From NCBI GenBank assembly GCA_902518715.1, contig CABYHU010000003.1, forward strand, positions 1-54,984: a DNA stretch of 54,984 bases, written 5' to 3'. This document shows positions 1 to 54,984 of the stretch, piece by piece. Positions within the stretch are counted from its first letter, which is position 1, and each line of letters begins with the position of its first letter. Source of the DNA: an uncultured SAR86 cluster bacterium. Its GTDB lineage: Bacteria > Pseudomonadota > Gammaproteobacteria > Magnimaribacterales > D2472. The position numbers and the translations under genes were made by a program. The notes under the pieces are model-generated. The model saw only the letters and a program-made list of their open reading frames with translations, did not search any database and was not told where the DNA came from.

Positions 1-567
1 ATCTAAATAATTGTTTAAAATTTTTTTAATTCTGCTTATCTCTTCAAGCGAATCAAACCATTCAGGATTTGCAATTCTGAACTGACGAATAAAAGGTAAA
101 ATTGAGATATCCAGTTTGTTTAAATTTTCTCCAAAGATCCATTTATCATTTGAAGCTGTGGCGTCAAGGCCAACTAATATCTTTAAACACTCAGCTCTGT
201 GAAAATCCGAATCTGTATTCTCATATCTTGTTGCATATTTATATCTGTCTAAGTGATGTTTAAACTCATCATCAAACTTTTTAATTAATGATTCTGTTAA
301 ATCTATTTGATCTGGTTCCAAATTGTCATTAAAGATATTACTCTGTTCTATAACCCAATTTACAATATCATAGCTTTCATCAATAACTTTATCTTCCAAA
401 ACAAGGATTGGAACAGTACCTTTCGGTGATACCTCCAACATCTGTTCTGGTTTATTGCTCAACCTGATTTCTCTTATTTCACATTTGATTTCAGCCAGAT
501 GTAAAGCCATTCTTGCCCTCATAGCATACGGACATCTTTTAAATGAGTATAGAATTGGATAACTCAT
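1..567 (-). CDS. Glutathione S-transferase-like protein (3' end cut by window edge)
   Basis: The frame is open from an ATG at 567 to the window edge, giving 189 residues with no stop, so the C-terminus is missing. The N-terminus is a thioredoxin fold with the redox-like motif CPYAMRAR at about residues 12-19, followed by the conserved GST stretch containing KGTVPIL and a DES turn. The rest is a helical C-terminal domain (FGENLNKLDISILPF). The family conjugates or reduces substrates with glutathione in the cytosol; the substrate cannot be read. It lies just downstream of trhO on the same strand with a gap of 4 bases, so co-transcription is likely. A glutaredoxin-2-like role is an alternative because of the CPYA motif. 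Confidence 0.75.
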   Translation of the reverse strand, partial: MSYPILYSFKRCPYAMRARMALHLAEIKCEIREIRLSNKPEQMLEVSPKGTVPILVLEDKVIDESYDIVNWVIEQSNIFNDNLEPDQIDLTESLIKKFDDEFKHHLDRYKYATRYENTDSDFHRAECLKILVGLDATASNDKWIFGENLNKLDISILPFIRQFRIANPEWFDSLEEISRIKKILNNYLD

Positions 568-571
568 ATGG

Positions 572-1504
572 TTAATTAAAAACTTCTTCTTTTGGTCCAA
601 TATGCTTCTGATTTCTTTGTTTTGCTAGGTCAACTTGCTTTTGTCTACTCATATATCTAGATTTTTGCTCTTCTGTAGTTTCGTCATAGCAATTTGGGCA
701 TGAAACTCCTCGAATATATTTTTGAGAGGTTTTATCTGTTTCGGTTATGGGCATCCTACATCCATGACACATATCATAATCCCCAACAGATAAATCATGT
801 TTAACTGAGACTCTATCATCAAAAACAAAACATTCTCCATTCCAAAGAGATTTTTCTTTCGAAACTGATTCAAAATATTTTAAGATGCCGCCTTTAAGAT
901 GATAAACCTTCTTAAATCCTTCATTTTTCATTAATGATGAAGCCTTTTCGCATCTAATACCTCCGGTGCAAAACATAGCAACTTTTTTATTGTTTTTATC
1001 CTCATGAGTGAAATCCTGATTTTTTAGCCATTTTGGAAAGTCTCTAAATTTTTGGGTCTTTGGATTAATCGAATCTTTAAATGAGCCTATGGAATATTCA
1101 TAATCATTTCTGGTATCAATAAGAAGAATGTTTTCTTCTTCTAAAAGGGAATTCCAGTCTTCAGGGTTAACATACTCTCCTACACTTTTTGTTGGATCTA
1201 TAGATTTGTCACCAATAGTAACTATTTCCTGCTTTAGTTTTATTTTTAACCTTATAAAAGGATTCTTTTTGGAGTCTGAAAATTTTATATCTAAATCATT
1301 AAAGCCCTTGAGATTTTTTAGATGCATTAAGGCTTTATTGAGATTTTTTTCATTTTTAGCAGCTATTGTCCCATTAATGCCCTCACTTCCTACCAAGATT
1401 GTTCCATAGATAGAAAGCTTTTTTAGAATCTTCTTTAAAGAAATCTGAACTTCTAAAGGATTATTAATTTCAGAGAACTTATATAAGGCTGCTACTTTAA
1501 ACAT
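572..1504 (-). CDS. trhO: tRNA uridine(34) hydroxylase TrhO (rhodanese-domain, YceA family)
   Basis: TrhO makes 5-hydroxyuridine at tRNA position 34 using oxygen, an early step toward cmo5U wobble modification. The 310-residue product has an N-terminal acylphosphatase-like part (about 1-95), a rhodanese domain with IDTRNDYE and the active-site loop CTGGIRCEKA with Cys at about 179, and a C-terminal CHGCR/CPNC cysteine cluster typical of the family. A frame-extending TTG lies two codons upstream, but the ATG at 1504 matches the usual MFKVAALYKF start. It is slightly shorter than the E. coli protein (350). Its neighbours upstream are tRNA-Arg and tRNA-Pro, a fitting but possibly accidental location. 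Confidence 0.92.
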   Translation of the reverse strand: MFKVAALYKFSEINNPLEVQISLKKILKKLSIYGTILVGSEGINGTIAAKNEKNLNKALMHLKNLKGFNDLDIKFSDSKKNPFIRLKIKLKQEIVTIGDKSIDPTKSVGEYVNPEDWNSLLEEENILLIDTRNDYEYSIGSFKDSINPKTQKFRDFPKWLKNQDFTHEDKNNKKVAMFCTGGIRCEKASSLMKNEGFKKVYHLKGGILKYFESVSKEKSLWNGECFVFDDRVSVKHDLSVGDYDMCHGCRMPITETDKTSQKYIRGVSCPNCYDETTEEQKSRYMSRQKQVDLAKQRNQKHIGPKEEVFN

Positions 1505-1524
1505 GATCAAATTAAAGCAAAAAA

Positions 1525-1601
<77 letters not shown>

Positions 1602-1602
1602 T

Positions 1603-1679
1603 TGGTCGGGGTAGTAGGATTTGAACCTACGACCACTCGCTCCCAAAGCGAGTGCGCTACCAGACTGCGCTATACCCCG
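1603..1679 (-). tRNA. tRNA-Pro (anticodon TGG)
   Basis: On the minus strand the acceptor CGGGGTA pairs with TACCCCG, the anticodon stem CTCGC/GCGAG encloses the loop TTTGGGA (anticodon TGG), the T-loop is GTTCAAATC and CCA is encoded at 1603-1605. The C1-G72 pair is the usual proline identity feature in bacteria. It is the first gene of the two-tRNA transcript. Confidence 0.97.
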
Positions 1680-1758
1680 GTGAAATGAATCTTAAAGTTT
1701 TAGAGATAAATAATCAATCTTCATTGGAATAATTATTTTAAGATGAGAAAATATCGAA

Positions 1759-2598
1759 ATGGCGGCACAAATACTTGATGGAAAGAAACTCGCAAGTGAC
1801 TCTGAAAAAGAGATCTTGGAATCTGTATCAGTCTTAAAGGAAAAAGGAATAATTCCAACCTTGGCCACTATTCTAGTTGGCGACGATCCAGCATCTGAAA
1901 CATATGTAAGAATGAAACAAGAAACTTGCAAAAGAGTTGGTATGGAATCATTAGCTATTAATTTACCTAAAGAAACATCTACAGAAGAACTCCTCTTGAA
2001 AATTGATGAGCTGAATAATGATAAAAAAATTCATGGTATTTTGTTGCAACATCCAGTCCCTAATCAAATCAATGAAAGAGAATGTTTTGAGAGGATTTCC
2101 ATAGAAAAAGATGTTGATGGAGTTACATGCCTAGGTTTTGGAAGAATGTCTATGGATCTGTCTGCATATGGATCATGCACACCTGCAGGGATTATGAGAA
2201 TTCTTGAATTTTATGATGTAGACATATCTGGAATGAATGCTGTTGTAGTTGGAAGAAGCCCTATTTTAGGAAAGCCGATGGCAATGATGCTTCTTAACAA
2301 AAATGCAACTGTAACCATTTGTCATTCTCGAACTAAGGAATTAGAGGATCATGTACGAAATGCAGATTTAGTTGTTGGTGCAGTCGGTGTTCCCAAGCTA
2401 ATAAAAAAAGAATGGCTCAAAAAAGGTGCTGTAGTAATCGATGCTGGGTACCATCCTGAAAAATGTGGCGATATTGATTTAGATGGAATCGAGGAAATAG
2501 CTTCCTCGTATACTCCTGTACCGGGCGGTGTGGGCCCAATGACAATTAATACTTTAATTCTAAATACTATGGAGGCTGCTAGGAAAACTCTTAACTAG
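1759..2598 (+). CDS. folD: Bifunctional methylene-THF dehydrogenase / methenyl-THF cyclohydrolase FolD
   Basis: FolD interconverts 5,10-methylene-THF and 10-formyl-THF in the cytosol, supplying one-carbon units for purines and initiator Met-tRNA. The 279-residue product has the catalytic YVxxK motif (Lys53 in YVRMK), the QHPVP substrate loop, KDVDGV, the NADP-binding Rossmann segment [16 protein letters not shown] and the C-terminal [11 protein letters not shown]. Length matches the family. It runs alone on the plus strand and its last 8 bases overlap the convergent DUF4389 gene (stops interleaved in TTAACTAG), leaving no room for a terminator. The purM/purN pair later in the window uses its product. 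Confidence 0.97.
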
Positions 2599-2941
2599 TT
2601 TCTTCCTTTTCTTCTGTAGGAACTTCTTCTTCGATTTTTGGATCTACAACAACTTCATCTGAACCCGATTCACCATCAATATCTGTAAAAGGAAATGGTG
2701 GTAGATCTGTTTGAAATAGAAGATAAGAAATGATTTGGTTGTAAAACTTTAACAACCAAGAACAAACTCTTGATAAAGGTTCATTAACATTCCCGGTTAA
2801 TAAGAAGAAAACAAACTGAATTAAAGCAAAGCCAAAAAGAAAAGGAATACTAAAATTAAAAATAAATGCATAAATAAGCATATACACGAGTCTTGCCCAC
2901 TTACTAGTTTTTGTAATTTCTTCTCTATTAATTTGTTCCAT
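2591..2941 (-). CDS. DUF4389 membrane protein
   Basis: A 116-residue protein with a short basic N-terminus ([12 protein letters not shown]), two hydrophobic segments around residues 18-50 and 52-75, and the family hallmarks [17 protein letters not shown] and TDLPPFPF. The tail after residue 85 is acidic ([16 protein letters not shown]). DUF4389 proteins are inner-membrane proteins of unknown function, widespread in gammaproteobacteria. It lies 2 bases upstream of gpsA on the minus strand's downstream side, so htpG-gpsA-DUF4389 may be one transcript. Confidence 0.8.
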
Positions 2942-2943
2942 AG

Positions 2944-3969
2944 CTATGATTCTACATCAAAATTCACATCAACATAAATTTCACTATTTATGATCTCTTC
3001 CAAGAGTAATTCTTTGCTTCCGTTATTAAACAATATTTCATGCATGCCAGATACAAGTGGCATCTTGATTTCAGATAAAGAAATCTCGCTGTGAATTATT
3101 TTAATAGTATTTAACCCCTCTGCTACCTGACCCACTTTATTTTTTGCAGCCTCAATATCAAGACCTTCTCCAATGGCCCAACCAAACTGATAATTTCTTG
3201 ATAATTTTGAAAAGCAAGTTGCAACCAAGTCACCCATTCCTGCAAGACCTAAAAAAGTAATTGGATTTGCACCTTTACTAACAGCAAAGTTGCTCATTTC
3301 TGCCATGCTCCTTGTGAGTATAAGTCCGATAGCGTTCTCACCTACATCAAGAGAATGACAATAACCCGATACAATTGCATAAATATTTTTTAAAGCCCCC
3401 GCAAGTTCTATACCTTGAGTATCTGCGCTTGTGTATATCTTAAAAGTACTTGAAGACAGAATTTCCCTTCCTAGATGACAAAGATCTGCATGCTTGCTTG
3501 CTATAACCGTTCCAGCAACCTTTTCATCTGCAATTTCTCTTGCTAAATTTGGTCCGCTTAAAACACCCACCTTGATGCTGGAATTATTAAAGTGTTTTTC
3601 AATTGTTTCAGACATTGTCATGAAAGGTTTTTCATTAATACCCTTAGTGCATGAAATTATCATCTTATTGTCCATCGAGAAATCAGAGAGTCTATCAAGG
3701 ACATCATTAATAATTTTACTAGGAGTAGCTACAAATATTATTTCAGATTTTGGAATAATTTCTTCTAGCTTCTCAGAAGCAATAATATTATTAGAGAGTT
3801 TGAGTTCGGGATGATATTCAGTATTTCTGCTTTCAGAATTTATTCTTAAAGCTTTATCAGAATCTTTAACCCATAGAGATACATCATGTCCATTCGATGC
3901 AGCTAAGTTTGCTAATACAGTTCCAAAGCTTCCTCCACCGAGAACGCAAATTTTGTAATTTTTATTCAT
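2944..3969 (-). CDS. gpsA: Glycerol-3-phosphate dehydrogenase [NAD(P)+]
   Basis: GpsA reduces dihydroxyacetone phosphate to sn-glycerol 3-phosphate, the backbone for phospholipids; pgsA later in the window acts in the same pathway. The product (341 residues from ATG 3969) begins with the dinucleotide motif CVLGGGSFGT, then IFVATPSKI, the catalytic-lysine region (GALKNIYAIVSGYC) and the substrate-binding RNYQFG segment. The frame extends back to a TTG at 3990, but the ATG at 3969, one base after the htpG stop, gives the standard N-terminus and length and suggests translational coupling to htpG. Confidence 0.95.
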   Translation of the reverse strand: MNKNYKICVLGGGSFGTVLANLAASNGHDVSLWVKDSDKALRINSESRNTEYHPELKLSNNIIASEKLEEIIPKSEIIFVATPSKIINDVLDRLSDFSMDNKMIISCTKGINEKPFMTMSETIEKHFNNSSIKVGVLSGPNLAREIADEKVAGTVIASKHADLCHLGREILSSSTFKIYTSADTQGIELAGALKNIYAIVSGYCHSLDVGENAIGLILTRSMAEMSNFAVSKGANPITFLGLAGMGDLVATCFSKLSRNYQFGWAIGEGLDIEAAKNKVGQVAEGLNTIKIIHSEISLSEIKMPLVSGMHEILFNNGSKELLLEEIINSEIYVDVNFDVES

Positions 3970-3970
3970 A

Positions 3971-5794
3971 TTAAGAAAGATATTTATCAAGTTGTCTTAG
4001 ATATTTAGAAGGATCTTTTGGAGATCCTCCTTCTGCAATTACTGCATAGTCATAGAGAAAATCTACAAACGCTTTGAAGTCTTTACCATCTATCTTTGAA
4101 AGCTTTTTAATGAGCTTGTGCTTCATATTTAACTCAAATATTGGAACTACATCACCCATTTTTTGACCCGCAGCCTCAAGAATCTTTCTAAGCTGTATCC
4201 CTGGTTCATTGCTCTGCAGAACTAAACAGCAGGCAGAATCTTTTAATCGTGAGCTAGGTAATACTTCAGAGACTCTTTCTCCTAGATGATCAGCAACTTT
4301 TGTTAAAAGCTCATTTTGATCTTTTGTTGTTTTAGGTTTTTCTTCGGCTTCATTGCTAGTTTTTGCAACATTGATAAAACTCTTACCTTTGAATTCAAAA
4401 AGAGTAGACATCAACCATTCATCTATTCTATCGGTTAGTAATAATACCTCTGTATTTTTAGATTTAAGTGATTCAAGATGTGGAGAGTTTAAAGCACCCT
4501 CAAATGTATCAGCAACGCAGTAGTAAATGTCCTTTTGATCTGAGGGCATTCTAGAAATGTAGTCATCAAGAGTTTGATCCACTTCATGTGTTTCTTTATG
4601 TGATGTAGCAAATAGAAGAAGTTCTGCAATTGCTTCCTTGTGTTCAAAATCTTCAGCAGGTCCCTCCTTCAGAACAAGGCCATACTCCTTCCAAAATTCT
4701 TTATATGCATTGATATCATTGTCTTTAAGTTTTTTGAGAGCATCAATAACTCTTTTAGTTAAAGCTTTCTTTATTGAATCTACTAGAGGGTGATCTTGAA
4801 GGATTTCCCTAGACACATTTAAAGGTAAGTCGCTTGAATCAATAACGCCTCTAATAAATCTTAAATAAAGGGGTAAAAAATGGACGGCATCATCCATAAT
4901 AAAAACTCTTTGAATATAAAGCTTTATTCCTCTTGGAGATTCTCTATTCCATAGATCAAAAGGTGGCTTTTTTGGTATATATAAAAGATTAGAATACTCT
5001 TGTTTGCCTTCAACTTTATTATGAATTGTTAGCAATGGATCATCCTGATCAAAACTTATAAATTTATAAAATTCATTATATTCATCTTCTTTAATTGATC
5101 TTTTGGGTTTGAGCCATAATGCATCAGTTTCATTAATAACCTCCTCTTCCTCATCAATATTTGAAAGATAGATTGGAAAATTAATATATTGTGAATATTT
5201 GTTAATGAGGAAACTTATCTTTTGCTTGTTAGCAAAATCATGATTTTCTTCACTCAAGTAAATTATTATGTCGGTTCCATGTGATTTTTTTTCAACTTCA
5301 GTAAGCTTATATTTGTCTTCACCACTGCTTTCCCAAAGAATAGGTTGTGATGATTTCTTTTGCGCTGATTTAGAGAGTACTTGTACTTTATCAGCAATCA
5401 TAAAGACAGAGTAAAAACCAACTCCAAACTGTCCAATTAAATTTGAATCTTTCTTTTTATCGCCAGTGAGTTTTCCAAGAAATTCTGCGGTACCAGATCT
5501 AGCAATTGTCCCAATATTTTCAATTATTTCATCTTCAGACATTCCGATACCATTATCAGATATGGTTAAAGTCTTATTTTCTTCATCAACAATTACCTTA
5601 ATTTTTAAGTCATCAGATAGACTTGCTAATTTAGAGCTACTTATAGACTTAAATCTAAGCTTATCAAGTGCATCAGATGCATTTGAAATTAATTCTCTTA
5701 GAAAAATCTCTTTATTTGAATAAAGAGAATGAATCATCAGCTGAAGCAACTGCTTAGTTTCAGTCTGGAAACTTTTTGTTTTACTTTTCCCCAT
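3971..5794 (-). CDS. htpG: Molecular chaperone HtpG (Hsp90)
   Basis: Cytosolic ATP-dependent Hsp90 chaperone. The 607-residue product has the GHKL ATP-binding domain with FLRELISNASDA (31-42), DNGIGM (80-85), and the lid motif GQFGVGFYS (121-129), followed by the middle domain with RRVF-type segment (IQRVFIMDD), DSSDLPLNVSREIL and a C-terminal dimerisation domain. It is slightly shorter than E. coli HtpG (624). An AGGGG ribosome site lies 8-12 bases before the ATG. A perfect CTTGAAA box upstream (5835-5841) supports sigma-32 control. gpsA follows with one base between. Confidence 0.97.
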   Translation of the reverse strand: MGKSKTKSFQTETKQLLQLMIHSLYSNKEIFLRELISNASDALDKLRFKSISSSKLASLSDDLKIKVIVDEENKTLTISDNGIGMSEDEIIENIGTIARSGTAEFLGKLTGDKKKDSNLIGQFGVGFYSVFMIADKVQVLSKSAQKKSSQPILWESSGEDKYKLTEVEKKSHGTDIIIYLSEENHDFANKQKISFLINKYSQYINFPIYLSNIDEEEEVINETDALWLKPKRSIKEDEYNEFYKFISFDQDDPLLTIHNKVEGKQEYSNLLYIPKKPPFDLWNRESPRGIKLYIQRVFIMDDAVHFLPLYLRFIRGVIDSSDLPLNVSREILQDHPLVDSIKKALTKRVIDALKKLKDNDINAYKEFWKEYGLVLKEGPAEDFEHKEAIAELLLFATSHKETHEVDQTLDDYISRMPSDQKDIYYCVADTFEGALNSPHLESLKSKNTEVLLLTDRIDEWLMSTLFEFKGKSFINVAKTSNEAEEKPKTTKDQNELLTKVADHLGERVSEVLPSSRLKDSACCLVLQSNEPGIQLRKILEAAGQKMGDVVPIFELNMKHKLIKKLSKIDGKDFKAFVDFLYDYAVIAEGGSPKDPSKYLRQLDKYLS

Positions 5795-5815
5795 AAGTTT
5801 ATCCCCTGCTAATAG

Positions 5816-5841
5816 TTAATGCTAAATTAAGATATTTCAAG
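5816..5841 (-). promoter_or_regulatory. Candidate sigma-32 promoter of htpG
   Basis: On the minus strand CTTGAAA (5835-5841) matches the heat-shock -35 consensus. Twelve bases on lies GCATTAA (5816-5822), a partial match to the CCCCATnT -10. The predicted start is just upstream of the AGGGG ribosome site at 5803-5807. The -35 is strong, the -10 weak. Confidence 0.5.
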
Positions 5842-5854
5842 TTTTGTAATTGCT

Positions 5855-6262
5855 TTAGGCAAGCGAAATTCTAACTATTTCCGTAATTGAAAAAATAAAG
5901 ATTGAGATTGTGATGTAAACACTTAGCCTGTGAAAAAAAGTGAAAAGTCTATCCCATGACCTGTCTCTAGCAGAGTTTGTCATAGGAATAATTATGTATC
6001 CTATAAATGCAAGGCTGCTGTTTATTGCTGCCATTATCAAGAAACTTCTTTCTAGAAAAAGATAAGAAATTAATACTGCTAGAAGGCAAAATAAGAAAAT
6101 TATTAAGTAATATCTTGGAAATATTCTTCTTAAGAATTTTGAAGCAGTCTCATTGTCAAGAACTTTAAATACAACAGGAGCTGTAAGTAACGCTTGAGCA
6201 AAAATAATTCCTATAATTAACGAATAGGTGATTGATAAAAGTATTACAACAATAGTATCCAT
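5855..6262 (-). CDS. DUF4149 (TMEM205-like) membrane protein
   Basis: A 135-residue protein with four predicted membrane segments (about 5-30, 50-70, 76-95, 112-133). The pattern TAPVVFKVLDNETASKFLRRIFPRY-type, that is a short loop AP..F..L followed by a basic segment before the second helix, is the DUF4149/TMEM205 signature. No enzymatic residues are evident. It starts 6 bases downstream of tRNA-Asp on the same strand, so its mRNA may be released from the tRNA transcript by 3' processing. Function unknown. Confidence 0.7.
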   Translation of the reverse strand: MDTIVVILLSITYSLIIGIIFAQALLTAPVVFKVLDNETASKFLRRIFPRYYLIIFLFCLLAVLISYLFLERSFLIMAAINSSLAFIGYIIIPMTNSARDRSWDRLFTFFHRLSVYITISIFIFSITEIVRISLA

Positions 6263-6268
6263 AATAAC

Positions 6269-6346
6269 TGGCGGACCGGACGGGACTCGAACCCGCGACC
6301 TCCGGCGTGACAGGCCGGCATTCTAACCAAACTGAACTACCGGTCC
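6269..6346 (-). tRNA. tRNA-Asp (anticodon GTC)
   Basis: Minus-strand cloverleaf: acceptor GGACCGG/CCGGTCC, D-arm AGTTCAGTTTGGTTAGAAT, anticodon loop CTGTCAC (GTC) in a CCGGC/GCCGG stem, T-loop GTTCGAGTC, discriminator G and encoded CCA at 6269-6271. It closely resembles enterobacterial tRNA-Asp. It follows tRNA-Val on the same strand. Confidence 0.97.
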
Positions 6347-6405
6347 GCATAAATATATGTTTGCGAATAATATCTTTTTAAAATAATTCTGCAAGTATAT
6401 TTGAA

Positions 6406-6482
6406 TGGTGGGTGATGACAGGCTCGAACTGCCGACCCTCTCGGTGTAAACGAGATGCTCTACCAAACTGAGCTAATCACCC
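6406..6482 (-). tRNA. tRNA-Val (anticodon TAC)
   Basis: Minus-strand cloverleaf: acceptor GGGTGAT/ATCACCC, D-arm AGCTCAGTTTGGTAGAGC, anticodon loop TTTACAC (TAC), T-loop AGTTCGAGC, discriminator A and encoded CCA at 6406-6408. It is upstream of tRNA-Asp with 59 bases between; a valine-aspartate tRNA pair is a familiar proteobacterial arrangement. Confidence 0.97.
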
Positions 6483-6575
6483 ACGGAGTTGTATTATATT
6501 GGCTAATTTAGACTATACAAATGAAATTTTGTAATTTTTGTTTCCATTTAAAATGTCTTAGTATTTTTGAATAAG

Positions 6576-7454
6576 CTATTTTGCAATGCTTAGTCTTGCA
6601 AAATATATTCCAACAAGGGTAACAGCAGCAAAAATTATTTGAGCAAAATTGAGCCATTCTGAGAATAAGAAGGCAGCTAAAATTGTTGCTGTAAGTGGCT
6701 GCATTAACAATCCAATAGAACCGTTTGATGGTGAGATCTTTCCAATACCAAATGTTATTAAAAACTGGCCACCAAATTGACAAACTAAAGCAAGCAAAAA
6801 TAAATTAATCCATTCAAAATTTGATTTAGGAAAATTAATTCCTGAATCAAGCATCATTGGAATAATTGAAAAAAGGCAGCAGAAAAGAGTTGTATAAAAT
6901 ATTAAGTTAAGGGATGTTTCTTTTCCAAGCTTGGCAATTATTAACAAATATATTCCATAGCCAATAGCGGCTATGATGCATAATAAATCTCCAATTATTT
7001 TTCCATTTGCATAATTACTAGAAAAAATAATTAGTCCAGTTATTCCCAGGTAAGTTATTAAAAAAGAAATACCAAAACCTTTTGCAGGCACTTCCTTGAA
7101 AATGATATAGGCAAAAAGTGCTACAAATATTGGAGCAGAGTTCACAATTATCGTTGCATTTGAAACTGAAGTTATATTCATACTGTAGTGCCAGAGAATT
7201 AGATCAGTTGTGAATGCAAGAGAAGCTATTGCGGTATATAAAATAGTATTTTTATTTTTGACCTTAAAAATAAAAGTCTTATTAAGAAAATAATTAAGAA
7301 TGGCTAACATTGGTAATGCCAGAAACATTCTCCAAAATAATATAGCTGAAGAAGAAAGCTCACTCCACTTTACAAATACTGGCGCGAATCCTATCAACAT
7401 TGCTCCTAGGGACAGTATTAAAAAGAAATTTGCTCCCTGTAAATTTTTTAACAT
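6576..7454 (-). CDS. EamA/DMT-family permease
   Basis: A 292-residue inner-membrane protein with ten hydrophobic segments in two five-helix EamA repeats (about 10-140 and 155-288). Family features are the first-helix motif APVFVKWSEL, the FWRMFLALPML second helix and YTAIASLAFTTDLILWHYSM before the end of repeat one. Such permeases export amino acids or other metabolites; the substrate is not readable. It is divergent from xseA, with only 17 bases between the two start codons, so the promoters must overlap one or both genes. Confidence 0.85.
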   Translation of the reverse strand: MLKNLQGANFFLILSLGAMLIGFAPVFVKWSELSSSAILFWRMFLALPMLAILNYFLNKTFIFKVKNKNTILYTAIASLAFTTDLILWHYSMNITSVSNATIIVNSAPIFVALFAYIIFKEVPAKGFGISFLITYLGITGLIIFSSNYANGKIIGDLLCIIAAIGYGIYLLIIAKLGKETSLNLIFYTTLFCCLFSIIPMMLDSGINFPKSNFEWINLFLLALVCQFGGQFLITFGIGKISPSNGSIGLLMQPLTATILAAFLFSEWLNFAQIIFAAVTLVGIYFARLSIAK

Positions 7455-7471
7455 CTAGCTATACTCTGTTC

Positions 7472-8833
7472 ATGGACAAAGATATTGTAGAGCAGAATAA
7501 TGAAATAATCTCAGTTGGGGAATTAAATAGATCTGCGAAATACCTCCTAGAAAGTAACTTTCCAGCTGTTTCAGTTATTGGAGAAATCTCAAATTTAGCA
7601 AGGCCAGCATCTGGTCATATTTATTTCTCTCTGAAGGATGATGAAGGTTCAATTCAGTGTGCAATGTTTAAAGGGAGCAACATGGGCCTTAATTTCAATC
7701 CCAAAGATGGTGATGAATGCATTGTCTCAGGAAATATAAGTCTATTTGTTCAAAGAGGAAATTATCAACTTATTGCTAAGAAAATGATTCTTGCTGGCCA
7801 AGGAAATCTAATGCAGGAGTTTGAAAAGCTTAAGAGCAAACTTAAAGATGAAGGCCTCTTTGATGATGCAAATAAACTTCCTATTCCCGAAGCACCAAAA
7901 CATGTTGCTGTTATTACTTCTACTTCAACTGCTGCGTTACAAGATATATTATCAACGATTGAAAGAAGAGCTCCAAGTATGAAAATTTCTGTTAGTCCTG
8001 CAACAGTTCAAGGTGAAAATGCATCAGAGACAATCATTGAAGCCTTTAAAAGAATACAAAATTACAACAATAACTCTTCAGATAAGATTGATTGCGTTCT
8101 TTTATGCAGAGGCGGAGGTTCAATAGAAGATTTATGGTGTTTTAATAATGAAGATTTAGCTAGAGAAATATTTAACTTTGAAATTCCTATCATTTCCGGT
8201 GTTGGCCACGAAATAGACTTTACGATTGCTGATTTTGTATCGGATCTCAGAGCCCCCACTCCAACTGCAGCTGCAGAAATTGTAAGTGAGTTTAATTTTA
8301 ATCTTATCGAAAAGCTTACAGAAATATCAAAAGATTTGGTGTCTAGTATCAAAAATATCTTAAGAGATAAAAATCAGACCCTTGATTATCAGAGCTCTCA
8401 TTTAAAACATCCAGCCCATGCAATAAGAGAGCAATATAGAGTTCTTATGTCGACTTATGAAAAAATAAGAATGCTTGTTAAGCAAAAAATCTCGGATTCT
8501 AAATTGTCCTTTAAAGAAAATACAAACTCTTTAATGATAGAAAACCCTAAATATTTAATTCTTGATAGAAAAAATGCTTTGCAAAAGAATCATCAATCTT
8601 TGAAAACTTTAATTCAAGCTTTTCTCAGCAAATCTCAATCAAGACTTGTTACTTATGAGAAAGTTATAAAATCAATTGATCCTCAGAATGTCCTTGATAG
8701 AGGATATTCTTTAATAACTAATATAAAAGGAGATGTAATTAAAGATTCTACACAAATTAACGAAGGCGAAGAAATAACTGCTAAGTTAGCTAAGGGATCT
8801 TTTGAAGCTAAAGTAGGAAAGAAAAATGTTTAA
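7472..8833 (+). CDS. xseA: Exodeoxyribonuclease VII large subunit
   Basis: XseA is the nuclease subunit of ExoVII, which degrades single-stranded DNA in repair. The 453-residue product has an N-terminal OB fold (about 10-105; VIGEISNLARPASGHIYFSL, DDEGSIQCAMF), then the catalytic domain with VITSTSTAALQDIL, CRGGGSIEDLWCFN, GVGHEIDFTIADFVSD and RAPTPTAAAE, then a coiled-coil region and a C-terminal QNVLDRGYSL segment. The ATG at 7472 was chosen because the family starts shortly before SVGELNRSAK; an upstream reading frame extends into the divergent gene. A TATACT box at 7460-7465 sits 6 bases before the ATG. xseB is not in the window. The end overlaps the next gene by 8 bases. Confidence 0.95.
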   Translation: MDKDIVEQNNEIISVGELNRSAKYLLESNFPAVSVIGEISNLARPASGHIYFSLKDDEGSIQCAMFKGSNMGLNFNPKDGDECIVSGNISLFVQRGNYQLIAKKMILAGQGNLMQEFEKLKSKLKDEGLFDDANKLPIPEAPKHVAVITSTSTAALQDILSTIERRAPSMKISVSPATVQGENASETIIEAFKRIQNYNNNSSDKIDCVLLCRGGGSIEDLWCFNNEDLAREIFNFEIPIISGVGHEIDFTIADFVSDLRAPTPTAAAEIVSEFNFNLIEKLTEISKDLVSSIKNILRDKNQTLDYQSSHLKHPAHAIREQYRVLMSTYEKIRMLVKQKISDSKLSFKENTNSLMIENPKYLILDRKNALQKNHQSLKTLIQAFLSKSQSRLVTYEKVIKSIDPQNVLDRGYSLITNIKGDVIKDSTQINEGEEITAKLAKGSFEAKVGKKNV

Positions 8834-9644
8834 ATTTTTAGCCTTATTTTTATTCTCAAGCTCCATATTTGCAGTTGCTTACGAAGGAGATTCTGGTGGT
8901 ATTTTTGCGCTGCCTGTTTCTAGCGATTATATTTCAAATGATTATCCTATTTTTGAAATAGATGGAAAAAATTATGTAATTGCTGGTATGCCTTATGTCT
9001 CAGAAGAAAAAGTTATAAAAATAAATGATAAAGAAATAAAAGTTTTGCCAGTAAATTATGGAGAATCAAGAATCACAATCGAGAACGATAGTCTTGTAAA
9101 TCTATCCTCATCAGATCAAGAGCGAGCAGCTAAAGAGAGAAAATTATTACAGTCAGTTCTTGTAAAGAAAAGTAATTTTATTTTGAGTGATTTAAGGTTT
9201 TTAAGGCCAGTTAAAGGAGCCGTAACTAGCGGTTTTGGTAAAAAGAGATTCATAAATGATCTTCCAAGAGCCCCTCATTTAGCCCTAGACTTGGATGGGT
9301 TTGATGGAGATCCAATTGTTGCACCCTTGGATGCAAAAGTAGTTCTGGTCGATAACTTTTTTTATAGTGGCAACATCATCGTTTTAGATCATGGAAGTGG
9401 TGTTTTTTCTTCCTATAGCCATATGAGTAAAAGTCATAGAGCGGTTGGAGATTTTGTAAAAAAAGGTGACTTAATTGGTGAAATTGGCTCTACTGGAAGA
9501 GTCACCGGACCTCACCTACACTGGGTAATATACATGAATGGGAATCGAATCAATCCAGAAATAGTATTAAGCAAGGATTTCCCTATGAATCTCCTTGCAG
9601 ACTATCAAGATGTTCCTGCAGACTTGCCTCAGTCTGAGGAGTAA
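8826..9644 (+). CDS. Secreted M23-family peptidoglycan endopeptidase
   Basis: A LytM-type zinc peptidase that would cleave cell-wall cross-links in the periplasm. A signal peptide covers residues 1-18 (FKFLALFLFSSSIFAVA). An N-terminal region of unknown fold is followed by the M23 domain from about 127: GAVTSGFG, zinc ligands His151 and Asp155 (HLALD), SYSHMS and His230/His232 in GPHLHW. All catalytic ligands are present, so it should be active rather than an EnvC-like activator. The start overlaps xseA by 8 bases (coupled). Its last 62 bases are antisense to the coding end of the TlpA-like gene. Confidence 0.9.
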   Translation: MFKFLALFLFSSSIFAVAYEGDSGGIFALPVSSDYISNDYPIFEIDGKNYVIAGMPYVSEEKVIKINDKEIKVLPVNYGESRITIENDSLVNLSSSDQERAAKERKLLQSVLVKKSNFILSDLRFLRPVKGAVTSGFGKKRFINDLPRAPHLALDLDGFDGDPIVAPLDAKVVLVDNFFYSGNIIVLDHGSGVFSSYSHMSKSHRAVGDFVKKGDLIGEIGSTGRVTGPHLHWVIYMNGNRINPEIVLSKDFPMNLLADYQDVPADLPQSEE

Positions 9645-10035
9645 GAAGACTTAGCACAACCTCCCCTCCTGGTTTAATAAAATATGTTGCAGGTAAAATT
9701 GCTGGAGATTCTATGCCCCATACCTCTCTTGGATGGGAGGTTATTGATGGTATATCAACTCCAAATCTTAATATCAAAGGATCTAAGTATTCTGGTTCGA
9801 GGCGATCAAAATTGTATGCAAATACTTCAATATCAGGATTAGATTGAGCAAAATTAACTAATTCTGGCATTTCCTTTAAACATGGCGGACACCAGTCGGC
9901 CCAATAATTAATAACTATCCAGCTTTCATCAAGATCATTTTTGAATTGGCTGTTTGCTTTATTAAAATGGATATCGCCTGAACTGCAAGAATAAAAGAGT
10001 ATAAAAAGTGGTAATATTTTTATAAAATTTCGCAT
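9583..10035 (-). CDS. TlpA-like thioredoxin-fold lipoprotein
   Basis: A 150-residue periplasmic lipoprotein. The lipobox FYSC places the lipidated Cys at 17; the active site WCPPC is at 48-52 and the cis-Pro region is ILPATYF. Such TlpA/ResA proteins are membrane-anchored thiol reductases, often in cytochrome c maturation or envelope redox repair. The ATG at 10035 is preferred over a TTG one codon earlier. Its 3' end overlaps the M23 peptidase gene tail to tail for 62 bases, which is long for convergent genes; both C-termini look in-family up to about the overlap. Confidence 0.88.
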   Translation of the reverse strand: MRNFIKILPLFILFYSCSSGDIHFNKANSQFKNDLDESWIVINYWADWCPPCLKEMPELVNFAQSNPDIEVFAYNFDRLEPEYLDPLILRFGVDIPSITSHPREVWGIESPAILPATYFIKPGGEVVLSLLTPQTEASLQEHLDSLQGDS

Positions 10036-10052
10036 CAAACCTATTTTGAGAC

Positions 10053-10385
10053 ATGTTTAGCTTTTTTCAATACCCTTCTTCTAGCTTATTTATAATTTTT
10101 CTCTTAATTATTAACAAGCTGGTAATCTTAATCTTGTATAAACTGCCCCTATTAATATTTAGTTTTTGGGCAATTCCTCTTTTGTCTTTTTCTTTTTTTC
10201 TCTACAAAAAGTCAATTAGAAGCTACCAATCCTATGCATTTATACTCTTGCTTTATTTCATGTTCTCAAGCTTACGAGTTTTTGGTGTTCCAAATCCATT
10301 ACCTTTTGATATTACTGAACTTGTCTTAGTTACAATAGCTTTTGTTAATGCTTTATATGGACCAAAAAATATAAATAATAATTGA
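10053..10385 (+). CDS. DUF2069 membrane protein
   Basis: A 110-residue very hydrophobic protein with four membrane segments (about 12-30, 32-50, 60-76, 86-102). The pattern KKSIRSYQSYAFILLLYFM, then FDITELVLVTIAFVNALY, fits DUF2069, small inner-membrane proteins of unknown role. It is divergent from the TlpA-like gene with 17 bases between the two starts. The stop codon lies inside the palindrome TTGACATGTCAA at 10382-10393. Confidence 0.7.
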   Translation: MFSFFQYPSSSLFIIFLLIINKLVILILYKLPLLIFSFWAIPLLSFSFFLYKKSIRSYQSYAFILLLYFMFSSLRVFGVPNPLPFDITELVLVTIAFVNALYGPKNINNN

Positions 10386-10428
10386 CATGTCAAGCAGACT
10401 TGACATAACATAGCTACATGTTTATTTT
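10382..10428 (+). promoter_or_regulatory. Promoter with palindromic operator upstream of the membrane protein/XRE pair
   Basis: TTGACA (10400-10405) and TATTTT (10423-10428) with a 17-base spacer make a good sigma-70 promoter. Just upstream is the perfect 12-base palindrome TTGACATGTCAA (10382-10393), and its half-site TTGACAT recurs at 10400 over the -35. This is the geometry expected for autorepression by the XRE protein encoded downstream (inference). Confidence 0.55.
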
Positions 10429-10517
10429 AATAACCCTAACTATATGGTGCTTCTCTGCACTTGCATTGAAGTTTTTACCACTTTTAATTAGCTTAATTTA
10501 ATATTTAATTCTTTCAT

Positions 10518-10970
10518 ATGGCCAAGATTACCCATAAAGGAATGTGGATAGAGCTTAAATCTTTAGATAAAGATGCAAAAAGCAAATACATACTATGTAA
10601 TGTCTTTCTCTTTGCAGGAGCTCTTCTTTTTGGCGTTCATCTAACTGCAGTAGGTGGATTTGGCTTTGAAGTAAGTGAGGAAGTTTCACGATCACCAGTT
10701 TTAGTTATCGTCAGAGTCTTATCACTAACTTTTATGCTAATAGCTGCATGGTTATACAAAGAATTTTATGCAACACAAGATGAATTTCTCAATAGATATA
10801 ATGAATTTGTACTTAGCAATGGAGCTATCGGCTTTCTTTTTGTTGGTTTTCTTATCTCTCTACTGTCTCCATATACTGATTATCAAGTAACTTTTCACGA
10901 GTATTTTATTGGCTTTGTCCTTGGGACAATTATTGGTGGATATAGATTCCATAATAAATTTATTGATTAA
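10518..10970 (+). CDS. Four-helix membrane protein paired with XRE regulator
   Basis: A 150-residue protein I do not assign to a named family. Hydrophobic segments lie at about 25-46, 58-78, 100-116 and 127-142; between the second and third is a soluble stretch with EFYATQDEFLNRYNE. The acidic/aromatic FYxTQDEFxxRY segment resembles the loop of small bacterial membrane proteins that are encoded with a tiny XRE repressor. The stop overlaps the start of the XRE gene (TAATG), so the two are translationally coupled. It may be a target or sensor for the regulator. Confidence 0.7.
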   Translation: MAKITHKGMWIELKSLDKDAKSKYILCNVFLFAGALLFGVHLTAVGGFGFEVSEEVSRSPVLVIVRVLSLTFMLIAAWLYKEFYATQDEFLNRYNEFVLSNGAIGFLFVGFLISLLSPYTDYQVTFHEYFIGFVLGTIIGGYRFHNKFID

Positions 10971-11173
10971 TGGATAATTCAATCAAACAATTAAGAGAGC
11001 AAATGGGTTTAAGTCAGGCAGATCTTGGCAGTTCTGTAGACGTTAGTAGACAAACAATTAATTCAATTGAAAATGGTAAATTTGACCCGAGTTTGCCATT
11101 GGCACTCAAGCTGGGTAAATTTTTTAACACTTCTGTTGAACAAATTTTTTCAACAAATAACTTTAATAAATAG
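10970..11173 (+). CDS. Small XRE-family HTH transcriptional regulator
   Basis: A 67-residue protein that is little more than one Cro/C1-type helix-turn-helix: LREQMGLSQADLG, then the recognition helix VSRQTINSIENG and the tail FDPSLPLALKLGKFF with a C-terminal SVEQIF. This is the stand-alone class (about 65-70 residues) commonly encoded beside a small membrane protein. It starts with one base of overlap with the upstream gene, and the palindrome at 10382-10393 is its likely operator. sppA follows 8 bases on. Confidence 0.9.
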   Translation: MDNSIKQLREQMGLSQADLGSSVDVSRQTINSIENGKFDPSLPLALKLGKFFNTSVEQIFSTNNFNK

Positions 11174-11181
11174 GATAAATT

Positions 11182-13026
11182 ATGGAAAAAGCTAAAAGTA
11201 TAATCACATTTGTAGACAATCTTCTTGGAAAATTTAGAAAAGTGTTTCTAAATATTTTTACAGTTCTTCTTTTAATGCTCATCACTTTGGGTATTTTTGG
11301 CAGTTTAGGTTCTTTGTTTGAATCTGATGAAATAGAAACAGAAGATCAAATCCTCTATCTTGAACCTAATGGAGTAATTGTAGATAAGGCAATAAATAGA
11401 AATGATCTATTTGAAGAATTTGAAATTTTCGGAAGCTCCACAAACCAAATCGAGTTAGAAAATATCTTAAAAGTTATCAATAATGCTGGAACTGATGATG
11501 ATCTTAAAGCTATTTATCTTGATGTTGATGGCTTAAGTGCTTATTTCACTTCTGCATTAAAGATTGCAGATGCTTTGTATAAAGCTAGAGAGAATGGAAA
11601 AGAAATAATTGCTTATACCAGTGGGTTAGGAACAACAAACTATCTTATAGCCTCTCAAGCTAATGAGGTAATTCTTGAAAAAGATGCATACGGATCTGTT
11701 TTGCCCTTTGGTTTTAGCAGAGTAAGGCAATATCAAAAAGATTTTTTTGAAAATATTAAAGTTGATATGAATGTATATGCTGCTGGTGATTTTAAGTCTG
11801 GTCCTGAAGGTTTTACCAGAAATGATATGTCTGAAACAGATAGGCTAGCGTGGGTAGAGTTTATTACTCCAGTTTGGGAAAAGTATAAAGCTATGATGGA
11901 AAAAGGCAGAGGTTTTGACTCAGGAACTATTCAATATATTGGAGATAATTATCACTTGCTAGCAACTGAGAATGGTGGCGATGATAATGAAACTGCTCTA
12001 GCAGTTGGCTTAGTTGATAAATTAATGACAAAACAAGAGATTAGAAACTATATGATTGAAAAGTTTGGCAGCGATGATGATTATGAGTGGCCTGAGGGAA
12101 TAACTGGTAGAGAGTATCTTTCAACTCTGGAAGATGAAAAAATTAGTAAAAAACAACAAAGAGCTCAGGATAAAAATAAGATTGCTGTTATCCATGTTGA
12201 GGGAGCAATTGTTACAGGCGGCATAGACTTTAATACTGCTGGTTCTGGAGGTATCGTTAAAAATATTAATAAGGCTAGAGATGATGAAAGTGTAAAAGGA
12301 ATTATTTTAAGAGTTAATAGCCCAGGTGGGGATGTTTATGCATCTGAGATGATTACAAATGCATTAGAAGAATTTCAATCTACTGGAAGACCTGTATATA
12401 CCTCTATGGGTGATATTGCTGCATCTGGAGGTGTATGGGTAACAACAACTTCAGAAGAAATATGGGCTGAAGACACAACGCTTACTGGTTCAATTGGAGT
12501 TTACAGTATTTATCCTGATGTTAGTCCACTTGAGAATTGGGCTGGTATCAACTATGACGGCGTAAGCATGACTAAGGCTGGAGATATTTATGATTTAAGT
12601 AGGGGAATGAATGAGGAGCTTAATAAGCAATTCAGAGAAAATACAGAGAACTTCTATAGAGAGTTTGTAACTAAGGTAGCTGATAATAGAGAGATGGAAT
12701 ACTCAGAAGTCCTCAAATTTGCAGGTGGAAGAATATGGCGAGGCGATACAGCCCTTGAGTTAGGTTTAGTTGATAAATTGGGCTCACTAGATGATGCAAT
12801 TGACTCTATGGTGACAAAACTTGAATTAGAGGACTATAAAGTCTTTTCTTACAATACTGAAGTTGAGTTTGAGTTCGATTTGAATTTACTGATTCAAAAT
12901 AAACTTCCCTCTCAGATTCAGGATTTATTAAATGAGATTAGTGGCCTTAATAGGATGCTTTTATCCGGTGAGGAGAGATATGTGGTTGCCTATTGTTTTG
13001 ATTGTGGCTTTAAGAACTTCGAATAA
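11182..13026 (+). CDS. sppA: Signal peptide peptidase SppA, 67K type
   Basis: Inner-membrane serine protease that degrades cleaved signal peptides. The 614-residue product has one N-terminal membrane segment (about 20-45) and two ClpP-like repeats. The catalytic dyad is recognisable: Lys205 in AGDFKSGPEG of repeat one and Ser415 in DIAASGG of repeat two. The usual RVNSPGGDVYASE stretch precedes the serine. Length agrees with E. coli SppA (618). It may be carried on the XRE transcript, as the gap is 8 bases. Its last 17 bases overlap hda on the other strand. Confidence 0.96.
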   Translation: MEKAKSIITFVDNLLGKFRKVFLNIFTVLLLMLITLGIFGSLGSLFESDEIETEDQILYLEPNGVIVDKAINRNDLFEEFEIFGSSTNQIELENILKVINNAGTDDDLKAIYLDVDGLSAYFTSALKIADALYKARENGKEIIAYTSGLGTTNYLIASQANEVILEKDAYGSVLPFGFSRVRQYQKDFFENIKVDMNVYAAGDFKSGPEGFTRNDMSETDRLAWVEFITPVWEKYKAMMEKGRGFDSGTIQYIGDNYHLLATENGGDDNETALAVGLVDKLMTKQEIRNYMIEKFGSDDDYEWPEGITGREYLSTLEDEKISKKQQRAQDKNKIAVIHVEGAIVTGGIDFNTAGSGGIVKNINKARDDESVKGIILRVNSPGGDVYASEMITNALEEFQSTGRPVYTSMGDIAASGGVWVTTTSEEIWAEDTTLTGSIGVYSIYPDVSPLENWAGINYDGVSMTKAGDIYDLSRGMNEELNKQFRENTENFYREFVTKVADNREMEYSEVLKFAGGRIWRGDTALELGLVDKLGSLDDAIDSMVTKLELEDYKVFSYNTEVEFEFDLNLLIQNKLPSQIQDLLNEISGLNRMLLSGEERYVVAYCFDCGFKNFE

Positions 13027-13708
13027 CTTCTTTTATAAGATTTAGGCCAATAGATTTTTTTCTTTCTAGGGACTCTCTCTCAAGCTGAGATAGAGTCCTG
13101 AATATCGTCTTAATATCTCTTTTAGAATTATTGATAAGATAATTCATATTTTTATCAGAAATTTCTATATTAAGATTTTTAGAGATTGCTTGGGTGGCTT
13201 CTAATAGCTCATCATCATTTATAGCCTCCAATCTTAATGTTTCCATTTTTTTTATTCTAGAAACAAGATCAGGAATTGCTTCAAGCTTGTTAATGCTACC
13301 TGATAATAAGAGAAAGCACTCTTTTTCATAACATTCATTAATGAGATTAAAAAGCGCAATCTCCCATTCTCTTCTATTATTTATGAGATCTACATCATCA
13401 ATACAAATTAAATTAAGCTCACTTACTCCCTCCAGTATAGAAGGATCAAGATTAATTGCTTCTTCCATAGGGATATAAATTGATGAATTATTAGACTCAG
13501 AAAAATCATTGCAAATTGCCTGAAGCAAGTAACTTTTTCCATTACTGCCTAGATCATCTATAAATATCTGAACCCCATTATTCGAGTTGAGTAGAATATT
13601 TTTAAGGATTTGAATAGTTTTATTATTGTTTTTAGAAACGAAGAAATTTTTTAAAGATGCTCTCTCATTAATTTGGATTTGCAGAGCAAGTTGGCGAGGA
13701 TTAGGCAT
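13010..13708 (-). CDS. hda: DnaA-related regulatory inactivator Hda
   Basis: A 232-residue AAA+ protein homologous to the DnaA ATPase core. Hda bound to the sliding clamp stimulates ATP hydrolysis by DnaA and so limits re-initiation. Seen here: an N-terminal clamp-binding-like RQLALQI, a Walker A-type loop GSNGKS at about 55-60, the Walker B-type LICIDDVDLI and the arginine-rich sensor region VSRIKKMETL. The neighbours pgsA and DUF2066 next to purM are typical of hda in pseudomonads, which helps separate it from a short DnaA. It overlaps pgsA by 8 bases. Confidence 0.88.
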   Translation of the reverse strand: MPNPRQLALQIQINERASLKNFFVSKNNNKTIQILKNILLNSNNGVQIFIDDLGSNGKSYLLQAICNDFSESNNSSIYIPMEEAINLDPSILEGVSELNLICIDDVDLINNRREWEIALFNLINECYEKECFLLLSGSINKLEAIPDLVSRIKKMETLRLEAINDDELLEATQAISKNLNIEISDKNMNYLINNSKRDIKTIFRTLSQLERESLERKKSIGLNLIKEVIRSS

Positions 13709-14249
13709 TTTGTTTTATGAAATTATTATTAAGCCACCATCTAAAATAACTTATAAGGCTAAATAATGTAATAAAGCCTATTAAAATATGGAAAATCATG
13801 GGATTTATATCCATATTGAAGATTTCAAAGATTATCAAACCTAAAATATAGATTATTTGAGAAGTTGTTGTTATCTTCCCAATTAAATTTGGAGATGGAG
13901 TTTTTTCCGTAATTGACATCTCGAATGCTGCGCCAAGAAGAATAAGCAGATCTCTGAGAACAAAAATTACAAAAACTGATAGAGGAACAATTTGATTCAA
14001 CCAAAGTGCAGTTATTGAGCCAATCATAAGAAGCTTATCAGCAACTGGGTCCAAGATTTTTCCTAAATCTGTTTGCCATTTAAAAAATCTAGCCAGGAAA
14101 CCATCGATGGCATCTGAAATTGATGCAATGGCAAATAAAATTAATGCAAAAACATATTTCCCAGCAAGAAGATTAAGAACTGTTGGAATGACTAAAGATA
14201 TTCTTACTAAAGAAATAAGGTTAGGTATAAATCTTAAATAATGCTTCAT
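13701..14249 (-). CDS. pgsA: CDP-alcohol phosphatidyltransferase (probable PgsA)
   Basis: A 182-residue membrane enzyme that most likely joins CDP-diacylglycerol and glycerol 3-phosphate to form phosphatidylglycerol phosphate. The diagnostic motif is complete: Asp46, Asp49-Gly50, Ala53-Arg54, Gly63, Asp67 and Asp71, between the second membrane helix and the following ones. Length and the NLISLVRI start fit PgsA (E. coli 182). The substrate alcohol could differ in principle, but GpsA in the same window supplies glycerol phosphate. It overlaps the DUF2066 gene by 4 bases (ATGA) and hda by 8. Confidence 0.88.
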   Translation of the reverse strand: MKHYLRFIPNLISLVRISLVIPTVLNLLAGKYVFALILFAIASISDAIDGFLARFFKWQTDLGKILDPVADKLLMIGSITALWLNQIVPLSVFVIFVLRDLLILLGAAFEMSITEKTPSPNLIGKITTTSQIIYILGLIIFEIFNMDINPMIFHILIGFITLFSLISYFRWWLNNNFIKQNA

Positions 14250-15241
14250 ATAGAATTTAGTGATGCCTGAATTAGTTCTGTCGCAGTGCTTTCGATTGAG
14301 AAATCTTTATGTGTTTGAACAGATTTCTTGAATTGATCTTCCGTACCAAAAATTGTTAAAGAAAAGGATATTTCGTTCTGTTGAAATGATTTAATTGAGT
14401 ATTCTTTAATAGAAATCATTTTATCTAGAGCATCTAAAAGATTATCTAAATGTTCAGCTGAAGAAACTTTAGTAACCTTCATCATCAACCTCCTTTCTGA
14501 GTTATCCAAAATAAAGTCACTTAAGTAATCAATAGATAAATTCTGAAATAAAAATCTAATCCTTTCAGTAACGTCATCAATATTTTCAAAAAATGATATC
14601 TGGTCTTTGTAACTAATTGACCAATTATTGATTCCTGATCTTGAAATAATTAATGATTCAAGATAATCATACTTATATTGATCGAACTCATTGTCATTCT
14701 CGTTCTCAAAAAAGTAATTTTTATTATCTAAGTTTATTGTGTTTTGAGGAAATTCAAAAAAAAGTCCACGTTTTTTTGAAATATCATCAAAAATTCTTTT
14801 TATTGATGATTCTAGTCTTGTTTCATAAGGTATTGACTCTATTTTGAAGGGTCTATCGAAGCCATTATCAATTTGGATGTCTAAAAAAATAATAGGTCTA
14901 TTTCTTCCAATAAAATTAATACCATTTTCAATAAATTGACTCATTATAATGTCCTCTTCAAATGAAGCTTGAAGAAAGTTACTATCATTATTTCTTACAA
15001 CAGCATATCTAGTGAGAAAATCTTTTGAGTCAAAGTTGCCTTTAATAATTTTTGCTTTTTCAAGGTCCTCATAACCTATGAGCCTAAAAACAAGATCATT
15101 AAATGCTCGGTCAATGGAATTTTCTATGCTTTCATTCTTTATTTCTATAGTAATTTTAAAAAGATCATCAAAATCCTTTGCAAAAATATGATTAGAAAAG
15201 ATAATGAGTAAGAAAACACTTTTTAGAATGGCCATCTTCAT
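14246..15241 (-). CDS. DUF2066 periplasmic protein
   Basis: A 331-residue protein with a signal peptide (about 1-21, LLIIFSNHIFA) and no membrane segment afterwards. The conserved N-terminal pattern is IENSIDRAFNDLVFRLIGYE followed by YAVVRNN and FLQASFEE, as in DUF2066 proteins. The gene is divergent from purM with 28 bases between the starts, the standard gammaproteobacterial arrangement. No function is established; a periplasmic envelope role is inferred from the signal peptide. It heads the DUF2066-pgsA-hda operon. Confidence 0.82.
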   Translation of the reverse strand: MKMAILKSVFLLIIFSNHIFAKDFDDLFKITIEIKNESIENSIDRAFNDLVFRLIGYEDLEKAKIIKGNFDSKDFLTRYAVVRNNDSNFLQASFEEDIIMSQFIENGINFIGRNRPIIFLDIQIDNGFDRPFKIESIPYETRLESSIKRIFDDISKKRGLFFEFPQNTINLDNKNYFFENENDNEFDQYKYDYLESLIISRSGINNWSISYKDQISFFENIDDVTERIRFLFQNLSIDYLSDFILDNSERRLMMKVTKVSSAEHLDNLLDALDKMISIKEYSIKSFQQNEISFSLTIFGTEDQFKKSVQTHKDFSIESTATELIQASLNSI

Positions 15242-15269
15242 ATATTTATTTTAAGGTACTAAAGCAATA

Positions 15270-16283
15270 ATGAAAAACGATCCCTATAAGAAAGCTGGCG
15301 TTGATATCAAAGCAGGAAATGATTTAGTAGACAAAATTAGAAAAGATGTAGCTAGTACTTTCGATAAAAATGTATTGGGCGGGATTGGCAGCTTTTCTGG
15401 TTTTTATTCTCTTCCTAAAGGATTTAAAAATCCAGTTCTTGTTGCCTGCACTGATGGAGTGGGTACTAAGGTCGCCCTAGCCCAAAAGAATTCTTCATTG
15501 GGAACTATTGGGCAAGATTTAGTTGCAATGTGTGTAAATGATATGGTCACTTCTGGAGCACATCCGCTATTTTTTCTAGATTATTTTGCTTCCTCAAAAC
15601 TAAATGTTACTGAAACAGCAACAGTTATAAAGGGCATTGCTAAAGCATGCAAAAAAACTAATTGTTCACTTATTGGTGGCGAGACTGCAGAAATGCCCAA
15701 TCACTATATCGGAAAAAATTTTGATTTAGCTGGATTTTCAGTAGGTATTGTTGAAAAAAAACTTATTATTGACTCCTCAAAAGTTAGAAAAAATAACATC
15801 ATTATAGGGATTGAATCTAGCGGAGCTCATTCTAATGGCTACTCTTTGATCAATAAATTAATTAGGGAATCAAAATTAACTAAGAGTGAAAAAGAGAAAT
15901 TAACTAAGCTTGCTTTAAAGCCTACTCATTTATATACAAATGTCATTTTGGATTTAGTGAAGAAAGTTAAAGTGAAGTCAATTGCTAATATTACTGGAGG
16001 CGGTCTGTCGGAAAATATTCCTAGATCAATACCTAATACTTTATCGTCTGAAATATATTTGAAAAATTGGAAAATGCCACAATTCTTTGCAACTCTTCAA
16101 AAATTAGGAAAAATTGAAATGAGTGATATGTTAAGAATCTTTAATTGTGGAATTGGAATGACTGTTATTATTGAACCTAGGGAGTTAGATTCCACTATAA
16201 AAGTTCTTTCTAAGCATAAATTTAAAGGCTTCATGATTGGGAAAGTTATAAAAAAATCCTCATCAGCAATAACTTTTCTTTGA
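15270..16283 (+). CDS. purM: Phosphoribosylformylglycinamidine cyclo-ligase PurM
   Basis: PurM (AIR synthetase) closes the imidazole ring in purine synthesis, using ATP. The 337-residue product has YKKAGVDIKAGN at the N-terminus, the ATP loop GGIGSFSGFY, ACTDGVGTKV, GQDLVAMCVNDM, GGETAEMP and GLSENIPR, all family signatures. Length is as expected (E. coli 345). Its TGA overlaps the ATG of purN, so the two are coupled. The 28-base gap from the DUF2066 gene leaves no room for a purine riboswitch. Confidence 0.97.
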   Translation: MKNDPYKKAGVDIKAGNDLVDKIRKDVASTFDKNVLGGIGSFSGFYSLPKGFKNPVLVACTDGVGTKVALAQKNSSLGTIGQDLVAMCVNDMVTSGAHPLFFLDYFASSKLNVTETATVIKGIAKACKKTNCSLIGGETAEMPNHYIGKNFDLAGFSVGIVEKKLIIDSSKVRKNNIIIGIESSGAHSNGYSLINKLIRESKLTKSEKEKLTKLALKPTHLYTNVILDLVKKVKVKSIANITGGGLSENIPRSIPNTLSSEIYLKNWKMPQFFATLQKLGKIEMSDMLRIFNCGIGMTVIIEPRELDSTIKVLSKHKFKGFMIGKVIKKSSSAITFL

Positions 16284-16888
16284 TGTTCAAAATAGCTGTT
16301 TTAATTTCTGGGAATGGATCAAATCTTGAAGCACTAATTGATGCTTGCAAAAAGAATGTTATCAATGGATCTATTGATATTGTTATTAGCAACAATCCAG
16401 ATGCATATGGTATTCAAAGAGCAAAAAATCATTCTATAAATTACAAGATCATTGATAACAATAGATTTGAGACTCGAGAAGATTTTGATAAAGCTCTAGT
16501 GGAAGAATTGAATTATTCAAATCCTGATTTGATTGTCCTTGCTGGATTTATGAGAATACTAACTTCTGTAATGACCGAAGCATTTAAAAATAAGATCATC
16601 AATATACACCCTTCTCTATTACCAAAATATCCTGGTCTGGATACTCATAATTCAGTTATAAAGAATGGAGATTTAAAGCATGGTATAACAATCCATTTTG
16701 TAAATGAAGTTTTAGATGGTGGTCAAATTATTGCTCAAGGAGAAATATCCGTGAATGCTAATGAGACATCTGAAGAACTCAAAACAAGAATTCATGCAAT
16801 AGAACATGTTATGCTTCCGATAGTAGTCTCAAAGTTTGCTGATGGGACAATTAATACAAAAAGAGTCATTTATGAAAAATTTAAATAA
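16283..16888 (+). CDS. purN: Phosphoribosylglycinamide formyltransferase PurN
   Basis: PurN transfers the formyl group of 10-formyl-THF to GAR, two steps before PurM in the pathway. The 201-residue product has the N-terminal VLISGNGSNLEAL, the catalytic NIHPSLLPKYPGLDTH (Asn and His) and GITIHFVNEVLDGGQII (His and Asp). The ATG at 16283 sits in the TGATG overlap with purM; a TTG one codon before is an unlikely start. The folD product feeds this enzyme. Confidence 0.97.
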   Translation: MFKIAVLISGNGSNLEALIDACKKNVINGSIDIVISNNPDAYGIQRAKNHSINYKIIDNNRFETREDFDKALVEELNYSNPDLIVLAGFMRILTSVMTEAFKNKIINIHPSLLPKYPGLDTHNSVIKNGDLKHGITIHFVNEVLDGGQIIAQGEISVNANETSEELKTRIHAIEHVMLPIVVSKFADGTINTKRVIYEKFK

Positions 16889-17573
16889 GTATTTTCTATC
16901 AATTGTATTTATTAGCTTCGTAACTTTTCTTTCATCAAGTGAAAATATTTATGAATACAAAATTAGATTTAAAATAAAGAATGTAATTTCACTTGACGGA
17001 ATTAAAGAGCTAACGAGTAAAGGCAATGATACTTATCATATTATCTTTACTGGTAAAAATAGAATGTTAAATGCGGAGCTCAAACAGGAAGCGGAGTTTA
17101 AATATCTTAATTCAAAAGTATTTCCTAAATATTACTCTCAAAAAATTAAAGTTCCTCTTAGAGGGGTGTTGAAGCAAACCATTGAATATGACTTTAAGAA
17201 TCAAAAAATTGCATCAACTGGAGATGTTAATTGGGTAGTAGATTTTTTAGGTGAATCTACTCCCCTTGATCCCGTTTCAAGTGGCTTTCAAATTAGGGAA
17301 AATGTTAAAAAAGGTCTTACTAATTTTGATATAAATTTAATAAAGCTTGATGAGGGTCTAATTTATAAAAGTTCTTACTCCATCATAGGAGAACAAGTTC
17401 TTGAGATTAAGGATACTAAATATCCCTGCATTATTCTTGAAAGAATAACTAATAATAGAAAAACTCATTACTACGTTGCAAAAACCTTGGATTTTATTTT
17501 GATTAAGGTCGAAGATGATAGAAAAGAGAGAATGCTTTCAATCGAAGCAGAAAAAATTCTAAGTTTTGGGTAG
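16872..17573 (+). CDS. DUF3108 periplasmic protein
   Basis: A 233-residue secreted protein with a signal peptide at about 1-21 ([15 protein letters not shown]). The beta-rich body with [25 protein letters not shown] and the C-terminal [17 protein letters not shown] fits DUF3108, a family commonly placed after purN in gammaproteobacteria. The ATG at 16872 gives a clean signal peptide and overlaps purN by 17 bases; the open frame extends 12 codons further upstream. Function unknown. It converges on dcd with a 15-base overlap. Confidence 0.8.
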
Positions 17574-18128
17574 TGTCACTCCAGTTTGGCCCTGATATTT
17601 TCCATCCCTATCCTTGTAGCTTACCTCGCATTGCTCATCTGATTGGTGAAATATCATTTGGGCAACGCCCTCACCTGCATATATTTTCGCTGGTAAATTG
17701 CTTGTATTAGAAAACTCTAAAGTTACATGGCCTTCCCACTCAGGTTCAAGCGGAGTTACATTTACAATAATTCCGCATCTTGCATAAGTTGATTTACCAA
17801 GACAAATGGTAAGCACATCTCTTGGTATCCTGAAATACTCTACTGTTCTTGCCAAGGCAAAAGAGTTAGGAGGTATTACACACACATCTGAGTTAATATC
17901 TACAAAGCTTTTTTCATCAAATGATTTAGGGTCAACTATTGCTGAATGAATATTAGTAAATACTTTAAATTCATTTGCACACCTAACGTCATACCCATAA
18001 CTAGAAAGGCCATATGATATAAGTCTTGAATTGTCATCAGAATATCTTATTTGATCCTCTTGAAATGGCTCAATCATGCCTTGATCAACCGCCATCTTTC
18101 TTATCCACTTATCTGATTTAATCGTCAT
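17559..18128 (-). CDS. dcd: dCTP deaminase
   Basis: Dcd deaminates dCTP to dUTP, the main source of dUMP for thymidylate in many gammaproteobacteria. The 189-residue product is of the pseudomonad type: [13 protein letters not shown] start, [30 protein letters not shown], the active-site stretch [16 protein letters not shown] (catalytic Glu in PEWEGH) and the C-terminal [12 protein letters not shown]. All motifs are intact. Its start overlaps the recR end by 11 bases, so it is the last gene of the dnaX-recR-dcd operon. Confidence 0.97.
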
Positions 18129-18714
18129 TTATTTCAACTCTTCCAATTATTGATCTAGCAATTGTATTGCTATCAACATACTCTAACTCTCCTCCAATTG
18201 GAATACCATAGGAAATTCTTGAAACCTTAATATTTTCAACATGATCCTTGATAAATATCGCAGTTGCATCACCCTCAACAGTAGAGCTAAGTGCAAGTAT
18301 TATCTCTTTTATATTTTCTTTATCAATCCTTTCTAAAAGTTGAGGAATACCTAGATCATCTGGACCTAAATTATCAAGCGGTGAAAGTCTTCCCATTAAG
18401 ACGAAGTATTTTCCTTTATACCCTCCAGTAGATTCAATTGCCAAAAGATCAGATGGGCTTTCAACAACACAAATAGATAGTGAATCTCTTGCTTCGTCCT
18501 GGCAGACATGACATAAGTCATTTGTAGTTAGCATTCTGCACGACTTGCATCTTTGGATGTTATCGAGTGCGTCACTAAGAGAACTAGCAATCTCTCTGGC
18601 ACCAGCTTTGTTTTTGTCCAATAGATATAAAGCCATTCTTTGTGCTGATTTCTGTCCAACTCCCGGGAGAACTGTTAATGCTTTAATTAATTTATCTAAT
18701 AAATCCGAACTCAT
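18118..18714 (-). CDS. recR: Recombination protein RecR
   Basis: RecR works with RecO and RecF to load RecA on gapped DNA. The 198-residue product has the helix-hairpin-helix [13 protein letters not shown] (16-28), a C4 zinc finger (Cys56, Cys59, Cys68, Cys71), and the Toprim domain with [13 protein letters not shown] and [11 protein letters not shown]. Its ATG lies 2 bases after the dnaX stop. In most gammaproteobacteria ybaB sits between dnaX and recR; here it is absent. Confidence 0.97.
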
Positions 18715-18716
18715 TT

Positions 18717-20279
18717 CTAATTCTTTATTTTAGTTACAACCTCAATTTCTCCCTCAAACTCATCTAAAAAGTCTTTAATTTCAGAATCACTTGAGAGTTC
18801 TTTTTTTGTTTTTTCTATATCTTTAATTTTATTTTCTTCATTGATTTTATTTGGTGAAGAAGAGGAAATGCCCTCTTCAAGGCAAGTTTCAATGTTACCA
18901 AATTTATCTTTAATTTTTTCTTCAAATTCACTAATAATTTTTTCAGGAATATCAAGCTGATCTTTTGATCCGCATAAGAATATCTTTTGATCATTAAATC
19001 TTACAAATGAAAGATTCCCAAAATAATTCTTTGCAAAAGATGATAGTTGCATATCGTTAAATAAAGCAGGCCAAGACGAGGAGTTTATTCCATGACTCTC
19101 TTGTGCAACTTCTTCATTTGTTTGAGGCTTTTCTTTTTTTACAGTCTTTATTTGGGCTTTATTAGCCTTTTTTTTTTGAGTTTTGGGTTCACCTGTATTC
19201 ATATTTTGAACAGGCTGAAAGGCTAACATTCTCAATAAACACATCTCTACTGCCTCTCTTGGTGATGGATGGGTGTGAATCTTTTGAAAAGAATTCAGGC
19301 CAATTTCATATATAAGCTGGCAATACTGTTCATCCATTTTAGAGGCTATGTTGGCAATGGGTTCTTTATTTGAGTCTTCGAGAACTTGGTGCAAAGAAAT
19401 TTCATGAATATTTGAAATTAAATCTTTTAAAAGTGCTTCATAATCTGGATTGAGTTTTTCAATATCATTTAATGTTTTAAATGCATCTTCCTTTCTTCCA
19501 TCAGTAATAAAATCAAGTAACTCATGTATCAGGCTGTCATCAATAGTACCTAAAAGTTTTTTTACATCATCAGCAACAAGCTTTCCGTTACCATGAGCAA
19601 TAGCTTGATCAAGCAAAGTTAAACCATCTCTGACAGATCCTTCAGCGGACTTTGCAATCAAAGATAAAGATTCATCATCTGATTTGATTCCTTCTTTTTC
19701 ACAAATCTTTTTGAAATGGACTTGAAGCTCGTTTCTTGAAACAGTTTTAAGATTTAGTTGAAGGCATCTAGAAATTACTGTTTTAGGAACTTTTTCAGGA
19801 TCCGTCGTAGCCATTAGAAAAATGACATGACTTGGTGGCTCCTCCAATGTTTTTAAAAGAGCATTAAAACTACCTTTAGACAACATATGAACCTCATCGA
19901 TTAAAAAGATTTTAAATCTTGAAACGCTCGGAGATGTATGAACAGATGACAGAAGTTCTCTCATATGCTCTACTCCAGTTCTTGAGGCTGCATCTATTTC
20001 TAGGAAATCAATACTTTTTCCTTCTTGAATAGATATAGATGACTCACATTTATTACATGGCTGTGAAGTTGGAGAATCTGATGACATACAATTTAGGCAC
20101 TTTGCTAGAAGTCTTGCAATTGTTGTCTTGCCAACCCCTCTAGTTCCACTAAAAAGGAAAGCTTGATGCACTCGTTCTTGCTCAATACTGTTCTTAATTA
20201 CTTGAACAACATGGTCTTGACCAATGACTTCATCAAAAGAATTGGGTCTATATTTTCTTGCAAGAACTTGATAAGACAT
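18717..20279 (-). CDS. dnaX: DNA polymerase III subunit tau (gamma by probable frameshift)
   Basis: DnaX is the motor of the clamp loader. From ATG 20279 (preferred over a TTG three codons earlier) the 520-residue tau has Walker A GTRGVGKT at 45-52, zinc cysteines 61, 64, 75 and 78, Walker B IDEVHMLS, the SRC arginine finger in TVISRCLQ and domain III ending near EMCLLRMLAF. After about residue 367 comes a charged linker and a tau-specific C-terminus, shorter than in E. coli (643). At codons 368-371 lies a run of ten A bases with flanking signals (see the separate entry), so a gamma product of 372 residues is likely. recR follows after 2 bases. Confidence 0.96.
   Translation of the reverse strand: MSYQVLARKYRPNSFDEVIGQDHVVQVIKNSIEQERVHQAFLFSGTRGVGKTTIARLLAKCLNCMSSDSPTSQPCNKCESSISIQEGKSIDFLEIDAASRTGVEHMRELLSSVHTSPSVSRFKIFLIDEVHMLSKGSFNALLKTLEEPPSHVIFLMATTDPEKVPKTVISRCLQLNLKTVSRNELQVHFKKICEKEGIKSDDESLSLIAKSAEGSVRDGLTLLDQAIAHGNGKLVADDVKKLLGTIDDSLIHELLDFITDGRKEDAFKTLNDIEKLNPDYEALLKDLISNIHEISLHQVLEDSNKEPIANIASKMDEQYCQLIYEIGLNSFQKIHTHPSPREAVEMCLLRMLAFQPVQNMNTGEPKTQKKKANKAQIKTVKKEKPQTNEEVAQESHGINSSSWPALFNDMQLSSFAKNYFGNLSFVRFNDQKIFLCGSKDQLDIPEKIISEFEEKIKDKFGNIETCLEEGISSSSPNKINEENKIKDIEKTKKELSSDSEIKDFLDEFEGEIEVVTKIKN
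19155..19194 (-). promoter_or_regulatory. Candidate -1 frameshift/slippage signal in dnaX
   Basis: Minus strand, in order: an SD-like AGGTGA (19189-19194), 11 bases, a run of ten A (19168-19177), then the hairpin GGCTAATAAAGCC (19155-19167; 4-bp stem, 5-base loop). In frame the run is CAA AAA AAA AAG. A -1 shift reads AAA GGC TAA and stops at once, yielding a 372-residue product. The same three elements drive gamma synthesis in E. coli dnaX; a bare A run does so by transcript slippage in Thermus. Confidence 0.65.
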
Positions 20280-20301
20280 AAGTACCAAATAATAACATGT
20301 A

Positions 20302-20733
20302 CTAGTCTAAAACTGATTCAATTTGATAAAAAGTAAATCCTTTGTTTAATAAAAAGTTTTTTTGTTTTTGAAGCTTATTAAAGTCTTTACTTACCCCATC
20401 TGGGAATCTTTTTTTGAAAGATAATTCAGCTAAATCTTCCCAATCATCAAACTTATCAATCTCATTAGAAATGAGCGACTCTTTTACGCCCCTTTTATCA
20501 AGCTCTGCTGAGATCTTATTTGGTCCAAAGCCCTTTCTTCTTCTTGCCTGAACATATTCCTCTGCAAATCGAGAATCGCTTAAAAGATTCTTTTCCTCCA
20601 ATCTATCCAGATTTAAATTGATATCTTCTTTTGATTCAAAACGCTTAGTTAATTTTAGATAAAGCTCTGTGCGAGAGTGCTCTCTTCGTGATAAGAGATC
20701 CAGAGCTTTATTATAAATTTCGGCTGACGCCAT
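20302..20733 (-). CDS. recX: Regulatory protein RecX
   Basis: RecX binds RecA filaments and limits their extension. The 143-residue product has the family's three-helix repeats: ALDLLSRREHSRTELYLKL at the N-terminus, the LEEKNLLSDSRFAEEYV motif and RRRKGFGPNKISAELDKRGV. Length agrees (E. coli 166). recA is not in the window, so it is detached from the common recA-recX pair. The ATG overlaps the stop of the upstream lipoprotein gene by one base. dnaX begins 22 bases after its stop. Confidence 0.9.
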   Translation of the reverse strand: MASAEIYNKALDLLSRREHSRTELYLKLTKRFESKEDINLNLDRLEEKNLLSDSRFAEEYVQARRRKGFGPNKISAELDKRGVKESLISNEIDKFDDWEDLAELSFKKRFPDGVSKDFNKLQKQKNFLLNKGFTFYQIESVLD

Positions 20734-21194
20734 TAATTATTGAATGGCTGAACTCTACTTCTATAGTTTGATTTAACTACTTTAACTCTTTGTCCTTCAA
20801 AAAAACTATATTTATCTGATACTTCCTGAACAATAGATATAATTTTTTCATTATCTAATTGTATTGTTAGCTCGATAGCTCTTTTCTCATTTACCTTAGA
20901 CCCTATTTCTGCACCTACAGCTGAACCAATAAGAGCACCAATAACACCTGCTGCAACTGGTGCTTTGTCATTATCAGAGCCCAAATCGCCTCCGACAGCA
21001 GCTCCTGCAGATGCACCAAGATCTCTATTTCCTTCAATAACGACTGACTCTAGTTGAAGAATAGTTCCTAAAAGAACTGTCTCAATCTCACCAGCCTGGT
21101 ATTTTGAAATTGATTCAGGTTTATAATCTGCCATGGAGCAAGCAGTCCCAATAATAAGAATAAATATTAAGTTAATGCTTTTAAGAGTCTTCAT
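20733..21194 (-). CDS. Glycine-zipper outer-membrane lipoprotein
   Basis: A 153-residue lipoprotein with a lipobox IGTAC at 15-19. The central segment (about 62-100: GASAGAAVGGDLG, GVIGALIGSAVGAEIG) is a glycine-zipper 2TM domain as in SlyB/Pcp proteins, which sit in the outer membrane. The soluble C-terminal part carries RAIELTIQLDNEKIISIVQE, the usual SlyB-type beta segment. It overlaps the previous gene by 14 bases and recX by one. Role in envelope stability is inferred from the family. Confidence 0.82.
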   Translation of the reverse strand: MKTLKSINLIFILIIGTACSMADYKPESISKYQAGEIETVLLGTILQLESVVIEGNRDLGASAGAAVGGDLGSDNDKAPVAAGVIGALIGSAVGAEIGSKVNEKRAIELTIQLDNEKIISIVQEVSDKYSFFEGQRVKVVKSNYRSRVQPFNN

Positions 21195-21603
21195 TTTCTT
21201 CTTCCTTTTCTTCTAATAAATATTTTTTAGTTAAGTCATCTGCTATCGCGTAGTAAAATCTGCCCTTATATCTTCCATCGAGAAGCTTTACTTTAAGGAC
21301 TTCATTTGAATAAAGTTTTTCTGTAACCTCAATTTCATAACCTTTTCTCAGTCTAACAAGATCTCTAGAATCAACTACTGAAAAAACATCCCAATCATCA
21401 AATATTCTTGCCCTATGAGTGTGATACGCGTCTGAAGCAATTTGGTATAGTACTTCCCCAGAACCATTCATAGATGCACTGCTTCTAACATTTAACTTCC
21501 ATACTTGACCCACTTCAATTGAATCATTGTTTGAGAATGAGTTGAGGCTAAGAAATAAAGGAAGCACTAGTAAAAGCTTAATTAGTTTGTATTTATGATT
21601 CAT
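21181..21603 (-). CDS. Secreted protein of unknown function
   Basis: A 140-residue protein with a signal peptide (about 1-25, LLLVLPLFLSLNSFS) and no further membrane segment. The body is beta-rich with KLNVRSSASMNGSGEVLYQI, RLRKGYEIEVTEKLY and KVKLLDGRYKGRFYYA, suggesting an SH3-like or OB-like fold, then an acidic tail (EEKEEENED). No family recognised. It overlaps the glycine-zipper lipoprotein by 14 bases, so both are probably co-expressed envelope proteins. Confidence 0.65.
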   Translation of the reverse strand: MNHKYKLIKLLLVLPLFLSLNSFSNNDSIEVGQVWKLNVRSSASMNGSGEVLYQIASDAYHTHRARIFDDWDVFSVVDSRDLVRLRKGYEIEVTEKLYSNEVLKVKLLDGRYKGRFYYAIADDLTKKYLLEEKEEENEDS

Positions 21604-21688
21604 ATTTATATAGATAAAAAAATATTAATTTAGTTCCATTTATTGTAGTTTTTTCTTGAGGTTTTGTAATAAAAATCTTTATTTTTCA

Positions 21689-21715
21689 TTGAAATTTTCA
21701 TTTTAAACCATAAAA
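21689..21715 (+). promoter_or_regulatory. Candidate sigma-32 promoter of hsp20
   Basis: TTGAAA (21689-21694), a 13-base spacer and CCATAAAA (21708-21715) resemble the heat-shock pattern CTTGAAA-N13/14-CCCCATnT. The predicted start near 21721 coincides with the first hairpin of the leader. This lies in the longest intergenic gap of the window (21604-21800); the rest of that gap upstream is AT-rich without visible structure. Confidence 0.55.
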
Positions 21716-21720
21716 AAGGA

Positions 21721-21798
21721 GTGTAGGTGCCATAAGGGCTTACACAATATTAACCAAGCATGCCTATTAGGATGCTTATTAGTCGCTAAGGAGGACTA
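21721..21798 (+). promoter_or_regulatory. ROSE-like RNA thermometer in the hsp20 leader
   Basis: Three successive hairpins. First, about 21721-21745: GTGTAGGT with GCTTACAC including two wobble pairs. Second, 21757-21778: AAGCAT/ATGCTT with inner CCT/AGG. Third, 21780-21798: TAGTCGCTAAGGAGGACTA, in which UCGCU pairs with AGGA leaving one bulged G, extended by UAG/CUA. UYGCU pairing with the Shine-Dalgarno AGGA through a bulged G is the defining ROSE motif of ibpA-type leaders. The ATG follows 2 bases after the hairpin. Confidence 0.7.
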
Positions 21799-21800
21799 TT

Positions 21801-22250
21801 ATGTTAAATTTTACTGATCCATTTTTCTCAACTAGAGTTCTAGGATTTGAATCCCTTTTTGATAGACTTCAAACTCTATCAGAATCTTCTTCAAGATCAT
21901 CTTATCCACCCTACAATATTAGGCGTGATGGTAATGATATTTTTGTAGAAGTTGCTGTTGCAGGTCTTTCCAAAGAAGATTTGGATATAGAGCTAGCTGA
22001 TGGAATCCTTTCAATATCATATGCTGGACCAAATACTCAAGTAGTTAACGGCAGCAATGATCTTGTTTATCAGGGGATTGCTCAAAGAGCATTTCAACAA
22101 CAATTTACATTGTCTGATGATGTGGTTGTAAAAGGTGCTGAACTTATCAATGGACTTCTTACTCTATATTTAGAAAAAATAATTCCAGATGAGAGAAAAC
22201 CTAAAAAAATTGAAATTAAATCGCCTAAAAGAATTTTAGGTAAAAAATAA
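21801..22250 (+). CDS. ibpA: Small heat shock protein, Hsp20/IbpA family
   Basis: A 149-residue cytosolic holdase that binds unfolding proteins. The alpha-crystallin domain runs from about 35 to 125 (PPYNIRRDGNDIFVEVAVAGLSKEDLDIEL, with AFQQQFTLSDDVVVKGAELINGLLTLYLE) and the C-terminal IEI is the expected I-x-I/V anchoring motif. It starts from a very strong AAGGAGGA site that is itself buried in a hairpin. A sigma-32-like promoter lies upstream and a strong terminator follows, so it is a single-gene unit. Confidence 0.92.
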   Translation: MLNFTDPFFSTRVLGFESLFDRLQTLSESSSRSSYPPYNIRRDGNDIFVEVAVAGLSKEDLDIELADGILSISYAGPNTQVVNGSNDLVYQGIAQRAFQQQFTLSDDVVVKGAELINGLLTLYLEKIIPDERKPKKIEIKSPKRILGKK

Positions 22251-22257
22251 GTATGAG

Positions 22258-22284
22258 AAAATGGGGCTTTAAGCCCCATTTTTT
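22258..22284 (+). terminator. Rho-independent terminator after hsp20
   Basis: The inverted repeat AATGGGGCTT / AAGCCCCATT is followed by a run of T. The stem has five consecutive G-C pairs. It begins about 8 bases after the hsp20 stop and ends 9 bases before the dsbD-like start. Confidence 0.9.
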
Positions 22285-22292
22285 AATTCAAT

Positions 22293-24245
22293 ATGAATAA
22301 AACTATCTTTTCAATCTTGCTACTCTTTTCTTTTTTTGGGTCTGCTGAAATAGTTGATACTGGCCATGCCAGAATAAGCTTAATTAAAGATCACAGTGAC
22401 TTTGTTCCGGGAACTTCTATAAACATTGGCTTAAAAGTTTCAATGGATAAGGGATGGCATACATATTGGAGAAATCCTGGAGATTCAGGAGGACCGATAG
22501 TGATTGACTGGGATTTGCCTAAAGGTTTCAGTGTAAGCGATATTAAATGGCCTCTTCCAGAAAAGATTGAGTACCCCCCTTTAATGACCTATGGGTATGA
22601 AGATTTTGTCATTTATCCAATGGTTTTATCAATTCCTGCTGATTATTCAGACGATTATTTTGAAATGGCTGCCGACATTCTTATTTGCGCAGATGTATGT
22701 ATTCCTGAGTCAGGAAAAATATCATCAAACCTGTTGGATATTGAAAGTGATTCATTGATATATGAATGGCTAGAATCTATACCATCAAAATCTCTGCCAA
22801 TTACAACTTCTCTTAACGATAATAATTTGGAAATTAGGTTTACTTTTGATAAAGAAATCAAAGAAATTTATTTCTTTCCTGATGAAAATAATTCTATAGA
22901 TTATTCTTCAAAACAAAATTTTTATAAAAAGGATGATGGTTACTTCCTTTCTATAAAACTTTTCAATGATGAGTTCCAAAATGTTTCTGGTGTATTGGAT
23001 ATAGATGGAACTGGCTATAACATATCTAATGCCACGTTTGAGGATTTTAATGAGGAAGGCCTTTCCTTAATAACTGCGTTGATATTTGCATTAATTGGCG
23101 GCTTAATTCTCAACTTAATGCCCTGCGTGTTCCCAGTAATTTCCCTTAAAGTACTGAGCTTTGTTTCGATGGGAGGTAGCTCACCAAGGAAAATTCGAAA
23201 TCATGCCCTGGTTTTTACACTTGGTGTTATTGCTTCCTTCATGTTAATAGCTTTAACCATTGTCTTATTGAAACAGGCTGGGAATTTTGTTGGGTGGGGT
23301 TTCCAGCTTCAATCACCACTTATAGTTGGATTGCTAAGCCTGGTGATGGTCTTCATTTCATTGGTTCTAATAACTGATAATAGTTTTGGAGAATCCCTTA
23401 CAAAGCTCGGCAATATTGGAGGCAGTGAAAACGGTTACTACTCTTCATTCCTAACAGGTGTATTAGCTGTAGTTGTTGCATCACCATGCACTGCCCCTTT
23501 CATGGGAGCTGCTCTTGGATATGCCCTAATTCAGCCCTCTGGGGAAACTGTTCCAATATTTTTATCATTGTCACTAGGATTTTCACTTCCCTACTTGCTT
23601 TTAGCAGCAAATCCTAAATTAATAGATTTCTTGCCTAAGCCAGGTGATTGGATGGTAACCCTAAAAGAGTTCTTTGCGTTTCCAATGCTAGCCACTGCAT
23701 TATGGTTGCTTTGGGTATTTTCTCTTCAAGTTAATCAAATCCTTGTAATTTTCTTATTGATTGGTTGGCTTTTATTAGCATTAAACTTTTGGATCTTTCA
23801 AAAAGACTATAAAACAATAAATAAAGTTATATTTCTTGGTATATCAATTTTTAGCATGATTTATTTCCTTCCTGAAACTGAGGACATTGAAACTGAACAA
23901 AATCTTATCATTGGTTCTGCTACAGAATGGTATGAAGGAATTGAGGATGATCTAAGAAATAAAAATCAACCATACTTTATAAACTTTACAGCTGCTTGGT
24001 GCATAACTTGTCAAAGTAATGAAATAACGGCTTTTTCTAAAGATGGCTTTAAAAGTCTTTTGGAGGAAAAAAATATTGAATATATTAAAGCCGACTGGAC
24101 AAATAGAAATGATGCTATTACAAGATCTTTAAAAAAATATGGAAGATCTGGTGTGCCTTTCTATGTTTATTGGGAGCCTGGTTTTGAAAATCCAAAAATT
24201 TTACCTGCTATCCTAACGGATCAAATCATTAAAAATAATCTCTAA
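22293..24245 (+). CDS. DsbD-family thiol:disulfide reductase (ScsB-like)
   Basis: A 650-residue inner-membrane protein moving electrons from cytoplasmic thioredoxin to periplasmic targets. A signal peptide (1-18) precedes an N-terminal periplasmic domain with a Cys pair (132 and 136, CADVC). The membrane core of about eight helices (255-530) carries the two conserved cysteines in LMPCVFPV and ASPCTAPFMG. The C-terminal thioredoxin domain has WCITC at 569-573. All three redox pairs are present. The long N-terminal domain (GWHTYWRNPGDSG) resembles ScsB more than classical DsbD. The TlpA-like lipoprotein at 9583-10035 is a possible partner. Confidence 0.9.
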   Translation: MNKTIFSILLLFSFFGSAEIVDTGHARISLIKDHSDFVPGTSINIGLKVSMDKGWHTYWRNPGDSGGPIVIDWDLPKGFSVSDIKWPLPEKIEYPPLMTYGYEDFVIYPMVLSIPADYSDDYFEMAADILICADVCIPESGKISSNLLDIESDSLIYEWLESIPSKSLPITTSLNDNNLEIRFTFDKEIKEIYFFPDENNSIDYSSKQNFYKKDDGYFLSIKLFNDEFQNVSGVLDIDGTGYNISNATFEDFNEEGLSLITALIFALIGGLILNLMPCVFPVISLKVLSFVSMGGSSPRKIRNHALVFTLGVIASFMLIALTIVLLKQAGNFVGWGFQLQSPLIVGLLSLVMVFISLVLITDNSFGESLTKLGNIGGSENGYYSSFLTGVLAVVVASPCTAPFMGAALGYALIQPSGETVPIFLSLSLGFSLPYLLLAANPKLIDFLPKPGDWMVTLKEFFAFPMLATALWLLWVFSLQVNQILVIFLLIGWLLLALNFWIFQKDYKTINKVIFLGISIFSMIYFLPETEDIETEQNLIIGSATEWYEGIEDDLRNKNQPYFINFTAAWCITCQSNEITAFSKDGFKSLLEEKNIEYIKADWTNRNDAITRSLKKYGRSGVPFYVYWEPGFENPKILPAILTDQIIKNNL

Positions 24246-24754
24246 AATATATACTTAGCCCATTCACTGTCTGGAAAAGTATTCTCATCTATTTTGTGTC
24301 CATTTAGTAGATGGGAAAAACTTGGCTTAAATGGTTCTCTTATTGGCTTTTGTAAACTTGATCCCTTTGCAGAGTTACATGATTTGCAGGAAGTAACAAC
24401 ATTTTCCCAGTTAGTAAGTCCATTTTTAGATTTAGGGATAACATGATCAAGAGTTAATTCGTTCCTAGAGAAGATATTTTGGCAATATTGGCATGTATAC
24501 ATATCCCTCAAGAAAACATTTGATCTTGAAAACTTTACATAATTATGGAATTTGTGAAATCTCTTTAACATTAGAATGCTTGGGAGCTCAATAGAAATCG
24601 ATGGAGATCTTACATACTGATCATCATGAGCCTTAATTAAAATAACATTCCTTGCAAGTAAGAGTTTAACGGCAGTTTTCCAATTAATAACTGAAAGCGG
24701 AAAAAAGCTAACAGGCTTTCCATTCCCATTAAGAAGAAGACAATCTCGTGACAA
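24242..24754 (-). CDS. HNH endonuclease-domain protein
   Basis: A 170-residue protein. An N-terminal part with LLLNGNGKP and INWKTAVKLLL is typical of the chromosomal HNH family related to McrA-like nucleases. The HNH core at about 100-145 has the zinc pairs CQYC and CKSC and the catalytic LDHVIPKSKNG. The TTG at 24754, preceded by AGGA at 7 bases, is the best start; the open frame continues 20 codons upstream without an ATG. Its stop shares the bases CTAA with the convergent dsbD-like gene. Biological role unknown; not part of a visible restriction system. Confidence 0.8.
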   Translation of the reverse strand: MSRDCLLLNGNGKPVSFFPLSVINWKTAVKLLLARNVILIKAHDDQYVRSPSISIELPSILMLKRFHKFHNYVKFSRSNVFLRDMYTCQYCQNIFSRNELTLDHVIPKSKNGLTNWENVVTSCKSCNSAKGSSLQKPIREPFKPSFSHLLNGHKIDENTFPDSEWAKYIF

Positions 24755-24842
24755 ATTTTTTCCTATGTAAATTAAGTTTAAAAATACTATAATTGTCCCT
24801 TGAAACCAATTCAATACTTTTTATAAAAGTTTGGGGGAGAAT

Positions 24843-25544
24843 ATGGAAGGACCAGAATTTATTTTATTTGGAACAACACATTTAGCAGGTCTTGCAGTTA
24901 TTTTTGCTGTTATGATTGCTTTACCAAAAATAACGAATAAGTATTTTTCTGACAGAAGAGAATTAATTGGAAGGATTATAGGTTATCTTGCAATCTTTCA
25001 TACGTTCTTTTCACCATACAGCGATCTTTATCTTGTTGTTGAGCCTTACAGCTGGAAGGAAGTACTTCCATTCCACATGTGTGACTTTTCCTTAATCTTT
25101 ATTGCAATTTATCTCCTTGGAGGAAACAAGTTCTTTTTTAATTGTGCATTCTTTTGGGGAATTGCTGGGGCCTCGATGGCACTTCTTACTCCAGATATTC
25201 CATATGGTTTCCCAAGTATGAATTTCCTTATGTTCTTCTATGGCCATGGATTAATTCTTTTTGGTGTTTTTTATGCAGTTATTGCCCTAAACCAAAGACC
25301 ATATTTCAATGAAATGAATAGAGTTTTTGTATTTACATTGCTTTTGGCTATTCCAATATACTTTATTAATATTATTCTTGGTGAGCCTGCTAACTTTTGG
25401 TATCTAGCCGATAAACCAGCAGGAGGAAGCATTATGGACTTTATGCCTGATCCACCTATGCATATTGTATACACTCTTCCAATTGCACTTGCAGCATTTT
25501 ATTTGGTTTATCTACCTTATTTTATTAAAGATAGGGCAAAGTAG
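24843..25544 (+). CDS. YwaF/TIGR02206-family integral membrane protein
   Basis: A 233-residue protein with seven hydrophobic segments. Family marks are an N-terminal FGTTHLAGL, the histidine-containing segments AIFHTFF, LPFHMCDFSLIF and the FWGIAGASMALLTPD segment before FYGHGLILFGVFY. The ATG at 24843 follows a GGGGGAG ribosome site; the frame extends four codons upstream to a TTG. The family (TMEM164 relatives) is of uncertain function; TMEM164 is linked to acyl transfer on ether lipids. It heads a four-gene plus-strand series. Confidence 0.8.
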   Translation: MEGPEFILFGTTHLAGLAVIFAVMIALPKITNKYFSDRRELIGRIIGYLAIFHTFFSPYSDLYLVVEPYSWKEVLPFHMCDFSLIFIAIYLLGGNKFFFNCAFFWGIAGASMALLTPDIPYGFPSMNFLMFFYGHGLILFGVFYAVIALNQRPYFNEMNRVFVFTLLLAIPIYFINIILGEPANFWYLADKPAGGSIMDFMPDPPMHIVYTLPIALAAFYLVYLPYFIKDRAK

Positions 25545-25547
25545 TAG

Positions 25548-26528
25548 TTGTTAGAGCTTAAAAAAGAGCTTGAAAATATTAAAGATTCCTTTTCAAGGAT
25601 TTCCGAAATTGTTTACAAAACTCCTGTTCTTTCAAGCATAAGCATAAACAAAGCTTTAAAAGCTGATATAACATTCAAAGCTGAGTGCCTTCAAGAAACA
25701 GGTTCTTTTAAATTAAGAGGAGCTTCTTCGGCTATATCAGTGCTCTCTAAAGAAGAAAAATCTAGAGGCGTAGTTGCTTTTTCATCAGGTAATCATGCCC
25801 AAGGGATTGCATATGCATCAAGGGAGCTTGGAACTAGCGCAAAAATAGTTATGCCTTCTGATGCACCAAAAATAAAAATATGGAAGACGCAGGAATATGG
25901 TGCAGAGATAATTTTTTATGATAGAGATGAAGATAACAGAGAGGAAATTGGATTTAGTATTGCCCTGGAAGAAGGAAGAAAACTTATTAAACCCTTCGAT
26001 GATTTAAATGTAATTTATGGTCAGGGAACTGCTGCTTTGGAAGTAATGGATGAAGTCAATACAAAATTTGATATGTCAGTTGTATGTTGTAGCGGTGGAG
26101 GTTTAGCTGCGGGCACAGGGATTGTTTTGAAAAATAGCTTGAGTGATTGTCAACTTTATACTGCTGAGCCAAAAGACTGGAACGATCATGAAAAATCATT
26201 CTTGCAAAATAATATAGTCTCAATTAAAACTAAAAAACATGGCATGTGTGATGCGCTTGAAAATCCACAACCAGGTGAAATTACTTTTAGAATAAATTCT
26301 GCTCTTAATACAAAGGGCCTCTCAGCAAATGATAAATATATTATTGAGGCTATGAAAATTCTTTATGATGAATTTGATCTAGTTGTTGAGCCCAGTGGAG
26401 CCATTGGCCTGGCATGCATACTTCAAAATAAAGAGATTTGTCAAAATAAAAAAATTTTCACTATTCTGTCAGGTGGAAATATAGATGCAAATAGATACAA
26501 TGAACTTTTGGGTATCAATAATGGATAA
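25548..26528 (+). CDS. PLP-dependent threonine dehydratase / serine racemase-like enzyme
   Basis: A 326-residue fold-type II PLP enzyme. Lys55 in TGSFKLRGA is the Schiff-base lysine, SSGNHAQG binds substrate, CSGGGLAAG binds the phosphate of PLP and the C-terminal LSGGN binds the pyridine ring. The size, lacking the regulatory ACT domains of IlvA, fits catabolic threonine/serine dehydratases or serine racemase; the exact substrate is not clear. It starts at TTG 25548, 3 bases after the upstream stop, with a weak ribosome site. It overlaps the MscS gene by 8 bases. Confidence 0.85.
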   Translation: MLELKKELENIKDSFSRISEIVYKTPVLSSISINKALKADITFKAECLQETGSFKLRGASSAISVLSKEEKSRGVVAFSSGNHAQGIAYASRELGTSAKIVMPSDAPKIKIWKTQEYGAEIIFYDRDEDNREEIGFSIALEEGRKLIKPFDDLNVIYGQGTAALEVMDEVNTKFDMSVVCCSGGGLAAGTGIVLKNSLSDCQLYTAEPKDWNDHEKSFLQNNIVSIKTKKHGMCDALENPQPGEITFRINSALNTKGLSANDKYIIEAMKILYDEFDLVVEPSGAIGLACILQNKEICQNKKIFTILSGGNIDANRYNELLGINNG

Positions 26529-27615
26529 CTTTTTAGCAATTTTAAATGAGGTTTGGGTAAATGGTCTTCTTGGCGTAAGTATGACCAAAATTATTGCTTC
26601 GATTGCCGTCTTGTTGCTATCTTTTCTTCTAAGAGGATTTGTAGTTACAGTTGTTGTGTCCTCCATTGAAAGACTTGCAAAGAGTACAGAGTCTTCACTT
26701 GATGATGAAATTCTAAAAGCAGTTAAAAAACCCTTGAGCTATGTTCCTGTAACAATCGGTATATACATAGTAACGATGATTTTGCCTCTTGAGGGTGTTG
26801 CAGGCGATATATCTTCAAATATTGTTAAAGCTCTAATTATTTTTACAATTTTTTCTGCATTAGCAAATTCAATACATCCTATTTTTACAGCCATGTCGTC
26901 TACTTCTTGGTTGACGGAGTCAATGCAAATATGGCTAGAAAGGTCTTCAAGAGTAATAGTTTGGATTATCGGTATTGCCATAATTCTTGAGCTTTTTGGA
27001 ATCCAAATTGGCCCCCTAGTCGCTGGGTTAGGTTTATTCTCTGTGGCAGTTGCACTTGGTGCTCAAGATTTCTTCAAGAACCTGATTTCAGGGATCCTAA
27101 TTATTGGAGAGAATAGATTCCAGCCTGGAGATAGAATTGAAGTCCCGGGACAACTTCACGGAATTGTTGATACTATTGGTTTTCGTTCAACAATTATTAA
27201 AACTTTTGATACAGCGCCAATGATAATTCCAAACAAGGATTTATCTGACATGAGACTAATCAACCATGGAAATATGGAATACAGAAGAATTAATTGGGTA
27301 ATAAACCTAATTTATTCGACTTCTCTTGAGGATTTAGAAAAGATCTGTGACCAAATTTCTAAACACATTGAAGAATCTGATGACTTTGTAGATAATCCAA
27401 ATCAAGAACATCTCGTAACAATAAATGAGCTTGGAGCAAGCTCAATAGATGTTGGAATTCTCTGCTATTCAGATGTTTGTGGCTTTTCTGACTTTAAAAA
27501 GATTAAACATAGGTTTATTAAAAATATAATCAAAATTGTCGAGTCTAATAATTCGGAATTTGCATATCCAACCTCATCGATTTTTGTAGAGTCTCTGCCA
27601 AAGAATAGTGAATGA
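26521..27615 (+). CDS. MscS-family mechanosensitive ion channel
   Basis: A 364-residue inner-membrane channel opened by membrane tension to release solutes. Four to five hydrophobic segments at the N-terminus lead to the pore helix and conserved LFSVAVALGAQDFFKNLISGILII, then the beta domain RFQPGDRIEVPGQLHGIVDTIGFRSTII-type segment with PNKDLSD and the cytoplasmic alpha/beta domain. The ATG at 26521 overlaps the upstream stop (ATGGATAA). A reading frame extends 12 codons further, but it lies within the dehydratase gene. It overlaps the next gene by 8 bases. Confidence 0.92.
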   Translation: MDNFLAILNEVWVNGLLGVSMTKIIASIAVLLLSFLLRGFVVTVVVSSIERLAKSTESSLDDEILKAVKKPLSYVPVTIGIYIVTMILPLEGVAGDISSNIVKALIIFTIFSALANSIHPIFTAMSSTSWLTESMQIWLERSSRVIVWIIGIAIILELFGIQIGPLVAGLGLFSVAVALGAQDFFKNLISGILIIGENRFQPGDRIEVPGQLHGIVDTIGFRSTIIKTFDTAPMIIPNKDLSDMRLINHGNMEYRRINWVINLIYSTSLEDLEKICDQISKHIEESDDFVDNPNQEHLVTINELGASSIDVGILCYSDVCGFSDFKKIKHRFIKNIIKIVESNNSEFAYPTSSIFVESLPKNSE

Positions 27616-29371
27616 TCAATTAATTTTGTCCATTGTAATTATTGGACTTTTAGCTTTTTTTATTTCGGGTAAGTATAGATATGATTATGTATCTCTGGGT
27701 GCATTAGCCCTTCTAATACTTTTTGATGTCATAAAAATTGAAAATGCTTTCATTGGTTTTTCTCATCCAGCGGTTATAACTGTTGCTTTAGTTTTGCTTA
27801 TAAGCAAAGGTCTTCAGGATGCAGGCTTATCAGCTGTAACTGGAAACATTATTGGAAGATTTTCTCCAAGCGAGACACAGTTCTTATTTCTAATAATGTT
27901 CATTGCGGCCATTCTTTCTTCATTCATTAATAATATAGGCGCAATGGCACTTCTACTTCCAATAACTCTATCAACATGTCAAAAAATGGGATGGCACGCA
28001 GGAAAATTTCTCATGCCTCTTGCGTTTGCATCAATTTTGGGAGGAATGAATACACTCATTGGCACCCCTCCAAATATTATTATTGCTGAATTTAAAGAAT
28101 CCTATACTGGGGAAGCATTTAATTTCTTTGATTTCTCTTATGTAGGATTACTTGTAAGCTTTATAAGCATAATTTTTATTGGATTGATAAGCAGTAAACT
28201 CGTTGCAAAAAGAAAACTTGCAAAGACAAATAATCTTATAGATCTTGATAACTTCTTATTCGAGCTAGTTGTTCCAGAGGGGAGTAAGGCAATTGGGCTA
28301 ACATTTTCAACTTTTATTAGAAAAGCAGGAAATGAAACTGAAATTCTTGGCCTTGTTAATGAAAATGGAGCCGTATCTAAAGTCGGGAATAACTCAAAGA
28401 TAAGAGCTAATCAGCACTTAGTAATGAAAGTTTCTCCTAATCACATCTCATCAATTCAAGATAGATTTGGCTTAAATATTGCTGAAAGTTCTCATGATCT
28501 TAAAGAGGAGTTAATTGATGAAATAGAGGTAGTTATTACTCCAGGATCAAGGCTTGTTGGCAGAAAGCAAAATTATTTAATGAAACTTGCTTATGAAGAG
28601 TTATTTTTGCTTGGTATGTGGAGAAAAGGTGCCAGATTCAGAACTAGGCTATCTAAGCAGATGTTTAAAATAGGAGATGTTTTGCTTTTGGGAGTCAGAA
28701 ATACAGACAAGGAAGATGTTACTGCAAAAATTAACCATCTTGGTCTGATGCCAATTAGATCTCGTGAGATATCGACTCTTCCTAGTAGAAGTAGATTTTT
28801 AAAGGCAGTAATTTTCTTTACGACTGCTATTCTGCTTGCTGCCTTCAATGTAATTAATGTTCTTACTGCTTTCCTTTTATGCGTGTTAGGATTTGTGGGG
28901 ATCAAAATACTTAAAAGCAACCTTTATAGGCATATTGAATGGCCAATTGTTATTATGCTCGCAGCTATGATCCCAATCGGTCAAGCATTGGAGTCAACAG
29001 GTATCACTGCCCTAATAGCTACCGAGGTTGTATCTTTAGCAGGTGATCTTCACATCTTTTGGGTCTTGATGATCATTCTAATAATTACGATGCTGATAAC
29101 TGATGTAATTAACAACGCTGCAACGGCAGTGATAATGGCTCCTTTCTCTGTAAATATCGCTCTTCAATTAGGGCAGCCTTTAGAGCCATTTCTCATGGTA
29201 GTTGCAGTTGGAGCAAGTTGCGCTTTTTTAACACCCATTGGCCATCAATGTAATACTTTAGTAATGGGACCAGGTAATTATAAGTTTTCTGACTATTGGA
29301 GGCTTGGATTACCATTAGATATTCTTATAGTCTTAGCCTCAATACCAATGATACTATTTGTCTGGCTTTAA
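27608..29371 (+). CDS. SLC13-family permease with RCK_C (TrkA-C) domains
   Basis: A 587-residue inner-membrane transporter. The first membrane half (about 1-205) has SSFINNIGAMALLLPI and GGMNTLIGTPPNIII, the second (about 400-587) has TDVINNAATAVIMAPF and LTPIGHQCNTLVMGPG. Between them are two TrkA-C domains (about 213-295 and 300-380), the architecture of sodium-coupled anion transporters of the SLC13/ArsB group. Sulfate or dicarboxylate are possible substrates. It begins with GTG overlapping the MscS stop by 8 bases. It ends one base before the stop of the convergent serine hydrolase. Confidence 0.9.
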   Translation: MNDQLILSIVIIGLLAFFISGKYRYDYVSLGALALLILFDVIKIENAFIGFSHPAVITVALVLLISKGLQDAGLSAVTGNIIGRFSPSETQFLFLIMFIAAILSSFINNIGAMALLLPITLSTCQKMGWHAGKFLMPLAFASILGGMNTLIGTPPNIIIAEFKESYTGEAFNFFDFSYVGLLVSFISIIFIGLISSKLVAKRKLAKTNNLIDLDNFLFELVVPEGSKAIGLTFSTFIRKAGNETEILGLVNENGAVSKVGNNSKIRANQHLVMKVSPNHISSIQDRFGLNIAESSHDLKEELIDEIEVVITPGSRLVGRKQNYLMKLAYEELFLLGMWRKGARFRTRLSKQMFKIGDVLLLGVRNTDKEDVTAKINHLGLMPIRSREISTLPSRSRFLKAVIFFTTAILLAAFNVINVLTAFLLCVLGFVGIKILKSNLYRHIEWPIVIMLAAMIPIGQALESTGITALIATEVVSLAGDLHIFWVLMIILIITMLITDVINNAATAVIMAPFSVNIALQLGQPLEPFLMVVAVGASCAFLTPIGHQCNTLVMGPGNYKFSDYWRLGLPLDILIVLASIPMILFVWL

Positions 29372-30556
29372 TTAGGAAGATAATCCGTCAATAGCATCTA
29401 AAACTAAACTGTAGTTTTCATAAAATTCTTTAGAAGCTCCATCTCTATCTGTATTAGGTGTAATGACTGTAACTTCTCTTCCTTCTTTTGCCTCAATTGA
29501 TATAAACCCCCATTTTTCTAGCTTTTGATAAAACCAAATCAGAAACTCAACATTATTGAGTGCGCTTAACCATGATAGATTTCCCCATTTTTGGACAGAC
29601 CCTTCGGAAGGCTTGTATTTAGTTATTCTTACAAAAACAATATCATTCTTTGGATCAACAAAAATGTACTGACCAAATCTTCCACTAGCATTGAAAATAT
29701 TAGATTCTTCAGTAAATCTTGATACCCACCAATGCAATGAATAGCCCCTTTTCTCATCAGTCCACCAATTAGGTGTATCCCAAACATATTGGAAGGTTTC
29801 ATCAATTAATTCTTTAGAAATGATCTGTTCGCCGTTCCAGCTGCCTCCATTTGAGAATAATTGACCAAACTTAGCATAATCTCTAGCTGACATATCAATA
29901 CAACAGTAAGTTAAAACGTTTTGCGCCTCATCTCGCCAAAGAGTCTTTTTCTCAACGCCAATCTTATTTAAAATCCTTTCCTCTAAGAGAATATCGGCTT
30001 TCTTTCCTGTAGCAACTTCTAGTATCTCACCCAAGAGCATGGAATTGACATTATTATATTCAAACAAAGTATCTGGTTCTTTTTCTAATTTTACATTTCT
30101 TGAATATTCAAGATGATCTTTTCTAAAGAACATAGTTTCATGTTGATGATCTGGATATTGCAATCCGCTAGACATGTTTAAAAGCTGCCTAATTGTAATA
30201 ACAGATCTTTCATCATCAAAAAAAGGCAAGTAATTTGAAGCTTTTTCATCAAGACTTTTTATTTCACCCCTATCAATGGAAATTAAGATTAAAGCTGCGT
30301 AATAACTCTTTGCCATTGACCAAGAAGTACCATATGAATCTTTATTGAAACCATCCGCATACCTTTCACCAATAAGATAGCCATTTTTAAGGAGTACAAC
30401 TGATTGAGTAGATTCATCCTCGAAAGATAAATTAAATAAATTATCTATGTCTAATTGACTAACGCCCATTTCTTCTGGATCTTTTATTTCTAAGTTTTCA
30501 GCACTAAGATTAATACTTATAAAAAAACCGAATAACAATAAAGATTTCAAAAACAT
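29372..30556 (-). CDS. Exported serine hydrolase, beta-lactamase class C family
   Basis: A 394-residue protein with a signal peptide (1-19). The catalytic SxxK is Ser80-Met-Ala-Lys83 and the YxN motif is Tyr167-Asn-Asn169; a HWW stretch near residue 290 stands where the KTG triad usually lies, so it is more likely an esterase or D-amino-acid peptidase than a true beta-lactamase. The ATG at 30556 has GGGAG 5 bases before it and avoids running into tRNA-Val, which the longer open frame would do. It is the last gene behind the tRNA. Confidence 0.87.
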   Translation of the reverse strand: MFLKSLLLFGFFISINLSAENLEIKDPEEMGVSQLDIDNLFNLSFEDESTQSVVLLKNGYLIGERYADGFNKDSYGTSWSMAKSYYAALILISIDRGEIKSLDEKASNYLPFFDDERSVITIRQLLNMSSGLQYPDHQHETMFFRKDHLEYSRNVKLEKEPDTLFEYNNVNSMLLGEILEVATGKKADILLEERILNKIGVEKKTLWRDEAQNVLTYCCIDMSARDYAKFGQLFSNGGSWNGEQIISKELIDETFQYVWDTPNWWTDEKRGYSLHWWVSRFTEESNIFNASGRFGQYIFVDPKNDIVFVRITKYKPSEGSVQKWGNLSWLSALNNVEFLIWFYQKLEKWGFISIEAKEGREVTVITPNTDRDGASKEFYENYSLVLDAIDGLSS

Positions 30557-30574
30557 AAAAACTCCCTTTTTAAG

Positions 30575-30652
30575 TGGTGACTCTGGCTGGACTTGAACCA
30601 GCGACCTCTTGCATGTCAAGCAAGCACTCTAACCAAACTGAGCTACAGAGTC
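30575..30652 (-). tRNA. tRNA-Val (anticodon GAC)
   Basis: Minus-strand cloverleaf: acceptor GACTCTG/CAGAGTC, D-arm AGCTCAGTTTGGTTAGAGT, anticodon stem CTTGC/GCAAG with loop TTGACAT (GAC), T-loop GTTCAAGTC, discriminator A and encoded CCA at 30575-30577. It reads GUC/GUU and complements tRNA-Val(TAC) at 6406-6482. Confidence 0.96.
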
Positions 30653-30661
30653 TAAAATAAT

Positions 30662-31882
30662 CTATTTAATTATATACTTACCTAACTCATATCTTGCAAC
30701 TGCTCTTCTGTGAACTTCGTCTGGCCCGTCAGCAAGCCTTAAAGTTCTCATATGAGCAAACATAGATGCTAAAGGTGTTAACTGTGAGACTCCTTCACCA
30801 CCATGTATTTGAATCGCTCTATCAATTATATCCAAGACAATGTTAGGAACCATGACTTTAATTTGTGCAATTTCACTTGCAGCAACTTTATTTCCAACCG
30901 TATCCATCTTGTGAGCAGCATCAAGCGTTAACAATCTTGCTGCATTAAGCTCAATTCTGGAGTCTGCAATATGATCAAAATTACCACCAAGTTGAGCCAA
31001 AGGTTTACCAAATGCATTTTTATTTGGATCTATACCCCGTGTACACATTAATTCTAGAGCCCTCTCACCCACACCAATAGCTCTCATACAGTGATGAATT
31101 CTACCAGGTCCCAATCTTCCTTGTGCAATTTCAAATCCCCTTCCCTCACCAAGAAGTAAATTATCTTTTGGAACTCTTACGTTATTAAATTTAATATGTG
31201 CATGGCCATGAGGAGCGTCATCATAGCCAAATACATGCATCATTTTTTGGACTTCTAAACCATCTGCGTCCATAGGAACTAATATCATAGAATGCCTTTG
31301 ATGTTTTGCGTTATCTGGATTCGTGACACCCATAAAAATCATAATTTTACATCTTGGATCTCCTGCTCCTGAGGTCCACCATTTTTCTCCATTAATTACA
31401 TATTCATCGCCATCAAGAACAGCAGTTGCTTGCATATTTGTTGCATCAGACGATGCAACACCAGGCTCTGTCATACCAAAACATGATCTTATTTCACCAT
31501 CGAGTAAGGGTTTAAGCCATTCTTCTTGATGTTTTTCATTACCATATCTTGCTATTACTTCCATGTTTCCAGTATCAGGAGCTGAGCAATTAAAAACCTC
31601 TGATCCCATGCTGTATTTTCCCATTTGCTCGGCAAGATGTGCATATTCATAATTTGTTAGCCCTGCACCAAATTCACTTTCGGGAAGAAATAGATTCCAA
31701 AGACCTTGAGATTTTGCCTTGTCTTTAAGTTCCTCAACAATCTCTGGGAAATAATTCCATCTGTCTTCATCAGTTTTTATTTGTTCATGAAATTTAGCTT
31801 CATTTGGAGCAACCTCTTTTTCAAGAAAATCAGATACTCTTTCTAATAATTCTTGGGCTTCAGGTCTCAGATTCATACTCAT
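30662..31882 (-). CDS. Acyl-CoA dehydrogenase family protein
   Basis: A 406-residue flavoenzyme oxidising an acyl-CoA to the enoyl-CoA. Family motifs are [52 protein letters not shown] and the C-terminal IHGGEGVSQ with [15 protein letters not shown], which places it in the ACAD10/11-like clade. Asp sits where classical members carry the Glu of YEGT. The ATG at 31882 has GGGG 7 bases upstream; a GTG four codons earlier is an unlikely start. It is divergent from a LysR gene, which probably controls it. Substrate unknown. Confidence 0.9.
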
Positions 31883-31946
31883 TTTTATCCCCACTATGGT
31901 TTGACTTACAGTACATTATAAATACTGTGAATATTACAAATATATT

Positions 31947-31960
31947 GTTATCATGATAAC
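31947..31960. promoter_or_regulatory. Palindromic LysR-type operator candidate
   Basis: GTTATCATGATAAC is a perfect 14-base palindrome that contains T-N11-A spaced bases, the LysR box pattern. It lies in the 116-base gap between the divergent acyl-CoA dehydrogenase and LysR genes, about midway. Confidence 0.5.
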
Positions 31961-31998
31961 TTTAAGTATAAAGCAAATCTATACATGTCTCGCAAAAT

Positions 31999-32904
31999 AT
32001 GAAAATAAGTACGTTTGATTTAAATCTTTTTGTAGTTCTTAATGCGATATACACTGAAGGGAGTCTTACGAAAGCAGCCGAAGTTGTTGGAATAACTCAG
32101 CCTGCTGTTAGTAATGCTCTTGCTCGCTTGAGAGAAAAGTTTGATGATGATCTCTTTATTAGGACGGGCTCAGGCATGACTCCTACCCAGAAAACAGAAA
32201 ACATTATATTAGATGTTAAAAAAGCGTTAGATTTAATGCAAAAAAGTGTTAATGAGCCAGATGAATTCAATCCAGAATCCAGCGAATTAACTTTTAGAAT
32301 TTCTTTAAGTGATATTTCTGAAGAGAGAGTTCTTCCTTACATCTTAAAAAAAATAAAAACGATTGCTCCAAGAGTCTCTATTGAGAGCTATCAATTTGAA
32401 AGGAAAGATTTTGTTCATGCTCTTGCGACTAATCAATTAAATTTTGTTGTTGACCCAGTTATCCCAAGATCTAAAGATATAAAACATGATCTAATATTCG
32501 AAGATGAATTCGTTTGTGCTCATAGAAAGAATCATCCCATTGGTGATGAAAAAAAGCTTACTATGAAAGAATTTTTAAGCCTAAAACATATCAATATATC
32601 TAACAGAAGAAGAGGCCCATCATTAATTGATGTTGAGCTGGAAAAGCTTCAACTTAAAAGAGATATTGCGTTGAGAGCTCAACACTTCATGGTTACTCCT
32701 CAAATTGTGAAAAATAGTGATTATGTTTTGATTTGCTCTAAAACCTTTGCAATTAAAAATAATCTAGCTTTTCAGAAACTCCCAATTGACTTGCCAAAAG
32801 TAGAGCAACATCTAATTTGGCATTCCAGTGATGATAATGAAGGTCCTCACCTATGGATGAAAGATCTTTTAATCGAAGCCTTTGCTGAAGCTCAAAAAGT
32901 TTAA
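31999..32904 (+). CDS. LysR-family transcriptional regulator
   Basis: A 301-residue regulator. The winged HTH occupies residues 1-65 (DLNLFVVLNAIYTEGSLTKAAE, QPAVSNALARLREKF, DDLFIRTGSGMTPT), followed by the periplasmic-binding-like effector domain with the typical FRISLSDI start. It resembles the NodD/LinR-like branch (FNPESSELTFRI). It is transcribed away from the acyl-CoA dehydrogenase gene across a palindromic site and converges on the SDR gene, sharing a TTAA for both stops. Its effector is unknown; an acyl or aromatic compound is a reasonable guess. Confidence 0.92.
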   Translation: MKISTFDLNLFVVLNAIYTEGSLTKAAEVVGITQPAVSNALARLREKFDDDLFIRTGSGMTPTQKTENIILDVKKALDLMQKSVNEPDEFNPESSELTFRISLSDISEERVLPYILKKIKTIAPRVSIESYQFERKDFVHALATNQLNFVVDPVIPRSKDIKHDLIFEDEFVCAHRKNHPIGDEKKLTMKEFLSLKHINISNRRRGPSLIDVELEKLQLKRDIALRAQHFMVTPQIVKNSDYVLICSKTFAIKNNLAFQKLPIDLPKVEQHLIWHSSDDNEGPHLWMKDLLIEAFAEAQKV

Positions 32905-33698
32905 CTCAGATCATGCCCTGAGGCATTCACAAGACCTCCATCACAAGTAATTGTCTCACCAATTGTATAAGAGCCAGCTCGGGAGCATAAAAATATAGCT
33001 AATCCTGCAATATCTTCTGGAGTTCCAACTCTTTTTCTTGGGTTTCGTACTGCAATTCCAGAATAATCATGATTTACGGCTGAACCAAGCATCATGCTAG
33101 GAAATGGACCAGGTGCAATTGCATTAACCAGTATATTCTCCTTTACCAACTTACTTGCAAGAGCTCTAGTAAGATGATGAACTGCAGCTTTTGAAGCACT
33201 ATAAGAAAAAGTCTCAAATATCGGTACATTGATTCCATCTATTGATCCAATGTTTATAACTCTTGAAGGTTCATCATCAGAGGCATTTTTTGAAAGAGCA
33301 GGAGTGAGATCTCTTGTTAAAAAGAACATACTTTTAACATTTGTATCCATAACCTTATCCCAGCCCTTCTCCGAGAAGTTTTCATATGGCTCGCCCCATG
33401 CAGCACCGGCATTATTCACTAAAATATCTAAACTATCTTCATGATTAAGATAATCAGAAGCAAGCTTTTGTATACCCTCCATATTGCTAAGATCGCAAGG
33501 TATTGCAATACATTCTCCACTAAATTTTTCTGATAACTCCTCTGCTTTTTCTATAAGTGGAGCCTCTTTTCTGGCTGTGATATAGACCTTAACACCATTC
33601 GCTAAAAATCCAGCTGCAATCATTTCTCCAATGCCTCTAGATCCGCCAGTAATAAGCGCTGTTTTTCCGTCAATATTAAATAGTCTATTTATATCCAT
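32901..33698 (-). CDS. SDR-family oxidoreductase (RhlG-like)
   Basis: A 265-residue NAD(P)-dependent short-chain dehydrogenase. It has the TGGSRGIG coenzyme motif (17-24), LVNNAGAAWG, the catalytic Ser in NIGSIDG and YSASK (Tyr and Lys), and the PGPFPSMM loop. The pattern with LFNIDGKTALITGGSRGIGE and SRVINIGSIDGI resembles RhlG, a 3-oxoacyl-reductase-like SDR. Together with neighbouring acyl-CoA dehydrogenases it may act in beta-oxidation or lipid synthesis; the substrate is not established. Confidence 0.88.
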   Translation of the reverse strand: MDINRLFNIDGKTALITGGSRGIGEMIAAGFLANGVKVYITARKEAPLIEKAEELSEKFSGECIAIPCDLSNMEGIQKLASDYLNHEDSLDILVNNAGAAWGEPYENFSEKGWDKVMDTNVKSMFFLTRDLTPALSKNASDDEPSRVINIGSIDGINVPIFETFSYSASKAAVHHLTRALASKLVKENILVNAIAPGPFPSMMLGSAVNHDYSGIAVRNPRKRVGTPEDIAGLAIFLCSRAGSYTIGETITCDGGLVNASGHDLS

Positions 33699-33777
33699 AC
33701 TTGTCCTCTCTTAAAAACACTATTATAACTTTGAAAAAGAAATGTAATAAGAAATTCTTATAGTAATATAATTATTA

Positions 33778-34926
33778 ATGATGAACAGAAGAGATTTTTT
33801 AAAAATATTAGGTCTTTTTGCTCTATCACCTAAAAAAATCTACGCTCAAAAGAGTAAAACCAAAGAGGCAGTCATTATTGGGGCTGGAATTATAGGTTGC
33901 TCCATTGCTTATGAGCTATCAAAGCGCGGAGTTATAGTAACTTTAATAGATAAAAATGCTCCTGGTTCAGCCTGCAGCGGTAGCTCATTCTCATGGATAA
34001 ATGCAACATATCCTAAAAAGCCTTATTCATATAATTTATTCTCGCAGCTTGGTATAAATGCATTTCATTTAATGCAAAGGGAGTTATCTCTCGATATTAA
34101 GTGGAACGGATCTTTAGAATGGTCCTCAATAATGAAGGACCAAGAGAAACTAATAAAAAGCGTAAACGAATTACAGAGTTATCCAAAATACACTCCTACT
34201 TCTGTAATTGACCATAAAAAGGCCAAAAAATTGGAACCACACATAAATTTCAAAGGTAATGAAAATATCATCTTTTCAAAAGCAGATGGAGCAATAGATC
34301 CTAAAGATGCTATATCAAAAATGATAGAAGCAATTAAAAAAAATGATGGTTCAGTTTTATATCCTTGTAAATTCGAAAGAATTATAGAAAGCAATGACTC
34401 CTTCTCAAAAGTTAAAACATCGATGGGAATACTAAAATCAGAAAATGTTATTTTTTGTAATGGCGTTGATGTTGATAACAGCTTACATGTAAATTTTTTA
34501 AAAAAACCAAGGCCGGGTGTAATAATTAAAACTAAACCACAGAAAAATCTTATAAATTCAGTTGTTTATGGACCAAAAATACATGCTCATCAACAAAGCA
34601 ATGGTCAAATTATAATTGGTGAACAAATTACTGCGCCAATAAAGAAAAATACAAAAGATCATATAAAAAGAATAAATAAGCATTTCAACAGCATGGTTAA
34701 AGGTGGAACTGATTTAAATCCATCAGAAGTATTAATTGGGTGGAGGCCTATTCCAAAAGATGACTTACCAATCATTGGTAAGTTTAAAAATAAATCAGTT
34801 TATATTGCTGTAATGCACAGTGGAATCAGTCTTGCAGCAATTGTAGGGAATTTAGTCACACAAGAAATTGTGGACGAAGTCGATAGCTTGCTTTTAAAAG
34901 ATTTTAGACCTTCGAGATTTTTTTAA
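33778..34926 (+). CDS. Tat-exported FAD-dependent oxidoreductase (DAO family)
   Basis: A 382-residue flavoprotein. The N-terminus MMNRRDFLKILGLFALSPKK is a twin-arginine signal (NRRDFLK), which is unusual for this family since most D-amino-acid oxidase/dehydrogenase-like proteins stay in the cytosol. The FAD motif AVIIGAGIIGCSIAYELSKRG starts at about 31, and the C-terminal GWRPIPKDDLPIIG and MHSGISLAAIVG complete the fold. The substrate is probably an amine or amino acid. It stands alone between divergent and same-strand genes. Confidence 0.85.
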   Translation: MMNRRDFLKILGLFALSPKKIYAQKSKTKEAVIIGAGIIGCSIAYELSKRGVIVTLIDKNAPGSACSGSSFSWINATYPKKPYSYNLFSQLGINAFHLMQRELSLDIKWNGSLEWSSIMKDQEKLIKSVNELQSYPKYTPTSVIDHKKAKKLEPHINFKGNENIIFSKADGAIDPKDAISKMIEAIKKNDGSVLYPCKFERIIESNDSFSKVKTSMGILKSENVIFCNGVDVDNSLHVNFLKKPRPGVIIKTKPQKNLINSVVYGPKIHAHQQSNGQIIIGEQITAPIKKNTKDHIKRINKHFNSMVKGGTDLNPSEVLIGWRPIPKDDLPIIGKFKNKSVYIAVMHSGISLAAIVGNLVTQEIVDEVDSLLLKDFRPSRFF

Positions 34927-34947
34927 TTAAATCTATACAATATAAAT

Positions 34948-35895
34948 ATGTTTCTAAACATCTCGCTCCTTATTATATCCATAGCAACTCTTGTCTTTGG
35001 TGCTGAAAGGTTTGTAGATGCATCTTCTAAAATAGCTAGAAAATTTGGTATTAGTGACTTGTTCGTAGGCTTAACTATTGTTGCTCTTGGTACGTCTGCT
35101 CCTGAAATATTTGTTGCTATTAGCTCTGTTATAAACTCCGTTGAAGCTGTAGCTATTGGAACAATAGTTGGATCAAATATTACCAACATTGCACTTATTT
35201 TTGGCGTATCTTGCTTTGCAATCAATCAAATTAAAAAAAGGTTTTCACTTGAATCTCTCATACCATTCTTACTAAGTTTTCTTTTGTTCTTATTTGCTCT
35301 TAAAGATTTGAAGTTTAGTTTAATTGAAAGTCTAGGATTTATTGCGATCTTGTTCTATTTTCTAGTAATTCTTTCTAAAGAAAGATCGAATGTTATCGAG
35401 GTTGTTTCAGGTAATTCAGATATGCTCAAAAACTTCATAATGCTCCTAACGGGTTTGGTATTGCTTGTAGTTGGTTCAAACTTTGCGGTTATATATGCAG
35501 AAAAGTTTGCTTTGTCTATTGGTATTTCAGAAGTAATAGTTGGTTTGACTATTTTAGCCCTGGGTACAAGTCTTCCTGAACTAGCAGCAACTGTTTCGGC
35601 TATCTTTAAAGGCAAAAATCAAATGGTGATAGGTAATATTATTGGCTCAAATATACTTAATCTAGTAATTATTGTTCCAATCATAGGTTTATTTTCCTCG
35701 GCTGTTATGCCTATTGAATTATGGGAAAGAGATTCATCTCCCCTAATTATATTAACTTTAGCTTTTACTTTGATAATGCTTTTTTTATCAAGAGTGCAAA
35801 TGCCAAAGTATTTAGGGACTCTTCTTGGGTTTGGATTTATAAGTTTCTATATGATTTACGTCTTAAATTTAAGCAATCTAATTAGTATCTTTTAG
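34948..35895 (+). CDS. Calcium/sodium antiporter (CaCA family, YrbG-like)
   Basis: A 315-residue inner-membrane exchanger with about ten helices and two inverted alpha repeats: ALGTSAPEIFVAISSV with GTIVGSNITNIALIFG (about 50-90) and ALGTSLPELAATVSAI with GNIIGSNILNLVII (about 205-245). These hold the acidic residues that bind Ca2+ and Na+. Length fits YrbG (325). The last 18 bases overlap the convergent DUF4345 gene. Confidence 0.92.
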   Translation: MFLNISLLIISIATLVFGAERFVDASSKIARKFGISDLFVGLTIVALGTSAPEIFVAISSVINSVEAVAIGTIVGSNITNIALIFGVSCFAINQIKKRFSLESLIPFLLSFLLFLFALKDLKFSLIESLGFIAILFYFLVILSKERSNVIEVVSGNSDMLKNFIMLLTGLVLLVVGSNFAVIYAEKFALSIGISEVIVGLTILALGTSLPELAATVSAIFKGKNQMVIGNIIGSNILNLVIIVPIIGLFSSAVMPIELWERDSSPLIILTLAFTLIMLFLSRVQMPKYLGTLLGFGFISFYMIYVLNLSNLISIF

Positions 35896-36312
35896 GACTT
35901 TAATAAAAATTAAGCCAATTGAGAAAACAATAATCTCAAAGATAAGGAAAGTATTAATTTCTGCCGGTAACCCTGCTTGAGAACCAAGCAACATCAGCAA
36001 GAACCGACCAAGAGCTATTGAGCCAACAAGAAAAACAAGTATTTTTATGGAAAATAATCCAACCTTTTCTTTAAAAATGCCTATTAAGAACATCAGGCCA
36101 ATAACAATGTTAATACCGCCATATATTCCTGCAAATTCGGAATACCCAATTGGAGATATAACAGATAAGCCTACAGCTTCATAAAAAGAAGGTAGCTCTA
36201 AACCAAGGGCATCCTGAGCTGGAGCAATAATTGCCCATAAACCTATTGGCAGATATACGGCTGCCATCAAAAGTAAAAAGATTATCAAGCTTATACGTTT
36301 AAGAATTTCCAT
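35878..36312 (-). CDS. DUF4345-like membrane protein
   Basis: A 144-residue protein with four hydrophobic segments (about 8-30, 62-82, 88-110, 118-138). The motif SEFAGIYGGINIVIGLMFL after the first loop is characteristic of DUF4345 proteins. Function unknown. It is transcribed with the upstream membrane gene (gap of 4 bases). The protein at 43431-43811 has the same topology and is likely a distant paralogue. Confidence 0.65.
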   Translation of the reverse strand: MEILKRISLIIFLLLMAAVYLPIGLWAIIAPAQDALGLELPSFYEAVGLSVISPIGYSEFAGIYGGINIVIGLMFLIGIFKEKVGLFSIKILVFLVGSIALGRFLLMLLGSQAGLPAEINTFLIFEIIVFSIGLIFIKVLKDTN

Positions 36313-36316
36313 TAAA

Positions 36317-36724
36317 TTAAAACGTATCCATTCTTATTTCTTTTTTTCTCTTCGAATGACTTAGTCTAACGAAAAGAGTTACAAAAATTGAGACTGCAAA
36401 CATACCTATTCCAGGTATACCAAATTTATATGGTCTATCAATAAAAAGAAGTGCTTGAGTAAGAGTAAAGAATAAAAGTATTAAAAATACAGGCCAAAGA
36501 GTAGTGGTCGGATTTTTTCCAAGAAAGTGTCTTAATATAAAATAACATGCTGTCATATAAAAAGCTGGCTGAATAGTCCTCGTCCTCCACTCAGCCATCA
36601 CCATCGGATCTAATTCAGTTCCAGGAAAAACTACAACTAAATGATTGGCAAACATAAAAAGACCAGACATAATTAGTAAGAAGGTAAATAAACAAAATAA
36701 CACTAATTTCTCAACAATATTCAT
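36317..36724 (-). CDS. Four-helix membrane protein, unknown
   Basis: A 135-residue protein with hydrophobic segments at about 7-32, 55-66, 76-95 and 101-118 and a basic C-terminus (SKRKKE). A conserved-looking loop TRTIQPAFYMTACYF follows the first helix. No family recognised with certainty. Its start codon lies on the same bases as that of the divergent thioredoxin gene (CATG at 36722-36725), so unless it starts at a later codon (for example ATG at residue 19) each gene's ribosome site lies inside the other's coding frame. Confidence 0.6.
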   Translation of the reverse strand: MNIVEKLVLFCLFTFLLIMSGLFMFANHLVVVFPGTELDPMVMAEWRTRTIQPAFYMTACYFILRHFLGKNPTTTLWPVFLILLFFTLTQALLFIDRPYKFGIPGIGMFAVSIFVTLFVRLSHSKRKKEIRMDTF

Positions 36725-37220
36725 GAATCTTAAAAACAGTTTTTTATCATTTTACTTAGTTTTAGTATCATTTCCTATTATGTCAACAAATATCATTGTG
36801 CCAAATGAAGAAATCTTAGAAAAGCCATTCCCTCTTCCTTATGAAAGAGTTAATTTAAGTGAGGAGGACTTGAGAAATTTCATTGATAATACTATCAACA
36901 ATAAAAAACAGCCTGTAGTTATTTTTGGTGCCAATTGGTGCCCAGACTGCAGGATCCTCAGTGCTGTTTTAGATCTTAAAACTGTCAATGAATATATTAA
37001 TGATAACTTTGAAATTCTCTATATCGACTTAGGAAGATATGATATCAATATGTCATTGATGGAATCTTTCGATATTATGCCTCAACAAGGCATTCCTAGA
37101 GTCGTTATTCTCAATAAAGATAAAGAGGTCCTAAATATTAAGGATACTGGTGAATGGACAACAGCAAGATCAAGAACGAAACAAGAAATCTTCAATTACT
37201 TCCAAAAATATAAGGAATAA
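36723..37220 (+). CDS. Exported thioredoxin-family protein
   Basis: A 165-residue protein with an N-terminal signal/anchor (about 7-24, SFYLVLVSFPIMS) and a thioredoxin domain holding the active site NWCPDC in FGANWCPDCRIL at about 82-87 and a cis-Pro region QQGIPRVVI. A periplasmic thiol reductase or oxidase role is expected. The ATG at 36723 gives a clean signal sequence; the frame extends 26 codons upstream within the divergent gene. It ends at a bidirectional terminator shared with the TonB receptor. Confidence 0.82.
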   Translation: MNLKNSFLSFYLVLVSFPIMSTNIIVPNEEILEKPFPLPYERVNLSEEDLRNFIDNTINNKKQPVVIFGANWCPDCRILSAVLDLKTVNEYINDNFEILYIDLGRYDINMSLMESFDIMPQQGIPRVVILNKDKEVLNIKDTGEWTTARSRTKQEIFNYFQKYKE

Positions 37221-37248
37221 AAAAAGCCAGGTAAAAACCTGGCTTTTT
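37221..37248. terminator. Bidirectional rho-independent terminator
   Basis: AAAAAGCCAGGT and ACCTGGCTTTTT form a 12-bp stem with a four-base loop, with A run on one side and T run on the other. It lies between the convergent thioredoxin and TonB-receptor genes and can stop both. Confidence 0.92.
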
Positions 37249-37264
37249 CAAGTTAAATATAAAC

Positions 37265-39598
37265 TTAATATCTGTAGGTATATCTCAATGAAACACTTCT
37301 TGGTGGAATCCATTGAAGATAGTTTCTAGGTCTCCATCCAGGACTATTAGCAGAGAACTTAAATGCCTCAGCTCTGTTATCCATTAAGTTATCAACACTT
37401 AGTTGAAGTGTAGAGTTCTCATTCAGTTCAACTCCCCAATTAAGATTAAACTTTTCATAAGCTGGAGACATTTGATCTTCAGATTGACCAAAAGTAGCAT
37501 AACTTTCACCATAATAAAGGTAATCTAGCCTTGCATAAGCTGGTTTTGAACCCATTGCATAATCATAAGAGAAACCAACATTGTATTGCTCTTCAACTGT
37601 TCCAGGTAAGCTGTCACCAGCAGAAGCACCAAAACTTGGCATATCAATCGTTGTCTCAGCAGTCATGAATGATCCTGCAAAGTCCATATATAGACCATCA
37701 GCAATTTCTACATCAAAGTCAATTTCAACACCCTTGGTTTCAGCCTCACCACCATTAGCTTGGAAACTCCATCCACAAGCTGGAGCAATTCCTATTTGGA
37801 TATCAACCCAATCAATTAGGAAGTATGTAGCATTAAAGTTAAAAGAATCACCCCTTGCTTTTATACCAAACTCGGTATTTTCAGCTTTGTCAGAGGTATA
37901 TCTTCTTTGGAAATTAGAAGCCTCAGGATCGCCAGCACAAAATGGTGGCAATGCTGAATTGTTTCCTCCAGGTCTATACCCGGCTGATGAAACTGCAAAT
38001 AATGTTAAATCTTCATTTGGCATATATGACGCTGTTAACTTAGGTCTTGTATCAGCCTCAGAACCTGACTCCTCATTACAAGTTGTTCCCTCAGTAGCAG
38101 TCCCGTCACAACCATTTCCTGAATAGAAAATACCAAAGTCTGAGGATTTATAACCATCAGAAATTTCATAGTCTCTTAAACCGGCAGTAAATTTCCACTT
38201 ATCAAGGTTTAAAGCAACTTCTCCATACATTGCCTTTTCTTCAGAGTAACTATAATAAGTATAGCTTCCATAGTAAAAATATGGACTTGCATCATCTCCA
38301 CAATAAGGCGGACAATATGCTGCACCATCATATCCATCTGGGACCATAAATTGAATGTAATCCCATGCTTCAGCACTTAAAAGTGCTTGATTTTCCACAA
38401 TCGAATTAGGATCTGCATTATCCTCAAAATCATAAAGCCCTACTGTCCATTCAATCATTCCAGGATTGGAGCTAAGTCTTAGCTCAGTAATTTCTGTTTC
38501 GCTATCTGAAGTAACTATTAGTGGAGCTGGATAAAGGTCATCAGTATCAATCCTTGACCACTCAGTTTCACTATCCTCATCGTAATCTCTGTACATAGTT
38601 GTAAGAGTTGCAGAACCCCAATCAAATCCAACTTCAGTAGTGGAAGATAATGTTGATAAGACAACGTTATGAATTTCGTCTGTAACTTCTGCAAAAGAGA
38701 AAAGAGGATGGTAGTCTGATAAATCTCTACCATACTCAGCTGCTAAAGCAGTTAATCTAGTGCAAGAGCTACCGTAATAAAAAGCTGTACTAGTATTACA
38801 ATTTGGATCATAAATATCAGCTGTTCCAGGCTTATCTCCATTACCTTTTTCTTTCATACCTTCATCAAAACGATCGCTAACTGTATATCTAACCATGCTG
38901 TTAATATTTCCATCATGAATTGGGGAATCATCCCTTTCAAAACCAACTGTAATGGAATATCTTTCATCATCTTGATCACCAACATCTTTGTTTTGAGTAA
39001 TGATATTTTCGTAAATACCTGGATCTAGAGATTGTGAATAAGTTGCTCTTATTGCAAATAGATCATTTAAGGGTACATTCACCATAGCGTTATAGTTAAC
39101 AATTGCATTTCCTGCAAAACGCTTTTTTCCATACTCCACTGAATATGCATAATCAAAACCTGAAAGATCAGGTTTCTTTGTTATATATCTAATGGTCCCA
39201 CCAATTGCATTTGAACCATAAAGAGTTCCCTGAGGACCTCTTAGAACTTCAATTCTATCAATATCCCAAATGTTCATTGTTGTTCCAGGAATTTCATCAA
39301 TATATGTAGATGTTGTGCCAGAAGATCTTTGAGCTGAACTGGTATTTAATCCTCTAAAAGAGTAATACCTAGAACCCCCAGGTGTCGTGACACCAGCAAG
39401 AGTCCTTAAAAAATCTTCTGGAGTTGTGATACCTCTTTCCTCAATATCAATATCAGTTATTACCGAAATATTCATTGGTATTTCCTGAACGGTTTCTTCT
39501 TTTTTGTTTGCAGTTACGATCACTTCTTCTACATCAGCTTGTATAAAAGCAAATGGTGTTAAAAATGCCATAAAAGCAATTTTTCTTAGAAAATGCAT
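37265..39598 (-). CDS. TonB-dependent outer-membrane receptor
   Basis: A 777-residue receptor for active uptake across the outer membrane. It has a signal peptide (1-21), the TonB box EEVIVTA at 24-30, the plug domain with DRIEVLRGPQGTLYGSNAIGGTIRYITKKP-type segment at about 115-140, and a 22-strand barrel ending in the aromatic TYRY. No N-terminal signalling domain is present, so it is not a FecA-type transducer. The ATG at 39598 has GGGG upstream; the frame extends 14 codons further. The ligand is unknown, but the adjacent MFS-P450 cluster suggests a lipid or hydrophobic substrate rather than iron. Confidence 0.93.
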   Translation of the reverse strand: MHFLRKIAFMAFLTPFAFIQADVEEVIVTANKKEETVQEIPMNISVITDIDIEERGITTPEDFLRTLAGVTTPGGSRYYSFRGLNTSSAQRSSGTTSTYIDEIPGTTMNIWDIDRIEVLRGPQGTLYGSNAIGGTIRYITKKPDLSGFDYAYSVEYGKKRFAGNAIVNYNAMVNVPLNDLFAIRATYSQSLDPGIYENIITQNKDVGDQDDERYSITVGFERDDSPIHDGNINSMVRYTVSDRFDEGMKEKGNGDKPGTADIYDPNCNTSTAFYYGSSCTRLTALAAEYGRDLSDYHPLFSFAEVTDEIHNVVLSTLSSTTEVGFDWGSATLTTMYRDYDEDSETEWSRIDTDDLYPAPLIVTSDSETEITELRLSSNPGMIEWTVGLYDFEDNADPNSIVENQALLSAEAWDYIQFMVPDGYDGAAYCPPYCGDDASPYFYYGSYTYYSYSEEKAMYGEVALNLDKWKFTAGLRDYEISDGYKSSDFGIFYSGNGCDGTATEGTTCNEESGSEADTRPKLTASYMPNEDLTLFAVSSAGYRPGGNNSALPPFCAGDPEASNFQRRYTSDKAENTEFGIKARGDSFNFNATYFLIDWVDIQIGIAPACGWSFQANGGEAETKGVEIDFDVEIADGLYMDFAGSFMTAETTIDMPSFGASAGDSLPGTVEEQYNVGFSYDYAMGSKPAYARLDYLYYGESYATFGQSEDQMSPAYEKFNLNWGVELNENSTLQLSVDNLMDNRAEAFKFSANSPGWRPRNYLQWIPPRSVSLRYTYRY

Positions 39599-39630
39599 AT
39601 TTTTTCCCCTAAAAATAAATTTATTCCTTA

Positions 39631-39639
39631 AATATAGCA
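39631..39639 (-). promoter_or_regulatory. Extended -10 promoter of the TonB receptor
   Basis: Minus strand TGCTATATT is an extended -10 (TGn plus TATATT), about 33 bases upstream of the receptor ATG. No clear -35 is visible, as is common for extended -10 promoters. Confidence 0.45.
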
Positions 39640-39698
39640 CTAAAAATGTATAAAAAGAATGTTTTTTAGTCCTGAAAGTATTGTTTTAAAAGGTTTTT

Positions 39699-40955
39699 TT
39701 ATTCAAATTGCTTTTGATCGCTAGCAAAAAATAGATAAATTAGTCCGCCAATCACAATTAAACTGGCAGCAATATGAAAAACTAGGGTCCATGAGTTAGT
39801 GATATCTAGAACATAACCAGAAACAGCATTCCCTACAACTCCCGCAATCATGCCAAAAGTTGATGCAATGCCAACAAGAGTTCCTGTTGTGCTAGGTCCA
39901 ATATCTGCATGATTGACACCAAATCCTCCTGCTGCAGCTCCTGTAAATAGATTTGTAATACAAATCAAAATTATTATGATCATGATTGATTCAAAAAATG
40001 GGATCATGAAAAGACAAATTGCTGATCCAAAGAATCCTATTGAATTCAATATCTTCCTTACTTTAATTACTCTCATACCACCTTTTATTAAGCTATCTGC
40101 AAGATAGCCTCCGGCATTAAGAGCAATTACCGAAATAATGCTTGGGATAATAATAAGAATTACAAAGGTACTTGATTCAAGCTCTATCCCTAACTCATTA
40201 TCAATAAATTTTGGTAAAAACGATAAAAAAACAAACAAACTCCAGTTGTTTGCGAAGGTTGCTGCAACTATCGCTAAGAAAGGTTTATTAACAAGTAATT
40301 CTCTCAAAGGAATCTTTTTTGCGGGCTCGGATGATGGGGCATTCTCTTGAATATAAGCTAGCTCTTCTGCAGTAATTCTTTGATGATCGCTTGGATATGA
40401 AGTTACATTTCTGTACCAGAAAATAAACCACACTAGGCCAACTACACCAAATATATAAAATGCCCACTCCCAGCCCATTGCAATAATTATCATTTGCGTA
40501 CCTATATAGCCAATAATAGTCCCGATAGATATTCCGCTATTGGTAAAGGCTATAGCTCTTGTTCTCTCATTAAAGGGAATCCATCTTGCATATAAGCTAT
40601 GCCATGCAGGAAATGTAACTCCCTCTCCAATACCCATTAAGACTCTTATTAAAAAAAGAGCAAAAAAACTATTATGAGCAGCTAGTGGAGTGAGGATCGT
40701 AAAAATTGACCATAAAACAACGCCCCATCCTAAAACACGCTTTCCTCCAAACTTATCAGATAAATATCCGCCCAAAGCCATTGTGAGCATATATCCCAAA
40801 TAAAAAGAAGAAAAAATAAAGCCAACTTGGGAATCACTCCATCCAAACTGTTCTTGCATAGGAATAATTGCCACAGAGATATTAACCCTATCTATGTAAC
40901 AAATAATTACTGCAAGGGTTGAATATCCGATAAGGTTAATTCTTTGAGGGATCAT
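39699..40955 (-). CDS. MFS transporter, anion:cation symporter type
   Basis: A 418-residue permease with twelve hydrophobic segments. The motifs CYIDRVNISVAIIPM in helix 1, GGYLSDKFGGKRVLGWG between helices 2 and 3 and RVLMGIGEGVTFPAWHSLYARWIP in helix 4 define the ACS/SLC17-like branch that imports organic acids or sugar acids. It follows the P450 gene by 2 bases, and is the last gene of a tight minus-strand cluster. It may import the compound that the P450 acts on (inference). Confidence 0.9.
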   Translation of the reverse strand: MIPQRINLIGYSTLAVIICYIDRVNISVAIIPMQEQFGWSDSQVGFIFSSFYLGYMLTMALGGYLSDKFGGKRVLGWGVVLWSIFTILTPLAAHNSFFALFLIRVLMGIGEGVTFPAWHSLYARWIPFNERTRAIAFTNSGISIGTIIGYIGTQMIIIAMGWEWAFYIFGVVGLVWFIFWYRNVTSYPSDHQRITAEELAYIQENAPSSEPAKKIPLRELLVNKPFLAIVAATFANNWSLFVFLSFLPKFIDNELGIELESSTFVILIIIPSIISVIALNAGGYLADSLIKGGMRVIKVRKILNSIGFFGSAICLFMIPFFESIMIIIILICITNLFTGAAAGGFGVNHADIGPSTTGTLVGIASTFGMIAGVVGNAVSGYVLDITNSWTLVFHIAASLIVIGGLIYLFFASDQKQFE

Positions 40956-40957
40956 TC

Positions 40958-42319
40958 CTAAGATTTAGGTGAGAATTTTATAGGCATTTCTTGGATAGCA
41001 TGCACAAAGTTATTCGGTGCTACTTTCCATTCACCATTCATCTCAAAGTCAGGAAACCTTGCTAAAAACTGAGAATAAAATTCTTTTAGCTGCATTAATG
41101 CAACCGGCTTACCTAAACAAGTATGTCTTCCTATACCAAAAGCTAGATGCTTATCAGCGTTTTCTCTTAGAATATTAAATCTATCGGGATCATCAAAGAT
41201 TTCAGGATCTCTGTTTGCGGCACCATACCACAGTGCAATTTTTTCATAGGGTCCAATTCTTTGCCCATTTATTTCTGTCTCTTCAAGCGAGGTTCTTCGC
41301 ATATGAATTACTGGAGAAACACATCTAACAGTTTCATTAATAAAATTAGGAAGATAGTCAGGATTATTTATTAAAAGTTCCTTTTGATCTTGATTATCAT
41401 GAAGTAACTTAATACCTCCACTCATAGTGTTTCTTGTTGTATCGTTGCCTGCAAAGACTATTAAGAGCCAAGAACCATCAAGGAATTCTTGAGTGAGTTC
41501 CTCACCTTCAATTTTTGCATTTGCAATTGCGCTTAAAAGATCATTTTCAGGATTTTTTCTCTTTTTAAGAAGAATATGTTTTCCATAATCAAACATTTCA
41601 TCAACCATTGAATTAAAAAGCTCAATCATCGCTGGATCAGGCGATGAATCAGTGATGCCTTCATTTTGTTGTTTGATTTGTTCAACTGCAAAATATTGAG
41701 CTAACTCTAAAAACTCCATCCATGAAACAAGTTTCTGTCTGTCAGCTTCAGGAATTCCTAAGATCTCAGATAAAGTATAAATTGGAAGTTGCTGAGAAAC
41801 CTCTTTCACCAAGTTACATTCTCCCATTGGAGCAATTTGATCTAAGAGTTGCCCCACCTTTATATTAACTTTCTTTCCTAAGTCCTCAACGTACCCAGGT
41901 TTAAAGAAAGGCATGTGTTCTTTTCTAAGACCTAAATGCATTTCACCATCAAGATTAAGCATATGATCAATAGTTGATTTGAAAAGCTTTGGGTGTCTGT
42001 TTTCTTCTGTACCAAGTGTTAAAAGGTTGCCAGTAGCATATTGAGAAGAAAATATTTTAGGATTCATGGATACATGCTTGATATCTTCATGCCTAGTTAA
42101 TACCCAATATCCAGGCTCTGGATCTGTAGGCATAGGGTCATGAAAATATATAGGCGCGTTGTCTCTTAACTCCTTATAAAAATCTACTGGCTGGCCCTTG
42201 GTAAAAAGGTCTAAATCATTGAGGGATCTTTCAGCCTTATAGGAAGACTTCTTTGAATAAGCAGGTTCATTAATCTTATGATCGAGAACTTCATCTGATA
42301 AAACATATCCCGAGCTCAT
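40958..42319 (-). CDS. Cytochrome P450
   Basis: A 453-residue soluble haem monooxygenase. Seen: I-helix AGNDTT at 290-295, ExxR as ETVR at 329-332, and the haem loop FGIGRHTCLG with Cys401. The set of motifs and size fit bacterial class I P450s, with resemblance to lipid/steroid hydroxylases such as CYP125/142 by motif style, not proven. No ferredoxin or reductase gene is near, so electrons must come from elsewhere. It is flanked by an MFS permease (2-base gap) and a methyltransferase (3-base gap). Confidence 0.94.
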   Translation of the reverse strand: MSSGYVLSDEVLDHKINEPAYSKKSSYKAERSLNDLDLFTKGQPVDFYKELRDNAPIYFHDPMPTDPEPGYWVLTRHEDIKHVSMNPKIFSSQYATGNLLTLGTEENRHPKLFKSTIDHMLNLDGEMHLGLRKEHMPFFKPGYVEDLGKKVNIKVGQLLDQIAPMGECNLVKEVSQQLPIYTLSEILGIPEADRQKLVSWMEFLELAQYFAVEQIKQQNEGITDSSPDPAMIELFNSMVDEMFDYGKHILLKKRKNPENDLLSAIANAKIEGEELTQEFLDGSWLLIVFAGNDTTRNTMSGGIKLLHDNQDQKELLINNPDYLPNFINETVRCVSPVIHMRRTSLEETEINGQRIGPYEKIALWYGAANRDPEIFDDPDRFNILRENADKHLAFGIGRHTCLGKPVALMQLKEFYSQFLARFPDFEMNGEWKVAPNNFVHAIQEMPIKFSPKS

Positions 42320-42322
42320 TTT

Positions 42323-42766
42323 TTATAACCACCTTCTAACTTTTGAGCAATAATCTTCCCAGTCAGTAAATTTTTCTTGCATTGCGCGCTCTTCAGGCAT
42401 TATTTGGAAAAAAGTTATATAAAGCACGAACAGAACTACTAAACAAATTGTAAGCTTAGCGCCAAAGATTAATCCAAAACCTATTAACATTATGCTCATT
42501 CCTAGATACATTGGATTACGGGTATATTTGAAGGGACCTATGATGGCAAGTTTTGAAGCTTGCGAAGGTTGCATTGGGTTAATAGTAGTTTCTAGCTGCT
42601 TAAAGACCCTGGCAGCTGAAATCAAAATCGACAAACCTCCAATAATTATTAAAACTCCAAGAGGTGTTTGATATTCAAAACTAAAAGGTTCGACAAGCCT
42701 ATTTGAAAAAGCTATTAAGAAAATAAAGATAAGAGTGACTATTGGCGGAGGTATTTTTGTTTCCAT
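42323..42766 (-). CDS. Isoprenylcysteine carboxyl methyltransferase-family membrane protein
   Basis: A 147-residue protein with four membrane segments and the SAM-binding signature of the ICMT/PEMT family: GPFKYTRNPMYLGM at about 75-88, followed by EERAMQEKF and the C-terminal YCSKVRRW. In bacteria such proteins methylate isoprenoid or phospholipid-like substrates, but targets are rarely known. It is the first gene of the methyltransferase-P450-permease unit. Confidence 0.85.
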   Translation of the reverse strand: METKIPPPIVTLIFIFLIAFSNRLVEPFSFEYQTPLGVLIIIGGLSILISAARVFKQLETTINPMQPSQASKLAIIGPFKYTRNPMYLGMSIMLIGFGLIFGAKLTICLVVLFVLYITFFQIMPEERAMQEKFTDWEDYCSKVRRWL

Positions 42767-42806
42767 GAAAAAATTATATCAATCAATAGCTAAAATGCTA
42801 ATAAGC

Positions 42807-43427
42807 TTATCCTGCTGGAGTAGTGGTTGAAGCTGCGGCTGCTTCATCTTCAAGTTGTTGATTCAATGAAGAAATTGAAGAAACAAAAGAAACTCCATTA
42901 CCAAGGTATGCTGTGACACCATTGACATTAAATTTTTTAGTAAGCTCATGATCTATCTCACTTTGGCCAGATGCAATATCAATTTTTCTTATTTCTTTGT
43001 TAGAAAAGGCTATCAAAGTCTCACCAACATAAATAATCTCAAATTTTTCAAAGGAAAAAAGTTTCTTTTGCTTTATGCTTTTCTTATAAATTATTCTTCC
43101 TGTCTCACAACAAAGTTTTGTGAAATCCACTGCCCCAGATTTAAAAATTAAATCCTTTCCGATAAAGATTGGCTGAAAATAAATATTCCAACCACACAGA
43201 AAATCATAACGATATCTCCACAATAAATTACCTGAACTTTCACTTAAACAACTTATGTTTTTTGTGCCTGCCCAATTTTGGTGGATTACAAGAAGAAAAT
43301 CCTCATACTGAGCTATGGCTTTTGGGGTTTGTCCGTGAGGTAAATCTGCAACCCACAAAGACTCATGAGTATCCAAATTGTACTTTACGACAGAATTTTT
43401 CTTTCCAAAAATTCCTATTTTTTCCAT
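42807..43427 (-). CDS. Short PQQ-like beta-propeller protein
   Basis: A 206-residue protein with repeated blades of the PQQ type, such as YNLDTHESLWVADLP, LSESSGNLLWRYRYDF and CCETGRIIYKK. Three or four blades are visible where a closed propeller has seven or eight, so it may oligomerise or be a remnant of a longer gene. There is no signal peptide, and the C-terminal 20 residues are Ala/Thr-rich (EAAAASTTTPAG). It follows the upstream membrane gene with a 3-base gap. Confidence 0.6.
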   Translation of the reverse strand: MEKIGIFGKKNSVVKYNLDTHESLWVADLPHGQTPKAIAQYEDFLLVIHQNWAGTKNISCLSESSGNLLWRYRYDFLCGWNIYFQPIFIGKDLIFKSGAVDFTKLCCETGRIIYKKSIKQKKLFSFEKFEIIYVGETLIAFSNKEIRKIDIASGQSEIDHELTKKFNVNGVTAYLGNGVSFVSSISSLNQQLEDEAAAASTTTPAG

Positions 43428-43430
43428 TGG

Positions 43431-43811
43431 TTAGGAAAAACTGTTTTCTTTTCGTTTAACTAAAAAGAGCAAAAATCCTGCTAATACCAATTCGACTAAG
43501 ATTTTGTCCGTTGATAAAGCTGCATCATGAAATACAAATGCAATCAATCTTGAAACAGCTGCAAAGCCAAATAAAGCAATTGGTGTATACAACCAAACTC
43601 TATCCTTTTTGACAGCTGCACAAAGGGTGAAAACACCAACAGCAAGAAAGAAACTTGCAAGATCTCCAATTTGCGTACTGAGGCCGTGACCAGAGAGCAA
43701 GCTCATACCTAAACCTGCTGCAGCTGAAGTTGGATTAACCAACCACTGAAGGCCCATCAATAAGAAAAGAAAACCTATCACATAAGTAAGAATATTAAAT
43801 AATTTGTCCAT
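43431..43811 (-). CDS. Small membrane protein (DUF4345-like topology)
   Basis: A 126-residue protein with four hydrophobic segments (about 5-25, 45-64, 72-92, 100-118). The pattern VNPTSAAAGLG, IGDLASFFLAVGVFTL and AAVSRLIAFVFHD resembles DUF4345 proteins and the product of 35878-36312, but the match is by topology and a few positions only. It is divergent from the sigma factor gene across 85 bases. Confidence 0.6.
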   Translation of the reverse strand: MDKLFNILTYVIGFLFLLMGLQWLVNPTSAAAGLGMSLLSGHGLSTQIGDLASFFLAVGVFTLCAAVKKDRVWLYTPIALFGFAAVSRLIAFVFHDAALSTDKILVELVLAGFLLFLVKRKENSFS

Positions 43812-43839
43812 TCAATAATTATAAAACAATAAAAAAATT

Positions 43840-43868
43840 TGTAACATTTTACTTTCTATCGCGTCTAA
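43840..43868 (+). promoter_or_regulatory. ECF-type promoter of the sigma/anti-sigma operon
   Basis: TGTAAC (43840-43845), a 16-base spacer and CGTCTAA (43862-43868). AAAAAATTT directly precedes the -35. An AAC-containing -35 with a CGTC -10 is the usual ECF promoter form. The same block occurs at 45147, upstream of the next gene, so the sigma factor probably reads both. Confidence 0.7.
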
Positions 43869-43896
43869 GAGAAAAAGAAAAAATATTTATAAGAAT

Positions 43897-44475
43897 ATGG
43901 GAGCTATATCTGCGATTCGTCCTCCTGCTAAAATTGAGCAGAAAAATTCTATTGCTGTTAAACAATCTAACTTGGAAGTATGCAAGAATATAAAACATAT
44001 GCCATTTAAGGATTTGCTCTCCTCCATCACTAAAAAGCTAATGAGTTATGCATTGATGCTAACCAGTAATAACGAAGATGATGCGTTGGACTTAATCCAA
44101 TCGACTATTGAAAAACTTATAAAAAATAAAGAAACACTTCGAGCTTCTAATCAACCGTTAGCATACGCCAAGCAGATCTTAAAAAATAATTTCATTGATA
44201 ACTATCGAAAAGAAAAAAGAATGGTTTCTATTGAAGCAAATGATATTGCAATCAGCAATGAGGGGTTGCAAGAAGTATCTCTGGAGTATCAAGAAATGCT
44301 GAAGTGCTTAGGAGCTTTTGATGAAATCGATAGAACTATTTTAATGATGCTTGCAAAAGGACATACCTATACAGAAATTCAAGAAGTTGTCGGTGGTATC
44401 AGCATGGCAAATTTAAGAGTAAAAGCCAATAGAGCAAGAATTAGTCTTGCTAAGTGCATAGGTAGAAAATTATGA
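43897..44475 (+). CDS. ECF-type RNA polymerase sigma factor
   Basis: A 192-residue alternative sigma factor. Region 2 (about 45-110) has LMLTSNNEDDALDLIQSTIEKL and YAKQILKNNFIDNYRKEKR; region 4 (about 130-188) has FDEIDRTILMMLAKGHTYTEIQE with the HTH recognition part ANLRVKANRARISLAKCI. The first ~35 residues are an extension before region 2, or translation begins at Met35. Its TGA overlaps the start of the next gene (ATGA), the usual sigma/anti-sigma coupling. It lies behind an ECF-like promoter, implying autoregulation. Confidence 0.9.
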   Translation: MGAISAIRPPAKIEQKNSIAVKQSNLEVCKNIKHMPFKDLLSSITKKLMSYALMLTSNNEDDALDLIQSTIEKLIKNKETLRASNQPLAYAKQILKNNFIDNYRKEKRMVSIEANDIAISNEGLQEVSLEYQEMLKCLGAFDEIDRTILMMLAKGHTYTEIQEVVGGISMANLRVKANRARISLAKCIGRKL

Positions 44476-45140
44476 AAGAAGAAATACAACTAAAAATAAT
44501 AGAACTAGTGGATGAAGGTGCCACACTTGAGAGTTCAACGGAACTCAAAGCACTTGTTGAGGCATCCAAAGAAGCAACTAAATTGTATGAAAGCATTTTA
44601 GTTTCAGAGTCTATGCTTGAAAGCTTCTTTGGTGGAGAAAAAGCAAAAGCAATAGACAGCAAAATTGATGCTTTGGTTGAAGAAGAGTTAGCTAAACCTC
44701 AAACGGAATCAAAATTTAGCTTTAAGCCTGCTATTGGCTTTGCAGTTGCAGCTAGTCTTGCTGTCATTGCCCTAACCTTTATTGATCTTCCTTCAAATAC
44801 GGCTGTAAATAATGTTTCTGATGTTGAGAAAAGTCTTTATGCAGCAACTGAATATCCAGCTGAATTAATTATTGTTGAAGAAAGCAAGCCTTTGATAATT
44901 TCTGGTTCTGAAATGGATACGCTTTGGAGTACTGCAACTGAAATGGCAAAAGAGCTTGGCGCAGATAGGTATGAAATCATGTATGTAATGTATAAAGGCA
45001 ATAAGGATTCTTTTGTTAACTTCGATATCAATCAGCCCAGAGAAGATAAAGATTATTTTGTTGATCTTTCCCTGATTGAAGATCTAGAGAAACAGTTCAT
45101 TATTGATGAAGTAAAACGCCATATTTACTGTCGTTGTTAA
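44472..45140 (+). CDS. Putative anti-sigma factor (single-pass membrane)
   Basis: A 222-residue protein coupled to the sigma gene. An acidic helical N-terminal part (1-85) faces the cytoplasm, one membrane segment lies at about 90-110 (AIGFAVAASLAVIALTFI), and about 110 residues follow in the periplasm. No HxxxCxxC zinc motif (ZAS) is present, so it would be a non-zinc anti-sigma. The assignment rests on topology and operon context, not on sequence similarity. The C-terminal end RHIYCRC has two cysteines three positions apart that could sense redox state. Confidence 0.6.
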   Translation: MKEEIQLKIIELVDEGATLESSTELKALVEASKEATKLYESILVSESMLESFFGGEKAKAIDSKIDALVEEELAKPQTESKFSFKPAIGFAVAASLAVIALTFIDLPSNTAVNNVSDVEKSLYAATEYPAELIIVEESKPLIISGSEMDTLWSTATEMAKELGADRYEIMYVMYKGNKDSFVNFDINQPREDKDYFVDLSLIEDLEKQFIIDEVKRHIYCRC

Positions 45141-45146
45141 AAAATT

Positions 45147-45175
45147 TGTAACAAATCTCATCCTGCTACGTTACT
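45147..45175 (+). promoter_or_regulatory. Second ECF-type promoter
   Basis: TGTAAC (45147-45152), a 16-base spacer and CGTTACT (45169-45175). AAAAAATTT precedes the -35 as at 43840. It lies directly after the anti-sigma gene and about 30 bases before the next ATG. Confidence 0.65.
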
Positions 45176-45204
45176 GAAATAATCAACTTATTTTTGGAGT
45201 CAAT

Positions 45205-45894
45205 ATGGAAGAATATATCGGTTTTGGGATTACAATCCTCGCACTAACATCTTTAGTTTTATTATTTAAAAAAATCTTTAAAAGAAATAACAGCTCACTA
45301 GGAAATGGAGATGAGATTATCCTCGACAGTGATATGGTGCACTATGGACCCTTTTCAGGTAATCCAGGCCGACAACACTTTCGAAAATTTGTCTTCCTCT
45401 TTAGTATCTCATCTTCATTCCTTGCCGCCGATATTGATATCCAAACAATGGATAATTGGGGTATATCTTCTTTTGGCAATGAGCTTTTATATTTAGAAAA
45501 ACACTCTGAGAATGTTCAATCAACCCTTTTTATTGCAATGGAAAGGCCATTTTGTATTTGCGCAAACCCTTTGTTAACCGCGCCAGTAGGAAACTCTAGC
45601 TATAATCCAGGAGATAAAATAGAGGCAACGATGATTGTTGATCAACTTAAACCTAAAAAAATTCATTTCTATGTAGATACTATTTTTGAAAATGGTAATT
45701 ATTTGCTTAAACCTGTTAATTATCCGCCATTGCGATATGCAGAAATTATCAGAGTTAAATTTGCTACAAATGTTGAACTCGAAGATATGCTTTTCAACAC
45801 CAGAGGTATGTCTAATGCTATGAAGCAATCAGAAAGAATTTGTTTCAGCAACTATATACTGGATGAATCTAAAATGGATGAAACTAAGGTCTAA
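45205..45894 (+). CDS. Unknown membrane-anchored protein of the ECF module
   Basis: A 229-residue product with no family I recognise. An N-terminal membrane segment (about 5-22) with a basic flank (KKIFKRN) is followed by a polar stretch and a second hydrophobic stretch at about 62-75 (FVFLFSISSSFLAA) that looks like an internal signal peptide, then a soluble C-terminal domain of about 150 residues with PFCICANP and a second Cys in ERICFSNY. It may be a fusion of a small membrane protein with an exported domain. It stands behind the second ECF-like promoter and ends 2 bases before the convergent tRNA-Leu. Confidence 0.6.
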   Translation: MEEYIGFGITILALTSLVLLFKKIFKRNNSSLGNGDEIILDSDMVHYGPFSGNPGRQHFRKFVFLFSISSSFLAADIDIQTMDNWGISSFGNELLYLEKHSENVQSTLFIAMERPFCICANPLLTAPVGNSSYNPGDKIEATMIVDQLKPKKIHFYVDTIFENGNYLLKPVNYPPLRYAEIIRVKFATNVELEDMLFNTRGMSNAMKQSERICFSNYILDESKMDETKV

Positions 45895-45896
45895 AT

Positions 45897-45981
45897 TGGT
45901 AGGGATGGAGGGAGTCGAACCCCCACGCCTTGCGGCACTTGGTTCTAAGCCAAGCATGTCTACCAGTTCCATCACATCCCC
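45897..45981 (-). tRNA. tRNA-Leu (anticodon TAG)
   Basis: Class II tRNA on the minus strand, 85 bases: acceptor GGGGATG/CATCCCT with a G-U first pair, D-arm GGAACTGGTAGAC, anticodon stem CTTGG/CCAAG with loop CTTAGAA (TAG), a long variable arm (TGCCGCAAGGC), T-loop GTTCGACTC and encoded CCA at 45897-45899. Confidence 0.95.
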
Positions 45982-46009
45982 GGGGTAGAAGAATTATATA
46001 TTATCTTTC

Positions 46010-46894
46010 CTAGATTGATAGGATTGTTTTTGCAATTAGCTCTGGTTGATTTTCTTGAGAAAAATGTCCTGCATTAATTATTTGATGATTCATATCTTTA
46101 GCACCAGGGATCTTTTCTATGAAGAATTTTTCTCCACCTATAAAAGCCATATCGTGCTCACCAAAAAGAGTAATGGTGGGTTTATCAAAGCGTCTAAGGA
46201 CTTCCCATGCCTCTATATTTTCTTGAACTTGTGGATGCTCTTTAGTGATTGGAACTAAAGTAGGAAAAACTCTTGGCCCTGCTTTATATGAATCATCAGG
46301 AAAAGGAGCATTATAAGCTGCTATTTCAGCTTCACTAAGCTGTTTTAGACTACCTTGATAAACTATCTTTCCGCAGTCAAAGTCTTCAACATTTTGGCTG
46401 AAGTCCAGCCACTGCATAAAACCATCAGTTGCTCCGCTGCCAACAGGAAGGCCTGAGTTTGATACTACTAGTCCATCATATAAGTCTGGATATTTTGCTA
46501 ATAATCTAAGGCCGATCAGGCCTCCCCAATCTTGCGCAAAAAAAATGATGTTTTTTAAATCGAGTTTCTTTATTAATGTTTCAACCCACATAATGTGGTT
46601 TGCATAAGAATAATCCTCTCTTGATGAGGGCTTATCAGATTTACCAAATCCAATTAGATCAGGAGCAATAACTCTTTTGCCATTGGAAACTAAGACAGGG
46701 ATAATTTTTCTATATAGGTATGACCATGTAGGCTCGCCATGCATCAATAAGACAATTTCTTCAGATTCAGAGTTTTCATCAAGATAATGCATCCTTAAAG
46801 TCTTATCATCATGCTCTATATCAATATAATTTGGCTCAAAAGGATAATCTTCTAGATTATCAAAACATTCATCTGGGGTTCTTAAAATTTTCAT
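46010..46894 (-). CDS. Haloalkane dehalogenase-like alpha/beta hydrolase (HLD-I type)
   Basis: A 294-residue alpha/beta hydrolase. The oxyanion loop HGEPTW (52-57), the nucleophile Asp122 in QDWGG with the adjacent halide-binding Trp123, the acid Asp248 (GEHD) and His277 (AGHF) form the complete Asp-His-Asp set of HLD subfamily I (DhlA/DhmA). Such enzymes cleave carbon-halogen bonds; in marine bacteria natural bromo- or iodo-alkanes are possible substrates, though epoxide or ester hydrolysis cannot be excluded. It follows the long GST gene with a single base between. Confidence 0.85.
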   Translation of the reverse strand: MKILRTPDECFDNLEDYPFEPNYIDIEHDDKTLRMHYLDENSESEEIVLLMHGEPTWSYLYRKIIPVLVSNGKRVIAPDLIGFGKSDKPSSREDYSYANHIMWVETLIKKLDLKNIIFFAQDWGGLIGLRLLAKYPDLYDGLVVSNSGLPVGSGATDGFMQWLDFSQNVEDFDCGKIVYQGSLKQLSEAEIAAYNAPFPDDSYKAGPRVFPTLVPITKEHPQVQENIEAWEVLRRFDKPTITLFGEHDMAFIGGEKFFIEKIPGAKDMNHQIINAGHFSQENQPELIAKTILSI

Positions 46895-46895
46895 A

Positions 46896-47948
46896 TCAAC
46901 TTTTTAGCAATCTTTCACAACCAGAACCATCGAGGATTTCTAATACCTTAACTTTGTCCTTTTCAGAGAGACTTTCAAATTCTTCTCTTATCCACTTTAA
47001 GCACTTAGCCTGGTATGGAAAAGCTTTTTGACTCCACGCAACACCATCTATTTCCGTTTCCCAAGTTTCATCTCCATTTTCTAAAGCTTGAGCATTTGCT
47101 ATCAATGCCGGCACATAAACTTTACCAACCTCTGCAAAAAGCTCTTTGAGGCTACTTGGAATAGAGTCAACATCCAACCACTCTTTGTTCTCAATCTTTA
47201 AACCTGATAAGTCCTCCATTGAGTTTATCCAAGCAACTGTTCTCTTAGAAATTTCATGAGCTATATTCCTAGATGTTGGATCGAATCCAATTAATTGAGT
47301 AAGTTGGCCAAATATTGCGAAGTCTGCGGAGCTTGGTTTTTGTCCCAGAATGAATGGACTATTAGCAAAATGTTTTTCCATAATTGCCAGAAAACGTTTA
47401 TAGCTTTCTTCAATAACTGGTGCTGTCTTCTGGTTAGAACCAACTACCCACAACCTTTCAATCTGTCTTGGTCCTATATAGTCACTAAATTGTTTCCACT
47501 GCTCATCTGGTAGGCTTGAATTATGATTAAGGGGTAATAAAGAAGCTGCGTTTTCAGCATCCTCTTTAAAATGCCATCGGTAATGAAACATATATTTTGT
47601 AGCCCACTCATCGCCAAAATCTTCCAATAAAAAATTTAAAAAAGATAGGACGGGATTCTTTGGAATTACACTCCTTTCTAAATACTCTTTTTCAAAGCGT
47701 CTTAGTATCGGTGTAGAGTCAGTAACTGCCTCCATTTCTCCATCTTTATTTGGAAGAATAAATGTTGGAAGTAAGGCTGGTTTTGGTTTTTCAATGTTAA
47801 ATTTTGTAAAAATCTCATCGCTATCAAGAATAGTTCCTGGATCACCCCAAATAATTTCATAATTTATATGTCTGTATCTTAGTAAAGAAATCATTTTTCT
47901 TGTGTAAGGAGATGGAGGAGCCCCAATCAAAGTTATTCTTTCTTCCAT
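46896..47948 (-). CDS. Long glutathione S-transferase-like protein
   Basis: A 350-residue protein. The N-terminal thioredoxin fold starts with APPSPYTRKMISLLRYRHI and includes LLPTFILP and the SxPI-type turn DSTPILRR. The middle has the GST C-terminal helices (FILGQKPSSADFAIFGQLTQL). About 120 residues follow with no GST counterpart (ending in GSGCERLL), making it much longer than typical GSTs (200-230). It is just upstream of the dehalogenase-like gene, so the pair may act on a reactive halogenated or epoxide compound. Confidence 0.8.
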   Translation of the reverse strand: MEERITLIGAPPSPYTRKMISLLRYRHINYEIIWGDPGTILDSDEIFTKFNIEKPKPALLPTFILPNKDGEMEAVTDSTPILRRFEKEYLERSVIPKNPVLSFLNFLLEDFGDEWATKYMFHYRWHFKEDAENAASLLPLNHNSSLPDEQWKQFSDYIGPRQIERLWVVGSNQKTAPVIEESYKRFLAIMEKHFANSPFILGQKPSSADFAIFGQLTQLIGFDPTSRNIAHEISKRTVAWINSMEDLSGLKIENKEWLDVDSIPSSLKELFAEVGKVYVPALIANAQALENGDETWETEIDGVAWSQKAFPYQAKCLKWIREEFESLSEKDKVKVLEILDGSGCERLLKS

Positions 47949-47951
47949 ACT

Positions 47952-48164
47952 TTAAAGAACTCCCAAGAGGCTAAGAGCTATCAAAATACTTACAAAAGTT
48001 AGAATAAGAAAAATATAGAATTCTTTCATCCTATTGAAGTTAAAAGCATTATAGGTCATGCCAGAGAGAATGATTGGAAGAATAACAATGAAAATACTGC
48101 CAGCCAAGATTATAAGTGGCACGAATGCTAATAAAGTTAGTGCCTGAAGAATATATCTATTCAT
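47952..48164 (-). CDS. Small two-helix membrane protein
   Basis: A 70-residue protein with hydrophobic segments at about 6-32 and 48-68 joined by a loop with NFNRMKE. No family recognised. It overlaps the upstream coiled-coil gene by 8 bases and is 3 bases before the GST gene, so it belongs to the same transcript. It could anchor or partner the coiled-coil protein. Confidence 0.55.
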   Translation of the reverse strand: MNRYILQALTLLAFVPLIILAGSIFIVILPIILSGMTYNAFNFNRMKEFYIFLILTFVSILIALSLLGVL

Positions 48165-48768
48165 CTATAACAACTTCATTATTTATAGAGTTTTGAATCT
48201 CAAGAAGAATCTGATTATTTTGAGTTCTGTAAGCTTCAAGAGCTTGAACAGACTCCTCTATAAAAAGAATTTGTCTTTTAAGAGATCTTATTTCAGATAC
48301 TGACTGGCTGACAGTTCCTGATAAGTCAGGCTGATTTTCAATTGACTGAGTTAAATTGTTTAATTCAGTATTGATTGAAGCTATAGCATCATCGATTTCT
48401 TTATCCGTTTTATTATATTTTTGGATAAGCTCATTTAAACTTTTCGTAAGTTTTTCGATATTAACTTTATTTCTTTTGTTGCTAAGGTCCCAAAGTTTTC
48501 TAATCTCTTTGTCTAAAAATTGAAGTTCTGCACCAACTTCAATGAGGGAGTCTGAATTTACCTCATCTAACATAAGAAGTTGATCTTCAATTTTAGACAA
48601 TCTGTCATCTAATGATGCAGAGGTTGAATCAATTTTAGTACTTGTTTGCTCAGATCTTAGAAGCAAGAAGAGAACTGCGCCGAGTATGGCAACAAATATT
48701 ATGCCAAGCATCAAGCTACTATTTTTTTGTGGCTTAAAGTTAATACTATCTTCTCTGCTTACTTTCAT
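48157..48768 (-). CDS. Membrane-anchored coiled-coil protein, unknown
   Basis: A 203-residue protein with one membrane segment at about 20-38 (LMLGIIFVAILGAVLFLLL) and then a long alpha-helical region with heptads of Leu and Ile (LDDRLSKIEDQLLMLDEV, IRSLKRQILFIEESVQALEAY). Topology predicts a short cytoplasmic N-terminus and a periplasmic coiled coil. No family recognised; it resembles structural envelope scaffolds. It starts the minus-strand series 48768-46010. Confidence 0.6.
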   Translation of the reverse strand: MKVSREDSINFKPQKNSSLMLGIIFVAILGAVLFLLLRSEQTSTKIDSTSASLDDRLSKIEDQLLMLDEVNSDSLIEVGAELQFLDKEIRKLWDLSNKRNKVNIEKLTKSLNELIQKYNKTDKEIDDAIASINTELNNLTQSIENQPDLSGTVSQSVSEIRSLKRQILFIEESVQALEAYRTQNNQILLEIQNSINNEVVIDE

Positions 48769-48846
48769 AAGTTAATTTATATATTTTTTTAAAAGTAATA
48801 TAATTTATTAGCTTTGTAAAAGTATATTTTAACTGAAAAAAAAATT

Positions 48847-49962
48847 ATGAATCTAGATTTCTCAGACGACCAAAAACTTCTTCAAGAAGAAGCTAAAAAA
48901 TTTTTAACTAAAGAAGATGCTCTAAAAATAAATAGAGCGGTTATGGATAGCGAAAAAACTTATGACCAAGACCTTTGGAATAAGATTGTAGAGCTTGGAT
49001 GGACAGGTATTAGAATACCCGAAGAGTATCAAGGGTTGGGGCTTTCTCATTTAGAGTTATGCGTTATTGCTGAAGAGCTAGGAAGACAGCTTGCTCCAGT
49101 ACCCTTCTCCTCCTCAGTATATTTGTTTACTGAAACCTTAATTGAATTTGGAAGTGAGGAGCAAAAACATGCAATCCTTCCAAAATTAGTAACAGGAGAC
49201 GTGATTGGAACTCTTGCAATTGCTGAAACAAATTCAGCTCCTACCAAAAGCAATATTTCCGTGGAACTTAAAGATGGAAAACTTTCAGGAACTAAGATTG
49301 CTGTCCCTGATGCAGAAGTAGCTACTCATGCAGTTGTGGTAGCAAAAAATGGTGATAGTGTCTCTTTATGTGTTGCAGATCTGAATTCAGATGATGTTGA
49401 TATTACAGTACAAAGAAATATCGATGAAAGCAGAGGCTATTATTCAGTTTCTTTTGATGGCGCTAACGCTGAAGTAGTTGGCGATGAGGAATCAGGTTGG
49501 TCAAACCTTGAAAAAATTATGGACCATGCCGCGGTTTTATTTTCCTTTGAACAAATAGGCGGTGCTCAAGCAAGTCTAGATATGGCAAATACATATGCAA
49601 AAGAAAGATATGCATTTGGAAGACCAATAGGATCTTTCCAATCTATGAAACATAAATTAGCTGACATGTATGTAGCTTTAACTCTAGCTAAATCGAACTC
49701 TTTTTATGGAGCATGGGCTCTATCCTCAAATGCAGCTGAACTTCCAACGGCTGCTGCTACGGCCAGAGTTTCTGCAACCAAAGCTTTTCAGCTATGTTCT
49801 CAAGAAAATATTCAAACGCATGGCGGTAACGGGTTTACATGGGAATATGACTGTCATATGTTTTATAAAAGATCAAAAGTGCTTTCACTTAACTTGGGTT
49901 CGCTGCCATCATGGCGCGAAAAACTTATTAAAAGCTTAGAACAAGCAAATATTAAACTATAG
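48847..49962 (+). CDS. Acyl-CoA dehydrogenase, likely subunit of a heteromer
   Basis: A 371-residue flavoenzyme-family protein. Seen: NLDFSDDQKLLQEEAKKFL, YQGLGLSHLELCVIAEELGRQLAPVP, GTLAIAE, the FAD-binding RYAFGRPIGSFQSMKHKLADM and QTHGGNGFTWEYDCH. The stretch where most members have YEGT reads LNLGS, so the usual catalytic Glu is absent. Together with the next gene (8-base gap) it forms a FadE-type pair like the alpha2beta2 acyl-CoA dehydrogenases of steroid side-chain breakdown. Confidence 0.88.
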   Translation: MNLDFSDDQKLLQEEAKKFLTKEDALKINRAVMDSEKTYDQDLWNKIVELGWTGIRIPEEYQGLGLSHLELCVIAEELGRQLAPVPFSSSVYLFTETLIEFGSEEQKHAILPKLVTGDVIGTLAIAETNSAPTKSNISVELKDGKLSGTKIAVPDAEVATHAVVVAKNGDSVSLCVADLNSDDVDITVQRNIDESRGYYSVSFDGANAEVVGDEESGWSNLEKIMDHAAVLFSFEQIGGAQASLDMANTYAKERYAFGRPIGSFQSMKHKLADMYVALTLAKSNSFYGAWALSSNAAELPTAAATARVSATKAFQLCSQENIQTHGGNGFTWEYDCHMFYKRSKVLSLNLGSLPSWREKLIKSLEQANIKL

Positions 49963-49970
49963 GAGAAAAT

Positions 49971-51197
49971 ATGGATTTTAATGATACTCCACAAGAAGCA
50001 GAATTTAGGGCTAAGTGCAGAGCTTGGTTAGAAGCCAATGCTGAGCTCAAAACAAAGAAGACTAATTCTGCTAAAAATATGAATGTTGGTAATAAAAGTT
50101 TGCTAGAAGCAGCTGCTGAATGGCAGAAGAAAAAATATGATGCTGGCTGGGCAATGATCCATTGGCCAAAAGAATTTGGAGGAATCGGTGCTACGCCTAT
50201 TGAAAGGATTATCTGGGCACAAGAGGAGTCAAAGTTTAATGTTCCTAAAGGCGTTTATGAGATCGGTCTTGGTATGGCTGGTCCTGTAATGATGGAATAT
50301 GCAACTGATGAGCAAAAAGAAAGATACTTACCTCCAATGGCTGAAGGAAAAGAAATATGGTGTCAGTTGTTTTCAGAGCCATCTGCTGGTTCTGATGTTG
50401 CTGGTCTCAGATCAAAAGCTGTTCAAGATGGAGAGAATTGGATTGTAAATGGTCAAAAAGTATGGACTTCTGGTGCACATTTCTCTGACTTTGGTATTTT
50501 AGTTGTCAGACATGATCCTGGTTTAGAAAAACATAAAGGTCTAACCTTTTTCTTTGTTGATATGAAATCTCCAGGTATTGAAGTTAAGCCTATCAAACAG
50601 CTAACTGGCGGATCCAGTTTCAATGAAGTCTATTTTAATGATGTGGTTATACCTGACTCACAAAGACTTGGTGAAATTGGTGATGGATGGAAAGTTGCTA
50701 TCACAACTCTAATGAATGAAAGGCTTGCAGTTGGTGATGCTGATGGAGTGGATGCTAATGAAGCTTTTGAACTTGCAAAAAAACATGACAAGGATGGAGA
50801 ACAGCTCATTGACAATAATGCTGTAAGGGAGTCTATTGCTGATTGGTATTGTGAGGCATCAGGACTTAAAAATACAAAACTTAGAACTATGTCGGCTCTT
50901 TCCAGAGGTGATACTCCTGGACCCGAAGCTTCAATTACAAAAATTGTAAGTGCTAATAAGCTTCAAGCAATAGGTAACTTTGGAATGGACTCATCAGACA
51001 TGTCAGGCATGCTGATGGATGAGGAATCTGATTTTATAAAATTTCAAATGGCATGGATGGGTGCAGCTGGCTTGAGAATAGCCGGTGGAACCGATGAAAT
51101 CCTTAAAAATATTATTGCAGAGCGTGTCCTTGGTCTACCTCAAGAAGCAAGAGCTGATAAGGGTCTTGCCTTTAAGGATATACCTAGCGGATCTTAA
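49971..51197 (+). CDS. Acyl-CoA dehydrogenase, second subunit of pair
   Basis: A 408-residue protein with LFSEPSAGSDVAGLRSKA, NGQKVWTSGAHFSDFGIL, IKQLTGGSSFNEVYFNDV and the C-terminal IAGGTDEILKNIIAERVLG. The Glu of YEGT is replaced by Gly (AGGT), as in other heteromer-forming ACADs where the base lies elsewhere. An AGGAGA ribosome site precedes the ATG. Its stop shares TTAA with the convergent alkylsulfatase-like gene. Confidence 0.9.
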   Translation: MDFNDTPQEAEFRAKCRAWLEANAELKTKKTNSAKNMNVGNKSLLEAAAEWQKKKYDAGWAMIHWPKEFGGIGATPIERIIWAQEESKFNVPKGVYEIGLGMAGPVMMEYATDEQKERYLPPMAEGKEIWCQLFSEPSAGSDVAGLRSKAVQDGENWIVNGQKVWTSGAHFSDFGILVVRHDPGLEKHKGLTFFFVDMKSPGIEVKPIKQLTGGSSFNEVYFNDVVIPDSQRLGEIGDGWKVAITTLMNERLAVGDADGVDANEAFELAKKHDKDGEQLIDNNAVRESIADWYCEASGLKNTKLRTMSALSRGDTPGPEASITKIVSANKLQAIGNFGMDSSDMSGMLMDEESDFIKFQMAWMGAAGLRIAGGTDEILKNIIAERVLGLPQEARADKGLAFKDIPSGS

Positions 51198-52897
51198 TCA
51201 GTAAATTTTGATAAATAAGTGAGAAAGGCAACTGAGTTGCCTTTTTTCATTTCCATTTCACCAGCGCCCAAAGTTTTTATAGGGCCCTTAATTCCAGCTA
51301 ATACCTCTTTGAAAGTTATTTCTTCACTTGAAACAATAAAACCGCAGTCTTCTTCTTCAAAATAAGATGAAATCTCTAATACTTGGTTTCTTATAGTAGT
51401 TTTAATCTTTTTCTTATTATCAAAAATAAAACATCCATTTATTAACTCTCCATCAACTTTAGAAGGATTTAGCCTTACTGATAAAATACTGAAAAAGTTC
51501 TCTACAGGAATCTGATAAAGTGTATCGCTATTAGACAATCCTATTGCTGGATCTCTACCTTCCATGAACTCTTTTGCAGAAGAAAGGAAAAAATTTCTCT
51601 TTGGTGGATTAGTTTCATAAATACCAATCTGCATGACTGACTTATTCCTAATCTTCATTACTTCTTCTGTCTTGAAGTCTAAGCTAATTAACATATTTGA
51701 TAGCTCTAAAACCCACTGATGCTCGCTTGCATCACTTGCTCTAATCAACTCAGAAAATAAATTTTCATTACCTCCTACTAAATTAGAAATCTTTTGTGAT
51801 TTCTCATCTATATTTAATGGATCTAAATCAGCTAAATCTCCACTAAACCACCCTAAATACCCATTAAAAATACTTCTAACAGAATATCTAACAGTTCCAT
51901 AAAACTCAGCCAAGTAATGCGATTCTTTTAGATTTTGAGGCAGCTCAAGCTCTTCAACAATCTCATCTGGGGTAAGTCCTTTATTCATTAATCTAACCGT
52001 TTGGTCGTGAACATACTGCATGCCATCCCTATAAATAGTTAGTGCATTTGATATTTCCTCACCTTCAACTGGCATTGTATGACTCGGGAAAAGGTATTGT
52101 GGATCTAGAGATCTCATTTTATCAATACTGTTCACCCAGCCTATAACATCACGATGTGAGGTACCTCTGATGGTATAAAGATTGGGAAATGTTGTGTAAA
52201 AATTATCACCGGGCATAAGTGCGGACAATTCTGGAAACCATACAAACAATTGATCATCGGTTTCTCCTGGAGCGTGGTAAAGCTCAACCTTATGTCCTGC
52301 TATTTCAAGCTTAAGCTCTTTCTCAAAGGTCAATGTTGGAGCAATATATCCTGGCGAACTCCTTCCAGCACTCAAATATGGACCAAGACCTACATTAATA
52401 AGCTCATTATCATCAAGATTTGTTCCAAACATCTTTCCACTTCTGATGGTAATAATTGGATTTATGATTCCAAGAATCTTTTCGACTTTCTCTGCTGTGG
52501 TTGAGTGGGCAATTACTAAGGGTTTTTCCTCTTGTGCATTATAAAATTCAGAGGCACCAAAAACATGATCTCCATGGTTGTGTGTATATATAATTGCCTT
52601 AATTGGATTTTGATTAATCTTTTGGAATTCGCTTAAAACTTCTTTAGCTTGAGAAACATCATCAGTTGTATCAATGATAATATTGCCTCCCTCTCCTTCT
52701 ACCATTATTGAGTTAGCAATACCAAAGCCAATCGCGACATGAATTCCGTTATCATAAGAATATATACCCTTTATAAATTGATTTGAATGCTCCTCTAGTT
52801 TTTCAAGCTTACTAATTTTAGGAATATCAAAATCTTCTGAATTTGAACAACTTACTAAAAAAATGAATAAAATAGGTATTATTAAGAAATTTCTCAT
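51194..52897 (-). CDS. Alkylsulfatase-like MBL-fold lipoprotein
   Basis: A 567-residue exported protein. The lipobox LVSC puts the lipid anchor at Cys17. The metallo-beta-lactamase core has THNHGDH with ligands His106, His108, Asp110 and His111, then GETDDQLFVWFPEL and MPGDN, the arrangement of linear alkylsulfatases (SdsA1/BDS1). Downstream come the helical dimerisation domain (about 310-410) and a C-terminal SCP2-like domain. The ATG at 52897 follows GAGG; 14 more codons are open upstream. Sulfate-ester surfactants or lipids are the expected substrates. Confidence 0.85.
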   Translation of the reverse strand: MRNFLIIPILFIFLVSCSNSEDFDIPKISKLEKLEEHSNQFIKGIYSYDNGIHVAIGFGIANSIMVEGEGGNIIIDTTDDVSQAKEVLSEFQKINQNPIKAIIYTHNHGDHVFGASEFYNAQEEKPLVIAHSTTAEKVEKILGIINPIITIRSGKMFGTNLDDNELINVGLGPYLSAGRSSPGYIAPTLTFEKELKLEIAGHKVELYHAPGETDDQLFVWFPELSALMPGDNFYTTFPNLYTIRGTSHRDVIGWVNSIDKMRSLDPQYLFPSHTMPVEGEEISNALTIYRDGMQYVHDQTVRLMNKGLTPDEIVEELELPQNLKESHYLAEFYGTVRYSVRSIFNGYLGWFSGDLADLDPLNIDEKSQKISNLVGGNENLFSELIRASDASEHQWVLELSNMLISLDFKTEEVMKIRNKSVMQIGIYETNPPKRNFFLSSAKEFMEGRDPAIGLSNSDTLYQIPVENFFSILSVRLNPSKVDGELINGCFIFDNKKKIKTTIRNQVLEISSYFEEEDCGFIVSSEEITFKEVLAGIKGPIKTLGAGEMEMKKGNSVAFLTYLSKFTD

Positions 52898-52921
52898 TAA
52901 GAGCCTCAGCATAATTCTAAC

Positions 52922-54694
52922 TTGAAAGTGAACGATCATCCATTAAAAGTAGAACATCACAACACAACCTCAGATGGAGGATCAATTGCTTCCAAAGATT
53001 ATGAAGATAGGTATTTTCAAGATAATGGGTTTGACGAATCAAAAGAAGTCTACATTGATGGTAATAACCTCGAAGAGAGGTGGGAAAGTTTCTCAGGGAG
53101 TTGTTTTACTATTGGTGAGCTGGGTTTTGGTTTAGGTTTAAATTTCTTAACTACGATGCATTGTTGGTTGAAGAAAGAGAGGTCCTTTAACCTTGATTAC
53201 ATAGGAATTGATAAAAAAATACTAGAGAGAAAAAATCTGGTTCTGCTTGAGGAAGCATTCCCAAACTTAAAAAAAGAAATCAATATCTTTAAAGAATGTG
53301 ATGTAGTTGGTCATAATGGTTTCGAGTGCATTTCGATACCTGATCTTAAAATTAGATTAATTTTAGTAACCGAAGATGTTCAAGAAGCAATAAATGATAT
53401 TTGCATTTCAAATATAGATGCCTGGTTCTTAGACGGGTTTGATCCGAAGAAAAATCCTGAGATGTGGACAGAAGATATTTTAAAAGCCGTCTTTGATCTA
53501 AGCTCTAGCGATTCATCTTTTAGCTCTTTTACTTCGGTAGGAAGGATAAGAAGAGCGCTTTTAGAAAATGGCTTCGAGGTGAACAAAGTACCAGGGTTTG
53601 GCACTAAGAGACATCGAATTGTTGGTAGAAAGTTTGAAGAAAATAAGAAATCTAATGAAATCAAGAAGATTGCAATTTTGGGTGCTGGTCTTTCTGGGAG
53701 TAACTTAGCTTTTAACCTTGCAAATTCTAACATTGAAGTTGATGTATATGATGCTCTAGATGACTTAAGCAAGGGTTCTTCAGGTGGCCCAATTGCTTCC
53801 ATGTATCCAAAATTCTCTTTAGATAATAGCCCGAGATCCAAGTTTTTAATTGCCTCTTATTTCTTTTCATTAAATTTTTATATCAAAACTCTTGGCTTTG
53901 AGAATACGGGATTACTTTTTTATGGATCAGATGAAACAAAAGATAAGTGGATTTCTAAGATTTTAACTCTTAAAAGAGATGATTTATTTGAACTCTTAAG
54001 CGATGATGAATTAGAAGATTTGCTTGGAGTCAGTCAGATAAACAAAGCTCTGCATGTAAAAAAAGGACTATTCCTTCAACCATTAGAATTAAAAAAGAAA
54101 TTACTAGAGCATCGCTTTATAAAAATCATACTTAATGAGAAGTATGTCTCCTTTACTGAAGAAAAGAATAAAGTTGAAGTACATTTTAAATCTGGTCTAA
54201 GCAAATCTTATGATGCTCTTGCAGTTTGCACAGGAAAAGGCCTCAAAGATTTTAATGACAATCTTAAGGTTAGCTATGGGCAGATGGCAGGCATAAGCAA
54301 TAAGGATTTATTCAATATTAAAATGCCCCTCAATCATCAGGGATATATTATCCCAAAAGTAAATGGCACCAATTGGATCGGAAGTACATATGAACAGTCA
54401 ACAGATTTTAAAAAAGAAAATATTGAAGAGAAAGTTAAATTAAATCATGCCATTTTTGGCAATAAAGATATGTCTTTTAAGATACAGGATCTGTGGGAAG
54501 GTGAAAGAGTTAGTGCTAAAAATAATCTTCCTATAGCATCAAAAATACCTGGAGCAAAAAATATTTATTGTATCGGAGGGCTCGGTTCTAGGGGTTTGTC
54601 CTATGCCCCCTTCCTCGCAGAGATTGTTTCCTCAGCAATACAAGATAAGCAAATACCTCTTGGTAAAGAGATATTTACTTTACTTAATATTTAA
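52922..54694 (+). CDS. mnmC: Bifunctional tRNA mnm5s2U34 enzyme MnmC
   Basis: MnmC completes 5-methylaminomethyl-2-thiouridine at tRNA position 34. The 590-residue product has an N-terminal SAM methyltransferase (about 1-235; GELGFGLGLNFL, DAWFLDGFDPKKNPEMW) and a C-terminal FAD oxidoreductase (ILGAGLSGSNLAFNLANS from about 248; IGGLGSRGLSYAPFLAE near the end). Both halves are intact; it is somewhat shorter than E. coli (668). The start is TTG 52922 or GTG 52928, since no ATG is in range. It is divergent from the MBL gene with 24 bases between. Confidence 0.93.
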   Translation: MKVNDHPLKVEHHNTTSDGGSIASKDYEDRYFQDNGFDESKEVYIDGNNLEERWESFSGSCFTIGELGFGLGLNFLTTMHCWLKKERSFNLDYIGIDKKILERKNLVLLEEAFPNLKKEINIFKECDVVGHNGFECISIPDLKIRLILVTEDVQEAINDICISNIDAWFLDGFDPKKNPEMWTEDILKAVFDLSSSDSSFSSFTSVGRIRRALLENGFEVNKVPGFGTKRHRIVGRKFEENKKSNEIKKIAILGAGLSGSNLAFNLANSNIEVDVYDALDDLSKGSSGGPIASMYPKFSLDNSPRSKFLIASYFFSLNFYIKTLGFENTGLLFYGSDETKDKWISKILTLKRDDLFELLSDDELEDLLGVSQINKALHVKKGLFLQPLELKKKLLEHRFIKIILNEKYVSFTEEKNKVEVHFKSGLSKSYDALAVCTGKGLKDFNDNLKVSYGQMAGISNKDLFNIKMPLNHQGYIIPKVNGTNWIGSTYEQSTDFKKENIEEKVKLNHAIFGNKDMSFKIQDLWEGERVSAKNNLPIASKIPGAKNIYCIGGLGSRGLSYAPFLAEIVSSAIQDKQIPLGKEIFTLLNI

Positions 54695-54696
54695 AT

Positions 54697-54984
54697 CTAT
54701 AGTTCTTGTAAAAGGCTGTTTACAAGTGCTTGTATTGTTTCTGTATCACTTGAATCATTTAGCCTGTTTTGATTCCAGCTTGTAAAACCAGTCCACAGTG
54801 ATTTGTCTTCAGCTTTGTCTTTGATGGTTAACCTTAAAACAAATCTTTCTTCGGTCTCAATATCATCATCTAGGTAAAAGTATCTTCTATCATAGTAATA
54901 GCTTCTGGGACCAAATCTGTTTGATTCAATCTCATCTTTAGCTGAAATTGAAAGCTCAAAAACTAGATTAGAGTCTTTTGAAGA
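54697..54984 (-). CDS. Unknown protein, C-terminal part (5' end cut by window edge)
   Basis: The minus-strand frame is open from the window edge to a TAG at 54697-54699, giving 95 residues. The sequence is beta-rich with a Tyr-rich patch (SYYYDRRYFYLDDD), RFVLRLTIKDKAEDKSLW and a helical end TIQALVNSLLQEL. The W-T-G-F turn followed by a terminal helix resembles DUF4136-type periplasmic lipoproteins, but the family cannot be confirmed from this fragment. Its stop is 2 bases from the mnmC stop. Confidence 0.6.
   Translation of the reverse strand, partial: SSKDSNLVFELSISAKDEIESNRFGPRSYYYDRRYFYLDDDIETEERFVLRLTIKDKAEDKSLWTGFTSWNQNRLNDSSDTETIQALVNSLLQEL

What the first reader, a model, noticed from the sequence alone, without database searches (positions are those of the whole stretch)
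19155..19194. Programmed frameshift or slippage site in dnaX that would make a gamma subunit
Ten A bases (codons 368-371: CAA AAA AAA AAG) are preceded 11 bases upstream by AGGTGA and followed directly by the hairpin GGCTAATAAAGCC. A -1 move reads AAA GGC TAA and terminates, so the product keeps residues 1-371 plus one Gly, ending just after domain III. The +1 frame also stops within seven codons. E. coli uses the same trio (SD-like site, A AAA AAG, hairpin) with an immediate stop; Thermus uses a long A run and transcript slippage. The signal was found by reading, and a strongly AT-rich genome can make A runs by chance.
Basis: partly seen in the sequence, partly recalled or inferred. Interest (0 to 1): 0.8.

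Follow-up and report, generated by a model that had tools for sequence, protein, structure and literature searches.

The report
Poly-A slippage site in SAR86 dnaX
In the ocean bacterium SAR86 and nearly all the relatives examined, the gene for a DNA-copying clamp loader keeps a run of nine to eleven A's that most likely lets the cell make a short and a long protein from one gene, as shown before in Thermus.

Summary
dnaX (window 18717-20279, minus strand, 520 aa) has an A10 run at 19168-19177, just after domain III, with a stop close by in both shifted frames. The host is a SAR86-cluster bacterium. An A9-A11 run at the matching place was found in 146 of 148 SAR86 dnaX genes tested (21 genera, 4 families), in all three codon phases. 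Synonymous-codon permutation expects 68.6 of 148; 2 of 1355 other stretches of the same genes hold such a run. Both shifted frames stop within 8 codons in 135 of 144 genes, against 39% at control positions. In ten genus genomes dnaX holds one of only 2-6 A/T runs of ten or more. The Shine-Dalgarno-like site and hairpin are not conserved, and in-frame A_AAA_AAG is present in 13 of 147. This favours RNA-polymerase slippage (Thermus dnaX type) over the E. coli type of ribosomal frameshift. No RNA or protein was examined, and A_AAA_AAA is in frame in 147 of 147. A clade-wide new member of a known kind; similar runs occur in 17 of 97 dnaX loci outside SAR86.

The parts
18717..20279 (-). dnaX, clamp-loader tau subunit (520 aa from ATG at 20279)
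   Evidence: TIGR02397 418.8 bits, cut-off 250; PF13177, PF22608, PF12169; coordinates
19215..19574 (-). domain III (PF12169), which ends shortly before the run
   Evidence: residues 239-358 in TTG numbering, converted to window coordinates by hand
19168..19177 (-). A10 slippage run (CAA AAA AAA AAG)
   Evidence: A9-A11 in 146 of 148 SAR86 dnaX genes
19162..19164 (-). TAA met after one extra A (equivalent to the -1 frame); product 372 aa
   Evidence: coordinates worked out by hand
19148..19150 (-). TAA met after one A fewer (equivalent to the +1 frame); product 376 aa
   Evidence: coordinates worked out by hand
18720..19167 (-). tau-only region, under purifying selection (dN/dS 0.075-0.14 in 8 genus comparisons)
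   Evidence: measured on about 122 codons near the C-terminus
19189..19194 (-). SD-like AGGTGA; probably not functional
   Evidence: not conserved as such in the genus; pairing energy not distinct from in-gene background
19155..19167 (-). 4-bp hairpin abutting the run; probably not functional
   Evidence: not conserved in the genus; mean fold z-score of the 50 nt downstream 0.07 over 20 genera

Best explanation
The A10 run is a transcriptional slippage site. RNA polymerase slips on it and makes mRNAs with varied numbers of A. Transcripts with 10 or 10+3n A's give full-length tau; the others hit a stop within a few codons in either shifted frame and give gamma, which keeps clamp-loader domains I-III but lacks the tau-specific C-terminus. 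Shown: the run, the stops and their conservation. Inferred: that slippage happens, that it is transcriptional, and that gamma is made and used.
For: Run of 9-11 A in 146 of 148 genes in 4 families. Phase differs: 0 in f3, 1 in most of f1 and in 15 of 22 f2, 2 in g12 and f4; single members of g1 (G006) and g8 (G065) keep A10 in another phase. Synonymous permutation, allowing a run anywhere in the 43-codon stretch, expects 68.6 of 148 genes; one-per-genus weighting expects 9.4 of 21 against 20 seen. In the 144 intact genes the site holds 40 A9, 102 A10, 2 A11; elsewhere in them runs of eight or more are 74 A8 and 11 A9, none longer. In 108 phase-1 genes the fourth codon begins with A in 107 while its residue is N, K, S, T or I; its serines are AGY in 8 of 8 against 27% elsewhere. 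Both shifted frames stop within 8 codons in 135 of 144 against 39% at control positions. Nine A's is a length at which bacterial slippage is reported (passages of PMC5009743, and PMC1088944). dnaX holds one of 2-6 distinct A/T runs of ten or more in each of 10 genus genomes. Hairpin and SD-like site not conserved. Of 26 non-SAR86 loci with GC under 0.40 only 2 have A9+ in the linker.
Against: No RNA-seq, ribosome profiling or protein data. A_AAA_AAA is in frame in 147 of 147 genes, so ribosomal slippage is possible in each. G162, the only genome read of genus g20, has no run. The peptide alone makes a run likely in about half the genes, and the genes share descent, so the counts are not independent trials. 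Some AT-rich outgroups do without the run, so gamma is not needed by all.
Confidence: 0.72

Rival explanations
1. Ribosomal -1 frameshifting on A_AAA_AAA or A_AAA_AAG makes gamma, as in E. coli, without transcript heterogeneity.
For: In-frame A_AAA_AAA in 147 of 147 and A_AAA_AAG in 13 of 147, among them 8 of 10 genus members. The extra-A/-1 frame stop is near. The window gene has an SD-like site and a short hairpin, and SD pairing energies are below the in-gene mean in several genera (g1 -2.8 against -2.1, g4 -4.5 against -2.0, g5 -3.6 against -1.5, g18 -4.5 against -2.4, g21 -4.3 against -2.0).
Against: A7-A8 would suffice for the heptamer, yet the run is at least 9 in each phase with one exception, the broken G056. 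Over 20 genera the mean SD energy equals the in-gene mean (-1.88 against -1.83; E. coli -7.4) and the fold z-score is 0.07, although that z-score has little power since E. coli's own is -0.22. The one-A-fewer/+1 frame stop is also enriched, which -1 frameshifting does not need. A_AAA_AAA is reported less shift-prone than A_AAA_AAG in E. coli (PMC5009743 passages).
Confidence: 0.18
2. The run is a chance result of AT-rich composition and a lysine-rich linker, and only tau is made.
For: Window GC is 34%; AAA is 77% of lysine codons in these genes; permutation gives a run in about 46% of genes from the peptide and codon usage alone. One genus (g20) lacks the run.
Against: 146 seen against 68.6 expected; scarcity of long runs elsewhere in the genes and genomes; AGY serines; paired stops. 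A10 also in dnaX genes of GC 0.58-0.68.
Confidence: 0.06
3. The run is a replication-slippage contingency locus: DNA-level length changes switch dnaX between tau and gamma states.
For: G005 has A11 and G056 A8 and both frames break there.
Against: 144 of the 147 genes with a run have a long intact frame, as expected for an essential tau; the two exceptions may be homopolymer errors of assembly. Enriched stops in both frames are not needed for it.
Confidence: 0.04

Closest known systems
Thermus thermophilus dnaX, transcriptional slippage on A9 (passages of PMC1088944 and PMC5009743)
   Same: single tau ORF, sense-strand A run, stops near in both other frames
   Different: SAR86 mostly A10; run directly after domain III, about 70% through the gene rather than seven-eighths; slippage not measured here
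Two-ORF dnaX genes (17 fs-genes, 12 with poly-A, nine of them A10; passages of PMC3711429)
   Same: poly-A of the same length; transcriptional slippage proposed there
   Different: there gamma is in frame and tau needs a shift; in SAR86 tau is in frame (G005 with A11 resembles the two-ORF form)
E. coli dnaX programmed -1 ribosomal frameshift
   Same: gives gamma from within the tau frame; A_AAA_AAG is present in 8 of 10 genus g1 members
   Different: no conserved SD-like site or spaced stable hairpin; the E. coli 50 nt downstream fold at -19.7 kcal/mol against a g1 mean of -2.2
Blochmannia dnaX with poly-A frameshifts (passages of PMC3017870)
   Same: AT-rich gammaproteobacterial dnaX with a poly-A tract where slippage is proposed
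   Different: there the tract is broken, lies downstream of the gamma site, and slippage would restore tau

Membership tests
Thermus-type dnaX transcriptional slippage | run of at least 9 A in the sense strand | tested here: met
   A10 in the window; 146 of 148 SAR86 genes
Thermus-type dnaX transcriptional slippage | stop codons close by in both non-zero frames | tested here: met
   372- and 376-residue products; within 8 codons in 135 of 144
Thermus-type dnaX transcriptional slippage | heterogeneous A number in mRNA | not testable with these tools
   no RNA reads available
Thermus-type dnaX transcriptional slippage | both tau and gamma proteins made | not testable with these tools
   no protein data
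E. coli-type dnaX -1 frameshift | in-frame A_AAA_AAG | tested here: inconclusive
   present in the window gene, but in 13 of 147 genes
E. coli-type dnaX -1 frameshift | upstream SD-like stimulator | tested here: inconclusive
   AGGTGA is in the window gene alone of 10 genus members; pairing energies in the genus run from +0.5 to -4.3 (window -3.8), 36% of in-gene stretches pair as well on average, E. coli -7.4
E. coli-type dnaX -1 frameshift | stable downstream stem-loop a few nt after the heptamer | tested here: not met
   the 4-bp hairpin abuts the run with no spacer and is not conserved; E. coli spacing is recalled
Clamp-loader DnaX (TIGR02397) | score over curated cut-off | tested here: met
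   418.8 bits against 250

The most novel reading that the evidence does not exclude
Slippage-based gamma production is a common and repeatedly rebuilt feature of bacterial dnaX rather than a Thermus oddity, and in SAR86 the run length can cross between a tau-in-frame form (A10) and a gamma-in-frame form (A11, as in G005), with slippage making the missing partner either way.
Probability: 0.2. Interest if true: 0.65.

Novelty: new member of a known kind. Interest (0 to 1): 0.5.

Why it matters
How widely gamma is made outside E. coli and Thermus is unsettled; a 2012 review says most other bacteria keep no frameshift signature in dnaX and may not make gamma (PMC3290774 passages). A slippage site kept across a marine order (SAR86 is abundant and mostly uncultured; general knowledge), in a genus whose genomes hold only 2-6 A/T runs of ten or more, is strong indirect evidence that gamma is selected for. 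It can be tested in existing marine metatranscriptomes by counting A's. It also warns annotators that dnaX genes with an odd A number are not necessarily pseudogenes.

Tried and rejected
E. coli trio: rejected as the main mechanism because the hairpin and the exact SD-like site vary between near relatives; weak SD-like pairing does persist in several genera and is reported among the rivals. AT-bias chance: rejected. Fold z-scores of the downstream 50 nt gave nothing; the E. coli control itself has z = -0.22, so the z-score is a weak test. Two of my own measures were set aside on re-check: the count of AAA lysines inside the run (329 AAA and 13 AAG) is circular, because an AAG ends a run by definition; and the first permutation (63.8 of 147, 8.9 of 20 genera) looked only where the run had been found, so the fairer one is used instead. 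Papers: SAR86 with dnaX gave none in the held library; SAR86 with slippage gave 3 and SAR86 with frameshift 10, seen as listings only. The primary Thermus paper is not held, so it is cited through passages of other papers.

Rows dropped: of 107 family genomes 103 matched and 96 were read; 6 gave only weak hits (G019-G021, G062, G091, G097) and G096 was cut by a contig end. Of 96 further order genomes 89 matched and 53 were read; the other 36 fell below the end of the listing and are the weaker matches. G043, with several breaks in the frame, was left out of the tests, giving 148. G005, G039 and G056 were left out of the stop test, giving 144. Genus g16 was not read. One search counted G056 as A9 from another run; its homologous run is A8. 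Outgroup: 100 loci tried (61 named, 39 from unnamed class genomes, picked from the best-matching rows), 97 readable; L191 is cut just after the run and L235 has a short frame.

Full report
What is there. The window lies in a 1.06 Mb, 24-contig genome, 85% complete, GC 34% in the window. Named relatives at 84-97% dnaX identity carry SAR86-cluster titles, such as AG-390-J09, except one titled only Pseudomonadota, so the host is SAR86. dnaX is at 18717-20279 on the minus strand, followed by ORFs that look like recR and dcd (those two names are from reading the proteins, not from a search). The protein is a DnaX clamp loader by TIGR02397 and Pfam. Domain III ends at residue 358 in the TTG numbering, and the first codon of the run is 13 codons later.

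Long runs are rare here: two A/T runs of ten in the whole assembly, and in the window three A9 matches against 15.4 expected. In ten genomes of the genus there are 2-6 distinct A/T runs of ten or more each, and dnaX holds one in 10 of 10.

Conservation. In the genus, 9 of 10 have A10 and G005 has A11. In the family 96 dnaX genes were read from 107 genomes; in the rest of the order 53 from 96. Leaving out one wrecked gene (G043), 146 of 148 have a run of 9 to 11; the exceptions are G162 without a run and G056 with A8 and a broken frame. The run is in phase 1 in 93 of 95 f1 and 15 of 22 f2 genes, phase 2 in the 7 genes of genus g12 and in 8 of 8 f4, phase 0 in 22 of 22 f3 genes with a run, and differs within g1 (G006) and g8 (G065). 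If genera and families are monophyletic this means at least five phase changes with the length kept (inference).

Selection at the nucleotide level. Permuting synonymous codons within each gene, and allowing a run anywhere in the 43-codon stretch after domain III, gives an expected 68.6 of 148 genes with a run of nine or more; 146 have one. Weighted by genus the expectation is 9.4 of 21 and 20 was seen. So the peptide and codon usage alone would give a run in nearly half the genes; the excess is the evidence. In the 144 intact genes the site holds 40 A9, 102 A10 and 2 A11, while elsewhere in the same genes runs of eight or more are 74 A8 and 11 A9 with none longer, and 2 of 1355 other stretches of equal size hold an A9+ run. 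In 108 phase-1 genes the fourth codon starts with A in 107 while coding N, K, S, T or I; its eight serines are all AGY against 27% elsewhere. The residue varies but the base is kept. A further count, AAA against AAG inside the run, is circular and is not used.

Stops. After a one-base gain or loss both frames stop within 8 codons of the run in 135 of 144 genes, against 39% for matched positions downstream in the same genes. Enrichment in both frames is what transcript slippage needs. The tau-only part is under purifying selection, dN/dS 0.075-0.14 in eight comparisons, including G005 read in its downstream frame, so tau is used too.

Mechanism. In E. coli the signal is SD-like site, A_AAA_AAG and stem-loop. 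In SAR86 the exact AGGTGA is found only in the window genome among ten genus members, though weaker pairing remains (window -3.8 kcal/mol; G002 -4.2 and G009 -4.3; E. coli -7.4); a 4-5 bp abutting hairpin is present only in G000 and G002. Over 20 genera the downstream fold z-score averages 0.07 and the mean SD energy equals that of in-gene stretches, though g4, g5, g18 and g21 pair about 2 kcal/mol better than background. In-frame A_AAA_AAG is in 13 of 147, 8 of them in this genus. In contrast a length of at least nine is kept in each phase, apart from G056, and nine is a length at which bacterial RNA polymerases are reported to slip. I therefore favour transcriptional slippage, with ribosomal slippage on A_AAA_AAA, in frame in 147 of 147, as the live rival or a partner.

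Outside SAR86. Of 97 readable dnaX loci from other bacteria, 17 have an A9-A10 run in codons 330-420. Of those with GC under 0.40, 2 of 26 do; of those with GC of 0.55 or more, 6 of 40 do, from records titled Gammaproteobacteria, Planctomycetota or Planctomycetia, and Acidobacteria. These come from best-match lists, not a random sample. They argue that such sites arose or persisted against base composition; many of them end in AAG, so either mechanism could act there.

Relation to print. Thermus A9 slippage, E. coli frameshifting and a two-ORF dnaX type with A10 are known (passages seen). One review (passages) holds that most other bacteria lack such signatures. No paper in the held library mentions both SAR86 and dnaX; papers outside that library were not searched. 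This is a new, clade-wide member of a known kind.

Noticed in passing
L012 (G005, AG-447-G17; L173): dnaX has A11, so the DNA encodes a gamma-length frame and tau lies in the shifted frame; the C-terminal part still looks selected. Real variant or assembly error is open.
   Followed up: partly
L094 (G056): run is A8 where its relative G079 has A9, and the dnaX frame breaks there.
   Followed up: partly
L124 (G162): the only genome of genus g20, a larger one (1.8 Mb), has no A run in the dnaX linker; an apparent loss.
   Followed up: partly
L165 1098-1107 (G000 contig C2:37097-37106): the only other A10 run of the genome, early in an ORF that may be a glycosyltransferase (from reading, not searched); possible slippage or phase-variable site.
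   Followed up: no
L097 (G039): dnaX frame breaks about ten codons after the start of an intact A10 run, in a two-contig genome.
   Followed up: no
L189, L193, L194, L221, L229, L230: A10 runs in dnaX genes of GC 0.58-0.68 (Gammaproteobacteria, Planctomycetes and Acidobacteria records), five of six with stops within ten codons in both shifted frames.
   Followed up: partly
window 48836-48844 (+): the only other A9 run of the window, just upstream of an ORF at 48847 that looks like an acyl-CoA dehydrogenase (from reading, not searched).
   Followed up: no
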